Positions 1 through 64,000 of a DNA stretch of 64,000 bases are shown here, piece after piece. Position numbers and translations under genes: made by a program. The notes under the pieces were generated by a model, which saw only the letters and a program-made list of their open reading frames with translations, was not told the DNA's origin and did not search any database. This DNA comes from Mycobacterium sp. Marseille-P9652 (lineage in GTDB: Bacteria > Actinomycetota > Actinomycetes > Mycobacteriales > Mycobacteriaceae): NCBI RefSeq assembly GCF_902652685.1, contig NZ_CACRUY010000020.1:1-64000 (forward strand), in the 5' to 3' direction. Positions within the stretch are counted from its first letter, which is position 1, and each line of letters starts with the position of its first letter.

Positions 1-2040
1 GCGCAACCGGATCGACCGCACCCGCCCGGCGGGCCCGACCTGCGCGCCCCGACCGAGCGGGACACCCAGCACATCCGGATCGCCCCGCCGCGCCCGACCG
101 AGCGGCCCACCGAGCCGGCGCGGTCGGATACCGTTGCGCCCGAACCGGATTCATCGCCGCCGCCACCGCAGCCGCCGGCCACGCCGGTACCGGCAGCCGC
201 GGAACCGCTCGAAGCCGCCGAGCAGCCGGCGGGCCGCGGCCTGATCGAGCGAATGGTCACCCGGAAGATTCGCGTGCCCCGACCGGCGGCCCGCACCGAG
301 GAGGGCAGTTCCACCTACCGCCTGCCGCTGCGGGCGGACGCGCGGACCATCGGGGTGGCCGCCCACCAGCTGGGGCTGGTTGTCGACGGACACGAGATGC
401 TCAGCGGCATCTCCTTCACGGCGCGCCCGGCGACGCTGGCCGCGGTCGTCGGCCCGTCGGCGCCCCGCAATTCGGCGCTGCTGGCGCTGCTGGCCGGGAC
501 CCGGCGACCGAGCTCGGGGGTCGTCACCGTCGACGGCCACGACGTCCACGCCGAGCCGGAGTCCATGCGCGCGCGGATCGGGATCGTGACGCGCGACGAG
601 TGCCTCCATCCGCGGCTCACCGTCGAGCGGGCCCTGGGCTACGCCGCCGAACTCAGGCTGCCGCCCGACACCTCGTCGGAGCACCGCGGCCGCGTGGCCG
701 ACCAGGTGCTCGAGGAGCTCGACCTCACCGAGCATCGCGCCACCCGGATCGCCAAACTCCCGCCCGACGTGCGCCGGTGCGTCTCGATGGCGGTCGAGCT
801 CGTCACCCGACCGACGCTGCTGGTGGTCGACGAGCCGGGCGCGGGCATGGACGAGGCCCAGGAAAACCATGTGATGGCAATCCTGCGGCGGCAGGCCGAC
901 CTCGGCTGCGTCGTCGTGGTGACGATGTCGTCGCACCCGTCGCCGAGCAACCTCGACTTGTGCGACCAGGTCATGGTGTTGACCGGCGCGGGCAGCCTCG
1001 GGTTCCTCGGCGCGCCGCAGCAGGTCGAGTCCGCACTGGGCACCTCCGATTGGTCCGACGTTCTCGCCCGGGTGAGCGCCGATCCCGGGGCCGCGCATCG
1101 CGCCTACCGAAGCGGGCTCGAGGAACCGGCCGCGCCGCCCGAGGTCGCCGAGCCCTGGCCGCCGCCCGCGCAGCTCCCGGCGAAGCGGCAGATCCGAATG
1201 CTGACACGCCGCCAGATCCGCCTGCTGTTCGTCGACCGGGTGTACTTCCTGTTCTGGGCGGTCCTGCCGTTCGTGCTCGGGGCGCTGGTGGTGCTGATTC
1301 CCGGCGACTCGGGCCTGGATCGACCGACGTCGAGCAGCGACAACCCGCACGAAGCGGTCGAGATCCTGGCCGCCCTCAACATCGCGGCGGTGCTGCTGGG
1401 GACCGCGCTCACCATCCGCGTCGTGGTCGCCGAGCGCCGGGTGTTCCGGCGCGAGCAAGCCCTCGGCCTGTCGGCGCCCGCCTATCTGGCGGCCAAGGTT
1501 CTGGTGTTCAGCGTGGCCGCGGCGATCCTGACGGCCATCGTGTTCACGGTCGTGGTCGCGGTCAAGGGCGGACCCGTGCACGGCGCGGTGTTGCTCGGTA
1601 ACGCCACCGTCGAGCTCTACGTGGCCGTGGCCGTGACGGCCATCGTGTCGGCGATCGTGGGGCTGGCGCTGTCGACGCTGGGGAGGTCGCTGCGGGAGGT
1701 GGTGCCTCTGCTGGTGCCCGTGATCCTGGCGTCGGTGTTGTTCGACGGCAGCCTGATCCCGCTGGTGAGCAAGTGGGGCTTTCAGCAGATCTCGTGGTTC
1801 GTGCCGGCGCAGTGGGGCTTCGCCGCGTCGGCGTCCACCGTCGACCTGCGCCGGGTCGACCCGTTGGCCGCCAACGCCGAGATGTGGGCGCACTACAGCG
1901 GCTGGTGGGTGTTCGACATGATCATGCTGTTGCTCTTCGGCGGGCTCGCCGCCGGTGTGGCGCTGTACCGGTTGCGGCCGCCCCGACGCGAGAACGTGTC
2001 CAGCGGCACCCGGCAGCAACCGGGCGATCCGGGCGAGTGA
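1..2040 (+). CDS. ABC transporter with fused ATPase and permease, degenerate ATPase (5' partial)
   Basis: The frame is open back to the first base, so the N-terminus lies outside the window. The visible protein starts with a Pro-rich linker (to about residue 84), as seen between FHA domains and the ATPase in Rv1747-like mycobacterial exporters. An ABC ATPase-like domain follows, then an ABC-2 type permease with about six hydrophobic segments. The nucleotide site is unusual. The P-loop position reads GPSAPRNSALL, lacking the Gly-Lys pair of GxxGxGKS/T, and the LSGGQ signature is not recognisable (LPPDVRRC region). Walker B (LLVVDEPGAGMD) and a switch His remain. Topology suggests an inner-membrane exporter half; substrate unknown. 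Either the protein no longer hydrolyses ATP alone or it pairs with an active partner. Confidence 0.85.
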   Translation, partial: AQPDRPHPPGGPDLRAPTERDTQHIRIAPPRPTERPTEPARSDTVAPEPDSSPPPPQPPATPVPAAAEPLEAAEQPAGRGLIERMVTRKIRVPRPAARTEEGSSTYRLPLRADARTIGVAAHQLGLVVDGHEMLSGISFTARPATLAAVVGPSAPRNSALLALLAGTRRPSSGVVTVDGHDVHAEPESMRARIGIVTRDECLHPRLTVERALGYAAELRLPPDTSSEHRGRVADQVLEELDLTEHRATRIAKLPPDVRRCVSMAVELVTRPTLLVVDEPGAGMDEAQENHVMAILRRQADLGCVVVVTMSSHPSPSNLDLCDQVMVLTGAGSLGFLGAPQQVESALGTSDWSDVLARVSADPGAAHRAYRSGLEEPAAPPEVAEPWPPPAQLPAKRQIRMLTRRQIRLLFVDRVYFLFWAVLPFVLGALVVLIPGDSGLDRPTSSSDNPHEAVEILAALNIAAVLLGTALTIRVVVAERRVFRREQALGLSAPAYLAAKVLVFSVAAAILTAIVFTVVVAVKGGPVHGAVLLGNATVELYVAVAVTAIVSAIVGLALSTLGRSLREVVPLLVPVILASVLFDGSLIPLVSKWGFQQISWFVPAQWGFAASASTVDLRRVDPLAANAEMWAHYSGWWVFDMIMLLLFGGLAAGVALYRLRPPRRENVSSGTRQQPGDPGE

Positions 2041-2151
2041 GGGAGCGCCGAGCGTGCACTGAGCGCGACAATTCGGTTGCGAACTCGCATTGAATGCACG
2101 TTCGGCGGACCGACTTTGGCCGGGGTTGTTTCCGTGACGCCAGCGGCGGGT

Positions 2152-2157
2152 TAACTT
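2152..2157 (+). promoter_or_regulatory. -10 element for leaderless acyl-CoA oxidase mRNA
   Basis: TAACTT fits the mycobacterial TANNNT -10 consensus and ends 7 nt before the ATG at 2165. There is no purine-rich ribosome site in between, so transcription probably starts at the A of the start codon. Inference from spacing only. Confidence 0.45.
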
Positions 2158-2164
2158 CAAAGCT

Positions 2165-4105
2165 ATGGCGCCTGAGACGAGAACCACTGCCGAACATTTG
2201 CGCAACGCGTTGGACGGGCGTTGGCGTGACGTCAGAAACCAGCTGCGGGCGACGATGACCGAAGATCTTTTTCGCCCCCACTACACCCCCAACACGGTGA
2301 TCGCCCGCACCAAGGTCGCCGAGCAGATGCGGATCATGGCCGCGTTCGGCGCCGCCGCCGACAACTTCCGCAAGGAGCACGGCGGCACCGGCGACATCGG
2401 CGCGGCGATCACGATGATCGAGATGCTCGCGATGTCGGACCTGTCGCTGATGGTGAAGGCGGGCGTTCAGTGGGGCCTGTTCGGCGGGGCCGTCGAGAAC
2501 CTGGGCACCGAGCGGCACCACGAGGCCTACGTGAAGGACATCATCAGCCTCGAGCTGCGCGGGTGCTTCGCGATGACCGAAACCGGCCATGGCAGCGACG
2601 TGCAGTCGCTGGAGACGACCGCCACCTACCACCCCGACACGCAGGAATTCGTCATCGACTCCCCCACACCGACCGCCCGCAAGGACTACATCGGCGGGGC
2701 GGCCGAAACCGCCACAATGGCAGCGGTATTCGCGCAACTCATCACCACCGAGAACGGCGAGCCGGTCAACCACGGCGTGCACTGCTTCATGGTGCCCATC
2801 CGCGACGAGGACGGCAACGACCTGCCCGGGGTGACGACGTCGGACTGCGAATACAAGGGCGGCCTGCCCGGCGTGGACAACGGCCGCATCGTGTTCGACC
2901 ACGTCCGGGTGCCGCGGGTCAACCTGCTGAACAAGTACGGTGACGTCGCCGAGGACGGGACGTACAGTTCGCCGATCGACAACCCGAACCGCCGGTTCTT
3001 CACCATGCTCGGCACCCTGGTCCGGGGCCGGATCACCGTGGGGGGCAGCGCGGGCGCCGCCGCGCGCGTCGCGCTCGACATCGCCACCCGGTATGCGTTG
3101 CAGCGCAAGCAGTTCAGCGCGCCCGACGACGACGGCGAGGTGATCATCATGGACTACCTGGTGCACCAGCGCCGGCTGTTCCCCTTGATCGCCAAGTCCT
3201 ACGCGCTGCAGTTCGCGCAGAACGAGCTGGTGAGCAAGTGCCACGACATCCAGACCGCGGACGCGCCCGACGCCGAGGAGCAGCGGGAGCTGGAGTCGCG
3301 TGCCGCGGGCCTCAAGGCGGCCAACACCTGGCATGCGTCCCGCGCCATCCAGGAGGCCCGGGAGGCCTGCGGCGGCGCCGGATACATGGCCGAGAACCGG
3401 CTGATCGGGTTGCGGGGCGACACCGACGTCTTCACCACGTTCGAGGGCGACAACCACGTGCTGACACAGCTGGTCGCCAAGGAGTTGCTGACCGCCTACC
3501 GCGACGACATTCGCAGCATGAGCCCCGTCGAGTGGGTGCGCTTCGCGGCCAGCACCGTCAGCGAGCGCGTCGTCAAACGCACTGCGGCCGAAGCGATCAT
3601 CCAGACGATCGTCGACTCCCGGCAGGACAGCGAGGAGGAGGGCAGCCTGTTCAACCGCGGGACCCAGATCAAGATGTTCGAGGACCGCGAGGAGTACCTG
3701 CTGGCCTCGGTGGCGCGCCGGCTGCAGTCGAAATCCAAAGAGATGTCGGCCTTCGACGCGTTCAACTCGGTGCAGGACCACGTGTTGCACGCCGCGTCCG
3801 CGCACATCGACCGGGTGGTGCTCGAGGCGTTCGTCGCCGGGATCGACGCGTGCCCCGACGAGGAGGCCCGCGAGTTGCTCGGGATCCTGTGCGACCTGTA
3901 TGCGCTGTCTGTGATCGAGGACGACAAGGCGTGGTACATCGAGCACCGGTATCTGTCCACCGAGCGGGCCAAGGCGGTCACCCGGGGCATCAACGACCGG
4001 TGCCGGGCGCTGCGCCCGCACGCCGAGACGCTCGTCGACGGGTTCGGGGTGCCCGAGCCGCTGCGTTACGCCGAGATGCTGCACCCGGAGAACCTGCCCG
4101 TATAG
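2165..4105 (+). CDS. acyl-CoA oxidase/dehydrogenase family flavoenzyme
   Basis: 646 residues, the length of acyl-CoA oxidases rather than the usual 380-residue FadE dehydrogenases. Visible in order: an N-terminal helical domain, a central beta domain with the FAD-contacting stretch CFAMTETGHGSDV (about 137-149), and a C-terminal domain containing TFEGDN, whose Glu (about 427) matches the catalytic base of ACOX enzymes. An additional C-terminal ACOX-type helical region follows. Expected role is alpha,beta-dehydrogenation of an acyl-CoA in the cytoplasm as the first beta-oxidation step. Whether the electron acceptor is O2 or an electron-transfer flavoprotein cannot be told from sequence. The gene stands alone, convergent with lppP, and is probably leaderless. 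Chain-length preference is unknown. Confidence 0.85.
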   Translation: MAPETRTTAEHLRNALDGRWRDVRNQLRATMTEDLFRPHYTPNTVIARTKVAEQMRIMAAFGAAADNFRKEHGGTGDIGAAITMIEMLAMSDLSLMVKAGVQWGLFGGAVENLGTERHHEAYVKDIISLELRGCFAMTETGHGSDVQSLETTATYHPDTQEFVIDSPTPTARKDYIGGAAETATMAAVFAQLITTENGEPVNHGVHCFMVPIRDEDGNDLPGVTTSDCEYKGGLPGVDNGRIVFDHVRVPRVNLLNKYGDVAEDGTYSSPIDNPNRRFFTMLGTLVRGRITVGGSAGAAARVALDIATRYALQRKQFSAPDDDGEVIIMDYLVHQRRLFPLIAKSYALQFAQNELVSKCHDIQTADAPDAEEQRELESRAAGLKAANTWHASRAIQEAREACGGAGYMAENRLIGLRGDTDVFTTFEGDNHVLTQLVAKELLTAYRDDIRSMSPVEWVRFAASTVSERVVKRTAAEAIIQTIVDSRQDSEEEGSLFNRGTQIKMFEDREEYLLASVARRLQSKSKEMSAFDAFNSVQDHVLHAASAHIDRVVLEAFVAGIDACPDEEARELLGILCDLYALSVIEDDKAWYIEHRYLSTERAKAVTRGINDRCRALRPHAETLVDGFGVPEPLRYAEMLHPENLPV

Positions 4106-4205
4106 CGCTGGCGCGCAAGGGTTTCCGCGTGCCGGTGCACGTCGGGCGTTGGGTGTGAACGCGGGCGCACCCTCAAAGCCTCGAGCGCACAGTCGATTCG
4201 CGGGC

Positions 4206-4688
4206 CTATTGGTGCGGAATCTTGCCCAGCGCCTGCAGCTTCCCGTCCGGCCCGATCGTGAATTTCACCGAGCCGTTGCCGGTCGGACAGCACGGCTGAT
4301 CGCTGCCGACCTGCCACCGGTACAACACCGTGACCGTGTCGTCGGCGGGCGGCAGCACGGTGATGTACGGCTTCGGCTCGGTTGTCGGCGTTCCGAGCGT
4401 GCGATTGTGGTCGAAGAACAGCAGCTGCTGGGGCGTCGATTCGCTGGCGATGGTCGGAATGATCTGCACCCAGTACAGGCGGCAGTTCCTGGTGTGTCCC
4501 CGCGCGATCTCCACCCACATCGAGCCGGGGACCGTCACGGGCACCGAGCCGATCGCCTGCCGCACGGTGTCGGGCGTCGGGCCGTCGGAATCCTTGCACT
4601 TGTCGGGCGGGGCGGCCGGGGGTGCATGCTGCTTGTCGCCGCAACCGGAGACCAGCAACAGCATCAACATTGCGATCGCCCGGCGCAC
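4206..4688 (-). CDS. lppP: LppP/LprE family lipoprotein
   Basis: 160 residues. The N-terminus is a classic lipoprotein signal: MRR, a Leu-rich core and the lipobox VSGC, predicting lipidation of the Cys near residue 16. A Pro/Ala linker leads to a small conserved domain with three further cysteines (including a CC pair) and a Trp/Tyr-rich core, as in the LppP/LprE family. Position next to the nitrate reductase and upstream of mez matches Rv2330c (lppP), recalled from the M. tuberculosis map. It would sit on the outer face of the plasma membrane. Biochemical function is unknown. Confidence 0.85.
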   Translation of the reverse strand: MRRAIAMLMLLLVSGCGDKQHAPPAAPPDKCKDSDGPTPDTVRQAIGSVPVTVPGSMWVEIARGHTRNCRLYWVQIIPTIASESTPQQLLFFDHNRTLGTPTTEPKPYITVLPPADDTVTVLYRWQVGSDQPCCPTGNGSVKFTIGPDGKLQALGKIPHQ

Positions 4689-4869
4689 GCGGTGAGCTTA
4701 ACGAAGACTGTGAATGTTCCCCCTGTTTCGTCAAAGATCCCGTTGCGACCGCGGCGCCCGGCGACGCGCCGGCGAAGGCCCGAGATGGGCCTGAGCTGGG
4801 CCGACACAGCCGACCGCCGGACCGCTTCCTGTGACATCACCGTCATGGCGCCCCCATTGAGAGGTCGCC

Positions 4870-4907
4870 GTAAATAGGCGGAAACATCGCGACCTTGGTG
4901 CGCAACA
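4870..4907 (+). promoter_or_regulatory. GlnR-type nitrogen-control box upstream of nasN
   Basis: The layout GTAAA-n6-GAAAC-n6-ACCTT-n6-CAACA has the 5-6-5-6-5-6-5 spacing of actinobacterial GlnR boxes (consensus gTnAC-n6-GaAAC, repeated). The first site is good and the second weak. It lies about 54-91 nt before the chosen nasN start, which fits nitrogen-limitation control of nitrate assimilation. Pattern match by eye; no binding data. Confidence 0.55.
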
Positions 4908-4960
4908 TCGTTGCCGCAGAATCGGCGGGGACGATGCATCCGAGGGAGGGAACGACAGCC

Positions 4961-7900
4961 GTGGGCGGGGAGTCCATGCCGGCCAGGACGCCAGCAGCGC
5001 GTGGGGCATCGGTGGACGCCGTGAGCACCACCTGCGCATACTGCGGCGTCGGCTGCGGCATGGTGCTCCAGGTCACAACCGACCCCCGAAGCGGGCGCCG
5101 TCACATCGCGAAGTCCGTTGGCAACAAGCAACACCCGGCCAACTTCGGCCGCCTGTGCACCAAGGGCGCGACCACCGCCGACATGCTCGCCGCCCCGGGC
5201 AGGGTCGAGTCGGCTCATGCGCGCGCCGACCGCGGCGAACCGCTCCGGCCCGTCGACATCGACGAGGCGATCGCCCAGTGCGGGCGGCGATTGCGCGCCA
5301 TCGTCGACGAACACGGCCCCGACGCCTTCGCCATGTACGTGTCGGGGCAGATGTCGATCGAGGCCCAGTACCTGGCCAACAAGCTCACCAAGGGCTTCGT
5401 CGGCACCAACCAGATCGAGGCGAATTCGCGACTGTGCATGGCCAGCGCGGGTTCCGGCTACAAGCTGTCGCTGGGCGCGGACGGCCCGCCCGGATCCTAC
5501 GAGGACTTCGACCACGCCGACGTCTTCTTCGTCATCGGCTCGAATCTCGCCGACTGCCACCCGATCCTGTTCCTGCGCATGATGGATCGCGTCAAGGCGG
5601 GCGCCAAACTGATCGTCGTCGACCCGCGCCGCACCGCGACCGCGGAGAAGGCCGACCTGTTCCTGCAGATCGCGCCCGGCACCGACCTCGCGCTGATGAA
5701 CGGCCTGCTGCACCAGATCGTCGAAAATGGCCACACCGACGACGAATTCATCGCGGAGTTCACCGAGGGCTGGGAGGCGATGCCCGGCTTCGTCGAGCAG
5801 TACACGCCCGACAGCGTCAGCGCGATCACCGGCATCCCCGCCGACGACATCCGCACGGCCGCACGCTGGATCGGTGAGGCCGGCAACTGGATGAGCTGCT
5901 GGACAATGGGACTCAACCAGAGCACTCACGGCACCTGGAACACCAACGCGATCTGCAACCTGCACCTGGCCACCGGCGCGATCTGCAAACCGGGCAGCGG
6001 GCCGTTCTCGCTGACCGGCCAGCCCAACGCGATGGGCGGCCGCGAAATGGGTTACATGGGGCCGGGTCTGCCCGGTCAGCGCTCGGTGACCCGCGCCGAG
6101 GACCGCGCATTCGTCGAGGACCAGTGGGGGCTCCCCCGCGGCTCGGTGCGCACCGACCTCATCGACGGCACCGTCGACATGTTCGCCCGGCTGGCCGACG
6201 GACGGATCAAGGCGTCCTGGATCGTGTGCACCAATCCCGTTGCCACGGTGGCCAACCGCAGAACGGTGGCCGAGGGCCTCGAAGGCGCCGAGTTCGTCAT
6301 CACCCAGGACGCCTTCGCCGAGACAGAGACCAACGAGTACGCCGACGTGCTGCTGCCGGCCGCCCTGTGGACCGAGGCCGAAGGGGTGATGGTCAACTCC
6401 GAGCGCGACCTGACCCTCTTCCAGCCGGCGGTCGCGCCCCCCGGCCAGGCGCTGCCGGACTGGCAACTCATCGCCAGGATCGCCTGTGCCATGGGGTATT
6501 CGGACGCGTTCAGCTACGACTCCGCGGAGCAGGTGTTCGAGGAGATCAAGCGGTTCTCGAACCCCGCCACGGGCTACGACCTGCGCGGAGCGAGTTACGA
6601 CCGGTTGCGTCGGTCGCCCCTGCAGTGGCCCTGCCCCCCGAACGCCGGTGACCGCAACCCGACCCGGTATCTCAACGACGGCGTCAGCCAGACCCAACTG
6701 GTCCGCGAGGACGGGCACGTGCCCCGGCTGGCCTTCCCGACGCCCACCGGCCGCGCGGCCTTCTTCCCCCGCCCGCATCTTCCGCCCCAGGAGATGCCGG
6801 ACGACGACTTCCCGTTCGTGCTCAACACCGGTCGCCTGCCGCACCAATGGCACACGATGACCAAGACCGGCAAGGTGGCCAAACTCAACAAGCTGAACCC
6901 CGGACCGTTCGTCGAGATTCACCCCGACGACGCCGCGCGGCTGAATGTCGCGGCGGGCGACCGGGTCGAGATCGCCTCCCGCCGCGGCCGAGCCGTGCTC
7001 CCCGCCGTCGTCACCGACCGGGTGCGGCCCGGCGACTGCTTCGCGCCGTTCCACTGGAACGACGTGTTCGGCGAATACCTGTCGATCAACGCCGTCACCA
7101 ACGATGCCGCCGACCCCGTGTCGTACCAACTGGAGTTCAAGGCCTGCGCGGTCACCCTCACCAAGGTCGCCGCCGCCCGAACCGAGCCGGCGAACGAGCC
7201 CACCGCGGACGCCTCCGACCCGATCGGCCTCGCCAGGGTCGATGCCCTGGCCGAACTCCTGGGCGTCGCCGACGAACCCGCGCCGCAATTGGAACCGCGC
7301 GGCCGCGCGTACCTCGCGGGCCTGGTGACCGGGCTGCGTTCGGAGGCGGGCCGCCGCGCGGCCGGGGTGCCCACCCTGCCGCCGAGCGCCCCCTTCGACC
7401 CGGCCACCAGGCTGTGGGTGGACGGTCTGCTCGCTGGGATGTTCGCGCGCAGCGACGCGCCCCCGACCACCGCGAGAGAGCCCGAGCGGACGACGGAACG
7501 ATCCGCCGCACAACAGAACCCGATCGTGGTGCTCTGGGCATCGCAGACCGGCACCGCCGAAGAGCTGGCCGCCAACGTGGCCGCGCGACTGGGGGAGGCC
7601 GGTCTGCCGGTGGCGTTGCACGGCATGGACGACTTCGACGCGGCGAAGCTCGCCACGGTGCGCGACCTGCTCCTCGTCACCAGCACGACCGGCGACGGCG
7701 AGCCGCCCGACAATGGCGCCGCGCTGTGGCGGGCGCTGACGGCCGACGGGGCGCCACGTCTCACCGACACGCGGTATTCCGTTCTCGCACTCGGCGATTC
7801 GAACTACGACGACTTCTGCGGTCATGGCCGCAAGCTCGACCACCGCCTCGCCGAACTGGGGGCGACCCGCCTCGTCGACCGTGTCGACTGCGAACCCGAC

Positions 7901-9124
7901 TACGAGGACGCCGCCGCCGGCTGGCTCGACCGGGTGATCGACGCGTTGGCGCCCGCTCGAGCGCATGCCGCGCCACGGCAGCCGGTTTTGTCCTCGACGC
8001 AGCGGGGTTACTCCAAGAAGAATCCGTTGATCACCGGCCTCGTCCGTAACGTCACGCTCAGCCATCCGAAGTCGGCGAAGGACGTGCGGCAGTTGGTGTT
8101 CGGCCTACCCGAAGCCAGCGCGACCTACGAGGCCGGCGACGCGCTCGGGGTGTGGCCACGCAACAGCGACCAGTTGGTCGACGAATGGCTGGCCGTGACC
8201 GGACTGGACGGCCAGACCCCGGTCGAGGTCGGCGAGCACGGCCTGATGTCGCTGCGCTCCGCACTAACGGAGCGAATCGAGATCGCCCACATCAGCCGGG
8301 ACCTGGTGCGGTTCGTCCAGGAGCGCACCGGCGACCCCACGCTCGCGGAGCTGCTGAAGCCGGAGAACAAGGCGCGGCTGGACAATTGGGCGTGGGGGCG
8401 CCAGGCCATCGACCTGCTCGCGCAACGGCCGGTTTCGGCGTCGGCGCACGAGTGGGTGCGGGTTCTCAAACGCCTTCAGCCGCGGCTGTATTCGATCTCG
8501 TCGAGCCCCAAGGAGTACCCGGGGCAGGTGCACCTGACCGTCTCGCCGGTGCGCTACGACTTCCGCGGGGTGCCGCGGCGCGGGGTGTGCTCCAACTATC
8601 TCGCCGCCCGCTCCCCCGGCGACCGGATCGCCGTCTACGTGCAGACGTCGAGCAATTTCCGTCCGCCGGGAGATCCCGACACCGGCATGATCATGATCGG
8701 TCCGGGCACCGGTATCGCCCCCTTCCGCGGCTTCCTGCAGGAACGACGCGCGCTCGGCCACACCGGTCCGAACTGGCTGTTCTTCGGCGAACAGCACGCC
8801 GCCACCGACTACTACTACCGCGACGAGATCGAACAGATGCACGCCGACGGGTTGCTCACCGAACTCGATCTCGCGTTCTCCCGGGACCAGCGTCACAAGG
8901 TCTACGTTCAGCACCTGATGCGCAACCGGGGTGCCGAGCTGTGGCGGTGGCTGCAGGACGGCGCGCACCTGTACGTCTGCGGCAACGCCGACCCGATGGC
9001 CAAGGACGTCGACCGCACCCTGTGCGAGATCGCGGCCGAGCACGGCAACCTCGAACCGGAGGCGGCGGAGGCCTACGTGCGGTCGCTGAGCGTCGACAAG
9101 CGCTACCACCGCGACGTCTACTAA
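4961..9124 (+). CDS. nasN: NADPH-dependent assimilatory nitrate reductase, molybdopterin-flavoprotein fusion
   Basis: About 1387 residues joining a molybdopterin nitrate reductase to a CysJ/P450-reductase-like module. Order: an N-terminal 4Fe-4S motif CAYCGVGC (about 25-32) and LCTKG; the molybdopterin catalytic domain and its C-terminal cap (to about 750); a flavodoxin/FMN domain with SQTGTAEE (about 857-864); an FAD domain with RLYSISSSP (about 1175); and an NADPH domain with [12 protein letters not shown] (about 1246) and terminal aromatic Tyr. The layout matches M. smegmatis NasN, which reduces nitrate to nitrite with NADPH in the cytoplasm. Start: GTG at 4961 has GGAGGG ten bases upstream. 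ATG 4934 and TTG 4895 are in-frame alternatives. A GlnR-type box lies upstream. No nitrite reductase or nitrate transporter gene is in the window. Confidence 0.9.
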
Positions 9125-9133
9125 AGGCCACTC

Positions 9134-9171
9134 GTAATAAGGCGGAAACGTCACGCATCCGCCGCGGAAAC
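9134..9171 (+). promoter_or_regulatory. second GlnR-type box, downstream of nasN
   Basis: GTAAT-n6-GAAAC-n6-CATCC-n6-GAAAC with exact 5-6-5-6-5-6-5 spacing; both GAAAC half-sites are perfect. The core AAGGCGGAAAC resembles TAGGCGGAAAC in the box before nasN. It begins only 10 nt after the nasN stop and ends 57 nt before the small ORF at 9228, so it should drive that ORF. Confidence 0.6.
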
Positions 9172-9227
9172 ATGCCCGGCGCACGATACGCCTAAGGGTC
9201 ACTCCGCAGCCGAGGAGGGAAGTAGGC

Positions 9228-9512
9228 GTGACGAGGGAGCGTGGCGGTCCCGACGTGTGCCCGCTGCGGTGCCAGCGGCGGCTCGCAGAGGACAGCGACC
9301 AGGCCGACCGGGTCGACTGGGCCGGGCTGCCGGTGAACCTGGACCTGGTCTTCTCCCAGCAACAGCTCGACAAGGTCTACATGCAGTACCTGACGCGCAG
9401 GCCCGGCACCCGACAGTGGCGCTGGTCGCGCAACGGCGCGCCGCGATGCGCGTGTGAGCTCGCCGCCCACGACGGACGGCGCTCCGCAGCAGAAGGAATC
9501 ACCGCGGTTTAA
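9228..9512 (+). CDS. small ORF, remnant of a reductase NADPH-domain
   Basis: 94 codons from GTG with an excellent ribosome site (GAGGAGGGA, 7 nt spacing). The middle aligns without gaps to the NADPH-domain end of the upstream nasN product: NLDLVFSQQQLDKVYMQYL matches [19 protein letters not shown], followed by Gly, Trp-Arg-Trp, Gly-Ala and Cys at equivalent spacing. Both flanks have diverged and the Rossmann nucleotide-binding motif is absent, so it cannot be a working reductase. With the GlnR-type box upstream it looks like a nasN-like paralogue reduced to a promoter plus a C-terminal scrap. Whether the peptide is made or useful is unknown. Confidence 0.5.
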   Translation: MTRERGGPDVCPLRCQRRLAEDSDQADRVDWAGLPVNLDLVFSQQQLDKVYMQYLTRRPGTRQWRWSRNGAPRCACELAAHDGRRSAAEGITAV

Positions 9513-9688
9513 TTCCCCGGAACGTTTCGCCACGAGCGGCGTTTGCCGCCATGCGTAGGCCGGGGCCGTCCAAACGGCGCCGTTGATCGGCCCCGCTACC
9601 GCACGACCTCGCAATACTCTCCGAGTCATTTGTCAATCCCGCTGGTCGACCCCCGCGGCCGCACGGCGCGGGGCGGTTTGCGGGCCAT

Positions 9689-9694
9689 TAGATT
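9689..9694 (+). promoter_or_regulatory. -10 element for leaderless sulfite oxidase-like gene
   Basis: TAGATT fits TANNNT and ends 6 nt before the GTG at 9701. No ribosome site is visible, so the message is probably leaderless. Confidence 0.45.
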
Positions 9695-9700
9695 GGATCG

Positions 9701-10798
9701 GTGACCGAGTCGGACTGGGGCAAACGCGGCGACATGATTGTGCACGAGTCGTCGCCGTTCAATGCCGAAGCACCCCGGTCCGCGTTGGCGGTGGCCGACA
9801 TCACCCCGGTCGACACTTTCTACGCCCGAAACCACGGGCCAATACCCGACATCGCCGCCGACGACTGGCGGCTGACGGTCGGCGGCCTCGTCGACCACCC
9901 CCTGGTGCTGAGCTTCGAGGACCTCACCACCAGATTTCCCACGCACACCGTGGTGGCCACGCTGCAGTGCGCGGGCAATCGTCGGGCGGGCTTCAACGAC
10001 GTCCGCCCGATCGTCGGCGAAGATCCGTGGGGCCCGGGAGCGACCTCAACCGCCGAGTGGCACGGGGTGCGGCTCGCCGACGTGTTGACCGCGGCGGGAG
10101 TGCGGCCCCGCGACGGGCTGCACGTCGCCTTCTGCGCCCCCGACCGCTCCAAACTCGCCACCCCGCCACAGCCGTACGGCGGCTCCATACCGCTGGACAA
10201 GGCCCTGTCGGACGAGGTGCTGCTGAGCTGGCAGATGAACTCGCGGCCACTTGCCCGGCCGCACGGCGCGCCCGTGCGGGTGGTGGTGCCCGGCTACATC
10301 GGCGCACGCAGCGTCAAGTGGGTGACCGACATCAGGGTGCAGGACTCCCCCTCGGACAACTACTTTCAGAGCACCGCGTACCACATCCTCCCCGCCGACG
10401 TCGATCCCGACACCGCCGAGCCGCACACCGGCTTCCCGCTGACGTCGGTCGCGTTGAACTGCGAGATCCTCGAGCCCGACGACGGGCGCAGCGTTGCGGC
10501 CGGCCCCCTGACGATCAGCGGTTACGCGTTCGCGGGCGACGACCGCCGAATCACGCGCGTGGACGTGTCACTCGATCGCGGCGAGAACTGGCGGCAGGCG
10601 ATTCTCGGACGAGACCTCGGCCCGTGGGCCTGGCAATTCTGGTCGTTGACGGCGGAGGTCGAACCGGGGCCGCTCACCATCACGGCGCGGGCGTGGGACA
10701 GCACCGGCGCCAGTCAGCCGGAATCGGCTGCCTCGCTGTGGAATCCGAACGGCTATGCGAACAACTCGTGGGCGTCGGTCACGGTTGCGGCGCGCTGA
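9701..10798 (+). CDS. sulfite oxidase family molybdopterin enzyme
   Basis: 365 residues with the two domains of sulfite oxidases: an N-terminal oxidoreductase molybdopterin-binding fold (about 20-230) and a C-terminal Mo-cofactor dimerisation domain (about 240-360). Cys90 in LQCAGNRR is the expected Mo ligand. HGAPVRVVVPGYIGARSVKW is the typical active-site segment. There is no Tat or Sec signal and no heme-binding cytochrome b5 domain, so a cytoplasmic enzyme passing electrons to an unidentified acceptor is expected. It heads a three-gene cluster with two rhodanese-domain proteins, which points to oxidation of reduced sulfur or sulfite. The substrate is inferred, not proven. Confidence 0.85.
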   Translation: MTESDWGKRGDMIVHESSPFNAEAPRSALAVADITPVDTFYARNHGPIPDIAADDWRLTVGGLVDHPLVLSFEDLTTRFPTHTVVATLQCAGNRRAGFNDVRPIVGEDPWGPGATSTAEWHGVRLADVLTAAGVRPRDGLHVAFCAPDRSKLATPPQPYGGSIPLDKALSDEVLLSWQMNSRPLARPHGAPVRVVVPGYIGARSVKWVTDIRVQDSPSDNYFQSTAYHILPADVDPDTAEPHTGFPLTSVALNCEILEPDDGRSVAAGPLTISGYAFAGDDRRITRVDVSLDRGENWRQAILGRDLGPWAWQFWSLTAEVEPGPLTITARAWDSTGASQPESAASLWNPNGYANNSWASVTVAAR

Positions 10799-10818
10799 GC
10801 GAAAGGTCCGGGGAGCAA

Positions 10819-12174
10819 GTGGTTGATGTGTCGGTCATCGAAACGTCGGGGTTGGGCGATCGCAGCTACCTCGTGAGCGACGGCTCCGTGGCCATCGCCA
10901 TCGATGTGCAGCGTGACATCGACCGGGTGCTCAAGTTGGTGAGTGGTCTGCGGGTCACCCATGTGCTGGAAACGCACATCCACAATGACTACGTGACCGG
11001 GGGCCTCGCACTGTCTCGGGCGCTCGGAGCCGAATACGTCGTCCCCGCAGGCGAGCCCGTCGAGTTCGCCTGCCGCCAGGTGGAAGACGGTGATCGGATC
11101 GACAGCGGGGGCGTCCATCTGGAGGTCCTCCTCACGCCCGGACACACGCATCACCACGTCAGCTACGCGCTGAAGGACGATTCCGGCGAGACCGTCGGCG
11201 TGTTCACCGGCGGATCGATGCTCTTCGGCAGCACCGGCAGAACCGACCTCGTGGCCGACGAGCACACCGCCGAACTGGCCCGGCTGCAATGGCATTCGGT
11301 TCGGCGCCTCGCCGGGGAACTTCCCGAAGCGGCGGCGGTCTACCCCACCCACGGATTCGGCAGCTTCTGTTCGGCGACGCCGGCCGACGGTGACGCCTCC
11401 ACCATCGGCGACGAGCGGCGGAAGAACCCGGCGCTGACCCAGGACGAGCAGCACTACGTCGACGACCTCCTGGCCAACCTCGCCGCCTATCCCGCCTACT
11501 ACGCCCACATGGGCGTGATCAACAGGTCCGGCCCGCACGCGCCGGACCTCTCCCCGCCGCAACCGGTCGACCCGCGTGCGCTACGCGGGCGAATCGACGC
11601 CGGCGAGTGGGTGGTCGACCTGCGCAAGCGAACGGCGTTCGCGGCCGGGCACCTTGCGGGAACCTACGGATTCGAACTCTCCGACTCCTTCGTCAACTAC
11701 CTCGGCTGGCTCTACCGGTGGGGCGCACCGCTGACGCTGATCGGGGACGACACCCGGCAGGTGGCCGACGCCCAGCGCGAACTCGCCCGCATCGGCGTCG
11801 ACAACCTGACGGGCACCGCAACCGGGGACATCGGCACGCTGGCCGCCGGGGAGCGGTTGCGCAGCTACCCGGTGCGGCCGTTCGAGGACCTCGCCGACGT
11901 ACTCGACAGCGACCACGTCGTGGTGCTCGACGTCCGCCAGTCGGGCGAATACGAAAGCGGTCACGTCCGCGGCGCGGTCAACGTCGCGCTGCACGACCTG
12001 CCCGAGCGGATCGGCCGGCTCCCCGAGGACCGCGAGCTGTGGGTCCACTGCGCCAGCGGCTACCGCGCATCCGTGGCGGCCGGCATGCTCGACCGCCACC
12101 ATCGCCGCGTCGTGCTCGTCGACGACGACTTCGCCAACGCCGAAAAGCTGGACCTCACCTCGAATTCACGCTGA
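10819..12174 (+). CDS. metallo-beta-lactamase fold protein with two C-terminal rhodanese domains
   Basis: About 451 residues. An N-terminal MBL domain of the persulfide dioxygenase type (about 1-245) is followed by two rhodanese folds. The first rhodanese (about 255-345) has no active Cys; the second has Cys411 in HCASGYRAS. The metal site departs from ETHE1-type enzymes. The first motif is THIHNDYVTGG (Tyr58 where His is usual); a second His set is at GHTHHH (109-113). The position normally TGD reads TGGS near residue 130, removing the usual iron-ligand Asp. Starts at GTG 10819 or GTG 10828, after GGGGAG. It follows the sulfite oxidase gene by about 20 nt, so persulfide/thiosulfate handling is the likely theme. 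The frame is open further upstream, but that part overlaps the previous gene. Confidence 0.8.
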   Translation: MVDVSVIETSGLGDRSYLVSDGSVAIAIDVQRDIDRVLKLVSGLRVTHVLETHIHNDYVTGGLALSRALGAEYVVPAGEPVEFACRQVEDGDRIDSGGVHLEVLLTPGHTHHHVSYALKDDSGETVGVFTGGSMLFGSTGRTDLVADEHTAELARLQWHSVRRLAGELPEAAAVYPTHGFGSFCSATPADGDASTIGDERRKNPALTQDEQHYVDDLLANLAAYPAYYAHMGVINRSGPHAPDLSPPQPVDPRALRGRIDAGEWVVDLRKRTAFAAGHLAGTYGFELSDSFVNYLGWLYRWGAPLTLIGDDTRQVADAQRELARIGVDNLTGTATGDIGTLAAGERLRSYPVRPFEDLADVLDSDHVVVLDVRQSGEYESGHVRGAVNVALHDLPERIGRLPEDRELWVHCASGYRASVAAGMLDRHHRRVVLVDDDFANAEKLDLTSNSR

Positions 12175-12235
12175 GCGAAAGCTCCGCGACGGCGGCCGGC
12201 CCGGGTATCACAGACGACAAGAGAACGGAGGAACC

Positions 12236-12832
12236 ATGAGCGCACCGACCGCCGACGCGATCACGTCGATCGAGCTTCGCGCATTGCTCGAATCGTCGGA
12301 CGAATCGTCGGGCACCCCACGCGTCGTGGATGTGCGGACCCCCGCCGAATTCGAAACCGCCCACATCCCCGGGTCGTTCAACGTGCCGCTGGACGTGCTG
12401 GACAAGCGCACCGCCGAGGTGGCCGCTCGCCTCGAGGACGACGACGTCGTGCTGGTGTGCCGGTCCGGACAACGGTCGGCCAAGGCCCAGACCTCGTTGC
12501 GGAACGCGGGACTGCGTGGCGGGCGCGTCCTGCAAAGCGGCATCCTCGATTGGGAGGGTCGGGGTTTCGCGCTCGACCGTGGGGCGCAGCGCTGGGACCT
12601 GGAACGCCAAGTGCGCCTCGTCGCAGGATCGGTTGTGCTGTCGTCGGTCCTCGGCAGCGTGGCCGTTCCGCGACTCAAATGGCTGGCCGCCGCTATCGGC
12701 GCCGGGCTCACCTATGCGGCCGTGAGCGATACCTGCGCCATGGCGACCGGCCTGTCCAAGCTGCCCTACAACCGGGCCGCGACACCCGACCCCGAACAGA
12801 TCCTGTCCCAGCTCGCGACGAGTTCTCCCTAG
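12236..12832 (+). CDS. rhodanese-like sulfurtransferase with membrane tail (YgaP type)
   Basis: 198 residues. Rhodanese domain at about 8-115 with active-site loop CRSGQRS (Cys75), then a DUF2892-type region beginning ERQVRLVAGS with two hydrophobic helices (about 125-180) and the family ending CAMATGLSKLPYN. E. coli YgaP has the same order and is a membrane-bound sulfurtransferase. A GGAGGAACC ribosome site precedes the ATG. It is the last gene of the sulfite oxidase/MBL-rhodanese cluster and may receive sulfane sulfur from the preceding product at the membrane. Confidence 0.85.
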   Translation: MSAPTADAITSIELRALLESSDESSGTPRVVDVRTPAEFETAHIPGSFNVPLDVLDKRTAEVAARLEDDDVVLVCRSGQRSAKAQTSLRNAGLRGGRVLQSGILDWEGRGFALDRGAQRWDLERQVRLVAGSVVLSSVLGSVAVPRLKWLAAAIGAGLTYAAVSDTCAMATGLSKLPYNRAATPDPEQILSQLATSSP

Positions 12833-12883
12833 GGGACAATCCGCTTCAAAAGCTCTTCAGGATCCGTTCACCGCCATCGGCGC

Positions 12884-12889
12884 TACGGT
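12884..12889 (+). promoter_or_regulatory. -10 element upstream of mez leader ORF
   Basis: TACGGT matches TANNNT and ends 6 nt before an ATG at 12896, the geometry of leaderless mycobacterial transcripts. Confidence 0.4.
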
Positions 12890-12895
12890 GACTTC

Positions 12896-12922
12896 ATGCG
12901 CAACGTCATCGGAGCCCGCTGA
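12896..12922 (+). CDS. predicted leaderless 8-residue leader ORF of mez
   Basis: ATG then seven codons (MRNVIGAR) and TGA. The stop overlaps the mez ATG as TGATG, so a ribosome finishing this ORF would be placed on the mez start. Predicted from the -10 spacing and the overlap. Such a short ORF could occur by chance; conservation across mycobacteria would decide. Confidence 0.35.
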   Translation: MRNVIGAR

Positions 12923-14568
12923 TGGGCGACCCGCACGCACCGCGGATCCCTGCGGCCCTCGCCGCGCCGAGCCTGAACCGCGGGGTGGGGTTCACCCACG
13001 AGCAGCGGCGCCAGCTCGGCCTGACGGGCCGGCTCCCGTCGGCGGTCCTCACGCTCGAGGAACAGGCCGACCGGGTGTGGCACCAATTGCAGGGCCTGGC
13101 AACCGACTTGGGCCGCAACCTGCTCCTCGAGCAGCTGCACTACCGCCATGAGATCCTCTATTTCAAGGTGCTCGAGGACCATCTGCCCGAACTGATGCCG
13201 GTCGTCTACACGCCGACCGTCGGCGAGGCCATCCAGCGCTTCTCCGACGAATACCGCGGCCAGCGCGGGCTTTTCCTGAGCATCGACGAGCCGGACGAAA
13301 TCGAGGAGGCGTTCGAGACGTTCGGGCTGGACCCCGACGACGTCGACCTGATCGTGTGCACGGACGCCGAGGCGATCCTCGGCATCGGCGACTGGGGCGT
13401 GGGCGGAATCCAGATTGCCGTCGGCAAGCTCGCCCTCTACACCGCCGGTGCCGGCATCGACCCCCGGCGGACCATCGCGGTGTCGCTCGACGTCGGCACC
13501 GACAACGAACAACTGCTGCGGGACCCGTTCTACCTCGGCAACCGCCACCCCCGCCGGCGCGGCGCCGAATACGACGAATTCATCAACCGCTACATCGAGA
13601 CCGCCCACCGCCTTTTCCCGCGGGCCATCCTGCATTTCGAGGACTTCGGGCCGCTCAACGCGCGCAAGATCCTGCAGACCTACGGCGACCACTACTGCGT
13701 GTTCAACGACGACATCCAGGGCACCGGCGCGGTGGTGGTCGCCGCGGTGTACGGCGGCTGCCACGTCACCGGCCTGCCGCTGCGCGAGCAGCGCACCATC
13801 GTCTTCGGCGCCGGCACCGCCGGCATCGGCGTCGCCGACCAGATCCGTGACGCCATGGTCGCCGACGGCGCCACCGTCGAGCAGGCCGCCGCCCAGATCT
13901 GGGCGATCGACCGGCAGGGCCTGCTGTTCGACGACATGGACGACCTGCGCGGCTTCCAGGCGCCCTACGCGAAGAACCGCCGGCAGTTGGGCGTCCCCGA
14001 GGGGCAGCGGGTGGGGCTGGTCGACGCCATCAAGCTGGCCTCCCCCACCATCCTGCTCGGCTCCTCGGCGGTGTACGGCGCCTTCACCGAAAAGGTGGTC
14101 GCGGCGATGACCGCGTCGTGCGAGCGACCGATGATCTTCCCGCTGTCCAATCCCACGTCCCGCATGGAGGCCATGCCGGCCGACATCCTGGAATGGTCGA
14201 AGGGCCGGGCACTGATCACCACCGGAACACCCGTCGCGCCGGTCGAATACGGTGGCACCAGCTACACCATCGGCCAGGCCAACAACGTGCTGGTGTTCCC
14301 CGGGATCGGGCTGGGCATCATCGTGGCCGGCGCCCGGCTGGTCACCCGTGGGATGCTGCAAGCCGCCGCGAAAGCCGTTGTCCTGCAAGCCAGTCCCAGC
14401 GCTCCCGGCGACTCGCTGCTGCCCGACGTACAGAACCTGCAGGGCATATCGGCGGCGGTCGCCGAGGCGGTGTACCACGCCGCCGTCGAGGACGGCGTGG
14501 CCACCAAGACACACGCCGACGCCCGGCAGGCCGTCCTAGAGACGATGTGGCGGCCCTGTTACGACTGA
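12922..14568 (+). CDS. mez: NAD(P)-dependent malic enzyme
   Basis: 548 residues, the large eukaryote-like malic enzyme form. Visible: the N-terminal malic domain with YTPTVGEAIQ (about 94-103), the metal/active-site segment FEDFGPLNARKIL and FNDDIQGTGAV, then an NAD-binding domain with GAGTAGIGVADQI (about 296-308). It oxidatively decarboxylates malate to pyruvate in the cytoplasm, linking the TCA cycle to pyruvate and supplying reducing power. Corresponds in position to Rv2332. Its ATG overlaps the stop of an 8-codon leader ORF. The convergent CAP-domain gene ends 5 nt after the mez stop. Confidence 0.93.
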   Translation: MGDPHAPRIPAALAAPSLNRGVGFTHEQRRQLGLTGRLPSAVLTLEEQADRVWHQLQGLATDLGRNLLLEQLHYRHEILYFKVLEDHLPELMPVVYTPTVGEAIQRFSDEYRGQRGLFLSIDEPDEIEEAFETFGLDPDDVDLIVCTDAEAILGIGDWGVGGIQIAVGKLALYTAGAGIDPRRTIAVSLDVGTDNEQLLRDPFYLGNRHPRRRGAEYDEFINRYIETAHRLFPRAILHFEDFGPLNARKILQTYGDHYCVFNDDIQGTGAVVVAAVYGGCHVTGLPLREQRTIVFGAGTAGIGVADQIRDAMVADGATVEQAAAQIWAIDRQGLLFDDMDDLRGFQAPYAKNRRQLGVPEGQRVGLVDAIKLASPTILLGSSAVYGAFTEKVVAAMTASCERPMIFPLSNPTSRMEAMPADILEWSKGRALITTGTPVAPVEYGGTSYTIGQANNVLVFPGIGLGIIVAGARLVTRGMLQAAAKAVVLQASPSAPGDSLLPDVQNLQGISAAVAEAVYHAAVEDGVATKTHADARQAVLETMWRPCYD

Positions 14569-14573
14569 GCCGC

Positions 14574-15083
14574 CTAGTGGGCGGGCTGTCCGTAGACGGC
14601 CACGACGACGGTGCGGTCCAGGCTGTTGTCCGACCACACCCCGATGCTGGTGTTCGCGCAGTCACGGATGATCGCCATGTCGTCGGGGTCGTGGTACCAC
14701 TGGTTGACCAGTTCCAGGCTGCTCATGGCCAGGGCCGGGTTGATCGCGACCGTCTCCGCGGCCCTGCCGCTGAAGCCGGCGGCGTTGGCCCGGTCCTGCG
14801 GCGTGGAACCGTCGGACCCGATGTCGCCGTTGATGTTCCGGTTGTTGATCATGTCCTCGGCGTGCCACTCGGCGGCCAGCGTCAGCGCGTTGTTCCGGAC
14901 GACGTCGTTCGTGCAGCCGGCCTGGTGTTGCAGGGTGTAAACGGCGGAGACGACGGCGCTGTTGAGCCGCTTGTTGTCGGCGTGGGCGACATCGGCCGTC
15001 GCCACCGCGGCGCACGAGGTGAGGACGGCGGCGACCACCGACCGGACCGGACCGCGCACCCGAACCACCACGTCCCGCATCAC
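14574..15083 (-). CDS. secreted CAP (SCP/PR1) domain protein, last gene of the mce operon
   Basis: 169 residues with an N-terminal export signal (hydrophobic core, cleavage probably after VAHA) and a compact CAP-like domain: LNSAVVSAVYTLQHQAGC, an AAEWHAEDMI helix, NINGDIGSDGSTPQDRA and WYHDPD. Two cysteines, about residues 58 and 142, could form a disulfide. The ATG overlaps the stop of the upstream Mce-associated gene (ATGA), making it operonic with mce. A CAP protein ending an mce operon suggests an exported accessory to the transporter. Ligand or function unknown. Confidence 0.75.
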   Translation of the reverse strand: MMRDVVVRVRGPVRSVVAAVLTSCAAVATADVAHADNKRLNSAVVSAVYTLQHQAGCTNDVVRNNALTLAAEWHAEDMINNRNINGDIGSDGSTPQDRANAAGFSGRAAETVAINPALAMSSLELVNQWYHDPDDMAIIRDCANTSIGVWSDNSLDRTVVVAVYGQPAH

Positions 15084-15691
15084 ACCGGATCGAAGTGCGA
15101 AACCAGCCAGCGGCCGTGCACCTTGTCCAACGCCACCCGGATGACGGGCTGGGTGTCGGTCGGGACGCCCTCGCCGATGGTCACCGTCTGATTGGCGAAC
15201 AGCAGCACCACCGCGTGGTCGGCGGCCACCGAAACGGGCGCCGCCGCAGTCACTTTGACCACCGCCGTGATGTGTTTTTCCCTGGCGCCCGGAATGACGA
15301 CCTCGTGGATCAGCGTGGAGTAGGCGTCCTTGAACTCGCCGGTCAGCCGTTCGCGCGCCGCGCCGAGGTCCTTGTCCACCGACTCCGGCTTGTAGGACAG
15401 GAGCGCGACGGTGTCGTCACTGGCCACCCGCACCGCTTCGGCCCGCGCCCCCGCGAGGTCGTCGGCCGAGCCGCCCGCCCACCTGAGGTACCCGGCGCCA
15501 AGCGCCAGCAGCAACGCCAATCCGGGCAGCACACCGAAAGCCATCACACGCTTGAACTCGATGCGCCGTTTCGCGCGCGCGCCGTCCGACGCCTGGTCCT
15601 CGCCGGTGGCTTCCGCATCGTCGTGCGTGGTCTCCTCGTCGACCACCACATCGACGTCGTCGGTGTCGGTCTTGTCACTCAGGATCGTCAT
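15080..15691 (-). CDS. Mce-associated membrane protein (second)
   Basis: 203 residues: an acidic Asp/Glu-rich cytoplasmic head (about 1-45), one transmembrane helix (about 55-75), then an extracytoplasmic alpha+beta domain of the Mas/VirB8-like type ending in HGRWLVSHFDPV. The ATG overlaps the stop of the preceding gene (ATGA), which fixes the start. Such proteins follow mceF in mycobacterial mce operons and are thought to stabilise or assist the lipid-import complex. Confidence 0.85.
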   Translation of the reverse strand: MTILSDKTDTDDVDVVVDEETTHDDAEATGEDQASDGARAKRRIEFKRVMAFGVLPGLALLLALGAGYLRWAGGSADDLAGARAEAVRVASDDTVALLSYKPESVDKDLGAARERLTGEFKDAYSTLIHEVVIPGAREKHITAVVKVTAAAPVSVAADHAVVLLFANQTVTIGEGVPTDTQPVIRVALDKVHGRWLVSHFDPV

Positions 15692-16305
15692 GGCACGAAC
15701 ACCACGTTCGACACCTTGGGGTCGCCCGCGACCGAGCGGACCTCGATGCGCATGCGCCACTCCCGCGGCGCCTCCTCGCCGACGGCGGTCCGTGACTTCA
15801 CCGCGACCGCGACCAGCACCTGGGCGGCGTCACCCCGCTGCGATTCCAGACCCGCATCGGTGACGGTGCCCTCCGATTTGGACTGCGCCGCCTTGACGAC
15901 GTCGATGAACGGCTTGGACCGCTGCTCGAAGTCGTCGCGGAACGCTCCGGTGGCCCCGTCGAGGATCCGCTGCACGTCGGCCTCGGCCTCGGTGTAGCTG
16001 ATCGTGGTGAGGTTCACCGCGGCCTGGCGGGCGGTCCGGACAAACGACTCACGGCGGGCCTGCTCCTCGTGCTTCTGGTAGGCGTGGTACCCCAGCCAGC
16101 CGGCCAGCGCGGTCAGCGCCGCCACGATGACGCTTCCGGCCACCAGGGCCGAGCCGACGTGGGAGAGCCGCCGACGCGACAGGCGGTCCCGCCAGCGCAG
16201 CGGTGGCGGCTCGGGTTCGGTTGCCCCACCGTCGATCTCATCGAGGACAGTCTCGGTGTCGCTGACGAGTTCGCCGTCGTCGGGCTTGTCGGGTTCGTCG
16301 GCCAT
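15688..16305 (-). CDS. Mce-associated membrane protein (first)
   Basis: 205 residues: an acidic N-terminal tail (about 1-45), a transmembrane helix (about 50-72) and an extracytoplasmic domain ending VSNVVFVP. Start chosen at the ATG with GTGAGGAG just upstream; the longer open frame upstream runs into mceF. It lies 37 nt after mceF and overlaps the next gene by 4 nt. Same fold class as its neighbour; expected to associate with the Mce complex in the cell envelope. Confidence 0.85.
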   Translation of the reverse strand: MADEPDKPDDGELVSDTETVLDEIDGGATEPEPPPLRWRDRLSRRRLSHVGSALVAGSVIVAALTALAGWLGYHAYQKHEEQARRESFVRTARQAAVNLTTISYTEAEADVQRILDGATGAFRDDFEQRSKPFIDVVKAAQSKSEGTVTDAGLESQRGDAAQVLVAVAVKSRTAVGEEAPREWRMRIEVRSVAGDPKVSNVVFVP

Positions 16306-16342
16306 GGTGCTCCTCACTGTCCCGGCCGGGGGCCGGGACCAT

Positions 16343-17812
16343 CTACGGTTGCGGGACGAGAAGTGACTGCCAGTTCCTGGCACGTGGGTGGGACAGATCG
16401 GACTCGGTGTAGCGGTGTCCGTCGGGGCCGATGTAGTCGCCGGTGGCCGGGTCGTACGTCGCGACCGCCAGCGGCGCGGGCGGCGGTGCGGTGCCCCGCG
16501 GCGGGGGCAGCCGCGGATCCTGCCCCGGCGGATACTGGGGCACCCCCTGGCCGCTGTAGGTGGCGTTGGGGTCGCCCTTCCAGTTGTAGCCGTCGTTGAG
16601 CGGCACGTACTCTTCGTCGCTCTCACACAACTCGACCGTCGGCGCGCGCTTCCAGGGCTTGGTCTCGCACGGAATGTTGCGCGCGCCACGCACATTGAGC
16701 TCGGAGTCCTGCGGGACGCGGCAGTAGAGCTCCGCGGCGGGCCGGTCCGGTGCGTCGACGTCGGCGGGTGAGCGGCGCTGGGTGGGCGGCAGGAAGCCCG
16801 TCGTGCATGGTGGGGGCAAATTCAGGTTGAGGTTGAAATCCAGGTAGAAGCCCTTGTATTCCTGCTTGCTGTACAAGTTGGGAACCAGGGCCGCCGACAT
16901 CACCGCGATGCCCTGCGGAAGCAACACCAGGATCTGCTCGATGTCGTGGCGGTACACCACGGCGATGTCGCCGAGGCTGACCAGGTTTGCCATCAGCACC
17001 GGCACGGCCGGCGCCACCCGGTCGAAGAGGGCCCGCCCTTCCTCCAGCCCGGAACTGCCCTGGGTCAACAGGTCTCGCACCGCCGCGTTCTGCGCCTTGA
17101 ACTGCGCCATGATGGCCGAGGTGTGGCTGGCCCACGTCCCGATCGCGTCGGACGTCTGCACCTGAGAGTTGAGCACGGCGGGCGACTGGTCGATCAGGGC
17201 GGCGAGCGGGTCGGCGGTGCGTCCTCCCGCGATGGCCAGCGCGGCGGACCCGTCCACGATCCGGGACAGCTCGGGTCCCAGCCCGCTGACGGCGCGGTCC
17301 GTCTCGTCGATCACGGTGCGCAGGTTGTCCCGTGGGATCGCCTGCAGCGCGCGGTTGGTCAGGTCGAGGAGGTGCCCGATGTCGACGGGGACGTCGACCC
17401 GCCCGGCCGGGATGACGTCGCCGGCGCGCAGCGGCCGGGACGGTTCGCCCTCCTTACCGGGGGGCGGCGTCAGGTCGAGGTACTGCTCGCCGATCGCCGA
17501 GCGGCTGTGCACCGAGGCCTGTACATCAGAGGGCACTTTGACGCCCGACCGCAAGGCGAGCACGGCACGCACGCCCGTCGCGGTGACGTCGACCGACTTG
17601 ACCTGGCCGATGTCGGTGCCGCGATAGGTGACGACAGATGTCGTGTAGAGCCCGCCCGAGGAGGGCAGGTCCACGGTGACGGTGTACTCACCGATCCCGA
17701 ACAGGGTTTGCGGCAACTTCATGAAGTTGAATGCCATTGCGCCACAGGAGACGACGGTGACCAAGGACAGCACGGCCAGCTGAATCCAGGTCCGGCGGTT
17801 CAGGCGCAGCAT
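16343..17812 (-). CDS. mceF: MceF-type substrate-binding protein of Mce lipid transporter
   Basis: 489 residues. N-terminal anchor helix (about 10-30), MlaD/MCE domain (about 38-115, with YRGTDIGQVKSV and AIGEQYLDL), a long helical region, and a Pro-rich C-terminal tail (about 400-489) typical of the sixth Mce protein. It forms part of the periplasm-spanning hexameric tunnel that carries lipids or sterols to the YrbE permease. Directly abuts mceE. Which numbered mce operon this is cannot be decided here. Confidence 0.9.
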   Translation of the reverse strand: MLRLNRRTWIQLAVLSLVTVVSCGAMAFNFMKLPQTLFGIGEYTVTVDLPSSGGLYTTSVVTYRGTDIGQVKSVDVTATGVRAVLALRSGVKVPSDVQASVHSRSAIGEQYLDLTPPPGKEGEPSRPLRAGDVIPAGRVDVPVDIGHLLDLTNRALQAIPRDNLRTVIDETDRAVSGLGPELSRIVDGSAALAIAGGRTADPLAALIDQSPAVLNSQVQTSDAIGTWASHTSAIMAQFKAQNAAVRDLLTQGSSGLEEGRALFDRVAPAVPVLMANLVSLGDIAVVYRHDIEQILVLLPQGIAVMSAALVPNLYSKQEYKGFYLDFNLNLNLPPPCTTGFLPPTQRRSPADVDAPDRPAAELYCRVPQDSELNVRGARNIPCETKPWKRAPTVELCESDEEYVPLNDGYNWKGDPNATYSGQGVPQYPPGQDPRLPPPRGTAPPPAPLAVATYDPATGDYIGPDGHRYTESDLSHPRARNWQSLLVPQP

Positions 17813-18934
17813 TCAGTACCCCCCATTGTGGTAGGGGAAGGTGAGCGGATTGCCCCCGGTCACCGGACTCGGCTGCATGCCGATCGTGCGCCCCCACTGC
17901 ATCTCGAGTTCGGTGAGGTTGCCCTCCCAGCGGGACCCGGTGAAGAGCGAAGTGTCGATGCGGCTCAGCGTCAGGTCGACGATCATCGTGAGGTTGGCGT
18001 AGTCACCGCGGAACCAGTTCTTGACTGTGGACGTCGGCCACGGGTAGGTGGCCAGGCCGTCCAGGCCCTTGGTGAGCGCCGGTCCGGCGTCGGCGAGCGA
18101 CCGCAGCACCGGGGCGATGTTGCGGAGGTTGTTCACCAGAGATTCCTTGCTCTGGTGGATGGTGTCGGCCGCGATGGCGCTGAACTTGCCGAGTTGATCG
18201 ATCGCGTCGGCGATCTTGGTGCGTTCCTCGGCCAGGATCGCCAGCGCTCTGGGCAACGTCATGAGGGCCTTGTCCACCACCGGGTCCTTGTCGGCGAACT
18301 GCCCGGCGAGCGAGTTGAGGTTCTCGGCGGCGGCGATGATGTCGTCGGTCTGCGCGTTGGTGCCCCTGATGAACTCGTCGAGCTGGCCGAGCAGGCTGCG
18401 CATCTCGTTCTCGCGTCCGCCGAACGCCTTGGCTATCGCCTGATTGATTTCCTGCAGCTGCCCGATTCCGCCGCCGTTCAACAGGATCGACACCGAGGCC
18501 AGGGTCTGTTCGGTGGTCGGATACATACTCGCACGCGACAACGGGATCACCGACCCGTCCTTGAGCTCGCCGACCGGCGGCTCGTCCCTGGGCGGTGCGA
18601 GTTCGATGTGCATCGATCCCAGCAGGCTGGTCTGCCCGAGCTTGGCCGTCGCATTGGCCGGCAGGTGGACGTCGCCGTTGATCCGCATGGTCACCAGCGC
18701 ATGCCAGTCCTGCAGCTCGATCTTCGTGACGTCGCCGACGTTGACGTCGTCGACCCGCACCCGGGTGTTCTGCTGGATGGTGACCACGTCGGGCAGCTGC
18801 GCCTGGATCGTGTAGGCGCCCGGCCCCCCGCCGGCGGTACCGGGCAGCTTGAACGAATTCAGGCCTCGCCATTCGCATCCCGACAATGCGGCCAAGCAGG
18901 CGAGGCCGACCGCGGCGGCCAGCGCGCGTCTCAC
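17813..18934 (-). CDS. mceE: MceE-type lipoprotein of Mce lipid transporter
   Basis: 373 residues from a GTG overlapping the mceD stop (GTGA). The lipoprotein signal with lipobox LSGC near residue 20 marks it as the lipid-anchored member (LprK class). MCE domain about 38-120 (VRVDDVNVGDVTKIEL, LLGSMHIEL), then helical tunnel-forming sequence. The open frame extends far upstream, but that part lies on top of mceD and is not coding. Confidence 0.9.
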   Translation of the reverse strand: MRRALAAAVGLACLAALSGCEWRGLNSFKLPGTAGGGPGAYTIQAQLPDVVTIQQNTRVRVDDVNVGDVTKIELQDWHALVTMRINGDVHLPANATAKLGQTSLLGSMHIELAPPRDEPPVGELKDGSVIPLSRASMYPTTEQTLASVSILLNGGGIGQLQEINQAIAKAFGGRENEMRSLLGQLDEFIRGTNAQTDDIIAAAENLNSLAGQFADKDPVVDKALMTLPRALAILAEERTKIADAIDQLGKFSAIAADTIHQSKESLVNNLRNIAPVLRSLADAGPALTKGLDGLATYPWPTSTVKNWFRGDYANLTMIVDLTLSRIDTSLFTGSRWEGNLTELEMQWGRTIGMQPSPVTGGNPLTFPYHNGGY

Positions 18935-20265
18935 GGCGCCCCCGTCGGCAGCATGAGGTTTTGCAGCACCTGGGTCGAGCTCACGTTGTTCTCCGGGGGC
19001 GGCGGCGGCGCCTGCGTGGGCTGCGGCTGGTTGTCGAGCACCGCGGGCGGGGACGCCCCCGGCGGCTGCGGCGCCTCGGGCGGCGCGGGCGGCGTGTAGC
19101 CGGGGCGGAGCCAATCCTCGCTGTAGGTGATCTCGTTGGGCCTGGCCTGCGTCCCGACGAACGGGTTGATGCCCGCCGGGATGTAGTTGTAGATGCGGTT
19201 CTTGATGATCGGGTTGACGTATTGCAGGCACAACTTCGACACCCGGTCCAGCCGCGCCCGGGCCGCCGCCTCGATCGAGCTGCAGATCCACTGCGGGATG
19301 TCGGCGAAGTTGTTCAGCGCCAGGATGCCGGTCATCGCGCTCTGCGCCGGCTGATAGATGTTCATGAAGTTCTGGAACACCGTCGGGACGACGTGCAGGA
19401 TCTGCTTGATGTCGGCGCGGCTGTCGTTGAGGGCGGTCGTGATGGAGCTTAGCCTGTCGAACGTGACGCCCACGGATTCCCGGTTCTCGGCGAGGAATTC
19501 GCGTAGGTCGGCGAGCGCCCCGTCGAGGCCCTTGACCGCGTTCGCGACTTCGTTGGGGCTGTTCGACAGGATCGTCGTCACGCTGGCCAGGTTCTGGTTG
19601 AAGGAGGCCAGCAGGTCGCTGCTCGAGTACAGCGCCGAGACCAGCAACTGGAGATTGCGCACGGTGCTGAAGATGTCGTCGGCGTGGTCGCCGAGCGCCG
19701 AAATGGCTTGCGACAGTTTGATGACCGTGTCCCGGGCGGTATCGCCCCGGCCGCGCAGGTTGTCCGCGGCGGAGTTGATGAATTCGCCCGCCGAGTTCAC
19801 ACCGCCGGGGGTCGTCGGCTGCAGCGCGTCGGTCAGCTTTTCCAGCTGTTTGCGGAAGTCGTCCCATTCCACCGGAACCGCCGTGCGGTTGAGCGGAATC
19901 GACGCCCCGGGACTCAGTTTGGGTCCGCCGGAGTAGGCCGGGACGAGTTGGATCGCGCGGGGGGTGACCAACGACGGCGACAGGATTGCGGCGCGGGCGC
20001 CGGCAGGCACGGCGTACTGCTTGTCGACGGAGAACGTCACCTTGGAGCTCGCCGGCTGTGGCTCGATCTTGTCCACCACGCCGACGGCCACTCCGAGGAT
20101 CCGGATCTCGTCGCCGACGAACAGGCCGTTGGCCTCCGTGAAATAGGCGGAGTACGTGTTCTTTTCGACGTCATTCCACAGTCTCTTCGCCACCAGGAAC
20201 GACGCGACGACCAACGTCACGGACAGGCTGACGGCGGTCACCCGGCGCAGGGCTCGTCGTGTCAT
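18931..20265 (-). CDS. mceD: MceD-type protein of Mce lipid transporter
   Basis: 444 residues: membrane anchor (about 8-28), MCE domain (about 37-115, RILGVAVGVVDKI), long alpha-helical region and a Pro-rich C-terminus (about 385-430). Start overlaps the mceC stop by 4 nt; its stop overlaps mceE. One of six different subunits of the substrate channel. Confidence 0.9.
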   Translation of the reverse strand: MTRRALRRVTAVSLSVTLVVASFLVAKRLWNDVEKNTYSAYFTEANGLFVGDEIRILGVAVGVVDKIEPQPASSKVTFSVDKQYAVPAGARAAILSPSLVTPRAIQLVPAYSGGPKLSPGASIPLNRTAVPVEWDDFRKQLEKLTDALQPTTPGGVNSAGEFINSAADNLRGRGDTARDTVIKLSQAISALGDHADDIFSTVRNLQLLVSALYSSSDLLASFNQNLASVTTILSNSPNEVANAVKGLDGALADLREFLAENRESVGVTFDRLSSITTALNDSRADIKQILHVVPTVFQNFMNIYQPAQSAMTGILALNNFADIPQWICSSIEAAARARLDRVSKLCLQYVNPIIKNRIYNYIPAGINPFVGTQARPNEITYSEDWLRPGYTPPAPPEAPQPPGASPPAVLDNQPQPTQAPPPPPENNVSSTQVLQNLMLPTGAP

Positions 20266-21425
20266 TGCCCGCCACCTTCCGCGGGCACGGGGCTCGGCTC
20301 GGGAGTCGGCCCGGGTGAGGGCGGCTGCGACCAGATCGGGTGCGGCGCATTCTCCGGCGGAACGGGCGGCGTGCCAGTCGGCGGGTCGACGGCCTCCGAC
20401 GGCAGCTTCTGGTTGGGGTCCAGTGGCCGGTCGTACATCCGCGCGTCGAGGGTAGGGCCGCCCAGCTGACCGGGGATCAGGTTGGCGACGTATGCCTTGA
20501 AGAACGGCCCCGACCCCAGGACCTCGCCGAACGACATCGCGTAGCGCTTGAACTTCGGCAGCGTCTGCTGCAGGTCTTCCTTGCGGTTGTCCAGGATCTC
20601 GAGGACGCCGTTGAGCTTGTCGAGGGCCGGCTTGAGCTGGGTTCGGTTGTCGTTCACCAACCCCGAGATCTGGTGCGACACCGCGGTGAGGTTGTTCATC
20701 AGCGCGTCGATCGAATCCCGTTCGTCCAGCAGCGCCGCCAGTAACGCGTTGGAGTTCGCCACCAGGCCCGCGATCTGTTGGCTGCGCCGGCCCAGCACGC
20801 CCGACACCTTGTTGGCGTTGCCCAGCAGGCTGCGCAGTTGCTCGTCGCGGTTGTTCAGGGTTTGCGAGAACCGGGCCACGCCCTGCAGCGCGGGCCGCAG
20901 ATCGTCCGGTGTCTCCTTGAACGTCTCGGCCAAAGTCGTGAGCGCCGAGGACAATTGGTTGGTGTCCAGGCCACTGATGGTGGTCGTCAGGTCGCCCAGC
21001 GCCACCGGAAGGTCGTAGGGCGAGGTGGTGCGCTCCAGCGGAATGACGCCGGTCAGCGCGCCTTCGCCGCGCGACGTCAGCTCCAGCATCTTGCTGCCCA
21101 GAATCGTCTCGGTCTTGATCGACGCTTCCGTGCGGTCGCCGAGCTGAATTCCCTTGCGGACGGTGAAGCCCACCCGGACCTTGGTGCCCTCCAGCCTGAT
21201 GTCGCGGACCCTGCCCACACCCATGCCCGAAACCCGCACCGTGTTACCCACTTTGATGCCGCCGGCCTCGGAGAAGTACGCCGCGTAGTCGTTGGTGTTC
21301 TTGATGAACGGCAACTTGTCGTACTGGAAGGCGGCCACGGTGACGCAGAGCAGGATCGCGGTTCCGATCACACCGATCGTGACCGGGCTCCGCGCGCGCA
21401 GCGACTTGGGCTTCGGCAATCTCAT
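20262..21425 (-). CDS. mceC: MceC-type protein of Mce lipid transporter
   Basis: 387 residues from the ATG that overlaps the mceB stop (ATGA); an ATG four codons earlier is less likely. Anchor helix (about 16-36), MCE domain (about 42-120, VSGMGVGRVRDI and ILGSKMLEL), helical region, Pro-rich tail (about 335-387). Channel subunit. Confidence 0.9.
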   Translation of the reverse strand: MRLPKPKSLRARSPVTIGVIGTAILLCVTVAAFQYDKLPFIKNTNDYAAYFSEAGGIKVGNTVRVSGMGVGRVRDIRLEGTKVRVGFTVRKGIQLGDRTEASIKTETILGSKMLELTSRGEGALTGVIPLERTTSPYDLPVALGDLTTTISGLDTNQLSSALTTLAETFKETPDDLRPALQGVARFSQTLNNRDEQLRSLLGNANKVSGVLGRRSQQIAGLVANSNALLAALLDERDSIDALMNNLTAVSHQISGLVNDNRTQLKPALDKLNGVLEILDNRKEDLQQTLPKFKRYAMSFGEVLGSGPFFKAYVANLIPGQLGGPTLDARMYDRPLDPNQKLPSEAVDPPTGTPPVPPENAPHPIWSQPPSPGPTPEPSPVPAEGGGQ

Positions 21426-22462
21426 TTCGGCGTGCACCGCCCGCTCGGCTGGCCGAGCAGCTTGACGTAAATCGGATTGCCCCCCTTGCCGTTCAGCTTC
21501 AGCAACACCTCGCAGAAGTAGAAGCCGAAGTAGTCGCCGTTGAGCCCCTGGCGGGCCAGCACCTGGTAGGTGTCGGGCAGCTGCTTGAGCAGGTTGTCGA
21601 CGTACTCCCGGTCGGCCAGGACCTGGGCCGACATCCGGTCCGTCTCTTGCACCACGTCCTTGATCGGCTGCCGGGCCTGCACCAGCAGATCGGTGACGGA
21701 GCCCGCGGCCGCGTTGATGTAGGCCAGGCCGGTCGAGATGTCGTCCTTGCGCTGCGCCAGGCCGTCCACGAGCGCGGACAGCTTGTCCAATCCGTCGGAG
21801 AACTCGTGGTCGCGCGCGGCGAAGGTGTGCAGCACGGTGTTCAGGTTCTTGATCAGCTCACCGATCAGCTCGCTGCGTCCCGCCAGGGTGGAGGTCAGCG
21901 TCGAGGTCTGCGCCAGCACGGAGGCGAGGGTGCCGCCCTGCCCCTGGAAGATCCGCAGCAGTTCCCCGGACAACGCGTTGACCTGGTCGGGGTCCAGCGC
22001 CCGGAACAGCGGGCGGAAGCCCCCGATGAGCGCGTCGATGTCCAGCGCGGGCGACGTCCGCGCCAGCGGAATGGTCGCGCCGGGCGCCAGGCGGTGCGGC
22101 GGCCCGGGCCCCTCCTCGAGGGCGAGATAGCGATCGCCGATCAGGTTCTCGTACCGCACAACGGCTTTCGTGCCCTCGGTGAGGCGAACCCCCTTGTCGA
22201 CCGAGAAGCCGACGGTGACCGTGCCGTCGCGATGCAGGGTGAGGTCGCCGACCTTGCCGACCTCCACCCCGGCGATGCGGACGAAGTTGCCGGACTTCAG
22301 GCCGGAGATGTTGGTGAAGACGGCCTGATAGCCGGTGCGGTCCTCGAAGCGCAACTGCCCGAACACCGCGATGAGGGTGAACGTGAACACCAGGCAGATC
22401 GCGGTGAAGAGCGCGACGCGCGCCCAGATCTTGACGATGCCGGGCCTTTCTCCTTTGCTCAT
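21422..22462 (-). CDS. mceB: MceB-type protein of Mce lipid transporter
   Basis: 346 residues. Start fixed by the ATGA overlap with mceA; the longer open frame is the shadow of mceA. Anchor helix (about 12-34), MCE domain (about 40-118, RIAGVEVGKVGDL and LIGDRYLALEEG), then helices; no Pro-rich tail, as usual for MceB. Ends with a Cys-containing GRCTPK. Confidence 0.9.
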   Translation of the reverse strand: MSKGERPGIVKIWARVALFTAICLVFTFTLIAVFGQLRFEDRTGYQAVFTNISGLKSGNFVRIAGVEVGKVGDLTLHRDGTVTVGFSVDKGVRLTEGTKAVVRYENLIGDRYLALEEGPGPPHRLAPGATIPLARTSPALDIDALIGGFRPLFRALDPDQVNALSGELLRIFQGQGGTLASVLAQTSTLTSTLAGRSELIGELIKNLNTVLHTFAARDHEFSDGLDKLSALVDGLAQRKDDISTGLAYINAAAGSVTDLLVQARQPIKDVVQETDRMSAQVLADREYVDNLLKQLPDTYQVLARQGLNGDYFGFYFCEVLLKLNGKGGNPIYVKLLGQPSGRCTPK

Positions 22463-23727
22463 GGGGGCGGCTGACCCCCGCGGAAGAAGTAGCGCGGCGC
22501 CTCGGGCGGGTTCTTGGTGGTCGGGAAGTAGTTCGACCACCAGGGGTTGCCGGCGGCGACGTTGGTGCGGATCTCGTTCGGCGCGGCGCCCCACCCGGTG
22601 TCGGTGACCAGCGCGCGCACCGGGAAGTTGGCGCTCGGGTCCGGCAGCGACCCGCAGCTGGGTTTGCCGCCCGGGCCGCCGGTGGCATTGATCTTGGGCA
22701 GGTGCTTCGGGTACCGGTACGGGTCGTCGCCGAACAGCAGGCCGGCGTCCATGATGAACGAATAGCCGTTGCCGCCCAGCATGTCCCGGCCGCCGTGGTC
22801 GACGTACCACTGCGCACCCTGGAACAGGCACGTGAACGTCGGCGAGTACTTGTTGAGCAGCGCCGTGGTCGGATCGAGGGAGTTGACCGACGTGACGATG
22901 TTGGCCTCGTTCCGGCCGATGACGTTGATGCCGGCCTGACTGAAGCCCGCCGCGGACAACAGCAGCGCATCGAGCGACCGCTGGCTTTCGGTGAGGGTGG
23001 CGCTCGTCGTCGTCGCCGAGTCCAGGATCGACAGGATGTTCTGCGCGGCATCGGAATAGATGGCGGCCGTTTTGCCGAACAGCCGCCAGTCACGGTGGAT
23101 GGTCTCCATGCGGGGGTTGACGGTCAGCAGGATGTCGTTCGCCCCGGTGATCGCCTGCCCGATCCGGTCGCCCTTGCCGCGCACCGACTGCGCGAACGCC
23201 GACAGGATCGAGTTCAGCTTGGCCGGGTCGAGGGCCTGGACCACCGACTGCAAATTCTCGAAGACCGTGTTCACCTCGACGGTGACATTGCGGGAGTGCA
23301 GCACGGCGCCGGGCTTCAGGGGTGTGGCGCTGGGGTGCTCGGGCACGATCAGGTCGACGTACTTGGACCCGAAGGCGGTGGTCGACTTGATCTCGGCCTC
23401 GAGGTTGCTCGGCAGGTACTTGAACGCCTTGGGCTGCAACTTCAATTGCAGCTCAGCCGCTTTCACGTCGGTGCCGATGGACGCCACCTGTCCCACTTCC
23501 ACGCCGCGAAGCTTGACCTTGGCCCCGGTTTCCATCACCAGGCCGGCCCTGTTGGACACGAGCGTCAGCGGGACGAAGTCCTCGAACGTGCCGGAGAACG
23601 ACGCGGCGGTCAACGCGACGAGACCGCCGATGAGGACGAACAGCGTCGGCGCCAGCCAGATCGGGTCCATCTTGCCGGCGCGGACCCTGTTCATGCGGCC
23701 CGGGTCGCCGCTGTCGTGGTTGCTCAT
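22459..23727 (-). CDS. mceA: MceA-type protein of Mce lipid transporter
   Basis: 422 residues. Anchor helix (about 22-45), MCE domain (about 50-130, KLRGVEVGQVASIG and AFGSKYVDLIVP), then the Mce4_CUP1-like C-terminal region with conserved PTFTCLFQGAQW. Starts 4 nt upstream of the yrbEB stop boundary. First and usually longest-conserved Mce subunit, important for substrate recognition in studied operons. Confidence 0.9.
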   Translation of the reverse strand: MSNHDSGDPGRMNRVRAGKMDPIWLAPTLFVLIGGLVALTAASFSGTFEDFVPLTLVSNRAGLVMETGAKVKLRGVEVGQVASIGTDVKAAELQLKLQPKAFKYLPSNLEAEIKSTTAFGSKYVDLIVPEHPSATPLKPGAVLHSRNVTVEVNTVFENLQSVVQALDPAKLNSILSAFAQSVRGKGDRIGQAITGANDILLTVNPRMETIHRDWRLFGKTAAIYSDAAQNILSILDSATTTSATLTESQRSLDALLLSAAGFSQAGINVIGRNEANIVTSVNSLDPTTALLNKYSPTFTCLFQGAQWYVDHGGRDMLGGNGYSFIMDAGLLFGDDPYRYPKHLPKINATGGPGGKPSCGSLPDPSANFPVRALVTDTGWGAAPNEIRTNVAAGNPWWSNYFPTTKNPPEAPRYFFRGGQPPP

Positions 23728-23731
23728 GTCG

Positions 23732-24580
23732 TCATCCCGACAGGTTGAAATTGCCGTGCTGGCCGTAGACGGACAGCGAAATCATCAGGCAGACAAAGGC
23801 GGTGATGATCATCGACGTTCGCACGGAGCGGCCCACCGCCTCCCCCACCCCGGCGGGACCACCGGTCGCGTTGAAGCCGTAGTAGGTGTGCACGACCATC
23901 ACGCCGGTCGCCATGCTCAGCGCCGCCACGAACGACCACAGCAGGTCGTTGGGGCGCAGGAACGTGGAGAAGTAGTGCTCATAGACGCCGCGGGACTGCC
24001 CGTAGACGTAGATGGTGAGCGACTTCGCCGCGACGAACGACATCAACACCGCGACGGCGTACAGCGGGATCACGACCAGGACGCCCGCGATGATCCGCGT
24101 CGACGCGAGGTAGGTGATCGCGCGGATGCCCATCACCTCGAGCGCGTCGATCTCCTCGTTGATCCGCATCGCGCCCAGTTGGGCGGTCGCGCCGGCGCCG
24201 ATCGTCGCCGACAAAGCCAGCCCGGCCGTGCACGGCGCGATCATGCGGACGTTCAGAAACGCCGACAGGAAGCCGGTGAGCGCCTCGACACCGATGTTGG
24301 ACAGGGTGTCGTAGCCCTGCACCGCGACCAGCGCGCCGGTGGTCAGGGTCAGGAACCCGATGATGCCCACCGTGCCCCCGATGACCGCCAGCGCCCCGGT
24401 GCCCATGCCCATCTCGGCGATCAGGCGCAGCAGCTCGCCGGGATAGCGCCGCACCGCGTCGCCGGTGTTCGCCAGGGACCGTCCGTAGAACGCGGTCTGC
24501 TCGCCGAGCTTGCGGGTGGCGTCCACCAGCCGGGGACCGAGTTCGGCCAGCCACGACGGCTCGCGGGCGGCGTCGCTCAT
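23732..24580 (-). CDS. yrbEB: YrbEB-type permease (MlaE family) of Mce transporter
   Basis: 282 residues, multi-pass membrane protein of the MlaE family with the coupling-loop motif NEEIDALEVMGIRA (about 149-162), where an MceG-type ATPase would dock. ATG overlaps the yrbEA stop (ATGA). No ATPase gene is in this operon; in mycobacteria a single remote mceG serves all mce systems. Confidence 0.9.
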   Translation of the reverse strand: MSDAAREPSWLAELGPRLVDATRKLGEQTAFYGRSLANTGDAVRRYPGELLRLIAEMGMGTGALAVIGGTVGIIGFLTLTTGALVAVQGYDTLSNIGVEALTGFLSAFLNVRMIAPCTAGLALSATIGAGATAQLGAMRINEEIDALEVMGIRAITYLASTRIIAGVLVVIPLYAVAVLMSFVAAKSLTIYVYGQSRGVYEHYFSTFLRPNDLLWSFVAALSMATGVMVVHTYYGFNATGGPAGVGEAVGRSVRTSMIITAFVCLMISLSVYGQHGNFNLSG

Positions 24581-25344
24581 TTGGCGGTCACCTTGACCCC
24601 GAGCGCGGTGCTCAAGATGTTGATGAAGAACAACGCCATGAAGGAGAACACCACGGTCTCGTTCACCGCGTTGCCGACGCCGGTCGGACCGCCGCCGACC
24701 GACAGGCCCTTGTAGCAGGCGATCAGGCCGGCCGACAGCCCGAAGAGGGTCGCCTTGATCAGCGAGATCACGACCTGCGGCAACCCCGTGACCAGAGTCA
24801 TGCCCGCGATGAAGGCCCCGGGTGTGACGTGCTGGACGAAGACCACGAAGAAGTAGCTGCCGACCAGCCCGGTGACGGCGACCACCGAGTACAACAGCAC
24901 CGCGACGAAGATGGCCGCGAGGATGCGGGGCACCACCAGCGCCTGGATCGGGTTGATCCCGATCACCTTCATCGCGTCGATCTCCTCGCGGATGGTGCGC
25001 GCGCCCAGGTCGGCGCACATCGCGGTCGACCCGGCGCCCGAAACGACCATCGCCGTGACGACCGGCCCCACCTGGGTCACCGACGCCAGCCCCGCCCCCG
25101 CGCCGGAGAGGTCGCCGGCGCCGATCTCGACCAGCAGGATGTTGAGGACGAACACGATGAGCACCGTGTAGGGGATCGACAGCATGATCGTCGGAAAGAT
25201 CGACACGCGGGCGACGAACCAAATCTGTTCGAGGATCTCGCGCCAGGCCCACGGCCGGCGCACCACCGTGATCAGCGCTTCGGCGGTGAACAGGAAAAAC
25301 TCGCCCAGCGCGTTCATGGGCTTGGCAAGGGCCGTGCCGCTCAT
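24577..25344 (-). CDS. yrbEA: YrbEA-type permease (MlaE family) of Mce transporter
   Basis: 255 residues, first gene of the mce operon. MlaE family membrane protein with the EQ-loop motif REEIDAMKVIGINP (about 118-131) and five to six hydrophobic helices. Together with YrbEB it forms the inner-membrane permease. Its promoter must lie in the adjacent long intergenic region, which contains a low-GC inverted repeat. Confidence 0.9.
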   Translation of the reverse strand: MSGTALAKPMNALGEFFLFTAEALITVVRRPWAWREILEQIWFVARVSIFPTIMLSIPYTVLIVFVLNILLVEIGAGDLSGAGAGLASVTQVGPVVTAMVVSGAGSTAMCADLGARTIREEIDAMKVIGINPIQALVVPRILAAIFVAVLLYSVVAVTGLVGSYFFVVFVQHVTPGAFIAGMTLVTGLPQVVISLIKATLFGLSAGLIACYKGLSVGGGPTGVGNAVNETVVFSFMALFFINILSTALGVKVTAK

Positions 25345-26033
25345 GACGCGGGCTCAGCCCTGCGCACGTCCGCATACCTCAACGCGTTCCCCAATTTCGC
25401 AACACCATTGATCCGTTTGTAATCAGCTGGTCCGACGGTGTGCCGCGCTGTTTACAAACGACCGCGATGTCTCGTTGCGCGCATAGACCACGCGAGGAAT
25501 TTATTGGCAAAGCGATGAACGACATCAGGTTTGCAATCAACAAGACGAAAATCTGACCCCGTGCTGATGAAGCTGCGACAACGTCGCGCCGACGGGCGGC
25601 AAGGTCAGCTGAGCTGGGCTTTGAGGCCGTCGGCCGGAATTAAAGCCCTCGTCCGGGCGGCGCACGCGCACCAGTCGGCCGGCGTCGCACTGCGCCGCAT
25701 CGCGAGTTCAACACACCCATGCCAGACCTGTTCGACTGCTCGGCGCCGCCGCGACAATTCCGGCTATCGCCACCGCACGCCACGGTTCGGATTACTCGCC
25801 GAGAAGGCAAGGGTTGGGTTCAGGATGAGCACAACCGAAATGCCGCGGGGCGCAATTCTTCGGCCGCTCCCGAGGTTGGGTGCGGAATCCGTGATGGGCA
25901 ATCGGCGCGTCGCGTCGCGCGATACATTTCCCGCGCGGCCCGCTAGTCGCACATCGCCGGACACCTGATTGGGCCCGCCGCGTCCGGCAAAGTCACGAGC
26001 GCAGGTCACCGGATCGGCGTCAAGGCAAATGTC
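25345..26033. other. long intergenic region between divergent mce and cysK transcripts
   Basis: About 690 bases without a supported protein gene. The first 200 bases on the mce side are AT-richer than the surroundings and carry an inverted repeat (25414-25460). The open frames here (for example 25531-25968 plus) have Arg-rich, unstructured translations, no ribosome site and no family resemblance. The mce promoter must be in the left part. Confidence 0.6.
25414..25460. promoter_or_regulatory. candidate operator: inverted repeat upstream of mce operon
   Basis: CGTTTGTAA at 25414-25422 and its exact reverse complement TTACAAACG at 25452-25460 are separated by 29 bases, 70-116 nt upstream of yrbEA in locally AT-rich sequence. 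Two 9-bp arms about four helical turns apart could bind a dimeric repressor at two sites. Pattern only. Confidence 0.4.
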
Positions 26034-26039
26034 TATAGT
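26034..26039 (+). promoter_or_regulatory. -10 element of cysK leader transcript
   Basis: TATAGT, a near-perfect -10, ends 7 nt before the ATG at 26047. This places the transcription start on or next to that ATG. Confidence 0.65.
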
Positions 26040-26046
26040 GGGGCGT

Positions 26047-26118
26047 ATGCAACAGGCCACACAGCCGCGCCCCGACCTCACGTGTCGCACCGCCGCGGAC
26101 TGTTGTTGTTGTCGCTGA
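26047..26118 (+). CDS. leaderless polycysteine leader peptide, cysteine attenuator of cysK
   Basis: A 23-codon ORF, MQQATQPRPDLTC then RTAADCCCCR and stop, beginning where the TATAGT promoter predicts the transcript to start. Four consecutive Cys codons (TGT x4) sit one codon before the stop, with a further Cys at position 13. This is the signature of the leaderless polycysteine sORFs shown in mycobacteria to act as cysteine-responsive attenuators. Stalling at the Cys run when cysteinyl-tRNA is scarce would alter folding of the following 155-nt leader, which contains a plausible hairpin (GTGTTGC pairing with GCAACGC) before cysK. The peptide itself is probably only a sensor. Confidence 0.8.
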   Translation: MQQATQPRPDLTCRTAADCCCCR

Positions 26119-26273
26119 TCTCGGCGATTCCTTCCCAGCGCTGAGCGTGTTGCGCGTTTCCCGATCAGGGGAATTGAGACGGGCAACGCCACTGTTCGAA
26201 GAAGACGAACCGCCATCGAATCCGACATCCACCGGCAGGCTGACGAGTCCTGTACCGACGCCCAGGAAGACAG

Positions 26274-27206
26274 ATGAGCATTGCTGAGAACGTCACCCAG
26301 CTAATCGGAAACACCCCGCTGGTCCGGCTTAACCGGGTCACCGAGGGCGCTGTCGCCGACGTCGTCGCCAAGCTGGAATTCTTCAACCCCGCGAACAGCG
26401 TGAAGGACCGGATCGGGGTGGCCATGCTTGACGCGGCCGAAGAGGCCGGTCTGATCAAACCCGACACGATCATTCTCGAGCCCACTAGCGGCAACACCGG
26501 CATCGCGCTGGCGATGGTGTGTGCCGCGCGCGGCTATCGGTGTGTGCTGACCATGCCGGAGACGATGAGCACCGAGCGGCGAATGTTGTTGCGCGCGTTC
26601 GGCGCCGAGATCGTCCTCACGCCGGGCTCGGAGGGCATGGCCGGCGCGATCGCCAAGGCCGAGGAGCTGGCCAAGAGCGACCAGCGGTACTTCATCCCAC
26701 AGCAGTTCGAGAACCCGGCCAATCCGGCGATTCACCGCAAGACCACCGCCGAGGAAGTGTGGCGCGACACCGACGGAAAGATCGACTTCTTCGTCTCCGG
26801 GGTGGGCACCGGCGGCACCCTTACGGGTGTGGCGCAGGTCGTCAAGGAGCGCAAGCCGTCGGTGAAGTTCGTGGCCGTCGAGCCGGAAGCGTCGCCGGTG
26901 CTGTCGGGCGGCCAGAAGGGACCTCACCCCATCCAGGGCATCGGCGCCGGGTTCGTCCCGCCGGTGCTGGACATGGATCTGGTCGACGAGGTCGTCACCG
27001 TCGGCAACGATGAGTCGTTCACCATGGCCCGGCGGTTGGCCCGGGAGGAGGGGCTCCTCGTCGGCATCTCCTCAGGAGCGGCCGTCGTCGCCGCTTTGCA
27101 GGTCGCCCGGCGGCCAGAGAACGCCGGCAAACTCATCGTCGTGGTGCTGCCCAGCTTCGGGGAGCGGTACCTGAGCACGCCGCTCTTCGCCGACCTGGCG
27201 GACTAG
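26274..27206 (+). CDS. cysK: O-acetylserine sulfhydrylase (cysteine synthase A)
   Basis: 310 residues. PLP enzyme of fold type [10 protein letters not shown] carries the PLP lysine (about 44), TSGNTG (about 71-76) is the substrate/phosphate loop, and [10 protein letters not shown] (about 179-188) binds the PLP phosphate. It makes cysteine from O-acetylserine and sulfide. AGGAAGA precedes the ATG. It forms an operon with cysE, 2 nt downstream, behind a polycysteine leader ORF. Matches Rv2334 (cysK1) by position and length. Confidence 0.95.
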
Positions 27207-27208
27207 CG

Positions 27209-27904
27209 ATGCTCGCGGCGATACGGCAGGACATCCGGGCGGCCCGGGAGCGCGACCCGGCCCGCCCGACCACGCTGGAGGTGATCTTCGCCTATCCCGG
27301 CGTACACGCCATTTGGGGCCACCGCATCAGCCACTGGATGTGGAAGCGCGGCTCCCGGGTGGCGGCGCGGACGCTGGCCGAACTCACCCGGATCCTCACC
27401 GGCGTCGACATCCACCCCGGCGCCGTCCTCGGCCCCCGCCTCTTCATCGACCACGCAACCGGCGTGGTGATCGGGGAGACGGCCGAGGTCGGCGAGGACG
27501 TGATGATCTACCACGGTGTGACCCTCGGCGGCAGCGGCGGCGACACCGGCAAGCGCCATCCCACCATCGGCGACCGCGTGATCATTGGCGCCGGGGCCAA
27601 GGTTCTCGGGGCGATCAAGGTCGGTGACGACAGCCGGATCGGCGCGAACGCCGTGGTGGTCAAAGAGGTGCCGTCCAGCGCGGTGGTCGTCGGCGTTCCT
27701 GGCCAGGTCATCAGCCGGCACGGCCGCAGCAGCCCGGACGACTCGATGATGCCCGACCTCGTCGGGGTCAGCCTGCAGTCCCTACTGACCCGGGTGTCCA
27801 AGCTGGAAGCCGGCACCAACGGTCACGGGGACGGCCGGCAGACGGACCAGGTCATTCGGCCGCCGGAGGCCGGGGTGTGGCACGGCGAAGACTTCTCCAT
27901 CTGA
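27209..27904 (+). CDS. cysE: serine O-acetyltransferase
   Basis: 231 residues. Short N-terminal helical region, then left-handed beta-helix hexapeptide repeats (about 65-175) with active-site HPGAVLG and FIDHATGVVIGETA. It acetylates serine with acetyl-CoA, feeding cysK. The protein ends GEDFSI; the terminal Ile is the residue CysE inserts into the CysK active site in the cysteine synthase complex. Follows cysK by 2 nt, so co-transcribed and probably translationally coupled. Confidence 0.95.
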   Translation: MLAAIRQDIRAARERDPARPTTLEVIFAYPGVHAIWGHRISHWMWKRGSRVAARTLAELTRILTGVDIHPGAVLGPRLFIDHATGVVIGETAEVGEDVMIYHGVTLGGSGGDTGKRHPTIGDRVIIGAGAKVLGAIKVGDDSRIGANAVVVKEVPSSAVVVGVPGQVISRHGRSSPDDSMMPDLVGVSLQSLLTRVSKLEAGTNGHGDGRQTDQVIRPPEAGVWHGEDFSI

Positions 27905-27965
27905 GCGCCTCGGGGACACTTAAACCCGTTGTGAGCCAAACGGTTACGGGATCTCGGCGACGTCT

Positions 27966-27971
27966 TACAGT
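27966..27971 (+). promoter_or_regulatory. -10 element upstream of ANTAR-gene leader
   Basis: TACAGT ends 7 nt before an ATG at 27979, the same geometry as the cysK leader promoter. Confidence 0.5.
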
Positions 27972-27978
27972 GGTGGCC

Positions 27979-28041
27979 ATGCGGTCGTGCGTGCAGCGGT
28001 GTCCCGTCGAGCGGTTTCGCGCCGTCGGCCGTTGTCGTTGA
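27979..28041 (+). CDS. predicted leaderless 20-residue leader ORF upstream of ANTAR gene
   Basis: ATG at the predicted transcription start, 20 codons (MRSCVQRCP...GRCR) and TGA. Three Cys and six Arg are unusual for so short a peptide. It ends 111 nt before the ANTAR-domain gene. It may be a leader peptide, or the ATG may simply lie within a 5' untranslated region. No ribosome-site evidence is needed if leaderless. Conservation of the reading frame would decide. Confidence 0.4.
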   Translation: MRSCVQRCPVERFRAVGRCR

Positions 28042-28152
28042 TTCCGTGCAGCTCGTTCTCCGTTTGTGCTCTGCTTGCCAATACGAAACGTAGGCCGAGT
28101 AGACGGGACTCCGACGCCCCTTCCCGCCACCCCGACCAGGAGGTCGACCACC

Positions 28153-28434
28153 GTGATCGAAACCATCGCGACCCAGCAGCCTCCCAACGCGAGCCGTCGG
28201 CAGGCCAGCCGGGTCCTTGACACCGCGGTGGGGATACTCGTCGGCTGGCGTCGCTGCAGCACGGATGCCGCTTTCCGGGAACTGATCGGCGTCAGCGAGC
28301 GGCACGAGGTGCCGATTTTCGCATTGGCCGCCGCGCTGGTGGCCCTGGCGAGCAGGGACGCCGACCGGCCGCCCGCCGACGCCGCGGCCCGGCTCGCCGC
28401 CGAGAAGGAATGGGGCCTGACCCACCTGCTCTGA
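28153..28434 (+). CDS. small ANTAR-domain RNA-binding protein
   Basis: 93 residues from a GTG with CAGGAGGTC about nine bases upstream. The central part, LDTAVGILVGWRRCSTDAAF followed by RELIGVSERHEVPIFALAAALV, has the three-helix ANTAR pattern (ID.A.GILM....C....AF..L...S). ANTAR proteins bind paired RNA hairpins and act as antiterminators. No GAF or receiver sensor domain is attached, so control must come from a partner or from expression level. A 110-nt leader separates it from the upstream leader ORF and could hold an autoregulatory target. Confidence 0.75.
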   Translation: MIETIATQQPPNASRRQASRVLDTAVGILVGWRRCSTDAAFRELIGVSERHEVPIFALAAALVALASRDADRPPADAAARLAAEKEWGLTHLL

Positions 28435-28535
28435 CGGTCACGATAGGGCCTCACCCGTCTGTGGGCCATGCGCGCCCCGGCCGCATACAGTTGTCAGTCG
28501 CGGCCGTGCATCGGTCCGAGTGAGGGGGATCGACA

Positions 28536-29258
28536 GTGACCGCTGAGCCCGCCCGCAGAAAGGTCGCGATCGTCACCGGGGCCTCGCAGGGCATGGGGGC
28601 CGCGATCGTGGACGCCTACCGCGGACTCGACTACGCGGTCGTGGCCAATTCGCGGTCGATCTCGCCCGCCGACGACCCCGCCGTCGCCGCGGTCGCGGGT
28701 GACATCGCCGATCCGGCCACCGCGGATCGCGTCGTGGCGACGGCGCTGGAGCGCTTCGGCCGGGTCGACACGCTGATCAACAACGCGGGCGTCTTCGTCT
28801 CGAAGCCGTTCACGGAGTACACCGTGGCCGACTATGAGTTCGTCACCGCGGTGAACCTGGCCGGCTTCTTCCACATCACCCAGCGGGCGATCGCGCAGAT
28901 GCTCGCCCGGGGCGAGGGCGGCCACGTGATCAACGTGACGACCACACTGGTCGAACACGCCAGCTCCCAGATCCCGGCCGGTCTGGCGGCACTCACCAAG
29001 GGCGGGCTGGCGGCGGTCACCAGGTCTCTCGCGATCGAATACGCGTCCCGGCACATTCGCGTCAATGCGATCTCCCCCGGCCACATCGGCACACCCATGC
29101 ACGCCGACGGCGATTCGTCCGCGCTGGCCGCCATGCATCCGCTCGGCCGGATGGGCACGATCGCCGACATCGTCGCGGGGATCCGTTATCTGGAGGCCGC
29201 GACGTTCGTCACCGGGGAGACGCTGCACATCGACGGGGGCCAGAGCGCGGGGCACTGA
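28536..29258 (+). CDS. SDR family oxidoreductase with altered active site
   Basis: 240 residues from GTG after GAGGGGG. Rossmann motif TGASQGMG (about 12-19) and NNAG (about 88-91) are present. The catalytic YxxxK is not: the aligned segment reads AALTK, so the Tyr is replaced by Ala while the Lys remains, and the Ser position is in VTTT. The C-terminus has the normal TGETLHIDGGQ. This variant occurs in a recognised divergent SDR group, so it may bind NAD(P)H with non-canonical chemistry. Substrate unknown. Located between the ANTAR gene and the FAD/TTC38 fusion. Confidence 0.8.
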   Translation: MTAEPARRKVAIVTGASQGMGAAIVDAYRGLDYAVVANSRSISPADDPAVAAVAGDIADPATADRVVATALERFGRVDTLINNAGVFVSKPFTEYTVADYEFVTAVNLAGFFHITQRAIAQMLARGEGGHVINVTTTLVEHASSQIPAGLAALTKGGLAAVTRSLAIEYASRHIRVNAISPGHIGTPMHADGDSSALAAMHPLGRMGTIADIVAGIRYLEAATFVTGETLHIDGGQSAGH

Positions 29259-29337
29259 TCGAGTGTTCGACGGCGCGTCTCGGGCGCCCGCGCTAACGGT
29301 GGGCCTCGATAACCCTGCCCCGATCCGCCCTCAGGGA

Positions 29338-29343
29338 TACATT
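29338..29343 (+). promoter_or_regulatory. -10 element for leaderless FAD/TTC38 fusion gene
   Basis: TACATT matches TANNNT and ends 7 nt before the ATG at 29351; no ribosome site is present. Confidence 0.45.
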
Positions 29344-29350
29344 TCACCGC

Positions 29351-31981
29351 ATGCGCGTCGCAATTGTGGGTGGTGGCGCCGCCGGCGTGCTCACGGCGGT
29401 GCACCTCCGCCGGCGCAAACCCGATGCGCAGATCACGTTGATCGACGCGTCCGGTCGTCCCGGCACCGGTGCCGCATACGGCACCAACGACCCGACGCAC
29501 CTGCTGAACGTGCCCGCAGCCCGCATGTCCGCGTGGCCGGACGATCCCGATCACTTCTGCCGTTGGCTCGACGAGCGCGCCGTCACGCCGGCCGAGGGCT
29601 TTGCGCCGCGTCTCGCTTACGGCCGTTACCTGCAAGAACAACTCGCGGCCGCCGACGTGCGGTTCGAAACGGCGGAGGTCGTGAATTTGGCACCGGGCGA
29701 CCCGGTGCGCGTGGAACTGAACGACGGGCGGTCGATATCGGCCGACGCTGTTGTGCTCGCATCCGGTCGCCCCGAAGGCGGTATGCCGGACTCACTGGAA
29801 CGCGCCTTCGCGCCGGTGCTGGAGTCGGGCACCGACGGCAAGGTCGTGGTGGACCCTTGGGCACCCGGCGCACTCACGGCCCTGGCGGCGCGCCGGCCCG
29901 CCAACGTGTTGGTGGTCGGTTCGGGTCTGACCGGTGTTGATGTCGCGCTGCATCTCATGGCGCGCGGCGCCACGGTCACGCTGCTGTCGCGTCACGGCGA
30001 ACTCCCGCGGCGATTCCGCGCCACCGGTGCGCCGACGGAGTTGCCCCACATCGACGCGCTTCCGCCCGAAGTGTCGCTCGAGCAGCTGCGAACCGCGCTG
30101 GCCGCAGACCTTGAGCACGCGCGCGAATTCGGGCTGGACTGGCGGCAGGTGATCGACGCGCTACGGCCGAGAACGGCACGGCTGTGGCGCTCGCTGGGGT
30201 GGGAAGACCAGCGCCGATTCCTGCGCGAGGACCTGCGGCAGTGGGAGATCCGCCGCCACCGCATGCCGCCCACGATCGCCGACGCGATCTACGCCGCGGT
30301 GGACAAGGGGCAGTTGGTCGTCGAGGCGGGTGAGGTCGCGGAAGTGTCGTTGCGCGGCAACGGGGTTGAGCTGGCCGTGACAACGGATGAGCGATCGGTG
30401 CGTCGCCATGGTGACGCGGTCGTCGTCGCCACCGGAGCCGCGTGGGATCGACGGGCGCTGCAACGCTCCCCGCTCTGGGCAAGCCTGTTGGCCAACGAGG
30501 TCGCGTCGATGCACCCGTGCGGCATAGGCGTACGACTCGACGCGGACGGCCATCTCATCGACGCGGCGGGGGCCGCGGTGCCGAACATCGTGTGCATCGG
30601 CTCAATTCGTCAGGGCGAATTGTGGGAAACGACGGCGATTCCGGAGATCCGCGCGCAAGCGGCCGCGATCGCGGAGCTACTCGCCGACGACGCCCGGGGC
30701 CGTCCTGTCTCGGCGCCCAGGCTCGTCGTGGCCACGCCGAAATTGTCTGGCGCGCAGGCGTCGTACGCCGAGGGCGTGCGTCGGCTCCTCGCCGTCCAGG
30801 ACGGCGCGTCCGTCGCCTTCGCCGCCGCGGTCGCCGAAGATCCGCACCACGCGCGCGCCCACGTGGCGCTCGCGATGATCGCCACCGAAAGGCCCGATCG
30901 CGCGGGCGGCCCGAACGCGGTCACCGGTCATCTCGCCCGGGCGCGCGCGGCGCTTGCGCACGGAAGCGACGAAGACCGCAGCCATGTCGAGGCCATCGCG
31001 ACATGGTGCGAAAAGGGAAACGCGGCAGGCACCGACGCGCTCATCGACCATCTCGAACGCGTACCGGACGACGCGGTCGCGCTGCTTGTGCTCGCGCCGT
31101 CGATCGCGTTCGCGGGGGCGGGCGACGCGTTGCCGGATGCCTGGCGCTACGTCGAGCAGTTCACCGGCGTACACGGCGAGGCGCCCTGGTATCTGGGCTT
31201 GCGCGCCTTCGGCCGAACGGAGCAGGGCCTGTGGTACGACGCGGCCGACCTGGCCGACGCCGCGCTCGAACTCGACCCCGGCAACGGCAATGCGGCGCAC
31301 GCGCTGGCGCACGTGCATTACGAGACCGACGCCCACAGAGCCGGGCTGAAATGGCTGACGGACTGGATCGCGGGTGACGGCCGCACGCAGCGCTACCTCC
31401 CGCACTTTCAGTGGCACGCCGCGCTGCACGAGCTGGCGATAGGCGACGCGGCCGCCGCGGCGCGCCGGTACACGGCGTGCCTCGCGCCGCCGCTCTCGAA
31501 GGACGTCCGTTGCCTCGTCGACGCCGGTTCGCTCGCATGGCGGGCACGTCTGCACCCGGATTGGGTCACCCCGCCCGATCCGATCCCGGTGCTCGCCGAG
31601 GCCGGTCCGCTCGTCTACGCCCCCCAAACGCCGTTCATCGCATTCCACGCGATGCTCGCGCTGGCCGCCGCCAACGATCCCACCGCGATCCGTGCGATCA
31701 ATGTGCCGGGGGCAACCGACGAACAAGCCAGGACCCTGCGCCTCATCGGCGAGGGTCTGATCGCGTTGACGGAGGGCCGGCCGCGCCTCGCACTCGACAA
31801 CCTCCTCGAATCGATCGCCGGGCTTCCGTCGATCGGTGGCAGTCGTGCGCAACAAGAGGTGATCCTCGAAACGGCGCTGGCCGCGATGCTTCAACTCGGT
31901 GCGCCGGGACAAGCGGCACGCCTCTTGTCGCGGCATCGCGCGATGCCCGGCAAGGTGGTGACACGCGGCGCCGTCAACTGA
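29351..31981 (+). CDS. FAD/NAD(P)-binding oxidoreductase fused to TTC38-type repeat domain
   Basis: 876 residues in two parts. Residues 1 to about 460 are an FAD/NAD(P)-binding protein: VAIVGGGAAGVLTA at the N-terminus, GTGAAYGTNDPTHLLNVPA after it, a second Rossmann VVGSGLTGVD near 194-203, and VVVATGAAWDRR near 355. About 470 to 860 resembles the TTC38-like tetratricopeptide domain, with AVAEDPHHARAH, DAALELDPGNGNAAHALAHV and a Trp/His-rich FQWHAALHELAIGD. No signal or membrane segment. The N-part class is often annotated as lysine/ornithine-monooxygenase-like or HpnW-like, but the substrate is unknown. Codon choice (many GCG and ACG) seems slightly different from neighbours, consistent with an acquired gene. 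Confidence 0.75.
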   Translation: MRVAIVGGGAAGVLTAVHLRRRKPDAQITLIDASGRPGTGAAYGTNDPTHLLNVPAARMSAWPDDPDHFCRWLDERAVTPAEGFAPRLAYGRYLQEQLAAADVRFETAEVVNLAPGDPVRVELNDGRSISADAVVLASGRPEGGMPDSLERAFAPVLESGTDGKVVVDPWAPGALTALAARRPANVLVVGSGLTGVDVALHLMARGATVTLLSRHGELPRRFRATGAPTELPHIDALPPEVSLEQLRTALAADLEHAREFGLDWRQVIDALRPRTARLWRSLGWEDQRRFLREDLRQWEIRRHRMPPTIADAIYAAVDKGQLVVEAGEVAEVSLRGNGVELAVTTDERSVRRHGDAVVVATGAAWDRRALQRSPLWASLLANEVASMHPCGIGVRLDADGHLIDAAGAAVPNIVCIGSIRQGELWETTAIPEIRAQAAAIAELLADDARGRPVSAPRLVVATPKLSGAQASYAEGVRRLLAVQDGASVAFAAAVAEDPHHARAHVALAMIATERPDRAGGPNAVTGHLARARAALAHGSDEDRSHVEAIATWCEKGNAAGTDALIDHLERVPDDAVALLVLAPSIAFAGAGDALPDAWRYVEQFTGVHGEAPWYLGLRAFGRTEQGLWYDAADLADAALELDPGNGNAAHALAHVHYETDAHRAGLKWLTDWIAGDGRTQRYLPHFQWHAALHELAIGDAAAAARRYTACLAPPLSKDVRCLVDAGSLAWRARLHPDWVTPPDPIPVLAEAGPLVYAPQTPFIAFHAMLALAAANDPTAIRAINVPGATDEQARTLRLIGEGLIALTEGRPRLALDNLLESIAGLPSIGGSRAQQEVILETALAAMLQLGAPGQAARLLSRHRAMPGKVVTRGAVN

Positions 31982-32068
31982 CGCCGCTCATTCCGTGGGT
32001 AGCCAGCCCGTCGCCGGTCGCTCTCGGCGACGGTCGAGTCGTACCCGCGGTCAGAAACCCGGCGAGCC

Positions 32069-32377
32069 TCAATCGTCGATGTGGAACTGTGGCTGTCCGG
32101 CCGGCGTTGGCGCCCACGGCTGCGACGGATCGACCCGGTAACAAGACTTGGTCGGCGGCAGTCGCTTCCACACCCAGCCGCCCTGGTACACGATCAGGGA
32201 CGTTTCATGGCATCGCTGCCAGGTCCCGTCTGGTGCTGCCGGGCCATCGCAATAGGTGTTCTCCTGATCGACCCCCAAGCACCCCGCGGAAGCCGGCGGT
32301 GCCGTAACGATGCCGGCCCCCATCGCAGCTGCGGCGAGGGCCGTGGTCAGCAGTCCCCCGCTGAATTTCATGACCAA
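32069..32377 (-). CDS. small secreted CDGP-domain protein
   Basis: 102 residues. Signal peptide with Ala-rich core and cleavage after PASA; mature part of about 70 residues containing NTYCDGPAAPDGTWQRC, the CDGP motif found in small mycobacterial secreted proteins. Four Cys in the mature chain probably form two disulfides. Starts at MVMKF or the second Met. Function unknown. Confidence 0.75.
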   Translation of the reverse strand: MVMKFSGGLLTTALAAAAMGAGIVTAPPASAGCLGVDQENTYCDGPAAPDGTWQRCHETSLIVYQGGWVWKRLPPTKSCYRVDPSQPWAPTPAGQPQFHIDD

Positions 32378-32485
32378 CGATAAGACGCGGCTGGTCGGTT
32401 CGCGACTCCGAACCTGGTTGAGGGCGCAGCAGCCCCGAGTCGTTTGTCAGGGTGTGCAGGGCATACAGATAATCCTCTGACCTTG

Positions 32486-32558
32486 CTCCCCCGCCTGGAC
32501 TCGAACCAGGAACCTATCGGTTAACAGCCGAACGCTCTGCCAATTGAGCTACAGGGGA
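32486..32558 (-). tRNA. asnT: tRNA-Asn (anticodon GTT)
   Basis: The reverse complement folds as a 73-nt tRNA: acceptor TCCCCTG pairs with CGGGGGA, D-arm TAGCTCAATTGGCAGAG, anticodon loop CTGTTAA giving GTT, T-arm GGTTCGAGTCC. CCA is not encoded. Synteny with asnT next to Rv2342 and dnaG supports it. Confidence 0.95.
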
Positions 32559-32715
32559 CTAACCCGAACGCGGGACGACTCTAGCGTACTGGCATACCCG
32601 AGCCCAAGCGCCGCGGGTAGAGGGAATGGCACCGTCCGCCCAGCTAGAGGTATCGGACGCGCGTGCCCCTCCCGGGTGAGGCAGGATGGAGCCATCGATT
32701 GTCGGGAGGAACGCT

Positions 32716-32982
32716 TTGATCGGATATGTCGTGGTGCTCGGAGTGGGTTACGTGCTGGGCTCCAAAGCCGGACGTCGCCGCTATGAGCAGCTCGCCGGCA
32801 CCTACCGCGCGCTGACCAACAGCCCGGTGGCCAAGTCGGTGATCGAGGGTGGGCGTCGCAAGATCGCCAACCGGATCTCCCCCGACGCCGGGTTCGTGAC
32901 GGTCGCCGAGATCGACGAGCACACCGCGGTCCAGGAGCGCGCCGGCGACGTGGCCCTCACGCCGTCAGATCGTCGCCGCTAG
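32716..32982 (+). CDS. conserved small membrane-associated protein, Rv2342-like
   Basis: 88 residues from TTG, chosen because GGGAGGA lies 6 nt upstream; an ATG ten codons earlier lacks such a site. One N-terminal hydrophobic helix (about 2-15) ending GSKAGRRRYEQL, then a basic soluble tail. Its 3' end overlaps the convergent dnaG by 26 bases. Corresponds to Rv2342 by position and size. Function unknown. Confidence 0.75.
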   Translation: MIGYVVVLGVGYVLGSKAGRRRYEQLAGTYRALTNSPVAKSVIEGGRRKIANRISPDAGFVTVAEIDEHTAVQERAGDVALTPSDRRR

Positions 32983-34918
32983 CCTGCTCGAGCAGGCTGC
33001 GCCGGTAGGCCTCCATGGCGACCAGGTCGCCGAATAACGCGTGGTATTCGTCGCCCTGCTCGATCGGCGACATGCGCTGCAGCTTGGATTTCACCTCCGC
33101 GATCTGGCGGCCCATCCAGACTTCCTGGAGGCGTGCCAGCACGCCGGCGATGTAGCGAGGCAGCTTCTCGTCGTCGACCGCGACGGCCTCCACGCCGAGC
33201 TCGCTGATCAGGCCCGCGGTCAGCTCGGAGGTGGCGCTCTGGCGGACCGCGTCGATCCACTGCGCGCCGGTGACGCCGGTCGACGTGCCGCCGGCGGCCT
33301 CGATCGCGGCGCGCACGGCCGCGTACCCCGGGTGGGTGAAGCTCTCGACGGTCAGGGTGTCGAACACCGGCCCGGCGAACGCCGGGTACTGCAGGGCCGA
33401 CTTGAGGGCCTCACGTTGCGGCCACAGGGTGGGATCCCGCGGGTCGGGACGGCTGGCGGCCGGCCGCTGCGGCGGCGCGTCGCGGCGCTGCGGCGCTGAG
33501 CGCTGCGCGGCGGCTCCCGAACCGTTGCGCGTCGGGGTCTTGGCCTTCTTGGAGTGCTCGCGCACCCGGTCGATGACCTGGGCGACGTCGTCCCAGCCAA
33601 CCCAGCCCGCGAGCTGCCGCGCGTACTCGTCGCGCAGGGTGGGGTCCTTGATCTGCCCGACCATCGGCACACAGCGCCGCAGCGCGGCCACCCTGCCCTC
33701 CGCCGTGTCGAGGTCCATCTCGGCGAGCGCGGTGCGAATCGCGAACTCGAACAACGGGGTTCGCCGCGCCACCAGGTCGCGCAGCGCGCCGTCGCCCGAC
33801 TTGAGCCTCAGGTCGCACGGGTCCATGCCGTCCGGCGCGACCGCGACGAACGACTGACCCGCCAGGTTCTGCTCACCGTCGAACGCCTTGAGCGCGGCGG
33901 CGCGTCCGGCCGCGTCGCCGTCGAACACGTAGATCAGTTCGCCGCGGAAGAAGCTGTCGTCCATCATCAGCCGGCGCAGCATCGACAGGTGCTCGTCACC
34001 GAAGGCGGTGCCGCACGATGCCACCGCCGTGGTGACCCCGGCCAGGTGCATCGCCATCACGTCGGTGTAGCCCTCGACGACGACGGCCTGATGCCCTTTG
34101 GCGATGTCGCGCTTGGCCAGGTCGAGCCCGAACAGCACCGACGACTTCTTGTAGAGCAAGGTCTCGGGCGTGTTGATGTACTTGGCTTCCATCGGGTCGT
34201 CGTCGAACAGGCGCCGCGCCCCGAAACCGATCACCTCACCGGCCGACGTGCGGATCGGCCACAGCAGGCGCCGGTGGAAGCGGTCCATCGGGCCGCGGCG
34301 GCCCTGGCGTGACAGCCCGGCGGCCTCCAGCTCGTTGAACTCAAAACCCTTGCGCTGCAGATGTTTTGTCAGCGAGTCCCAGCCGGACGGCGCGAAGCCG
34401 CAGCCGAAGCGGCGGGCCGCGTCGGCGTCGAAGTTGCGCTCGGTCAGGTACTTACGGGCGGGTGCCGCTTCCGCGGATTCCAGGGCGGCCGCGTAGAACT
34501 CGGCCGCGGCGGCGTTCGCCGCGACGAGCCGGCTGCGGCTGCCGCGGTCGCGCTGCACGCTGGTGGCGGGGCCGCTGTAGCTGATGGTGTGGCCGACGCG
34601 GTCGGCGAGCAATTCGACCGCCTCGACGAAGCTGGCGTGCTCGATCTTCTGCACGAACGCATACACGTCACCGCCCTCGCCACAGCCGAAGCAGTGGAAG
34701 TGGCCGTGGTTCGGGCGGACGTGGAACGACGGCGACTTCTCGTCGTGGAACGGGCACAGGCCCTTCAGCGAGTCGGCGCCGGCGCGCCGCAACTGGACGT
34801 AGTCGCCGACGACATCCTCGATGCGGACCTGCTCGCGGATGGCGGCGATGTCGCGATCGGAGATCCGGCCCCGGCCCCCCGAGCGGCCGGGATCCCTTGC
34901 ACCCGCCGGACTGGACAT
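32957..34918 (-). CDS. dnaG: DNA primase
   Basis: 653 residues. N-terminal zinc finger LCPFHDEKSPSFHV...FHCFGCGEGGD (about 53-85), the TOPRIM core with VVVEGYTDVMAMH (about 281-293) and DGDAAGR, and a C-terminal helicase-interaction domain after a Pro/Arg-rich linker (about 460-505). Makes RNA primers at replication forks. Overlaps the convergent Rv2342-like gene by 26 bases at the 3' end. Confidence 0.96.
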   Translation of the reverse strand: MSSPAGARDPGRSGGRGRISDRDIAAIREQVRIEDVVGDYVQLRRAGADSLKGLCPFHDEKSPSFHVRPNHGHFHCFGCGEGGDVYAFVQKIEHASFVEAVELLADRVGHTISYSGPATSVQRDRGSRSRLVAANAAAAEFYAAALESAEAAPARKYLTERNFDADAARRFGCGFAPSGWDSLTKHLQRKGFEFNELEAAGLSRQGRRGPMDRFHRRLLWPIRTSAGEVIGFGARRLFDDDPMEAKYINTPETLLYKKSSVLFGLDLAKRDIAKGHQAVVVEGYTDVMAMHLAGVTTAVASCGTAFGDEHLSMLRRLMMDDSFFRGELIYVFDGDAAGRAAALKAFDGEQNLAGQSFVAVAPDGMDPCDLRLKSGDGALRDLVARRTPLFEFAIRTALAEMDLDTAEGRVAALRRCVPMVGQIKDPTLRDEYARQLAGWVGWDDVAQVIDRVREHSKKAKTPTRNGSGAAAQRSAPQRRDAPPQRPAASRPDPRDPTLWPQREALKSALQYPAFAGPVFDTLTVESFTHPGYAAVRAAIEAAGGTSTGVTGAQWIDAVRQSATSELTAGLISELGVEAVAVDDEKLPRYIAGVLARLQEVWMGRQIAEVKSKLQRMSPIEQGDEYHALFGDLVAMEAYRRSLLEQASGDDLTA

Positions 34919-34944
34919 CGGCTCAGTCTAAGGGCGGACGGTCG

Positions 34945-35550
34945 CTAGCCGGTGCCGATGACGCCACATGCCACCCGATCCATCGCCTGATCGGTGTCGG
35001 TGGCGCCGTGCAGCATCAGCGCGGTCTTCGAGCCGGCCAGCAGGTCGTCCCGGGTGAACGCGTCGGTGGTGGTGACCAGGTAGGCCGAGCCGTCCTGGCG
35101 CACCTCGAGGGAGGTCAGATCGCCGCTCTCGGGCTTGCCGGTGTGGCCGGGCGCCTGGTAGTGCTCGCCGGCAGACAAGAAGTTGCCCGGCGCACCGCCG
35201 GTCGGCGCGACCGAGTTCGGCTCGCACTTGCCGATCTGGTGGACGTGCATCGCGTGGAACCCGGGTGTGAGGATGCCCCCGGCCACGGTCTTGACGGTGA
35301 CGGTGACGTACCCGCCGGTGAAGTCGAACGTCGCCGTGGCGGCGTCGCGGCCGTCCGGGGTTTTCAGGTGCGCGGTAAGCGATTCGCCGCCGGGCGATGC
35401 GCTGCCGCTGGCCGGCGGCGTGGATTCGGCGCCCTTCACCGGCGGCGTGGTGCCCGGCTGACTGCTCGCGTGCTGAGGTGAATTGCAGGCGGTCGCGGCG
35501 ACGACGGGAAGCGCCGCCAAGAGAGCGGCCGCACCACTGAATCTCATCAT
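34945..35550 (-). CDS. Cu/Zn superoxide dismutase-like lipoprotein with shortened loop
   Basis: About 201 residues from the ATGATG at 35550. Signal with lipobox-like ATAC, Ser/Pro/Gly-rich linker, then a SodC domain: [14 protein letters not shown] (Cu ligands H-x-H), [27 protein letters not shown] and the closing RVACGVIG. The disulfide cysteines and active-site Arg are kept. Compared with mycobacterial SodC as I recall it, about 30 residues are missing between the last Cu ligand and the final Arg-Val-Ala-Cys, the electrostatic loop, and GHYH reads EHYQ. So it is a divergent paralogue, perhaps with altered metal use. Lies between dnaG and dgt, where M. tuberculosis has no gene. Confidence 0.8.
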
Positions 35551-35560
35551 GCCGGGCAGC

Positions 35561-36901
35561 CTATCCCGGGGCGCTGACGCCGCTTTGGCGGGCGTCGACA
35601 CGCTCCAGCCGGCCCTCGGTGTACGACGCGATCTGGTCGACCACCACCCGCAACCGGGCGCCGTCGTCTGCCGCGGCGTCGAACGCGGCGGCGAAGATCG
35701 GGTCCAATGTGCCGGGCGCCCCGGCGTAGAGCCACTGCGCCACGCGGTGAATGCGTTCGCGCTGGCGGGCCTGGGTGTCGCGGTGCCGCGGGTCGGACAT
35801 GATGAACTGCAGCGCCAGGATTTTCAGCAGGGCCACCTCGGCGCGGACGACATCGGGGACGTGCAGGTCGGCCCGGTAGCGCACCAACGTATCCGTCGCC
35901 GCCGCGCGGGTGGCCGCGATCGCGGCCGACGCGAACCTGCCGACCAGCTCGCTGGTCAGCCGCTTCAGCGCGACCGACGCCGCGAGCGTGGCGTCGTACT
36001 TGCCCACCGCCGCCACCACGGGCAGGCCGGACAGCCGCCGGGCGGCGGCCATGAAGTCGTCGGCGCTCACGTGGGGGAACTCGCTCTCACCGAGCTTGGC
36101 CAGCGTGGCGACCTCGTCGTCGTCCGCCAGCACCCGCAGGTCGATGCGCTGCGAGACGACGCCGTCCTCGACGTCGTGCACCGAGTAGGCGACATCGTCG
36201 GCCCAGTCCATCACCTGCGCCTCGAGGCAGATCCGGTCGGGCGGCGCGCCGCGTCTCACCCAGGCCGCCGGCTCACGGTCCTCCTCATAGAAGCCGAACT
36301 TCCGCCTCCCGGTGCTCTTCGTGTTCGGTGGGCAACGCCCGCGTGTCCAGGGATACTTCGTCACCGCGTCCAGCGCGGCGCGCGTCAGGTTCAGGCCGAC
36401 GCTGTTGCCGTCGGCGTCAAGGACTTTGGGCTCGAGGCTGGTCAGGATCCGGAAGTTCTGGGCGTTGCCCTCGAAGCCGCCGTGGCTCTCGGCGACCTCA
36501 TCGAGTGCGCGTTCGCCGTTGTGGCCGTAGGGCGGATGCCCGATGTCGTGGGCCAGGCCCGCGAGTTCGACCAGGTCGAGGTCGCAGCCCAGGCCCACCG
36601 CCATCCCGCGCCCGATCTGGGCAACCTCGAGCGAATGCGTCAACCGGGTGCGCGGGGTGTCCCCTTCGCGGGGCCCGACGACCTGCGTCTTGTCAGCGAG
36701 TCGACGCAGCGCCGCGCTGTGCAGGACGCGCGCGCGGTCGCGGGCGAACTCGGTGCGGTGTTGGTTCTCGGTGCCCGGCAGACCGGCAGCCTTCGGCGCT
36801 TCGCGTACCCGTCGCTCACGGTCGAAGTCGTCGTAGGGGTCGTGCTCGTGCGTGTTGTTCACCGCAGCACAGTCTGCCAGGGCGCCCGCACTTGTCGTCA
36901 C
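35561..36901 (-). CDS. dgt: deoxyguanosinetriphosphate triphosphohydrolase-like protein
   Basis: 446 residues. HD-domain phosphohydrolase with [15 protein letters not shown] (about 84-98) and [16 protein letters not shown] (about 114-129) supplying the metal-binding His/Asp residues. It hydrolyses dNTPs to nucleoside and triphosphate. A GTG at 36862, which gives the start nearest to [10 protein letters not shown] as in M. tuberculosis, is an alternative to the ATG used here. Divergent from the TPM protein 38 nt away; the SodC paralogue follows 10 nt after its stop. Matches Rv2344c. Confidence 0.9.
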
Positions 36902-36927
36902 GCCGCGGGCGCTGACGGTGGCCGGGC

Positions 36928-36933
36928 TAGATT
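36928..36933 (+). promoter_or_regulatory. -10 element for leaderless TPM-domain gene
   Basis: TAGATT ends 6 nt before the ATG at 36940, with no ribosome site between. Confidence 0.45.
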
Positions 36934-36939
36934 GACGCT

Positions 36940-38919
36940 ATGCGCATCGCTCGCCTGCTCGGGGTGATCCTGACGCTGCTCGGCCCGGGACTGCTGCTGG
37001 CGCCGGCGGCAGGCGCCCAACCGCCGTCACGGCTGACCGATTACATCACCGACGACGCGGGCGCGCTTTCGGACTCGGGTCGCGCGGCGGTCAGCTCGGC
37101 GCTGGACGAGCTGTACACCCATCGCCACGTCCGGCTCTGGGTGGTCTACGTCCACGACTTCTCGGGCCAAAGCGCGGAGGACTGGGCGAGGCAGGTCCGC
37201 CGCATGAGCGACCTGGGTGACTACGACGCGCTGCTGGCCGTGGCCACCACCGCGCGCTCGTACGCCTTCCTGGTGCCCACGGCGGTCAGAAGCGTGAACG
37301 CGGCCCAGGTGGATGACCTGCGGCGCAACAAGATCGAACCGGCGCTGCACAACGGCGACTGGGTTGGCGCGGCGGACGCGGCGGCCGACGGGCTCGACCC
37401 GCCGAGCAGTTCGTCGGGCCCCGCGTTTCTGCTCGTCGCGCTGGCCGCGATCGCCGTCGCCGTGGTCGTGCTGCTGGTGGTGATGCGCTACCGGCGCCGG
37501 CGCCGGCGCGCCGCCGCACTGGCCGCGGCCCGTCGGGTCGACCCCACCGACGTCAACGCGCTCACGGCGGTGCCGCTAGAGGCGCTCGACGACCTCTCGC
37601 GCTCGATGGTGGTCGACGTCGACAACGCGGTGCGCACCAGCTCCAACGAACTCGACCTGGCGGTCGCCGAGTTCGGTGACCAGCGGACCCAACCGTTCAC
37701 GCAGGCCGTCAACAACGCCAAAGCCGCTCTGTCACAAGCCTTTACGGTGCGTCAACAGCTCGACGACGACGCGCCCGAGGCACCGGCGCAGCGCCGCGAA
37801 CTGCTTACCCGGGTGATCGTGTCGGCCGCGCGGGCGGACCGCGAACTCGAGTCGCAGACCGAAGCCTTCGAGCAGCTGCGGGACCTGGTGCTCAACGCGC
37901 CGTCGCGGCTCGACGGTCTGACGCAGCAGTACGTGGAACTGACGTCCCGCATCGACCCGGCGGCCGAGCGGCTGACCGAGCTGCACAACGAATTCGACTC
38001 GACCGCACTGGCTTCGGTGTCCGGCAACGTCGCGGCCGCCAAGGAGCGGCTGGCCTTCGCCGACCGCAACATCGGCGTTGCCCGCGAGCGGTCCGGTCAG
38101 GCGGTGAGTGGGCAGCAGACCGCGCTGGTGGACGCCTTCCGCGCCGCCGAGTCGGCGCTCGGTCAGGCGCGGGCGCTGCTCGACGCGGTGGACAACGCCG
38201 CTGCCGACATCCGGCACGCCGTCGACGCCCTGCCGTCCCTGCTGGCCGACGTCGACGCCGGAGTCGCGCGGGCGGACGGTCTGCTCAAGCAGGCGCAGAA
38301 CGCGAGGTCGTCCCACAGCGGCGAGTTGGCGTCGGCCCGAGAGGCGGCCGCCCACGCGGTCGACGGCGCGCGCGCCAGGGGGTCCGCCGACCCGCTCGGC
38401 GCCTTCGCAAACCTGACCAAGGCCGACGCCGACCTGAACCGGGTGATGGCGGAGCTAGCCGAGGAACAGGCGAGCGCCGAGCGGCTCCGGCGCTCGTACG
38501 AGCAGGCCGTGTTCACGGCCGAGTCCCGGGTGCGCGCCGTGTCCGACTACATCGACACCCGCCGCGGCAGCGTCGGCCCGGAGGCCCGGACCAGGCTCGG
38601 CGAGGCCACCCGGCACCTCCAGGCCGCGCGGGACAAGGGGACGAGCGATCCGGGCGAGGCGATAGCGCACGCCAACGCGGCGTCGACGCTGGCCGCTCAG
38701 GCGCAGTCGCTGGCCAACGCCGACGTGCAGTCGGCCCAGCAGGCCTATGCCGGGCGCGGCGGGAGCGACACGGGGGCCATGCTCGGCGGCATCATCATCG
38801 GTGACCTGCTGAGCGGCGGCATGCGCGGCGGGTTCGGCGGTTGGAGCCCGACGTCGTTCGGCGGCTCGGCCGGGGGCTCGTCCGGCGGCGGCCTGATGGG
38901 TGGCGGCGGCCGCTTCTGA
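36940..38919 (+). CDS. exported TPM-domain membrane protein with coiled-coil tail, Rv2345-like
   Basis: 659 residues. Signal peptide (cleaved near AGA-Q, about 26), TPM domain (about 32-150) with YITDDAGALSDS, a transmembrane helix (about 163-185) followed by a poly-Arg stop-transfer, a long Ala/Glu/Arg-rich coiled coil (about 215-600), and a Gly/Ser-rich end (GGSAGGSSGGG). So the TPM domain faces outside and the coiled coil the cytoplasm. TPM domains are linked to phosphatase-like or membrane-protein maintenance roles, but this member's function is unknown. Synteny equals Rv2345. A strong palindromic terminator follows. Confidence 0.85.
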   Translation: MRIARLLGVILTLLGPGLLLAPAAGAQPPSRLTDYITDDAGALSDSGRAAVSSALDELYTHRHVRLWVVYVHDFSGQSAEDWARQVRRMSDLGDYDALLAVATTARSYAFLVPTAVRSVNAAQVDDLRRNKIEPALHNGDWVGAADAAADGLDPPSSSSGPAFLLVALAAIAVAVVVLLVVMRYRRRRRRAAALAAARRVDPTDVNALTAVPLEALDDLSRSMVVDVDNAVRTSSNELDLAVAEFGDQRTQPFTQAVNNAKAALSQAFTVRQQLDDDAPEAPAQRRELLTRVIVSAARADRELESQTEAFEQLRDLVLNAPSRLDGLTQQYVELTSRIDPAAERLTELHNEFDSTALASVSGNVAAAKERLAFADRNIGVARERSGQAVSGQQTALVDAFRAAESALGQARALLDAVDNAAADIRHAVDALPSLLADVDAGVARADGLLKQAQNARSSHSGELASAREAAAHAVDGARARGSADPLGAFANLTKADADLNRVMAELAEEQASAERLRRSYEQAVFTAESRVRAVSDYIDTRRGSVGPEARTRLGEATRHLQAARDKGTSDPGEAIAHANAASTLAAQAQSLANADVQSAQQAYAGRGGSDTGAMLGGIIIGDLLSGGMRGGFGGWSPTSFGGSAGGSSGGGLMGGGGRF

Positions 38920-38930
38920 GCGGTCCAGAT

Positions 38931-38970
38931 ACGTCATGCCCCCGGGTACGAGTACCCGGGGGCATGACGT
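38931..38970. terminator. perfect palindromic bidirectional terminator
   Basis: ACGTCATGCCCCCGGGTAC and its exact reverse complement flank GA, giving 19-bp arms with only two bases between them. It lies between the TPM gene and the convergent esx genes. There is no U-tract on either side, as is common for mycobacterial terminators. Confidence 0.8.
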
Positions 38971-39011
38971 TGCTTACGCGAGGTGCGGGCGGGCGCGCCG
39001 CCCGTACCTTG

Positions 39012-39296
39012 CTAGGCCCAGCTGGAGCCGACGGCGCTGTCGGTGCTCGACATGTTGTTGCCCGCCGTCTGCACCTTCTGGCCGTGAGCGTTGGCCTGCT
39101 CGTAGATCACCTGGAAGTTACGACCCAGCTGGGTGATGAACTCCTGGCAAGCCACCGAACCGGCGCCACCCCAGAAGTCACCGGCAGCCAGCACATCGCG
39201 AACGATGGCCTGGTGCTCGGCCTCCAACGAGGCGGCCTGGGCGCGAATCGTCGCGCCGTGGGCGTCGACGTCGCCGAACTGGTAGTTAATCGTCAT
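39012..39296 (-). CDS. esxO: WXG100 protein, EsxN/EsxO (Mtb9.9) type
   Basis: 94 residues. Helix-turn-helix WXG100 protein with FWGGAGS at the turn (about 41-47) and the Mtb9.9 pattern MTINYQFGDVDAHGATIRAQ. Forms a heterodimer with the EsxP-type partner and is exported by a type VII system, ESX-5 for this subfamily. GAGAGGACG ribosome site. Matches Rv2346c by position; close paralogues exist in mycobacteria, so the exact letter is inferred from synteny. Confidence 0.85.
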   Translation of the reverse strand: MTINYQFGDVDAHGATIRAQAASLEAEHQAIVRDVLAAGDFWGGAGSVACQEFITQLGRNFQVIYEQANAHGQKVQTAGNNMSSTDSAVGSSWA

Positions 39297-39344
39297 GGTT
39301 TACGTCCTCTCAAAGTTTGAATGTCTGGGAAAGTTGGCCGGCGA

Positions 39345-39641
39345 CTAGCTGCCGAGGATCTGCTGCGAAGCCTGCTCTTGCTGCTCGTAGTTGTTGGCGT
39401 CGCGGATCAGGCCGTCGCGCACCCCGTGCAGCATGTTGACGATGTTGCGGAAGGCCTGGTTGACCTGCCCCATCGTGTCGTAGGAGGTCGCCTGGGCCTG
39501 GCCGCTCCAGCCGGCACCGGCGATGTTCATCGACGACGCCCACATCTTGCGGGCCTCGTCCTCAACGGTCTGGGCGTGGACCTCGAAGCGGCCCGCCATC
39601 GCCCGCATCGAGTGCGGGTCGGTCATAAAACGTGTTGCCAT
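39345..39641 (-). CDS. esxP: WXG100 protein, EsxP/EsxJ type
   Basis: 98 residues, [20 protein letters not shown] start and AGWSGQAQ turn (WSG rather than WGG, about 45-47), as in the QILSS-like subfamily; ends QQILGS. Preceded by AGAAGGGAA. Partner of the esxO product, 48 nt downstream. Equivalent of Rv2347c. Confidence 0.85.
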
Positions 39642-39764
39642 GTCGGCTGTTCCCTTCTGGTTAATTACTTGGACTTGACATACAGATTGAGTCTTGATGC
39701 CCGGCGTCGGGGCCTGACCAGCCGCCGGTCATGTGCGCATCACCGACAGTCCTCATCCCCTTTC

Positions 39765-40127
39765 TCAACCGGCCGCCGGGGAATGCGGTACCACCTTGCT
39801 CGTGCGCGGCAGGTCGAAGCGCGGTTCGGCCTCGCCTTCCCACGCACTCCATTGGGCTTGCTCGCCCCACTCGGCTTGCTCGCCCCATTGGGCCTGCTCG
39901 GCCCATTCGTCCATCCCCTCGGCTGGTTCCGTGGAAATCAGGCCGGGGATCGGCTGGTCTGCGACGTTGGTGCCCTCGTCCGTGTCGGTTGCCCAGTGGT
40001 CGTAGTCGTCGGGCGGGACGGCCACGCCCCAGGTCAGCGGGACGGACAGCCCGCCCAGCATCCCCGATTCACCCCGAACCGCCGACACCGAATCGTCCGG
40101 CAACGGCGAACCGAGAGGTAATAGCAC
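39765..40127 (-). CDS. small PPE-tail-like protein, Rv2348c homologue
   Basis: 120 residues. The N-terminal part has MLGGLSVPLTWGVAVPP, which resembles the SVP motif in the C-terminal domain of PPE-SVP proteins, though no PPE domain is attached. The middle is acidic and Trp/Gln-rich, built from a six-residue unit (WGEQAQ, WGEQAE) encoded by 18-bp repeats. It ends PHSPAAG. Start ATG overlaps no other gene. Position next to esxP and composition match Rv2348c. Probably a secreted or secretion-linked antigen; mechanism unknown. Confidence 0.75.
   Translation of the reverse strand: MLLPLGSPLPDDSVSAVRGESGMLGGLSVPLTWGVAVPPDDYDHWATDTDEGTNVADQPIPGLISTEPAEGMDEWAEQAQWGEQAEWGEQAQWSAWEGEAEPRFDLPRTSKVVPHSPAAG
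39847..39912. repeat. 18-bp in-frame tandem repeat, 3.7 copies
   Basis: Units at 39847, 39865 and 39883 plus a partial unit at 39901, core CCCATTGGGCTTGCTCG. They encode the six-residue Trp/Gln repeats in the Rv2348c-like protein. Copy number could vary between strains. Confidence 0.8.
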
Positions 40128-40616
40128 GTTGCCCCCTTCCGCAACCGGTTTGGAACACTCGGCTCAGCGGCGACAAATAACCACCGAGCACTCGAATCGT
40201 AAGCCAATGCCGAAGACAATATCGAGGAATCACCGATTTTCGCTTGGTTCGGCGGTAGCCTTCCGTCCCCGGGCTCGATTCCCCGGGTGTGGGGCCGGGC
40301 GCGAAGACCTGGCACCGATCGGGCGGGCCCGGCCGCACCAACGATCTGTCGACTGGAAATCCCTTGTGCGTCAGGGTGATCCCACGCAGGACGACGTTAG
40401 GTAGGTCACCTGCGTACACCGGGAATGGCGGGTCGGCGGCATTCGGGTCGCCATCAAGGACCGAGATTCCGTTCTCGCCGATCCGAAAAATGCCGTCGCT
40501 TGCGGGCAGAAAATTTCTTGATCGACGGCCGAAAACACGCCAATGGCGCGGGTGACACCGTGCTCTCCCGGTTTGCCATCCGCGCCATGACGTTAGTCAA
40601 GCCGCTTGACCTGCTG
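40128..40616. other. intergenic region between PPE and Rv2348c-like gene
   Basis: About 490 bases with no supported gene. Contains the promoter motif at 40196-40212 for the minus-strand gene to its left. Open frames here lack family resemblance and ribosome sites. Confidence 0.55.
40196..40212 (-). promoter_or_regulatory. promoter with shared motif, Rv2348c-like gene
   Basis: On the minus strand this reads CGGCATTGGCTTACGAT, with TACGAT as a TANNNT -10 element, about 69 nt upstream of the ATG at 40127. The same ATTGGCTTACGAT occurs upstream of the PPE gene. Confidence 0.5.
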
Positions 40617-41819
40617 TTATCCGACCCCGGTGCGCGGGACCACGCTGGGCCGATTCTGCACCACGTGCGGGCTCGCTCCGCCGCGACCGAGCATGCCACC
40701 GGGCGCGCCGCCGGCGCCCATGCCGCCCATCGGCATCGGCATCATCGGCATGCCGCCGCCCATCGGCGCGCCGGCGGCTGCCGCGGCGCCGCCGGGCATC
40801 TCGCCCAGACCCGACATCGCGGCGCTGACCATCTTGGCCGGGGCCGATCCCTGCCAGGTCGGCGGAACGGACATGGCGCCCACCAGGCGCGCCTTGCCGA
40901 GGCCGGCCGCGGCGTCGCCCAGGCCACCGACGCCTCCGCCTCCCATGCCCTTGGGCAAGCCGGCCGGAGCGACGTTGTCGACGAACTTGGGTACGGCGGC
41001 GGCCGTGTTGGCGCCGGCCAGCGAGGCCGAGTTCGAGGCGCCCATGCCGGCCTGCGCGGCCATCATGATCGGCGAGATGGCCATGCTGCCCGCCTGTATC
41101 GCGGGTGAGGCCACCGATTGGAGGGTGGAAATCGGCAGCGCGTTGGCCAGCGCGGAAACCCCCGCCACGGCGGGCTCGACCCCGGCCTCGACGGCGCCCA
41201 GCGGAGCAGCGAGCCCTGCCGTCGCCGTAGAAGCCAGCGTCCCGGCCTGCGCGGCGAGCCCCGTCAGCGGATCCGCCAGGCCCGCCAGACTCAGCGGCGG
41301 CAGGCTGAACGCCGGCAGCGCCGAGGCAACCGTCAGCGCCCCGGTGTGATAGCCGAACATCGCGGCCACGTCCTGGGCCCAAAACTCCATGTATTCGAAT
41401 TCGGTCGCGAAGATCGCGGGCGTGTTCTGGCCGAGGATGTTGGTCGCGATCAGGGCCATCAGCTGAGTGCGGTTCGCGGTGACCAGGGCCGTCGGGATGG
41501 TCGCAATCTGCGCCACCTCGAACGAGGACGCCGCCGTCCGTGCCTGGGCACCGGCCGCCTCGGCCTGAGCCGCCGCGGCGCTCAGCCACCCGATGTACGG
41601 CGTCGCGGCGGCTGCCATCGCCACCGAGGCGGGGCCCGCCCACGGGCCGCTGGTCAGGGCCGAGACCACTGACTGAAACGACGAGGCCGCCCCCGCCAGA
41701 TCGGCCGCCAATCCGTCCCAGGCCGACGCCGCAGCGTGCAACGGTCCGGATCCCGCGCCCGCGTACATCAGCGCGGAGTTGATCTCCGGCGGGAACCACG
41801 GAAAGGAAGGAAACGTCAC
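40617..41819 (-). CDS. PPE family protein, PPE-SVP subgroup
   Basis: 400 residues. N-terminal PPE domain (about 1-175) starting [19 protein letters not shown]; the conserved WxG-type region is SGPWAGPAS (about 57-65), with a YxxxW-like helix pair beyond. A low-complexity Ala/Gly/Ser stretch leads to the SVP motif AMSVPPTW (about 313-320) and a Gly/Met-rich tail. Type VII secreted or surface protein, probably exported via ESX-5. No PE partner gene is adjacent, so the PE partner must be elsewhere. Part of a PPE, Rv2348c-like, esxP, esxO group in one direction. Confidence 0.9.
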
Positions 41820-42156
41820 AGGCCCACACCTCCAGCCGCGTCAGCGGCTTCGACTCTCACTCGGCACGCGCGACAACGGACGTATTCCGCGCCACAACAG
41901 GATCGTAAGCCAATCCCGCCACGAAAAGTGATGCTTTCACCAAATCATTATGCCCGTCCCGGGTCGAGACTGCGGCACGAAAGAACGCACCTCAGTCAGC
42001 CGTCCGCGGCGACGTCCAAAACCCGCGCTGAGCAGGCCTTTCCATCGCCCCGACCAACCGGCGCCCATGCGCTCGTCCGCATCCCGGTGCGTCACCCCGC
42101 CCCGGGCGGCCGTCCGAAAGTGCGAAAGGCCGAATTTTCGCTGGCGCCCGACGACG
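41820..42156. other. intergenic region between glyS and PPE gene
   Basis: 337 bases upstream of the PPE gene and downstream of glyS. It holds the promoter motif at 41902-41918 and an AT-richer patch to about 41950. I see no gene or RNA. Confidence 0.55.
41902..41918 (-). promoter_or_regulatory. promoter with shared motif, PPE gene
   Basis: Minus-strand CGGGATTGGCTTACGAT, containing a TACGAT -10, 83 nt upstream of the PPE ATG. 16 of 17 bases match the copy at 40196-40212. Confidence 0.5.
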
Positions 42157-43554
42157 TCAGCAGCCCTTGAGCCGCTGGGCCAGGTAGTCGGCGACCCCGC
42201 CCATCGGGACCCGTTCCTGGGTCATCTTGTCGCGCTCGCGCACGGTGACCGCATTGTCCTCGAGCGAGTCGAAGTCCACCGTCACGCAGAACGGCGTCCC
42301 GACCTCGTCCTGGCGCCGGTAGCGCCGACCGATCGCGCCGGCGTCGTCGAAGTCGATGTTCCACGATCCGCGCAATTCGGCCGCCAGGTCGCGGGCCTTG
42401 GGACTCAGGTCGGCGTGCCGGGACAGCGGCAGCACGGCGGCCTTGACCGGCGCCAGCCGCGGGTCCAGCCGGAGCACCGTTCGCTTGTCCACGCCCCCCT
42501 TGGCGTTCGGGGCTTCGTCCTCGGTGTAGGCATCGATCATGAACGCCATGAACGAACGGGTGAGGCCCGCCGCCGGCTCGATGACGTACGGCACGTAGCG
42601 GGTGTCGGTGGCCTGGTCGTAGTACGACAGGTCGGCGCCGGAATGCTTTGCGTGCGTGGACAAGTCGAAGTCCGTCCGGTTCGCCACACCCTCCAGTTCA
42701 CCCCACGGGTTGCCGGCGAAGCCGAACTTGTATTCGATGTCGACCGTCCGGTCGGAGTAGTGCGACAGCTTCTCGGGCAGGTGTTCGAACAGCCTCAGGT
42801 TCTGCGGATCGATGCCGAGGTCGACGTACCACTGGTGCCGGGTGTCGATCCAGTACTGGTGCCACTCCTTGGCGGTCGACGGCTCGACGAAGAACTCCAT
42901 CTCCATCTGCTCGAATTCGCGGGTGCGGAAGATGAAGTTGCCCGGCGTGATCTCGTTGCGGAAACTCTTGCCGATCTGCCCGATCCCGAACGGCGGCTTC
43001 TTGCGCGCCGTCGTGACGATGTTGGCGAAGTTGACGAAGATGCCCTGCGCGGTCTCGGGGCGCAGATAGTGCAACCCCTCCTCGGTCTCGATGGGCCCGA
43101 GGTACGTCTTGAGCATCATGTTGAACTCGCGCGGCTCGGTCCACTGACCCTTGGTGCCGCAGTCGGGACAGACGATCTCCGTCATCGGCACGGAGTCGGG
43201 ATCGTCGATGCCCTTCTTGGCCGCGTACGCCTCCTGCAGGTGGTCCTGACGATGCCGGTGATGGCAGTTCAAGCACTCGACGAGCGGGTCGTGGAACACC
43301 TCGACGTGGCCCGAGGCCACCCACACCTGGCGCGGCAGGATGATCGACGAGTCGATCCCCACGACGTCGTCGCGGCCATTCACCACGGAACGCCACCATT
43401 GGCGTTTGATGTTCTCCTTCAACTCCACGCCCAGCGGGCCGTAGTCCCACGCCGACCGCGTGCCCCCGTAGATCTCGCCCGACGGGAAGACGAACCCCCG
43501 CCGTTTGGCCAGGTTCACTACGGTGTCGATGACGGACGCCACGGCGTGGTGCAC
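42157..43554 (-). CDS. glyS: glycyl-tRNA synthetase
   Basis: About 465 residues, class II dimeric type. Motif 2 region [25 protein letters not shown] and motif 3 [16 protein letters not shown] are clear; C-terminal anticodon-binding domain ends [12 protein letters not shown] zinc-ribbon-like insert has cysteines at about 94, 97, 129 and 132 (CLNC...CPDC), which the M. tuberculosis protein, as I recall it, lacks. Start: GTG at 43554 matches the M. tuberculosis start; GTG at 43542 is better spaced from AAAGGAG. The frame stays open to 43668, which is less likely coding. Divergent from smtB-zur. Confidence 0.92.
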
Positions 43555-43664
43555 TCCTTTGACTTTGGGGTTGAGCCTTCGGGGGTCGAGGGGCCGGACA
43601 TGCGCGGCGGGCATAGCAGCGCGCGGAGCACCAGTCATGGTAACGATCGGCGTCGCGGTCTTTG

Positions 43665-43684
43665 ACATGCGTCATCACGCATGT
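43665..43684. promoter_or_regulatory. inverted-repeat operator for SmtB upstream of smtB-zur
   Basis: ACATGCGT-CATC-ACGCATGT: perfect 8-bp arms around a 4-base spacer, 83 nt before smtB. ArsR/SmtB repressors bind such inverted repeats, so autoregulation of smtB-zur is likely. Confidence 0.65.
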
Positions 43685-43767
43685 GACAGTGGAGGTCGGG
43701 CCGACGGCTACCGCTGACGGCCAGCGATCCCCCTACCTGGCACTTTCGAGGTGACGGTCTCTCTCCC

Positions 43768-44172
43768 ATGGCGATGTCCTCCTCCGTGCCCGCTTCGGCG
43801 CCGTCCTCCCTGGGCGTCCTGAGCCCCGACGTGACTCACGCACACGACGCCGCGGGCCCGCGCGAGCGGTACGCGGAACCGCCGCCACGCGAGATCCTCG
43901 ACGCCGCCGGCGAGCTGCTGCGAGCGCTGGCCGCGCCCGTGCGCATCGCGATCGTCCTGCAACTGCGCGAGTCGCAGCGCTGCGTGCACGAGCTCGTCGA
44001 CGCGCTGGGCGTGCCGCAACCGCTGGTCAGCCAGCACCTGAAGATTTTGAAGGCGGCCGGCGTGGTCGCCGGGGAGCGGTCCGGCCGCGAGGTGCTGTAC
44101 CGGCTCGCCGACCACCATCTGGCGAACATCGTGGTGGACGCCGTCGCGCACGCCGGCGAGGACGCTTCATGA
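43768..44172 (+). CDS. smtB: ArsR/SmtB family zinc-responsive repressor
   Basis: 134 residues. Winged helix-turn-helix of the ArsR family (about 45-125): ELLRALAAPVRIAIVLQL, RCVHELVDALGV, PQPLVSQHLKILKAAGVV. The C-terminal helix carries LADHHLANIVVDAVAHAGED, the position of alpha5 metal ligands. An N-terminal extension of about 40 residues precedes the domain. It represses smtB-zur when zinc is low in M. tuberculosis (Rv2358). ATGA overlap with zur. Confidence 0.92.
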   Translation: MAMSSSVPASAPSSLGVLSPDVTHAHDAAGPRERYAEPPPREILDAAGELLRALAAPVRIAIVLQLRESQRCVHELVDALGVPQPLVSQHLKILKAAGVVAGERSGREVLYRLADHHLANIVVDAVAHAGEDAS

Positions 44173-44558
44173 CGGCCAGCGTCCGCGCCACCCGGCAGCG
44201 GGCGGCCATCTCCACACTGCTGGAGACGCTCGACGATTTCCGCTCGGCCCAGGAACTGCACGACGAACTCCGCCGGCGCGGCGAGAACATCGGCCTGACC
44301 ACCGTGTACCGGACGCTGCAATCGATGGCGACCGCGGGCCTGGTCGACACGCTGCGCACCGACACCGGCGAGTCGGTGTACCGGAGGTGCTCGGAACACC
44401 ATCACCACCATCTGGTCTGCCGGGTCTGCGGCTCCGCCGTCGAGGTGGGCGATCACGAGGTCGAGGAATGGGCCGCGCAAGTGGCCGCCAAGCACGGCTT
44501 CTCCGACGTCAGCCACACCATCGAGATCTTCGGCACCTGCTCGCAGTGCGGGTCCTGA
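44169..44558 (+). CDS. zur: Fur family zinc uptake regulator
   Basis: 129 residues. Fur-type DNA-binding domain (RATRQRAAISTLLETLDDFRSA, TTVYRTLQSMATAGLV) and dimer/metal domain with EHHHHHLVCRVCG (about 76-88) and CSQCGS at the end, the structural zinc cysteines. Equals M. tuberculosis FurB/Zur (Rv2359), which represses zinc uptake and ESX-3 genes under zinc-replete conditions. ATG overlaps the smtB stop. Confidence 0.95.
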   Translation: MTASVRATRQRAAISTLLETLDDFRSAQELHDELRRRGENIGLTTVYRTLQSMATAGLVDTLRTDTGESVYRRCSEHHHHHLVCRVCGSAVEVGDHEVEEWAAQVAAKHGFSDVSHTIEIFGTCSQCGS

Positions 44559-44691
44559 CCGGCCGGAAACGGCGCGGCCCGGCCACCGGAAATTTTTCCT
44601 CCAGAAAGTTGTCCGACTGGCGCACGCCGCGCGCTCCTACCCATGAGTGGCCCACGGGCCAAGACCAGAACTCACGGGAAGCGAGAACACG

Positions 44692-45672
44692 ATGGGCACA
44701 AAGTCAGCGCCCCACCTGCGGCCGGTACACGATGTCGAGGGCCCGTCCCTGCAATTTCGCACCATCCACGGCCACCGGCGCGCCTTCCGCACCGCCGGAT
44801 CCGGACCCGCCCTGCTGCTGATCCACGGCGTCGGCGACAAGTCCGCTTCCTGGGGGCCGGTGCACGCCAAGCTCGCGCAACGGTTCACGGTCATCGCGCC
44901 CGACCTGCTGGGCCACGGCGAGTCCGACAAGCCGCGTGCCGACTACTCGCTGGCGGCGTTCGCCAACGGCATGCGCGATCTGCTCGCCGTGCTCGGCATC
45001 GACCGGGTGACCGTCGTCGGGCACTCGTTCGGTGGCGGGCTCGCCATGCAACTCGCCTATCAGTACCCGCACCTGGTCGAGCGCATCGTGCTGGTGAGCA
45101 GCGGAGGGGTCGCGCAGGACGTCTGCGTCGGCTTGCGGGCCGCGGCGATGCCGATGGGCAGCGAGGCGCTGGCCGTACTGCGCGCCCCCGGGGTGATGCC
45201 CGCGGTGCGACTGTTCGGACGGGCGGTCGAAAAGACCCTGGGCTCAACGAAGTTCGGGCGCGATGTCGGCGACGCCGTAAGCCTGCTCGAGGGTTTCCAG
45301 GACGCCAAAGCGCTGTCCGCGTTCGCCCGGACGCTGCGGTCGGTGGTGGATCGGCGCGGCCAGTTCGTCACCATGCTGGACCGAAGTTACCTTGTGGAAC
45401 ACGTTCCGGTGCAGATCATCTGGGGCGAGGACGATCCGATCATCCCCGTGCGGCATGCCCACATCGCCCACGAGGCGATGCCGGGCTCGCGCCTCGAGGT
45501 GTTCGAGGACTCCGGGCACATGCCGTTCAGCGACCACCCGGACCGCTTCGTCGAGGTTGTCGAGCGGTTCATCGACTCGACGCGACCGGCCCACTACGAC
45601 CAGGACCGGCTGGCGTCGCTGCTGCGCACCGGAACCCACCCGGAGGCGGGTGTCGCGTCGGCGGCGTCCTAG
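44692..45672 (+). CDS. alpha/beta hydrolase
   Basis: 326 residues. Alpha/beta hydrolase fold: LLLIHGVGDKSASW (oxyanion HG), nucleophile elbow GHSFGGG (Ser near 115), acid in WGEDDP, catalytic His in DSGHMPF. Strongly resembles Rv2715 as I recall it (FRTIHGHRRAFRTAGSGPALL pattern), an esterase-like enzyme of unknown substrate. ATG 44692 has GGGAAGCGAG upstream; an ATG 15 codons earlier is unlikely. It is inserted between zur and the Rv2360c homologue compared with M. tuberculosis. Confidence 0.85.
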   Translation: MGTKSAPHLRPVHDVEGPSLQFRTIHGHRRAFRTAGSGPALLLIHGVGDKSASWGPVHAKLAQRFTVIAPDLLGHGESDKPRADYSLAAFANGMRDLLAVLGIDRVTVVGHSFGGGLAMQLAYQYPHLVERIVLVSSGGVAQDVCVGLRAAAMPMGSEALAVLRAPGVMPAVRLFGRAVEKTLGSTKFGRDVGDAVSLLEGFQDAKALSAFARTLRSVVDRRGQFVTMLDRSYLVEHVPVQIIWGEDDPIIPVRHAHIAHEAMPGSRLEVFEDSGHMPFSDHPDRFVEVVERFIDSTRPAHYDQDRLASLLRTGTHPEAGVASAAS

Positions 45673-45778
45673 GCGGATGGTGGCGAGCCGCGTCGTCCGG
45701 CTTCACCGCCTTGGCGGCGACCCACTGCGCCCGGCTACGCCGCGCTTGCGATCGCCGCGGCCGCACTCGCGATCGCCA

Positions 45779-46210
45779 CTAGGCGGTCAAGGCGTCACGG
45801 ATCTGCACGCCCGTGTCGAGCACCAAGAGGATGAGGGTGCGCAGGGCATCGTCGGTGAGGCCGCCGCCGGGGAAGTTGTAGCGCAGCATGACGTCGGCGG
45901 TCTTGGACGCGCCCCTGCCGGAGTTGCCACGGACGGCCTTGTCGGCGACTTTCTCCACCACCGTCACGCTGCCGAAGTTGACGTCGCGGGCCTGCTTGGC
46001 GGCCCGATCGCTGACCTTTCTGGTGAGCGGCAGGTCCCACGCCAGCACCTGGGTGAGCGACACCAGGTCCAGGCCGTCGGCGATGGTGACCACGCGCAGC
46101 GACGCGAAGGTGCCGTTGTGGCGGACCGTCAGCGCGCCGTCGGACTCTTGCTCGACGGGAAGGGCGTCGCTGAGAAGCGAAGCGAGCCGATCCTGCAGCG
46201 ATGGCATCAT
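45779..46210 (-). CDS. conserved hypothetical protein, Rv2360c-like
   Basis: 143 residues starting ATGATG, overlapping the stop of the prenyl synthase gene upstream (ATGA). A single alpha+beta domain resembling type III secretion chaperone/YbjN-like folds: [34 protein letters not shown] and a C-terminal helix. No signal or membrane segment. Co-transcribed with recO and the prenyl synthase. Function unknown. Confidence 0.8.
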
Positions 46211-47100
46211 GCGCTCCCGAATCTGCGATTGCGCGACGCGTACTCCTCGCACGCGGCCCACAGGTCGCGGCGGTCGTAGTCGGGCCACAGCTTGTCCTGG
46301 AAGATGAACTCGGCGTAGGCCGCCTGCCACAGCATGAAATTGCTGGACCGCTGCTCCCCCGACGTGCGCAGGAACAGGTCCACGTCGGGGATGTCGGGGC
46401 GCTGCATGTGACGGGCGATCGTCGACTCGTTGATCCGCTCGGGGTTCAGCCGGCCGGCGGCGGCCTCGCGCGCGATTTGCTTTGTCGCCTCGGCGATTTC
46501 GGTGCGCCCCCCGTAGTTCACGCAGTAGTTGATCGTGATCACGTCGTTGTTCCTCGTCATCTCCTCCGCCACCGCGAGCTCGTGAATCACGCTGCGCCAC
46601 AGGCGCGGACGCGACCCGACCCAGCGGATCCGCACACCCATCTCGTTGAGGTTCTCCCGGCGCCGCCGCACCACGTCGCGGTTGAATCCCATGAGGAAGC
46701 GCACCTCCTCGGCGGAGCGCTTCCAGTTCTCGGTGGAGAAGGCATACAGGCTGAGCCACTTGATGCCGAGTTCGACCGCGCCGCAGGCGATGTCAATGAC
46801 CACCGCCTCACCCATCTTGTGGCCCTCGGTGCGACGCAGCCCCCGCTGGGTGGCCCAGCGGCCGTTGCCGTCCATCACGATCGCGACATGGTTGGGCAAC
46901 CGGTCGGCCGGGATCCGCGGCGCGGCCGCCTTCGAGACGTGCTGCGGTGGCCGCCGCGGGCCACCGCCGGGCAACGGCGGCAACTCGGGGAACACCACGG
47001 GCCAGGTCGACGTGTCGGGGAAGGTGGGGTAGTCGTCGGGCGCGGGGGGCAATTGGGGGAACTCGGCGGACGCCCGCCGTCGCTCGGCCCGGCTAGCCAC
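46207..47100 (-). CDS. uppS: decaprenyl diphosphate synthase (cis-prenyltransferase)
   Basis: 297 residues from GTG overlapping recO's stop by 8 nt. Family motifs: VMDGNGRWA (catalytic Asp, about 76-84), GHKMG, FSTENW, and the C-terminal [16 protein letters not shown]. An N-terminal extension of about 65 residues is typical of the mycobacterial Z-decaprenyl enzyme (Rv2361c). It makes decaprenyl phosphate carrier for arabinogalactan and peptidoglycan synthesis at the membrane. Confidence 0.93.
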
Positions 47101-47857
47101 AGTCCACGTCCTGGCCCGCCCGGTCGTACACGCGCTCCACCAGCGGCAGCGTCTTCAGTTGCCGCTCCAGGTGCCATTGCAGGTGGGCGGCCACCAATCC
47201 GCTGACGTAGCCGCGATGGGGCTGGGGCGCCTGTTCGGCGAACTCCCAGTCCCCGTCGTGCAGTGCGGACATCAGGTCCAGCACGCCCGGCGGCGGAGTG
47301 GTGGAACCGGCCGGACGGCAGTGCGCGCAGACGCTTCCGCCGGCCGCGATGTGGAACGCCCGGTGCGGGCCGGGTGTGGCGCAGCGGGCGCACTCGGTGA
47401 TCGCCGGCGCCCACCCCGCGATGCCCATCGCGCGCAACAGGTAGGCGTCCAGTAGCAGGTCCCGGGGTCGGCGCCCGTCGGCCACCGCGCGCAGCGCGCC
47501 GACCGTGAGCCGGTGCAGCTCCGGGGCCGGCGCCCGTTCCTCGCCGGCGAGGCGTTCGGCGGTCTCCAGCATCGCGCATCCGCACGTGTACCGGCCGTAG
47601 TCGCTGACGATGTCGGTGGCGAACGCGTCGATGGCGACGACCTGGGTGACGATGTCGAGGTTGCGGCCGGGATGCAGTTGCACGTCGATGTGCGCGAACG
47701 GCTCCAGGCGCGCGCCGAATTTGCTGCGGGTGCGGCGGACGCCCTTGGCCACCGCGCGCACCAGACCGTGATCGCGGGTCAGCAGGGTGACGATCCGGTC
47801 GGCTTCGCCGAGCTTGTGCTGGCGCAGCACCACCGCCCGGTCTCGATACAGCCGCAT
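47093..47857 (-). CDS. recO: DNA repair protein RecO
   Basis: 254 residues. N-terminal OB fold ([23 protein letters not shown]) and helical domain with zinc-binding CARC and CAHC pairs (about 179-182, 197-200). Loads RecA with RecR at ssDNA gaps. The longer upstream open frame overlaps the cupin gene and is not used. First gene of recO-uppS-Rv2360c, where all junctions overlap. Confidence 0.93.
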
Positions 47858-47992
47858 CCGGACAATTCTGCCCCGTTGCCGCCGAGTCTGTTTTGGTGAC
47901 ACGCTCCGGGTATCAGGCGGGTAAATCACCCGTTGCATATTTCGTGAATTCTGATCCATACTTAGCCACACGGAATCGAGGAGGCTTCTCAC

Positions 47993-48448
47993 ATGACGAT
48001 CGTTGACGTGCCGAGCGCCGTGCACATCGGCGCCGACGAGCTGCCGTTCGTCGACCTCGGGGACGGCTCCCGGCTGAAGGTGATCCAGGTCAAAGAGGCC
48101 GAGGGCCTCTGGATCGTCGAGAACGTCTTCCGCGCCGGCTACGAGGTGCAGCGCCACAAACACACCGGGCCGGTGTACGCCTACACGACGGCGGGCGCGT
48201 GGAGGTACAAGGAATACGACTACGTCAACCGCGCGGGCTCGTTCCTCTACGAACCGGCGGGGTCGATCCACACGCTGCGGGTTCTCGAGGACGACACCCA
48301 CGTCTGGTTCCAGATCTACGGCGCCAACCTCAACCTCGACGCCGACGGCAACGTGGACAGCGTGGTCGACGGCGCGAGCGCCCTGGCGACCTATCGGACG
48401 CTGTGCGAGGCGGCCGGTCTGCCCAGCCCGAACGTCTTGACCGGCTGA
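47993..48448 (+). CDS. cupin dioxygenase-like protein (2,4'-dihydroxyacetophenone dioxygenase family)
   Basis: 151 residues. Cupin barrel with metal-site motif RHKHTGPVYAY (about 54-64) and a second His in PAGSIHTLRV (about 90-99); pattern of the DAD/ChrR-cupin family. GAGGAGG lies 8 nt before the ATG. The P450 gene follows 4 nt downstream, so the two are probably an operon for oxidation of an aromatic or steroid-like compound. Substrate unknown. Confidence 0.75.
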   Translation: MTIVDVPSAVHIGADELPFVDLGDGSRLKVIQVKEAEGLWIVENVFRAGYEVQRHKHTGPVYAYTTAGAWRYKEYDYVNRAGSFLYEPAGSIHTLRVLEDDTHVWFQIYGANLNLDADGNVDSVVDGASALATYRTLCEAAGLPSPNVLTG

Positions 48449-48452
48449 CACC

Positions 48453-49667
48453 ATGACCAGCACCGCGTCGGTTCCCGTCGACCTGGCCAGCCCCGACACC
48501 TTCGTCGCGGGCGCGCCGCACGAGGCGCTGGCGGCGCTGCGGGACACCGATCCGGTGCACTGGCAGCCGATGGACAACGAACCGGGATTCTGGGCGGTCC
48601 TGCGCTACGCCGACGTCGTGCACGTCGCCCGCCACCCCGAAATCTTCTCGTCCCACCACGCGGGCGTCGTCGTCGAGGATCCGCCGCCCGACACGCTGGC
48701 CCGGATGCGCAACATGCTGCTGGCGATGGATCCGCCCCGCCACACGGCCCACCGGGGGCCGTTGTCCCCGCATTTCCGGCCCCGCGCGGTCGCGCGGCTC
48801 GAGGATCGGGTGCGCGCGATCTGCCGCGACATCATGGCCGGGGCGCGGGAGAAGGGCGAGGTCGAATTCGTTCACGAGGTCGCCGCCGGCCTGCCCACGC
48901 AGGTGATCGGCGAGTATTTCGGCCTGCCGCGCGGCGATTGGGACTACCTCCGAAAGCTGGCGGAGCGCACCACGTCCAGCCAGGATCCGGAGCTGGGCGA
49001 CCCGACGGCCCCGAACTCCACCGGCGGGGGCGAGATGGCCGCCTACGCCGTCGAGTTCGCCGCCGCGAAACGCCGGCGTCCCCCCGCCGACGACCTGACC
49101 AGCGCCATATTGCACGCCGACTTCGGCGGCCGGCGGATGAGCGACGCCGACTTCGGCGACTTCTTCGTGCAGCTCGTCACCGCGGGCTTCGACACCACCA
49201 AGGCCATGCTGTCGTCCGGGCTGCTGACCCTGCTGCGCCACCCGGACCAGCTGGCCGAGCTGCGGGCCGACCCCTCGCTGCTGCCGGGCGCCGTCGAGGA
49301 GATCGTCCGCTACGACAACCCGCTGCACTACTTCCGGCGCACCGCGCTCGTCGACACCGAGCTCGCCGGCACCCGCATCGCGGCCGGGGACAAGGTGGCG
49401 ATGTACTACACGTCGGCCAACAGGGACGACGCCGTGTTCACCAGCCCGCAGACGTTCGACATCCACCGCCGGCCCAACCACCACCTGTCGTTCGGCTTCG
49501 GGAGCCACTTCTGCCTCGGGGTGCACCTGGCCAGGCTCGAGGGCCGGGTGTTCTTCCGGGAGCTCCTCGAGTGGTCTCCGACGATCGAGCTCACCGGCGA
49601 GCCGGTCCGGGTCCGCTCCAACCTGAACAACTCGCTGAAACGCCTCCCCATCCTGCTGGCCGGCTGA
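48453..49667 (+). CDS. cytochrome P450
   Basis: 404 residues, soluble bacterial class. I-helix AGFDTTK (about 248-254, acid replaced by Asp-Thr-Thr pair), K-helix EEIVR, and heme-binding FGFGSHFCLG with Cys near 355. Electrons would come from a ferredoxin not encoded nearby. Follows the cupin gene by 4 nt. Located between recO and amiA2, where M. tuberculosis lacks it. Subfamily and substrate cannot be assigned by eye. Confidence 0.9.
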   Translation: MTSTASVPVDLASPDTFVAGAPHEALAALRDTDPVHWQPMDNEPGFWAVLRYADVVHVARHPEIFSSHHAGVVVEDPPPDTLARMRNMLLAMDPPRHTAHRGPLSPHFRPRAVARLEDRVRAICRDIMAGAREKGEVEFVHEVAAGLPTQVIGEYFGLPRGDWDYLRKLAERTTSSQDPELGDPTAPNSTGGGEMAAYAVEFAAAKRRRPPADDLTSAILHADFGGRRMSDADFGDFFVQLVTAGFDTTKAMLSSGLLTLLRHPDQLAELRADPSLLPGAVEEIVRYDNPLHYFRRTALVDTELAGTRIAAGDKVAMYYTSANRDDAVFTSPQTFDIHRRPNHHLSFGFGSHFCLGVHLARLEGRVFFRELLEWSPTIELTGEPVRVRSNLNNSLKRLPILLAG

Positions 49668-49744
49668 GGCTCAACGCGCCGCGGACCAGCCATAACCACC
49701 CCGCTGCGCGCTCACGGGCGTCCGCGCCGATAGTCTCCTCACCT

Positions 49745-51244
49745 GTGATTGGCGCGTCCGCCCCTGATTTCGGGTCCGTTTCCGGGCCCCGTGGCCAGCG
49801 CCTGCCCACCCTCACTGACCTGCTCTATCAGCTGGCCAGCCGGGCCGTGACATCCAACACACTGGTACGCCGCTCGCTGCACGCGATCAACACCAGCCAG
49901 TCCACGCTCAACGCCTTCCGCGTGGTGCTCACCGAGTCGGCGCTGGCCGACGCGGCCGAGGCCGACCGCCGCCGGGCCGCCGGCGACACGGCGCCGCTGC
50001 TGGGCATCCCGATCGCGGTCAAGGACGCCGTCGACATCGCCGGCGTGCCCACGGCCTTCGGCACCGAGGGACACGTCCGGCCGGCCGCGCACGACTCGGA
50101 GGTGGTCCGCCGGCTGAAGGCCGCCGGCGCGGTGATCGTCGGCAAGACCAACACCTGCGAGCTGGGCCAGTGGCCGTTCACCAGCGGCCCCGGGTTCGGC
50201 CACACTCACAATCCGTGGTCGCGCCGGCACACCCCGGGCGGTTCGTCGGGGGGCAGCGCGGCCGCGGTGGCGGCCGGCCTGGTCACCGCGGCCATCGGCT
50301 CGGACGGCGCCGGCAGCGTCCGCGTCCCCGCCGCATGGACCCACCTGGTGGGCATCAAGCCGCAGCGCGGCCGCATCTCCACCTGGCCGCTGCCGGAGGC
50401 GTTCAACGGCCTCACGGTCAACGGGGTGCTGGCCCGCACGGTGGCCGACGCGGCGCTGGTGCTCGACGCGGCGTCGGGCAACGTCGACGGCGACCGGCAC
50501 AAGCCGCCGCCGCTGACCGCCTCCGACTACGTGGGGATCGCGCCCGGACCGCTGAACATCGCGCTGTCCACCCGCTTCCCGTGGACCGGTTTCCGCGCCA
50601 AGTTGCACCCCGAGATCCTGGCGGCCACCCGCGCGGTGGCGCGGCAGCTCGAGCTGCTCGGTCACACCGTCGTGACCGGCAACCCGGACTACGGCAAGCG
50701 GTTGTCGTGGGACTTCGTCGTCCGAGCCACCGCGGGCCTGCGGGAGTGGGAGGAGCGGCTGGGCGACGGCGTCACGCTGGACCCGCGCACCATGTCCAAC
50801 CTGCGCCTCGGTCACGTCCTCGGGGAGGCGATCCTGCGCAGCGCGCGGCTGCACGAGGTCGCCGCACAGCGCCGGGTGGGCTCGATCTTCGACATCGTCG
50901 ACGTGGTTCTGGCGCCGACGACCGCCCAACCGCCGCCGCTGGCGCGCTCCTTCGACCGCATGGGCACCTACGGAACCGATCGGGCGATGGTGGCCGCGTG
51001 CCCGGTGACCTGGCCGTGGAACGTGCTGGGCTGGCCGTCCATCAGCGTTCCGGCGGGCTTCACGTCCGACGGCCTGCCGATCGGGGTGCAGCTGATGGGT
51101 CCGGCGAACAGCGAGGGCATGCTGATTTCGCTGGCGGCCGAGCTGGAGGCGGTGTGCGGGTGGGTGTCGAAGCAGCCCACGGCGTGGTGGCACCACAGCA
51201 CGGAGACCCCGCCGGTGCCCGGCGCTCCCCCGCCGCGTCGCTAG
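49745..51244 (+). CDS. amiA2: amidase signature enzyme
   Basis: 499 residues from GTG; a TAGTCT -10 eight bases before suggests a leaderless message. Amidase signature triad: Lys in IPIAVKD (about 94), Ser in GGSSGGSAAA (about 172), and Ser in GSDGAGSVRVP (about 196; the usual GSDTGGS reads GSDGAGS). Cytoplasmic hydrolysis of an amide; substrate unknown. Matches Rv2363 by position. The frame is open upstream into the P450 gene but that is not coding. Confidence 0.88.
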   Translation: MIGASAPDFGSVSGPRGQRLPTLTDLLYQLASRAVTSNTLVRRSLHAINTSQSTLNAFRVVLTESALADAAEADRRRAAGDTAPLLGIPIAVKDAVDIAGVPTAFGTEGHVRPAAHDSEVVRRLKAAGAVIVGKTNTCELGQWPFTSGPGFGHTHNPWSRRHTPGGSSGGSAAAVAAGLVTAAIGSDGAGSVRVPAAWTHLVGIKPQRGRISTWPLPEAFNGLTVNGVLARTVADAALVLDAASGNVDGDRHKPPPLTASDYVGIAPGPLNIALSTRFPWTGFRAKLHPEILAATRAVARQLELLGHTVVTGNPDYGKRLSWDFVVRATAGLREWEERLGDGVTLDPRTMSNLRLGHVLGEAILRSARLHEVAAQRRVGSIFDIVDVVLAPTTAQPPPLARSFDRMGTYGTDRAMVAACPVTWPWNVLGWPSISVPAGFTSDGLPIGVQLMGPANSEGMLISLAAELEAVCGWVSKQPTAWWHHSTETPPVPGAPPPRR

Positions 51245-51307
51245 TTTCACCGAAAACCCAAGCGTCACAGCGCGTTTGTGGGCGACGGCACCGGGTAGTC
51301 CGCCCCG

Positions 51308-52951
51308 GTGGAATCCCCTCACGATGCCTCGGACCTCGACGCGGTCGCGCGCAGCCACTTCGGGTGGGAGCGCCTGACCGGCGACCAACGCGAGGCGATG
51401 CGCGCGGTGCTGCGGGGCCGCGACGTGCTTGCCGTGCTACCGACCGGGTCCGGGAAGTCGGCGATCTACCAGGTGCCCTCGCTGCTGATCGACGGGTTGA
51501 CGCTGGTGGTGTCGCCGCTGATCGCGTTGCAGGAGGACCAGATCAGCGCGATCGAGGACGGTGGTGCGGGCACCGCCGTTGCGATCAATTCCGGCCTGCG
51601 GGCCCGCGACCGGTGGCGCAGCTGGGACTTGATCGACAAGCGCGAGGCGGACTTCGTCTTCGTCGCCCCCGAGCAGCTGGCGAACGACGAGGTGGTGGCC
51701 CGGCTGGGTGCCGTGGGGCCGTCGCTGATCGTGGTGGACGAGGCGCACTGCGTGTCGGCGTGGGGGCATGACTTCCGGCCCGACTACCGGCGTCTCGCCG
51801 ATGTCTTCCGGCGGCTCGGCGAGTCGATTCCCGTTGTGGCGCTGACGGCGACCGCGTCGGTGGTGGTGCGCCGCGACATCGTCGACCGCCTCGGTCTGCG
51901 CGACCCCGCCATCGTGGTCGCCGGCTTCGACCGGCCGAATCTGCGGCTCGCGGTCCAGCGTCACCTCGACGACGAGGACAAGCGGCGCGCGGTCCTCGAC
52001 GCGCTGCCCGGGCTGCCCGGCCCCGGCCTGTTGTACGTGGCGACGCGCAGGGACGCGGAGTACTACGCGGAAGCGTTGCGGGACAAGGGGCTTACGACGG
52101 CCGCCTATCATGCGGGCATGTCGGCCGCCGAGCGCGACGACGTGCACACGGGATTCCGCGACGACGAGTACGAGGTCGTGGTGGCGACGTCGGCGTTCGG
52201 GATGGGAATCGACAAACCCAACGTGCGCTTCGTCGCGCACGCCTCGGCCCCCGACTCGCTGGACAGCTACTACCAACAGATCGGCCGCGCCGGGCGCGAC
52301 GGCGATCAGGCGCTGGCATTGCTGTTCTACCGCCCGGAAGATCTTGGCCTGGCACGCTTTTTCTCCGGCGGCGGCCCGGACGAGGAGGCACTGCGCGCGG
52401 TGTCCGCCGTCCTCGACAGGTCCGACCCGACGCGGCTGAAAGACCTGCGCGACGGGCTCGACGTGCGCGGACGCACGCTCACCAACGCCGTCAACCTGCT
52501 CGAGGAGGCCGGCGCGGTGCGCTCCACCCGGAAGGGCTTTGTGAGCGCCGGCATGTCGACGGACGACGCGGTGACCGCGGCGTTGCGGGCGGCCGAGCTG
52601 CGGGAGCGGGTCGATCTCAGCCGCATCGAGATGATGCGCGGGTACGCCGAAACCACCAGCTGCCGAAGAGTTTTCCTGCTTTCCTATTTCGGCGAGCACC
52701 TGGGCGGCCCGTGCGGTAACTGCGACCTCTGCTCGGAGGCCGAGCGGCTCGACGCCGGATCCGACGAGCCCGCGTTGCCGATCGACACCGCGGTGCGACA
52801 TCCCGAATTCGGGCCGGGCGTGGTCATCGGCGGCGACCGCGACCGCATCGTCGTGCTTTTCGAGCAGTTCGGCTACCGGACGTTGTCCGTGGCCGCGGTC
52901 CGCCAACACGGACTGCTCGAGGTCGTCGGGGCGGTGGCCGAACCGGCCTGA
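51308..52951 (+). CDS. RecQ-like ATP-dependent DNA helicase
   Basis: 547 residues. Superfamily 2 motifs: [15 protein letters not shown] (about 43-57), [17 protein letters not shown] (about 145-161), LTATA, and GRAGRDG in motif VI. Zinc-binding domain with [24 protein letters not shown] (about 456-479). The end ([21 protein letters not shown]) is a small beta domain of DUF3553-like type, not an HRDC. Shorter than E. coli RecQ. It lies between amiA2 and era with an SDR gene, a pair absent from M. tuberculosis. Confidence 0.9.
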
Positions 52952-52957
52952 CGGCAG

Positions 52958-53743
52958 CTAATTGCCGCGGGGCCTCGCCAGCACCCGGTTGCCGATCGCC
53001 TTGACCTCGTCGGGCAGCACGTGGTTGGCGGCGCCCATGACCTTCGTGAGGATCGAGCCGCCGACGACCTTCTGCCGGCCGCGCATCAGCGCCTCGAACC
53101 CCTGCCGGGCGACCAGTGCCGGGTCCTCCTTCGGCCCCTTGCCCATGAGGGAGTCGGTCATTTTCGCGCGGCTGAAGAAGTTGGTGTCGGTCGGGCCGGG
53201 CATCAACGCGGTGACAGTGATTGCCGTGTCGCGCAATTCGTCGCGGAGCGCCTCGGCGAACGACAGGATGAACGACTTGGAGGCGTTGTACACCGGCTGA
53301 TACGGTCCCGGCATCTGCGCCGCGATCGACGAGGTGAACAGCACCTTGCCTTCGTCCCGATTCGCCATGTCGCGCAGCACCAGTTTGGCCAGGTGCACCG
53401 TCGAGCGCACGTTCAGATCCACGATGCTCAGGTCGTCGGCCAGTTCGCTCTTCAGGAACATCTCGCCGCGGCCGATGCCGGCGTTGAGCGCCGCGGCGGC
53501 CAGCACGCGGTCACCTTCGATCGTGCTCCGATAGAGGTGCTCGACGCCGTCGGGGCTGCGCAGGTCCACCTGCACGGGCTGCACGGAGGCGCTGTATTCG
53601 GACAGCCTGTCGGGCACGCCGTGAATGGTGTCGTCGTCGGCGGCCACCACGAGGTCGTAGCCGTGTTGGGCGAATTGCCTTGCCAGTTCGAAGCCGATGC
53701 CGCTGGACGCGCCGGTTACGAGCGCTAGTTGTGGTTGCGTCAT
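52958..53743 (-). CDS. SDR family NAD(P)-dependent oxidoreductase
   Basis: 261 residues. Complete classical SDR: TGASSGIG (about 10-17), NAGIG (about 89-93), catalytic Ser in TSSIAA, and YNASK (about 152-156). It converges on the helicase gene with 6 nt between stops. Substrate unknown. The N-terminus is close to the family's usual length. Confidence 0.87.
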   Translation of the reverse strand: MTQPQLALVTGASSGIGFELARQFAQHGYDLVVAADDDTIHGVPDRLSEYSASVQPVQVDLRSPDGVEHLYRSTIEGDRVLAAAALNAGIGRGEMFLKSELADDLSIVDLNVRSTVHLAKLVLRDMANRDEGKVLFTSSIAAQMPGPYQPVYNASKSFILSFAEALRDELRDTAITVTALMPGPTDTNFFSRAKMTDSLMGKGPKEDPALVARQGFEALMRGRQKVVGGSILTKVMGAANHVLPDEVKAIGNRVLARPRGN

Positions 53744-53924
53744 GGGGCACGGCTACCCGTGGCATGGGCGGCGAAACCTCGACGCCGCGCCGGGATTGCG
53801 CAATCGGCCTGGGAGCTTTCCCCGCACCGAGACTGCGCTCACAGCGTCATGTTCGGACGAATCGCGCTCTGCACGCAGGCTCGGTGCCGCGACCGCAAGC
53901 TCGATGCCCGAAGCTCGGCCGCGA

Positions 53925-54821
53925 TCAAAAGCCGAGACGGCCAAGCTGTTTGGGGTCGCTCTGCCAATTCTTGGCGACCTTGACCCTCAGGTCGAGGTAG
54001 ACCTTGGTGCCGAGCAGCTTCTCGATCTGCCCGCGCGCCGCGGTGCCCACCTCGCGCAGGCGGGCGCCGCCCTTGCCGATGATGATTCCCTTCTGGCTGT
54101 CGCGCTCGACGAAGAGCAGCGCGTGCACGTCGATGAGGTCGTCGCGATCCTCGCGCGGGTTGACCTCGTCGATCACCACCGCCAGCGAGTGGGGCAGCTC
54201 GTCGCGCACCCCCTCGAGGGCGGCCTCGCGAATCAGCTCGGCCATCAGGGTTTCTTCCGGTTCGTCGGTCAGCTCCCCGTCGGGGTAGTACGCGGGGCCT
54301 TCGGGCAGCGCAGCGGCGAACACGTCGACGAGCACGTCGACCTGCTCACCCGTCGCCGCGGACACCGGGACGATCTCCGCATCGCCGACGAGCTCGCTGA
54401 CCGCGACCAGCTGGGCGGCCACGCGGTCTTTGGGCACCTTGTCGATCTTGGTGACGACGGCCACCAGCGTCGTCTTCGGCGCGGTCGCGCGGATCTGGTC
54501 GACGATCCAGCGGTCGCCCGGGCCGATCGCCTCGTCCGCCGGGATACACAGTCCGATCACGTCGACCTCGGTGTAGGTGTCGCGTACCAGCTCGTTGAGC
54601 CGCTTGCCCAGCAGCGTCCGCGGCCGGTGCAGACCCGGGGTGTCGACGAGGATGATCTGGAAGTTCTCGCGGTGCACGATGCCCCGGATGGTGTGCCGGG
54701 TGGTCTGCGGCCTCTTGGAGGTGATGGCCACCTTGGTGCCGACCAGCGCGTTGGTGAGCGTGGACTTGCCGGTGTTGGGCCGGCCGACCAAACACACGAA
54801 GCCCGAACGGAATTCGGTCAT
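53925..54821 (-). CDS. era: GTPase Era
   Basis: 298 residues. G1 GRPNTGKST (about 11-19), G3 DTPG, G4 TKID, and a C-terminal KH domain with GIIIGKGGARLREVG (about 237-251). It binds 16S rRNA during 30S assembly. Start at ATG 54821 by match to M. tuberculosis Era (MTEF); no strong ribosome site is present. The ATG overlaps the stop of a 23-codon ORF that in turn overlaps corC, so translation is likely coupled. Confidence 0.93.
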   Translation of the reverse strand: MTEFRSGFVCLVGRPNTGKSTLTNALVGTKVAITSKRPQTTRHTIRGIVHRENFQIILVDTPGLHRPRTLLGKRLNELVRDTYTEVDVIGLCIPADEAIGPGDRWIVDQIRATAPKTTLVAVVTKIDKVPKDRVAAQLVAVSELVGDAEIVPVSAATGEQVDVLVDVFAAALPEGPAYYPDGELTDEPEETLMAELIREAALEGVRDELPHSLAVVIDEVNPREDRDDLIDVHALLFVERDSQKGIIIGKGGARLREVGTAARGQIEKLLGTKVYLDLRVKVAKNWQSDPKQLGRLGF

Positions 54822-54889
54822 GTCGCCGAACGTGAAGCTGTGGCGGGTTTTCGCCCGATTTTTCGCCGTGGTTTCACGCTCGGCGTCAT
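54818..54889 (-). CDS. 23-residue basic ORF bridging corC and era
   Basis: ATG overlaps the corC-type stop (ATGA) and TGA overlaps the era start (ATGA), so this ORF fills the gap between the two genes exactly. Peptide [20 protein letters not shown] plus three residues: nine Lys/Arg, no acidic residues. In M. tuberculosis the 113-residue Rv2365c sits at this place; whether this is its remnant cannot be judged. It may serve only to carry ribosomes from corC to era. Confidence 0.5.
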
Positions 54890-56184
54890 GAATGTCCCAC
54901 CCCATCGGAGCCGTCGGATTCGACCGGGCTCAACAGGACGGTGCCGATCCGCACGCGCCCGCGGTGGTCGGGGCCGCCCTCGGCGTGCAGCCGCAAGCCG
55001 TGCGACACCGCCTCGGCGCCCGGCAGCGGGACCCGGCCGAGTTCCAGGGCCAGCAGCCCGCCCACGGTGTCGACGTCGAGGTCGTCGTCGAACTCCACGC
55101 CGTAGAGCTCGCCGACGTCTTCGATCGGCAGGCGCGCCGAGACGCGGAAACGCTTGTCGCCCAACTCTTCTATCGGCGCAGTCTCGGCCTGGTCGTACTC
55201 GTCGGCGATCTCCCCGACGATCTCCTCGAGCACGTCCTCGATGCTGACCAGGCCGGCTATCGCCCCGTACTCGTCGACGAGCAGCGCCATGTGGATGCGG
55301 TCGCGCTGCATTTCGCGCAGCAACGCGTCCAGCGGCTTGGAGTCCGGCACGAACACCGCCGGGCGCATCACCTGCGCCACGGTGGTGGACTTGCCGCCGT
55401 CGCGCGCCAGAAGGGTCTGCTGCACAAGGTCTTTGAGGTACACCACCCCGACGATGTCGTCGACGTTCTCGCCGATGACCGGGATGCGGGAATGCCCGCT
55501 GCGCACGGCCAGGTTGATCGCCTGGCTGGCCGTCTTGTCGCTCTCGATCCAGATCATCTCGGTGCGGGGCACCATCACCTCGCGGGCCGGGGTGTCGCCG
55601 AGCTCGAAGACCGACTGGATCATCCGGCGCTCGTCGGCGGCGACGACGCCGCGCTGCTGGGCCAGGTCGACCACCTCGCGCAGTTCGATCTCGGACGCGA
55701 ACGGCCCGTTGCGCAGGCCGCGGCCCGGGGTGAGCGCGTTGCCGAGGACCACCAGCAACCGGCTGAGCGGCATCAGCAGCCACGAGATCAGCCGCAGCGG
55801 AAGGGCCGTCGCCAGCGAGATCGAGTAGGCGTGCTGGCGGCCCAGGGTCCGCGGCCCCACCCCGATGACGACGAAGCTCGTCACCACCATGATGGCCGCG
55901 GCGCCGAACACCGCCCACTTCATGCCGAAATTGTCGTAGAGAAACACCACCAGCAGCACGGTGGCGGTGATCTCGCACGCGATCCGCAGCAGCACCACCA
56001 GGTTGATGTAGCGCGGCCGCTCGGACATCACCGCGCACAGCGACACCGCGCCGGGTCGTTCCTCACGGACCAGTTCCTCGACCCGCGCCAGCGACACCGT
56101 GCTGATGGCGGCGTCCACCGCGCCGAACACGCCGCCCATGGCGATCAGGACGATCGCGCCCAGCAGCTGCGAAACGCCCGTCAA
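54886..56184 (-). CDS. CorC/HlyC family membrane protein with CBS pair
   Basis: 432 residues from a TTG overlapping the ybeY stop (TTGA). DUF21/CNNM membrane domain (about 1-170, several hydrophobic helices), then two CBS domains (about 190-330; [34 protein letters not shown]) and a C-terminal transporter-associated CorC_HlyC domain. Proposed role in divalent cation (Mg/Co) homeostasis. Equivalent to Rv2366c (435 aa). The longer open frame upstream overlaps ybeY. Confidence 0.88.
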
Positions 56185-56714
56185 TTGTCGAAATACCTTG
56201 ACTTGTCCAGCAGTCGGCGGTCGCGCTCGGACTGGCGGTCCTGCTCGTAGGCCTCGACCTGCTCGGCGACCCACTCCTCGAGCAGCCGCGCCTGCAGGTC
56301 GAACATCTCCTTCTCCTCGGCTGGTTCGCCGTGGTCGTAGCCGAGGAGATGCAGGACGCCGTGGATGGTCAGCAGCGCGAGCTCGTGACCCAGGCTGTGG
56401 CCCGCCGCGGCCGCCTGCTCGGCGGCGAACTCCGGGCACAACACGATGTCGCCGAGCATCGACGGCCCCGGCTCCGGTGCGTCGGGCCGCCCGCCCGGCT
56501 CGAGCTCGTCCATGGGAAAGCTCATCACGTCGGTCGGACCGGGCAGGTCCATCCAGCGCATGTGCAGGTCGGCCATGGCAGCGGTGTCCAGCAGTACCAT
56601 CGACAGCTCCGCGGCGGGGTTCACGTCCATCTTGGCGATGACGAACCGCGCCACGCTGACCAATTCGGCCTCGGAGACGTCGATGCCCGACTCGTTGGAG
56701 ACTTCAACGCTCAT
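56181..56714 (-). CDS. ybeY: endoribonuclease YbeY
   Basis: 177 residues. Zinc motif [11 protein letters not shown] (about 119-129, His-x3-His-x5-His) and the family SFPMDE region (about 65-70). Acts in 16S rRNA 3'-end maturation and ribosome quality control. Sits directly between phoH (10 nt) and the CorC-type gene (overlap), the usual conserved order. Confidence 0.93.
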
Positions 56715-56724
56715 GCGGGTCCTG

Positions 56725-57762
56725 TCACCGGCGGCCGCGGGACCCCGACGCGCGCCGCGCCGCCCGGTTCACCGCCAGCCCCGGTTCCTCGAATTTGGCG
56801 TAGGCGTCGACGATTTCGGAGACCAGCCGGTGGCGCACCACGTCGACACTGGTCAGCTCGGCGACGTGGATGTCGTCGACGCTGTCCAGGATCTCCATGG
56901 CCGCCCGCAACCCCGACCGGGCGCCCCCCGGCAGGTCGACCTGCGTGATGTCGCCGGTGACAACGATTTTCGAGCCGAAGCCGAGGCGGGTGAGGAACAT
57001 CTTCATCTGCTCGGGGGTAGTGTTCTGCGCCTCGTCGAGCACGATGAAGGCGTTGTTCAAGGTTCTACCCCGCATGTACGCCAGCGGCGCCACCTCGATG
57101 ACGCCGGCCGACATCAGCTTCGGAATGAGTTCGGCGTCCATCATGTCGTACAGGGCGTCGTACAGCGGCCGCAGGTACGGGTCGATCTTCTCGCTCAGCG
57201 TCCCCGGCAGAAAGCCAAGGCGCTCACCGGCTTCCACCGCCGGGCGGGTGAGGATGATGCGGCTCACCTGCTTGGTCTGCAGCGCGCGCACGGCCTTGGC
57301 CATCGCGAGGTACGTCTTCCCCGTGCCCGCCGGGCCGACCCCGAACACGATGGTGTTGGCGTCGATCGCGTCGACGTAGCGCTTCTGGTTGAGCGTCTTG
57401 GGCCGAATCGTGTTGCCGCGGCGCGACAGGATGTCGAGGGTGAGCACCTCGGCCGGCGACTCGTCGCCGGTGCCCCCGACGAGCATCGCCACGCTGTGGC
57501 GCACCACCTCCGGGGTCAGCGGCTGGCCGCCGGCCACGATGGCGATCAACTCGGAGAGCGCCCGCTCGGCGAGGGCGACATCGGCCGGCTCACCGGAGAT
57601 GGTGACGGCGTTGCCGCGCACGTGCAGCTCGGCGTTCAGGGTGCGTTCGAGGGCGCGCAGGTTCTCATCCGCGGAGCCGAGCAGGCCCACGACGAGGTCG
57701 GGCGGAACATCGATGCTGCTGCGAACCTGGGCGTCAGCAGCGCTGGTTTCGCGGGGCGTCAC
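56725..57762 (-). CDS. phoH: PhoH family ATPase
   Basis: 345 residues. N-terminal KH-like region, then P-loop ATPase with [11 protein letters not shown] (about 143-153), [10 protein letters not shown] and Walker [12 protein letters not shown] (about 231-241). PhoH proteins are RNA-associated ATPases. The operon with ybeY, corC-type gene and era points to ribosome/RNA processing. Matches Rv2368c (phoH1). Confidence 0.93.
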
Positions 57763-57883
57763 GTGGTTTTCGATGCCTGCTTTCTTGCAAAGTGCAATGC
57801 GGTGATGTCGAAAAGCCAGTCTACCGCCGGGGCTCAGCCCGTCCCAATGTTCGCCCAGCGCCGATTGTGAATCCTGCGACGAG

Positions 57884-58669
57884 TCACCGGCGCGTCGCGT
57901 CGTCGATTTCGCAGTCGGCGCCCGCGTCCCAACGGGCGGTCAGCACCCCCAGTGCGCCCAGCGCCACCGCCGCCGCGGTCGAGGTCCGCAGCACCTGCGG
58001 GCCGAGCCGGACCGCCACGGCGCCCGCGTCGGCCAGGGCGGACATCTCCTCCGGCGCGATCCCGCCCTCCGGTCCGACCACCAGCAGCACCGAACCCGCA
58101 TCGGCCAGATGGGCACCGGTGAGCCGCTCGGTCGCCGACTCGTGCAACGCCAGCACCGCCGCCCCGGCGGCCGCCTCCTCGCGGACCCACCGAACCATCG
58201 CCGCGGTGGTCAGCACGCCGTCGACGGCCGGGATGTGTGCGCGGCGGGATTGGCGGGCCGCCGTGCGGGCCACGGCGCGCCATCGTCGCAGGCCCTTCTC
58301 CGCCCGGTTACCCTCCCAGTTCGCCACGCAGCGGGCGGCCTGCCAGGCGAGGAACCCGTCGGCCCCCGCCTCGGTGGCCAGTTCGACCGCCAGCTCGGAG
58401 CGCTCCGACTTCGGCAGCGCCTGCACCACCGTCACCGCGGGCCGGGCGGGTTCGACGCTCCAGCGCTCCAGCACCCGCGCCCGCAGCCCGTCCCGCCCGG
58501 CGTGCTCGACCCGGCACTGCCCGAGGCAGCCGGCACCGTCACCGAGGACGAGTTGCTCGCCGACGCGGATCCGGCGCACGGTCGCGGCGTGAAATCCCTC
58601 GTCGCCGGCGACGACGGCCAGCTCACCTGCGTCGGGAAGCGCGTCGACGTAGAACAGGGTGGCCACCAT
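57884..58669 (-). CDS. rsmE: 16S rRNA (uracil-1498-N3)-methyltransferase
   Basis: 261 residues. N-terminal PUA-like domain and C-terminal SPOUT methyltransferase with the knot motifs [11 protein letters not shown] (about 196-206) and [11 protein letters not shown] (about 221-231). Methylates U1498 in the 30S decoding centre. Follows dnaJ2 by 19 nt in the same direction. Equals Rv2372c; the PE_PGRS40 region of M. tuberculosis is absent between it and phoH. Confidence 0.93.
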
Positions 58670-58688
58670 AAGGCGGAAAGCCCCCGGG

Positions 58689-59834
58689 CTAGCGCCCGGT
58701 GAAGGTCTCGCGCAATCGGCTGAACAACCCGCCTCCGGCGTGCGTCGAGCGCACCTCGGGCACGTCGCGGCCGCGGCGGTTCTTCAGCTCGCGCAGCAGT
58801 TCGCTGTCGTGATGGTCCAGGCGCGTGGGAACCAGCACCTCGACGTGCACGTGCAGGTTGCCGCGGGCACCGGAGCGCAGGTGCGGCATGCCGTGGCCCC
58901 GCAGGGTGATCACCGCGCCGGGCTGGGTGCCGGGCGGAATGGTGATCTCACTCAGGCCGTCGATGATCGCGCCGATGGTGACGGTCGCGCCCAGCGCCGC
59001 GTCCCACATCGGCACCGACACCGTGCAGTGCAGGTCGTCGCCCTCGCGGACGAAGACGTCGTGGGGCTGCTCATGCACCTCGACGTACAGGTCGCCGGCC
59101 GGCCCGCCGCCCGGACCGACCTCACCCTGCGCGGCGAGGCGGACCCGCATTCCCTCGCCCACACCGGCGGGAATTTTCACGCTGATCTCCCGGCGGGCGC
59201 GAACCCGGCCGTCGCCCATGCACTGGTGGCACGGGTCCGGAATCACGGTTCCGACGCCGCGGCAGGTGGGGCACGGCCGCGACGTCACCATCTGGCCGAG
59301 CAGCGAGCGCTGGACGGTCTGCACCTCACCGCGGCCGCCGCACGTGTCACACGGGATGGGCGCGGAGTCGCCGTTGGTGCCCTTGCCCTGGCACCGATCG
59401 CACAGCACCGCGGTGTCGACCGTGACCTGCTTGGTGACGCCGGTCGCGCACTCCTCGAGATCCAGCCGCATCCGCAGCAGCGAGTCCGAGCCCGGACGAA
59501 CGCGCCCGACCGGCCCGCGCCCGCCCGACGCCTGCCCGAAGCCCCCGCCGAAGAACGCCTCGAAGACGTCGCCCAGGTTGCCGAAGCCGCCGAACCCGCC
59601 GCCGGCGGCCGCGGCGTTCTCCAGCGGGTCGCCGCCCAGGTCGACGATCCGGCGCTTCTCCGGATCGCTGAGCACCTCGTAGGCGGCGCTGATCTCCTTG
59701 AACTTCGCCTGCGCGGCCTCGTCCGGATTGACGTCGGGATGCAGTTCGCGGGCCAGCTTGCGGTACGCGCGCTTGATCTCCGCGTCGCTGGCGTTCCTGC
59801 TCACGCCGAGCAGCCCGTAATAGTCGCGTGCCAC
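58689..59834 (-). CDS. dnaJ2: DnaJ co-chaperone (DnaJ2)
   Basis: 381 residues from GTG. J domain with HPDVN (HPD near 31-33), a Gly/Phe-rich linker (about 72-105), four CxxCxGxG zinc repeats ([32 protein letters not shown], about 145-220) and the C-terminal substrate-binding domains. Stimulates DnaK ATPase. Located directly after hrcA, as in M. tuberculosis Rv2373c. The open frame upstream of the GTG overlaps hrcA and is not used. Confidence 0.95.
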
Positions 59835-59877
59835 GCCTGACCTTTCTAGGCCTTCTTCATCTGTTGCGGGTGCGCGG

Positions 59878-60915
<1,038 letters not shown>

Positions 60916-61033
60916 TCACCTCCCTGACACCGCGTGGACGCTTCGGCCATTTTACGGGGTCGGGATGCCCGAACCGCCAATCAGCAGGCGTCCGGGGCGT
61001 CCGTGAGCCGTCGCTGCGCAAACGATTTCCGGC

Positions 61034-61039
61034 TAGCCT
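61034..61039 (+). promoter_or_regulatory. -10 element upstream of Rv2375-like leader ORF
   Basis: TAGCCT matches TANNNT and ends 7 nt before the ATG at 61047. Confidence 0.4.
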
Positions 61040-61046
61040 GTCCCCC

Positions 61047-61094
61047 ATGACGAGGTCGGCCCGACGCGATGCCTGCGGGGGGATCCGCCGATGA
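61047..61094 (+). CDS. predicted leaderless 15-residue leader ORF of Rv2375-like gene
   Basis: ATG at the predicted transcription start, 15 codons (MTRSARRDACGGIRR) and a TGA that overlaps the next ATG as ATGA. The G-rich run CGGGGGGATC inside its end is also the downstream gene's likely ribosome site, so translating the ORF should affect initiation on the next gene. Prediction from geometry. Confidence 0.4.
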   Translation: MTRSARRDACGGIRR

Positions 61095-61405
61095 TCTTCA
61101 AGGGCGTGCGCGACGGCAAGCCGTACCCCGAACACGGGCTGTCCTACCGCGACTGGTCGCAGATCCCTCCCCAGCAGATCAGGCTCGACGAGTTGGTCAC
61201 CACCACGACGGTTTTGGCGCTGGACCGCCTGCTCTCGGAGGACTCCACCTTCTACGGCGACCTGTTCCCGCACGCGGTGCGGTGGCGGGGCGTCACCTAC
61301 CTCGAAGATGGCCTGCATCGTGCCGTGCGCGCGGCGCTGCGGAACCGGACGGTGCTGCACGCCCGGATCCTGGACATGGACATGCCGCTCAGCCAACAGG
61401 GGTAA
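61091..61405 (+). CDS. conserved hypothetical protein, Rv2375-like
   Basis: 104 residues, cytoplasmic, no known motif. Contains IRLDELVTTTTVLALDRLLS and YLEDGLHRAVRAALRNRTVLHARIL, a pattern faintly like the start of ParB-like N-terminal domains (site-of-action loop with EDGxHR), but too short to assign. Conserved next to hrcA as Rv2375. Start ATG overlaps a leader ORF stop. Confidence 0.75.
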   Translation: MIFKGVRDGKPYPEHGLSYRDWSQIPPQQIRLDELVTTTTVLALDRLLSEDSTFYGDLFPHAVRWRGVTYLEDGLHRAVRAALRNRTVLHARILDMDMPLSQQG

Positions 61406-61483
61406 CCGGGCGGCCGGTCACGTTTTCGCCTCGCCGCGTGTCGGGGAGGTGAGAACGCTGGACCGAATGTCAGGAGGATTGCC

Positions 61484-62077
61484 ATGTCCCGGCTGCAGGG
61501 AGTGTCCGACCGCGACGCCGGCTTGGGCGCCAAGATCGCCTTCTTCTTCACCCGCCGCAAGCTCGCCCGCATGACCGGACTTCAAACGGCGGAAATGCTC
61601 GAGCCGCTGCGGATGTACGCGCACATCCCCCGGTTGCTCAACGCCTACGGCAGGCTGGAGCAGGCGGAGGACAAGCTGGGCGTGCTGACTCCGCGCCAGC
61701 GCGCGCTGGCCGAGCTGAAGGCGGCGACGACGGTGCGCTGCGAATACTGCATCGACCTCGGGTCGCAGATCGCCCGGCGGTGGGGCATCGGCGACGACGA
61801 GCTGCTGGCCATGAGTGACTACCGCAACGCCGCCTGTTTCTCGGACGTCGACAAGCTGATCCTCGAGTACGCCACCGCGGTCAGCCGCACCCCCGTCGAG
61901 GTGAGCGACCGGCTGTTCGAGGCGCTGCGCGCCCACTTCGACACCGCACAGCTCGTCGGTCTCACCCACGTCATCACGCTGGGCAACCTGCGCGCGCGCT
62001 TCAACGTCGCGCTCGGCATCGGATCGTCGGGCTTCTCCGGCGACCGCGTGTGCGCCCTGCCCGAGGGTCGCACGTGA
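61484..62077 (+). CDS. carboxymuconolactone decarboxylase family protein
   Basis: 197 residues. CMD/AhpD-like all-helical domain with CEYCIDLGSQIAR (CxxC and His-equivalent region, about 86-98) and LVGLTHVITLGN. Members are gamma-carboxymuconolactone decarboxylases or thiol peroxidases (AhpD); the CEYC pair favours redox activity. AGGAGG is well placed before the ATG. Its stop overlaps the sigma factor start (GTGA), a pairing known from ECF41 sigma factors. Confidence 0.85.
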   Translation: MSRLQGVSDRDAGLGAKIAFFFTRRKLARMTGLQTAEMLEPLRMYAHIPRLLNAYGRLEQAEDKLGVLTPRQRALAELKAATTVRCEYCIDLGSQIARRWGIGDDELLAMSDYRNAACFSDVDKLILEYATAVSRTPVEVSDRLFEALRAHFDTAQLVGLTHVITLGNLRARFNVALGIGSSGFSGDRVCALPEGRT

Positions 62078-62946
62078 CGGCGGCGGACGCGCTCGCGGCG
62101 AGTTTCCAGGCGGCGCGGCCGCGCCTGAGCGCGCTCGCCTACCGGATGCTGGGGTCGATCGACGACGCCCAGGACGCCGTGCAGGAGGCCTGGCTGCGGC
62201 TGGTCCGCACCGACCGGCCGATCGGCAACCTCGACGCCTGGCTGACCACGGTGGTGGCCCGCATCTGCCTCAACGCGTTGCGCGACCGCCGGTCCCGCGA
62301 AAAACTCGTGGCGCGCCTGCCCGACCCGGTCGTGGACGTCGACGACGAAGCCGCTCCCGAGCACCGGGCGATGCTCGCCGAGGCGGTCGGTGTGGCGCTG
62401 TTCGTAGTGCTGGACACGCTGCCGCCGGCCGAGCGGCTGGCGTTCGTGCTGCACGACGTGTTCGCCGTCCCGTTCGACCAGATAGCACCGATCGTCGAGC
62501 GGACGCCGGAGGCGACGCGCAAGCTGGCCAGCCGCGCGCGGCGCCGCATCGAGGACGCCGCTCCGATTCCCGACGGCGACCTCGCGGCGCAGCGCGAGGC
62601 CGTCGACGCGTTCTTCGCGGCGGGGCGCGCCGGCGACTTCGACCGGCTGGTGTCGGTGCTGCATCCCGGCGTTGTGCTCCGCGGCGACTTCGGCCCGCAC
62701 GCGCCGATGTTCCGCGCCGAGGGCGCCGCCGAGGTGGCCGGGCTGGCCCGCGGCTACGCGGGACCCGAGCGCGAGGTGCGGCGGGCCACCGTCAACGGCG
62801 CCGCGGGAGCGGTGATCGTCGTCGACGGCCGGCCCACCGCCATCATGGCGTTTCTGGTGCGCGACGGGCGCATCGCGGCCATCGACGTGCTGGCCGATCC
62901 CGAGCGCGTCGCGAGGTCAGGCGCCGGCGGGCACCGCGGTCACTGA
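62074..62946 (+). CDS. ECF sigma factor of ECF41 type with SnoaL-like C-terminal domain
   Basis: 290 residues from GTG. Sigma-70 region 2 ([26 protein letters not shown]) and region 4 ([44 protein letters not shown]) are clear. The C-terminal ~110 residues form a SnoaL-like fold ([27 protein letters not shown]) that serves as built-in regulator in ECF41 factors lacking a separate anti-sigma factor. The DGGG-type motif usual in this domain is not evident. Neighbour carboxymuconolactone decarboxylase is the classical ECF41 partner gene. 3' end overlaps mtb12 by 7 bases. Confidence 0.85.
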
Positions 62947-63455
62947 CCGACGGCCTGCAGCAACTCCATCGCGGAAGCGCGGGACAGCATCCAGCCACCC
63001 TGGTTGACGAACGTGACGTTCTGGGTGACCGGCGAGGGGATCTTCGGGCCCGAGACCGCGACATCGGCCGTAGCCGACCCGGCGGCGGCGGGCTGAATGT
63101 TGGTCACGTTGAAGGCCAGGGGCAGGTCGCCGGCCTCCGCGGCCTTCTTCAGCTTCTTGTCGGCGACGTGCGCGGTCATCCCGCTGATGCCGCCCTCGAC
63201 CAGGTTGCTCTTGTTGGCGAACGGGACACTCGGGTCCGCGAGGCTGGTCAGCACGCCGTTCAGTTGATCGGCACTCGGGACGGCGGCCGCCGGGGCAGGC
63301 GCGGGGTCCTGCGGCAGCGGAGCGCCGACCGCGGCGAGCCGCACCCCGGCCTGGTCACCGGCCGGAACCGCCGCGACCGCCGTCAGGCCGAAGGCGGTCG
63401 CGCCGACGACGCCGGCGGCCGCCAGACTCGTGGCGACGAATTTCATGGTGATCAT
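62940..63455 (-). CDS. mtb12: low-molecular-weight secreted antigen MTB12/CFP-2
   Basis: 171 residues; ATG 63455 has GGGGGAGGA eight bases upstream. Signal peptide (cleavage near AVA-V, about 29), a Pro/Ala linker and the MTB12 domain: [24 protein letters not shown] and [20 protein letters not shown]. Secreted T-cell antigen; biochemical role unknown. Equals Rv2376c in order. Confidence 0.92.
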
Positions 63456-63614
63456 GCTCAGGTCCTCCCCCGATCGCCAGGACAGTGGCGATCTCGCGCC
63501 GCCGCCCAGGTGTGGTTGTTGTGTCTGATGTTTCGCTCCTCCGGGCCGTTACGTTACGAACGGGTCCTGTGCCTTGACCATGGACTGTCTGTGCGCCCGC
63601 TGTGTGGCCGCGGG

Positions 63615-64000
63615 TCAGCCGGTCGCGGCCTGCAGCAATGCGATCGCGGAGTCGTGCTGCAGGATCCAATTGCCGTCCTGATTGACGAACATCAGGTGCT
63701 TCGAGACCGGACCGGCGAACTTCGGACCCGAGATGGCCACATCGGCCTGGGCGGCGTTGGGCCCGGCAGGCTGGATGTTGGTCACGGCGAACGTCTCGGG
63801 GAACTTGCCGTCGCGGTAGGCCTTTCGCAGGTCGTGATCGGCGAGGTGGCCCTCGTCGGGGGTGATGCCGTTCTGCACCAGGTTGGTCTTGGTCGTGTAG
63901 GACACTCCCGGGTCGGTCGCCTGGTTGCACAGGCTCGACAGTTGGTCGGGGCTGGGCAAGGCCGGTGCCGGCGGCGGGTTCTGCGGTAACGGTGCGCCGA
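63615..64000 (-). CDS. second MTB12/CFP-2 family protein (5' partial at window end)
   Basis: About 128 visible residues; the frame runs off the window, and the missing part is the signal peptide. Visible linker GAPLPQNPPPAP and domain segments YTTKTNLVQNGITPDEG, ADVAISGPKFAGPV and FVNQDGNWILQHDSAIALLQ align with the adjacent mtb12 product. Tandem paralogue of mtb12, same strand, 160 bases upstream. One unpaired Cys (LCNQ) in the visible part differs from the neighbour. Confidence 0.88.
   Translation of the reverse strand, partial: GAPLPQNPPPAPALPSPDQLSSLCNQATDPGVSYTTKTNLVQNGITPDEGHLADHDLRKAYRDGKFPETFAVTNIQPAGPNAAQADVAISGPKFAGPVSKHLMFVNQDGNWILQHDSAIALLQAATG

Follow-up and report, generated by a model that had tools for sequence, protein, structure and literature searches.

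On sequence grounds, a short open reading frame (sORF) upstream of the cysK-cysE operon of Mycobacterium sp. Marseille-P9652 genuinely belongs to a known class of leader peptide, the leaderless polycysteine leaders of mycobacteria. We favour, with moderate confidence, the reading that this leader derives from an ancestral operon in which it was followed by a TED/TQXA-domain gene, cysK and cysE and acted through a Shine-Dalgarno (SD) switch, and that the present genome keeps the sensor without a recognisable SD switch. In the window, by which we mean the whole stretch of 64,000 nt that was analysed (contig NZ_CACRUY010000020.1, positions 1-64,000, forward strand), the sensor is intact and its ancestral output is lost; an output on cysK, and with it attenuation of cysK-cysE in this genome, is unproven.

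The leader region opens with the hexamer TATAGT (26034..26039, + strand), the -10 element of a predicted leaderless promoter, followed after the 7-nt spacer GGGGCGT by an ATG codon (26047-26049). This spacing falls within the 6-7 nt between -10 element and ATG that marks a leaderless promoter at the sequence level, and the start is thus predicted to lie at the 5' end of the mRNA. The sORF (MQQATQPRPDLTCRTAADCCCCR*, 26047..26118, +) has 23 codons. It contains one Cys codon further up and then four consecutive TGT (Cys) codons (26101..26112, +), the predicted stalling site, which are followed by a single CGC codon and the TGA stop. The sORF heads a cysteine-metabolism operon: 155 nt separate it from the ATG of cysK (cysteine synthase A, 310 aa, 26274..27206, +; TIGR01139, E 2e-143), which has the SD sequence AGGAAG (26264..26269, +) in front of it and cysE (serine O-acetyltransferase, 231 aa, 27209..27904, +; TIGR01172, E 5.5e-73) behind it. 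Read directly, the hexamer, the spacing to the ATG, the 23 codons, the four TGT codons and the distance to cysK are as the preliminary description had given them. No TANNNT hexamer was found between the sORF and cysK, so 26047 is the only start suggested by that motif. The TGT run is the sole run of four TGY codons on either strand of the 64-kb window; at least one such run arose in 5 of 100 dinucleotide shuffles of the window, and a short ORF with CCCC and the arrangement TANNNT-6/7-ATG in 1 of 100. This rarity is modest when taken alone, and conservation across relatives is decisive. The same TGT run also lies, in another frame, within a short leucine-rich ORF (MSHRRGLLLLSLISAIPSQR, with LLLL; 26082-26144, +). 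A further leaderless sORF candidate, MRSCVQRCPVERFRAVGRCR (TACAGT-7-ATG, 27979-28041, +), lies between cysE and an ANTAR-domain ORF (PF03861) at 28066-28434; a loose scan found no match to it in 42 other loci, not all of which necessarily extend this far.

Conservation of the leader was assessed at loci recovered through CysK, for which 148 genomes of the genus gave 75 matches at E <= 1e-120; in 51 of these the identity was 80-100%. Upstream sequence was readable at 50 of these 51 loci (the exception is in genome G106), and a leaderless-type sORF ending in a Cys run is present at 44 of the 50, including L095, whose promoter falls beyond the fetched edge. The six loci without a counted sORF are L099, L100, L109 (variant start), L130, L133 and L134 (only 268 nt readable). 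No Cys-rich leaderless sORF was found within ~900 nt at the 20 loci fetched from the 24 CysK matches of lower identity (62-66%). Across all loci, 66 distinct homologous sORF sequences were gathered with a scan that demanded at least three Cys including CC, and any Cys counts among them depend on that demand. A TAT..T hexamer recurs 5-8 nt before the ATG in these relatives, mostly as TATAGT at 6-7 nt. The preliminary description had proposed a leaderless polycysteine leader and had pointed to loss of the ATG or of the Cys run in related species as one observation that would speak against it. Both are kept across species, in a short ORF with the Cys run near its stop, and the window sORF is an orthologue of the mycobacterial leaders as far as sequence can tell. 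Elsewhere in the same genome, scans of the returned stretches found no polycysteine sORF near three PAPS-reductase-family loci, five lesser cysK-like loci or the sulfite/nitrite reductase loci. A second polycysteine leaderless sORF with a GTG start (MSPRLEPTLTKRRAVDLCRLAGCRCCCSC, L209:349) was seen on its contig C7, ahead of a locus that includes a two-domain rhodanese.

In many relatives the sORF lies ~1.4 kb upstream of cysK, with a gene of 420-450 codons in between that encodes a TED/TQXA-domain protein (PF08341, E 7.3e-10, and TIGR03934, E 8.4e-15, for L066), hereafter TED. All 15 proteins examined (L066:1714-2988 and those of 14 other loci) carry AYS[LV]D at the motif where, in the relevant passage of PMC4450167, thioester domains carry [YFL]C; the thioester Cys is thus replaced by Ser. 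The Ser-type protein is without an obvious role in cysteine metabolism, and a PDB sequence search with it gave no match. In 27 of 30 loci the TED stop codon falls between -10 and +14 nt relative to the start of cysK; 13 of these have it at +4, where the two codons overlap. TED homologues are present in 50 of the 148 genomes, and a protein search found none in the genome studied here. About 20 genomes have TED but no CysK of >=80% identity beside it, and 13 such loci were fetched. Their TED proteins are 43-57% identical to that of L066, and a polycysteine sORF precedes TED in all 13, at a distance of 89-105 nt. By tblastn, no cysK was found in 12 of these 13 stretches; in the remaining one (L229), a 64% identical CysK is encoded ~2.9 kb away on the other strand. 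Since the sORF stands before TED in all 13 divergent loci, which lack a cysK downstream, TED is the most constant partner of the leader and looks like its primary one. A further polycysteine sORF (MRTASGNKGGHVLALIAVGFSAVADVCCCC) lies near position 5970 (+) of L224, ~2.7 kb past the TED gene. A selenocysteine reading of an in-frame TGA in TED of G087, G109 and G063 was rejected, the TGA lying upstream of the start.

The leaders of TED-bearing relatives share one predicted RNA helix. RNAalifold, run on 27 such leaders (L093, L135 and others fell outside the alignment, their TED start not being matched), found it unprompted as GTTG..TTCCT : AGGAA..CAAC. In its 5' arm, GTTG covers the last Cys codon and the stop and TTCCT follows just after the stop, and the 3' arm places AGGAA and CAAC around the TED SD. 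When the helix was extended to 11 pairs, 93.6% of the cells in the 27 leaders were paired, compared with 30-60% when the arms were slid against each other. Covariation within the 27-sequence alignment was not beyond that of shuffles. Between groups the arms do change together: among the divergent loci, the 5' arm reads TTTTCTG in 9 of 13 and the SD [CA]AGAAAG in 9 of 13, mostly the same loci, a matched change that comes from two related groups. Over 40 loci, duplexes between a locus's own anti-SD and SD averaged -13.37 kcal/mol, compared with -12.21 (sd 0.31) for permuted species pairs, and 2 of 2000 permutations, which ignore relatedness, were as low. At single loci the 5% level was reached in 16 of 27 and, with shorter segments, in 19 of 27 TED-cysK and 5 of 13 divergent loci.

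Stalling was simulated by blocking the nucleotides under a ribosome and recomputing the pairing of the SD. With the ribosome at the last Cys codon, mean pairing of the TED SD core in the 27 loci fell from 0.78 to 0.59, compared with 0.67 to 0.66 in controls with shuffled spacers, and the drop exceeded 0.2 in 12 of 27 loci (1 of 27 with shuffled spacers). Opening was weaker with the ribosome on the run's first Cys codon (0.78 to 0.70), and a ribosome at the stop codon had about the same effect as one on the Cys codons, so that the model requires ribosomes to leave quickly once they terminate and to stall near the end of the run. The helix and the effects of a ribosome on it are predictions throughout, stalling itself being presumed. 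On this modelling, the TED-bearing relatives are predicted to have a pairing that hides the ribosome-binding site (RBS) until a ribosome on the Cys codons opens it, and their leaders could act as translational attenuators.

The favoured reading would combine these elements as follows. In an ancestral operon with the order leader, TED/TQXA-domain gene, cysK and cysE, from which the window sORF would be inherited, a ribosome that finished the sORF would leave, allowing the stretch from the last Cys codon through the stop to the nucleotides just beyond it to pair with the TED SD. With that SD masked, TED would be little translated, and likewise cysK through the abutting stop and start codons. When Cys-tRNA is scarce, a ribosome stalled on the Cys codons would cover the 5' arm and free the TED SD. 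The kept sORF, the complementary arms, their matched change between groups and the layout for coupling are present in the sequences; stalling, the response to cysteine and the efficiency of coupling are what we infer from them. In the present genome TED, its start and both helix arms are gone, which would leave the sORF as the first cistron of a sORF-cysK-cysE message; cysK probably relies on its own SD for translation, and cysteine would control it, if at all, by another route.

Alignment of the leaders is consistent with this account of the window. Where relatives have the conserved anti-SD arm (GTTGATTTCCTGAC), the window sequence has diverged to cgcTGAtctcggcgattccttccc (26113..26136, +). 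A degenerate remnant of the TED ribosome-binding region (gaagaagacgaacc, 26198..26211, +) is followed by what is left of the final codons of the TED/TQXA gene after its deletion (26212..26262, +), and the TED start codon is missing. The post-stop arm, the SD of TED and its start have each been altered or lost here. In the simulation, pairing of the former TED site was 0.26 in the free RNA, 0.24 with a ribosome at the first Cys codon and 0.26 with one at the last. The best duplex with the cysK SD (-8.8) was equalled in 40% of shuffles. Neither the simulation nor the comparison of duplexes with shuffles revealed, in the window, a masking pairing that a ribosome on the Cys codons would open. The preliminary description held that Cys-tRNA charging controls cysK-cysE translation directly. 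Since the conserved helix acts on the TED SD and is lost here, and since the hairpin that had been proposed does not respond to simulated stalling (see below), such direct control is unproven in this genome. A rewired or tertiary output on cysK would escape the simulations.

The loss of TED is not peculiar to this genome. A cysK tree of 50 rows requires a minimum of 10 changes in TED state, and its 28 rows counted as TED-less do not form a single clade (AU p 7e-5); TED was lost repeatedly, and recombination at the locus could inflate the number of losses. The leader is usually retained where TED is lost. We compared 30 distinct TED-less leaders (a set of 26 plus L013, L101, L103 and L105, added for this count; the duplicates L087, L090 and L132 were dropped). 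In 15 of them the TED start heads an ORF that ends between -9 and +4 from the cysK start, a count that includes L014 (weak SD) and excludes L016 and L092 (other starts). These mini-ORFs have 28-41 codons in most cases and 111-139 in three; L107 keeps the TED start but its ORF stops early. The frame is open to the cysK start in 15 of 16 leaders with a TED start, compared with 6.5 expected from fixed-length shuffles without correction for kinship; this null fixes ORF lengths at those observed, which puts the reading frame of the deletions outside its reach. In L106 and L187 the ORFs from the TED start are frame-shifted relative to TED, yet both end at +4, overlapping the cysK start.

A simulated stall at the last Cys codon lowered mean pairing of the mini-ORF (former TED) SD from 0.64 to 0.49 (17 sites, decayed ones included), with a drop of more than 0.2 at 7 of 17 sites and at none in shuffled controls. 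The cysK SD stayed at 0.51 (0.51 before and after; 15 TED-less leaders, the seven without a recognisable cysK SD core being left out), with such a drop in 1 of 15 and in none of the controls. Since simulated stalling opens the mini-ORF SD and not the cysK SD, a relay from the leader through the mini-ORF to cysK is possible on this modelling in lineages that keep the TED start.

We also looked at eight TED-less loci that have similar 25-codon sORFs and have lost TED's own start (L092 gained another; L010, whose sORF differs in length, was excluded). Heterozygosity is 0.04-0.07 across the sORF and 0.044 at its third positions, compared with 0.196 in the following 40 nt (permutation p 0.014 for the Cys codons) and 0.399 in the upstream DNA. 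The leader thus seems still to matter in these loci, and because third positions vary as little as the other positions, the constraint extends beyond the peptide. Such sORF-wide constraint suggests a retained output, which the favoured reading does not supply.

A retained output is what a bolder reading would offer, in which the cysteine sensor of the Ser-type TED passed to the cysteine synthase operon by repeated deletion of TED, with a relay in some lineages and elsewhere, including here, a rewired route to cysK that uses neither the relay nor the SD helix of the ancestor. We put it forward tentatively and regard it as rather less probable than its failure. Two further pairings were tried and rejected. 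A rewired anti-SD : cysK SD helix, considered for the group of L104, L177, L181, L186 and L190, reached the 5% level in 1 of 13 TED-less leaders (L181), and in the two leaders of that type put through the simulation, L092 and L104, stalling changed nothing. A pairing between the Cys tract and the cysK start, which RNAalifold had indicated in a set of ten TED-less leaders (the window's among them), has 0.80 expected pairs compared with 0.75 in shuffles and moves from 0.56 to 0.55 on stalling (27 leaders); being near the shuffles and little moved by stalling, it is probably a G-U artefact.

Control could instead be exerted on transcription: quick completion of the sORF would bare the 155-nt spacer and let Rho terminate before cysK, and stalled ribosomes would alter this. 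Rho was proposed for mycobacterial cys leaders in 2005, in a passage that found no conserved terminator hairpin in them (PMC1262725). The window agrees in that no intrinsic terminator was found on the + strand between the leader and cysK, the sole terminator-like site in 25800-26400 being on the minus strand, which leaves Rho as an open route and sets the locus apart from classical terminator-based amino-acid attenuators, where an intrinsic terminator precedes the first gene. The constraint on the sORF where the TED start is lost would also fit. However, the 2005 authors themselves judged the motif evidence 'rather weak' (PMC1262725, same passage), and the conserved SD helix of the TED-bearing relatives favours translation-level control there. 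We consider termination by Rho doubtful, if worth keeping in mind. No Rfam match to a known RNA family, such as a riboswitch or T-box, was found in 25000-29000 at E <= 5, and Rfam searches otherwise returned only a tRNA.

Alternatively, the sORF may have regulated nothing since the loss of TED and survive solely as the promoter and 5' end of the message for cysK and cysE. This would suit a genome without TED in which the TED start and SD have decayed and simulation finds no switch on cysK or on the former TED site. Against it, the Cys run, the start and the promoter are all intact, and the sORF is constrained in other TED-less loci. The window sORF is, moreover, 85% identical at the nucleotide level to those of L106, L092 and L089, compared with 57% for the spacer against L106 and at most 87% for its cysK against any row of the cysK tree, so that, on these comparisons, it was probably constrained until recently. 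We therefore hold a mere relic to be unlikely.

The switch put forward in the preliminary description, a hairpin of the segments GTGTTGC/GCAACGC with a TTCCC/GGGAA core that would control cysK translation according to Cys-tRNA charging, fared worse. The segments do exist in the leader, and they fold into a stable hairpin (26147..26189, +; fold of 26144-26192, -22.7 kcal/mol, z -3.15) that is more stable than 199 of 200 shuffles. Yet in the set of 26 TED-less leaders (that is, without L013, L101, L103 and L105) both GTGTTGC and GCAACGC occur in one, the window itself, and the hairpin is absent from the other 25. It stays in the minimum free energy structure at every simulated ribosome position, and the cysK SD and start lie outside it; pairing of that SD was 0.63 in the free RNA and 0.56 and 0.76 with a ribosome at the first and last Cys codon. 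A role of this hairpin as the switch on cysK is improbable. That the sORF is a chance ORF, a promoter-like hexamer and a TGT run without function, has in its favour a window-level chance of about 1 in 100 and is nevertheless refuted for the family, since 44 of 50 orthologous and all 13 divergent TED loci share promoter type, spacing, start and Cys run; for this locus we give it next to no credence, a loss of function specific to the window being possible.

In erm-type (translation) and trp-type (transcription) attenuators, stalling in a leader changes the pairing of the RNA downstream. The TED-bearing relatives would resemble the erm type; compared with both types, the signal would be Cys-tRNA charging, the mRNA would be leaderless, and no terminator hairpin was found. 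Stalled ribosomes reportedly unmask the next RBS in the M. smegmatis system of Canestrari et al. (Mol Microbiol, 2020). The presence of polycysteine leaders ahead of mycobacterial cys operons has been published before: Cys runs in leaders upstream of such operons were reported in 2005, and section 6 of that paper also mentions extra genes within them, MAP2122 in M. avium and ML0840 in M. leprae (PMC1262725), which from their operon position are probably the TED gene. The SD helix, the identity of TED, its losses and the mini-ORFs do not appear in that section. Leaderless Cys-rich uORFs upstream of cysA2, Rv0485 and nirA were described in 2015 (PMC4633059). In the text searched they share with our sORF a leaderless start and, at cysA2, a C-terminal Cys cluster, and are occupied by ribosomes in M. 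smegmatis, but they stand at other loci, cysK and Rv2334 being absent from that text. The polycysteine leaderless sORFs of M. smegmatis are attenuators whose elongation speed depends on cysteine (passages in PMC13236596 and PMC9031893; also PMC9094748). Ours is like them in its leaderless start, its short ORF with a Cys run and its place upstream of cysteine genes, and differs in that a masking structure was not found in the window; the TED layout, TED loss and mini-ORF are not met in the passages describing them. Judged from listings of the open-licence literature, no paper apart from PMC1262725 was tied to the TED-cysK leader, and prior publication is still possible. What is new here is TED as the partner of the leader, the helix between stop region and SD, the repeated loss of TED with mini-ORFs, and the lost output in the window.

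The point of interest is the changing target of the leader. For the TED-bearing loci, the comparison gives a concrete predicted RNA switch, stop-codon region against SD, and places a Ser-type TED protein behind a cysteine sensor. The TED-less loci form a natural deletion series of how the target of an attenuator can change, and they caution that an intact leader peptide is not proof that the next gene is regulated.
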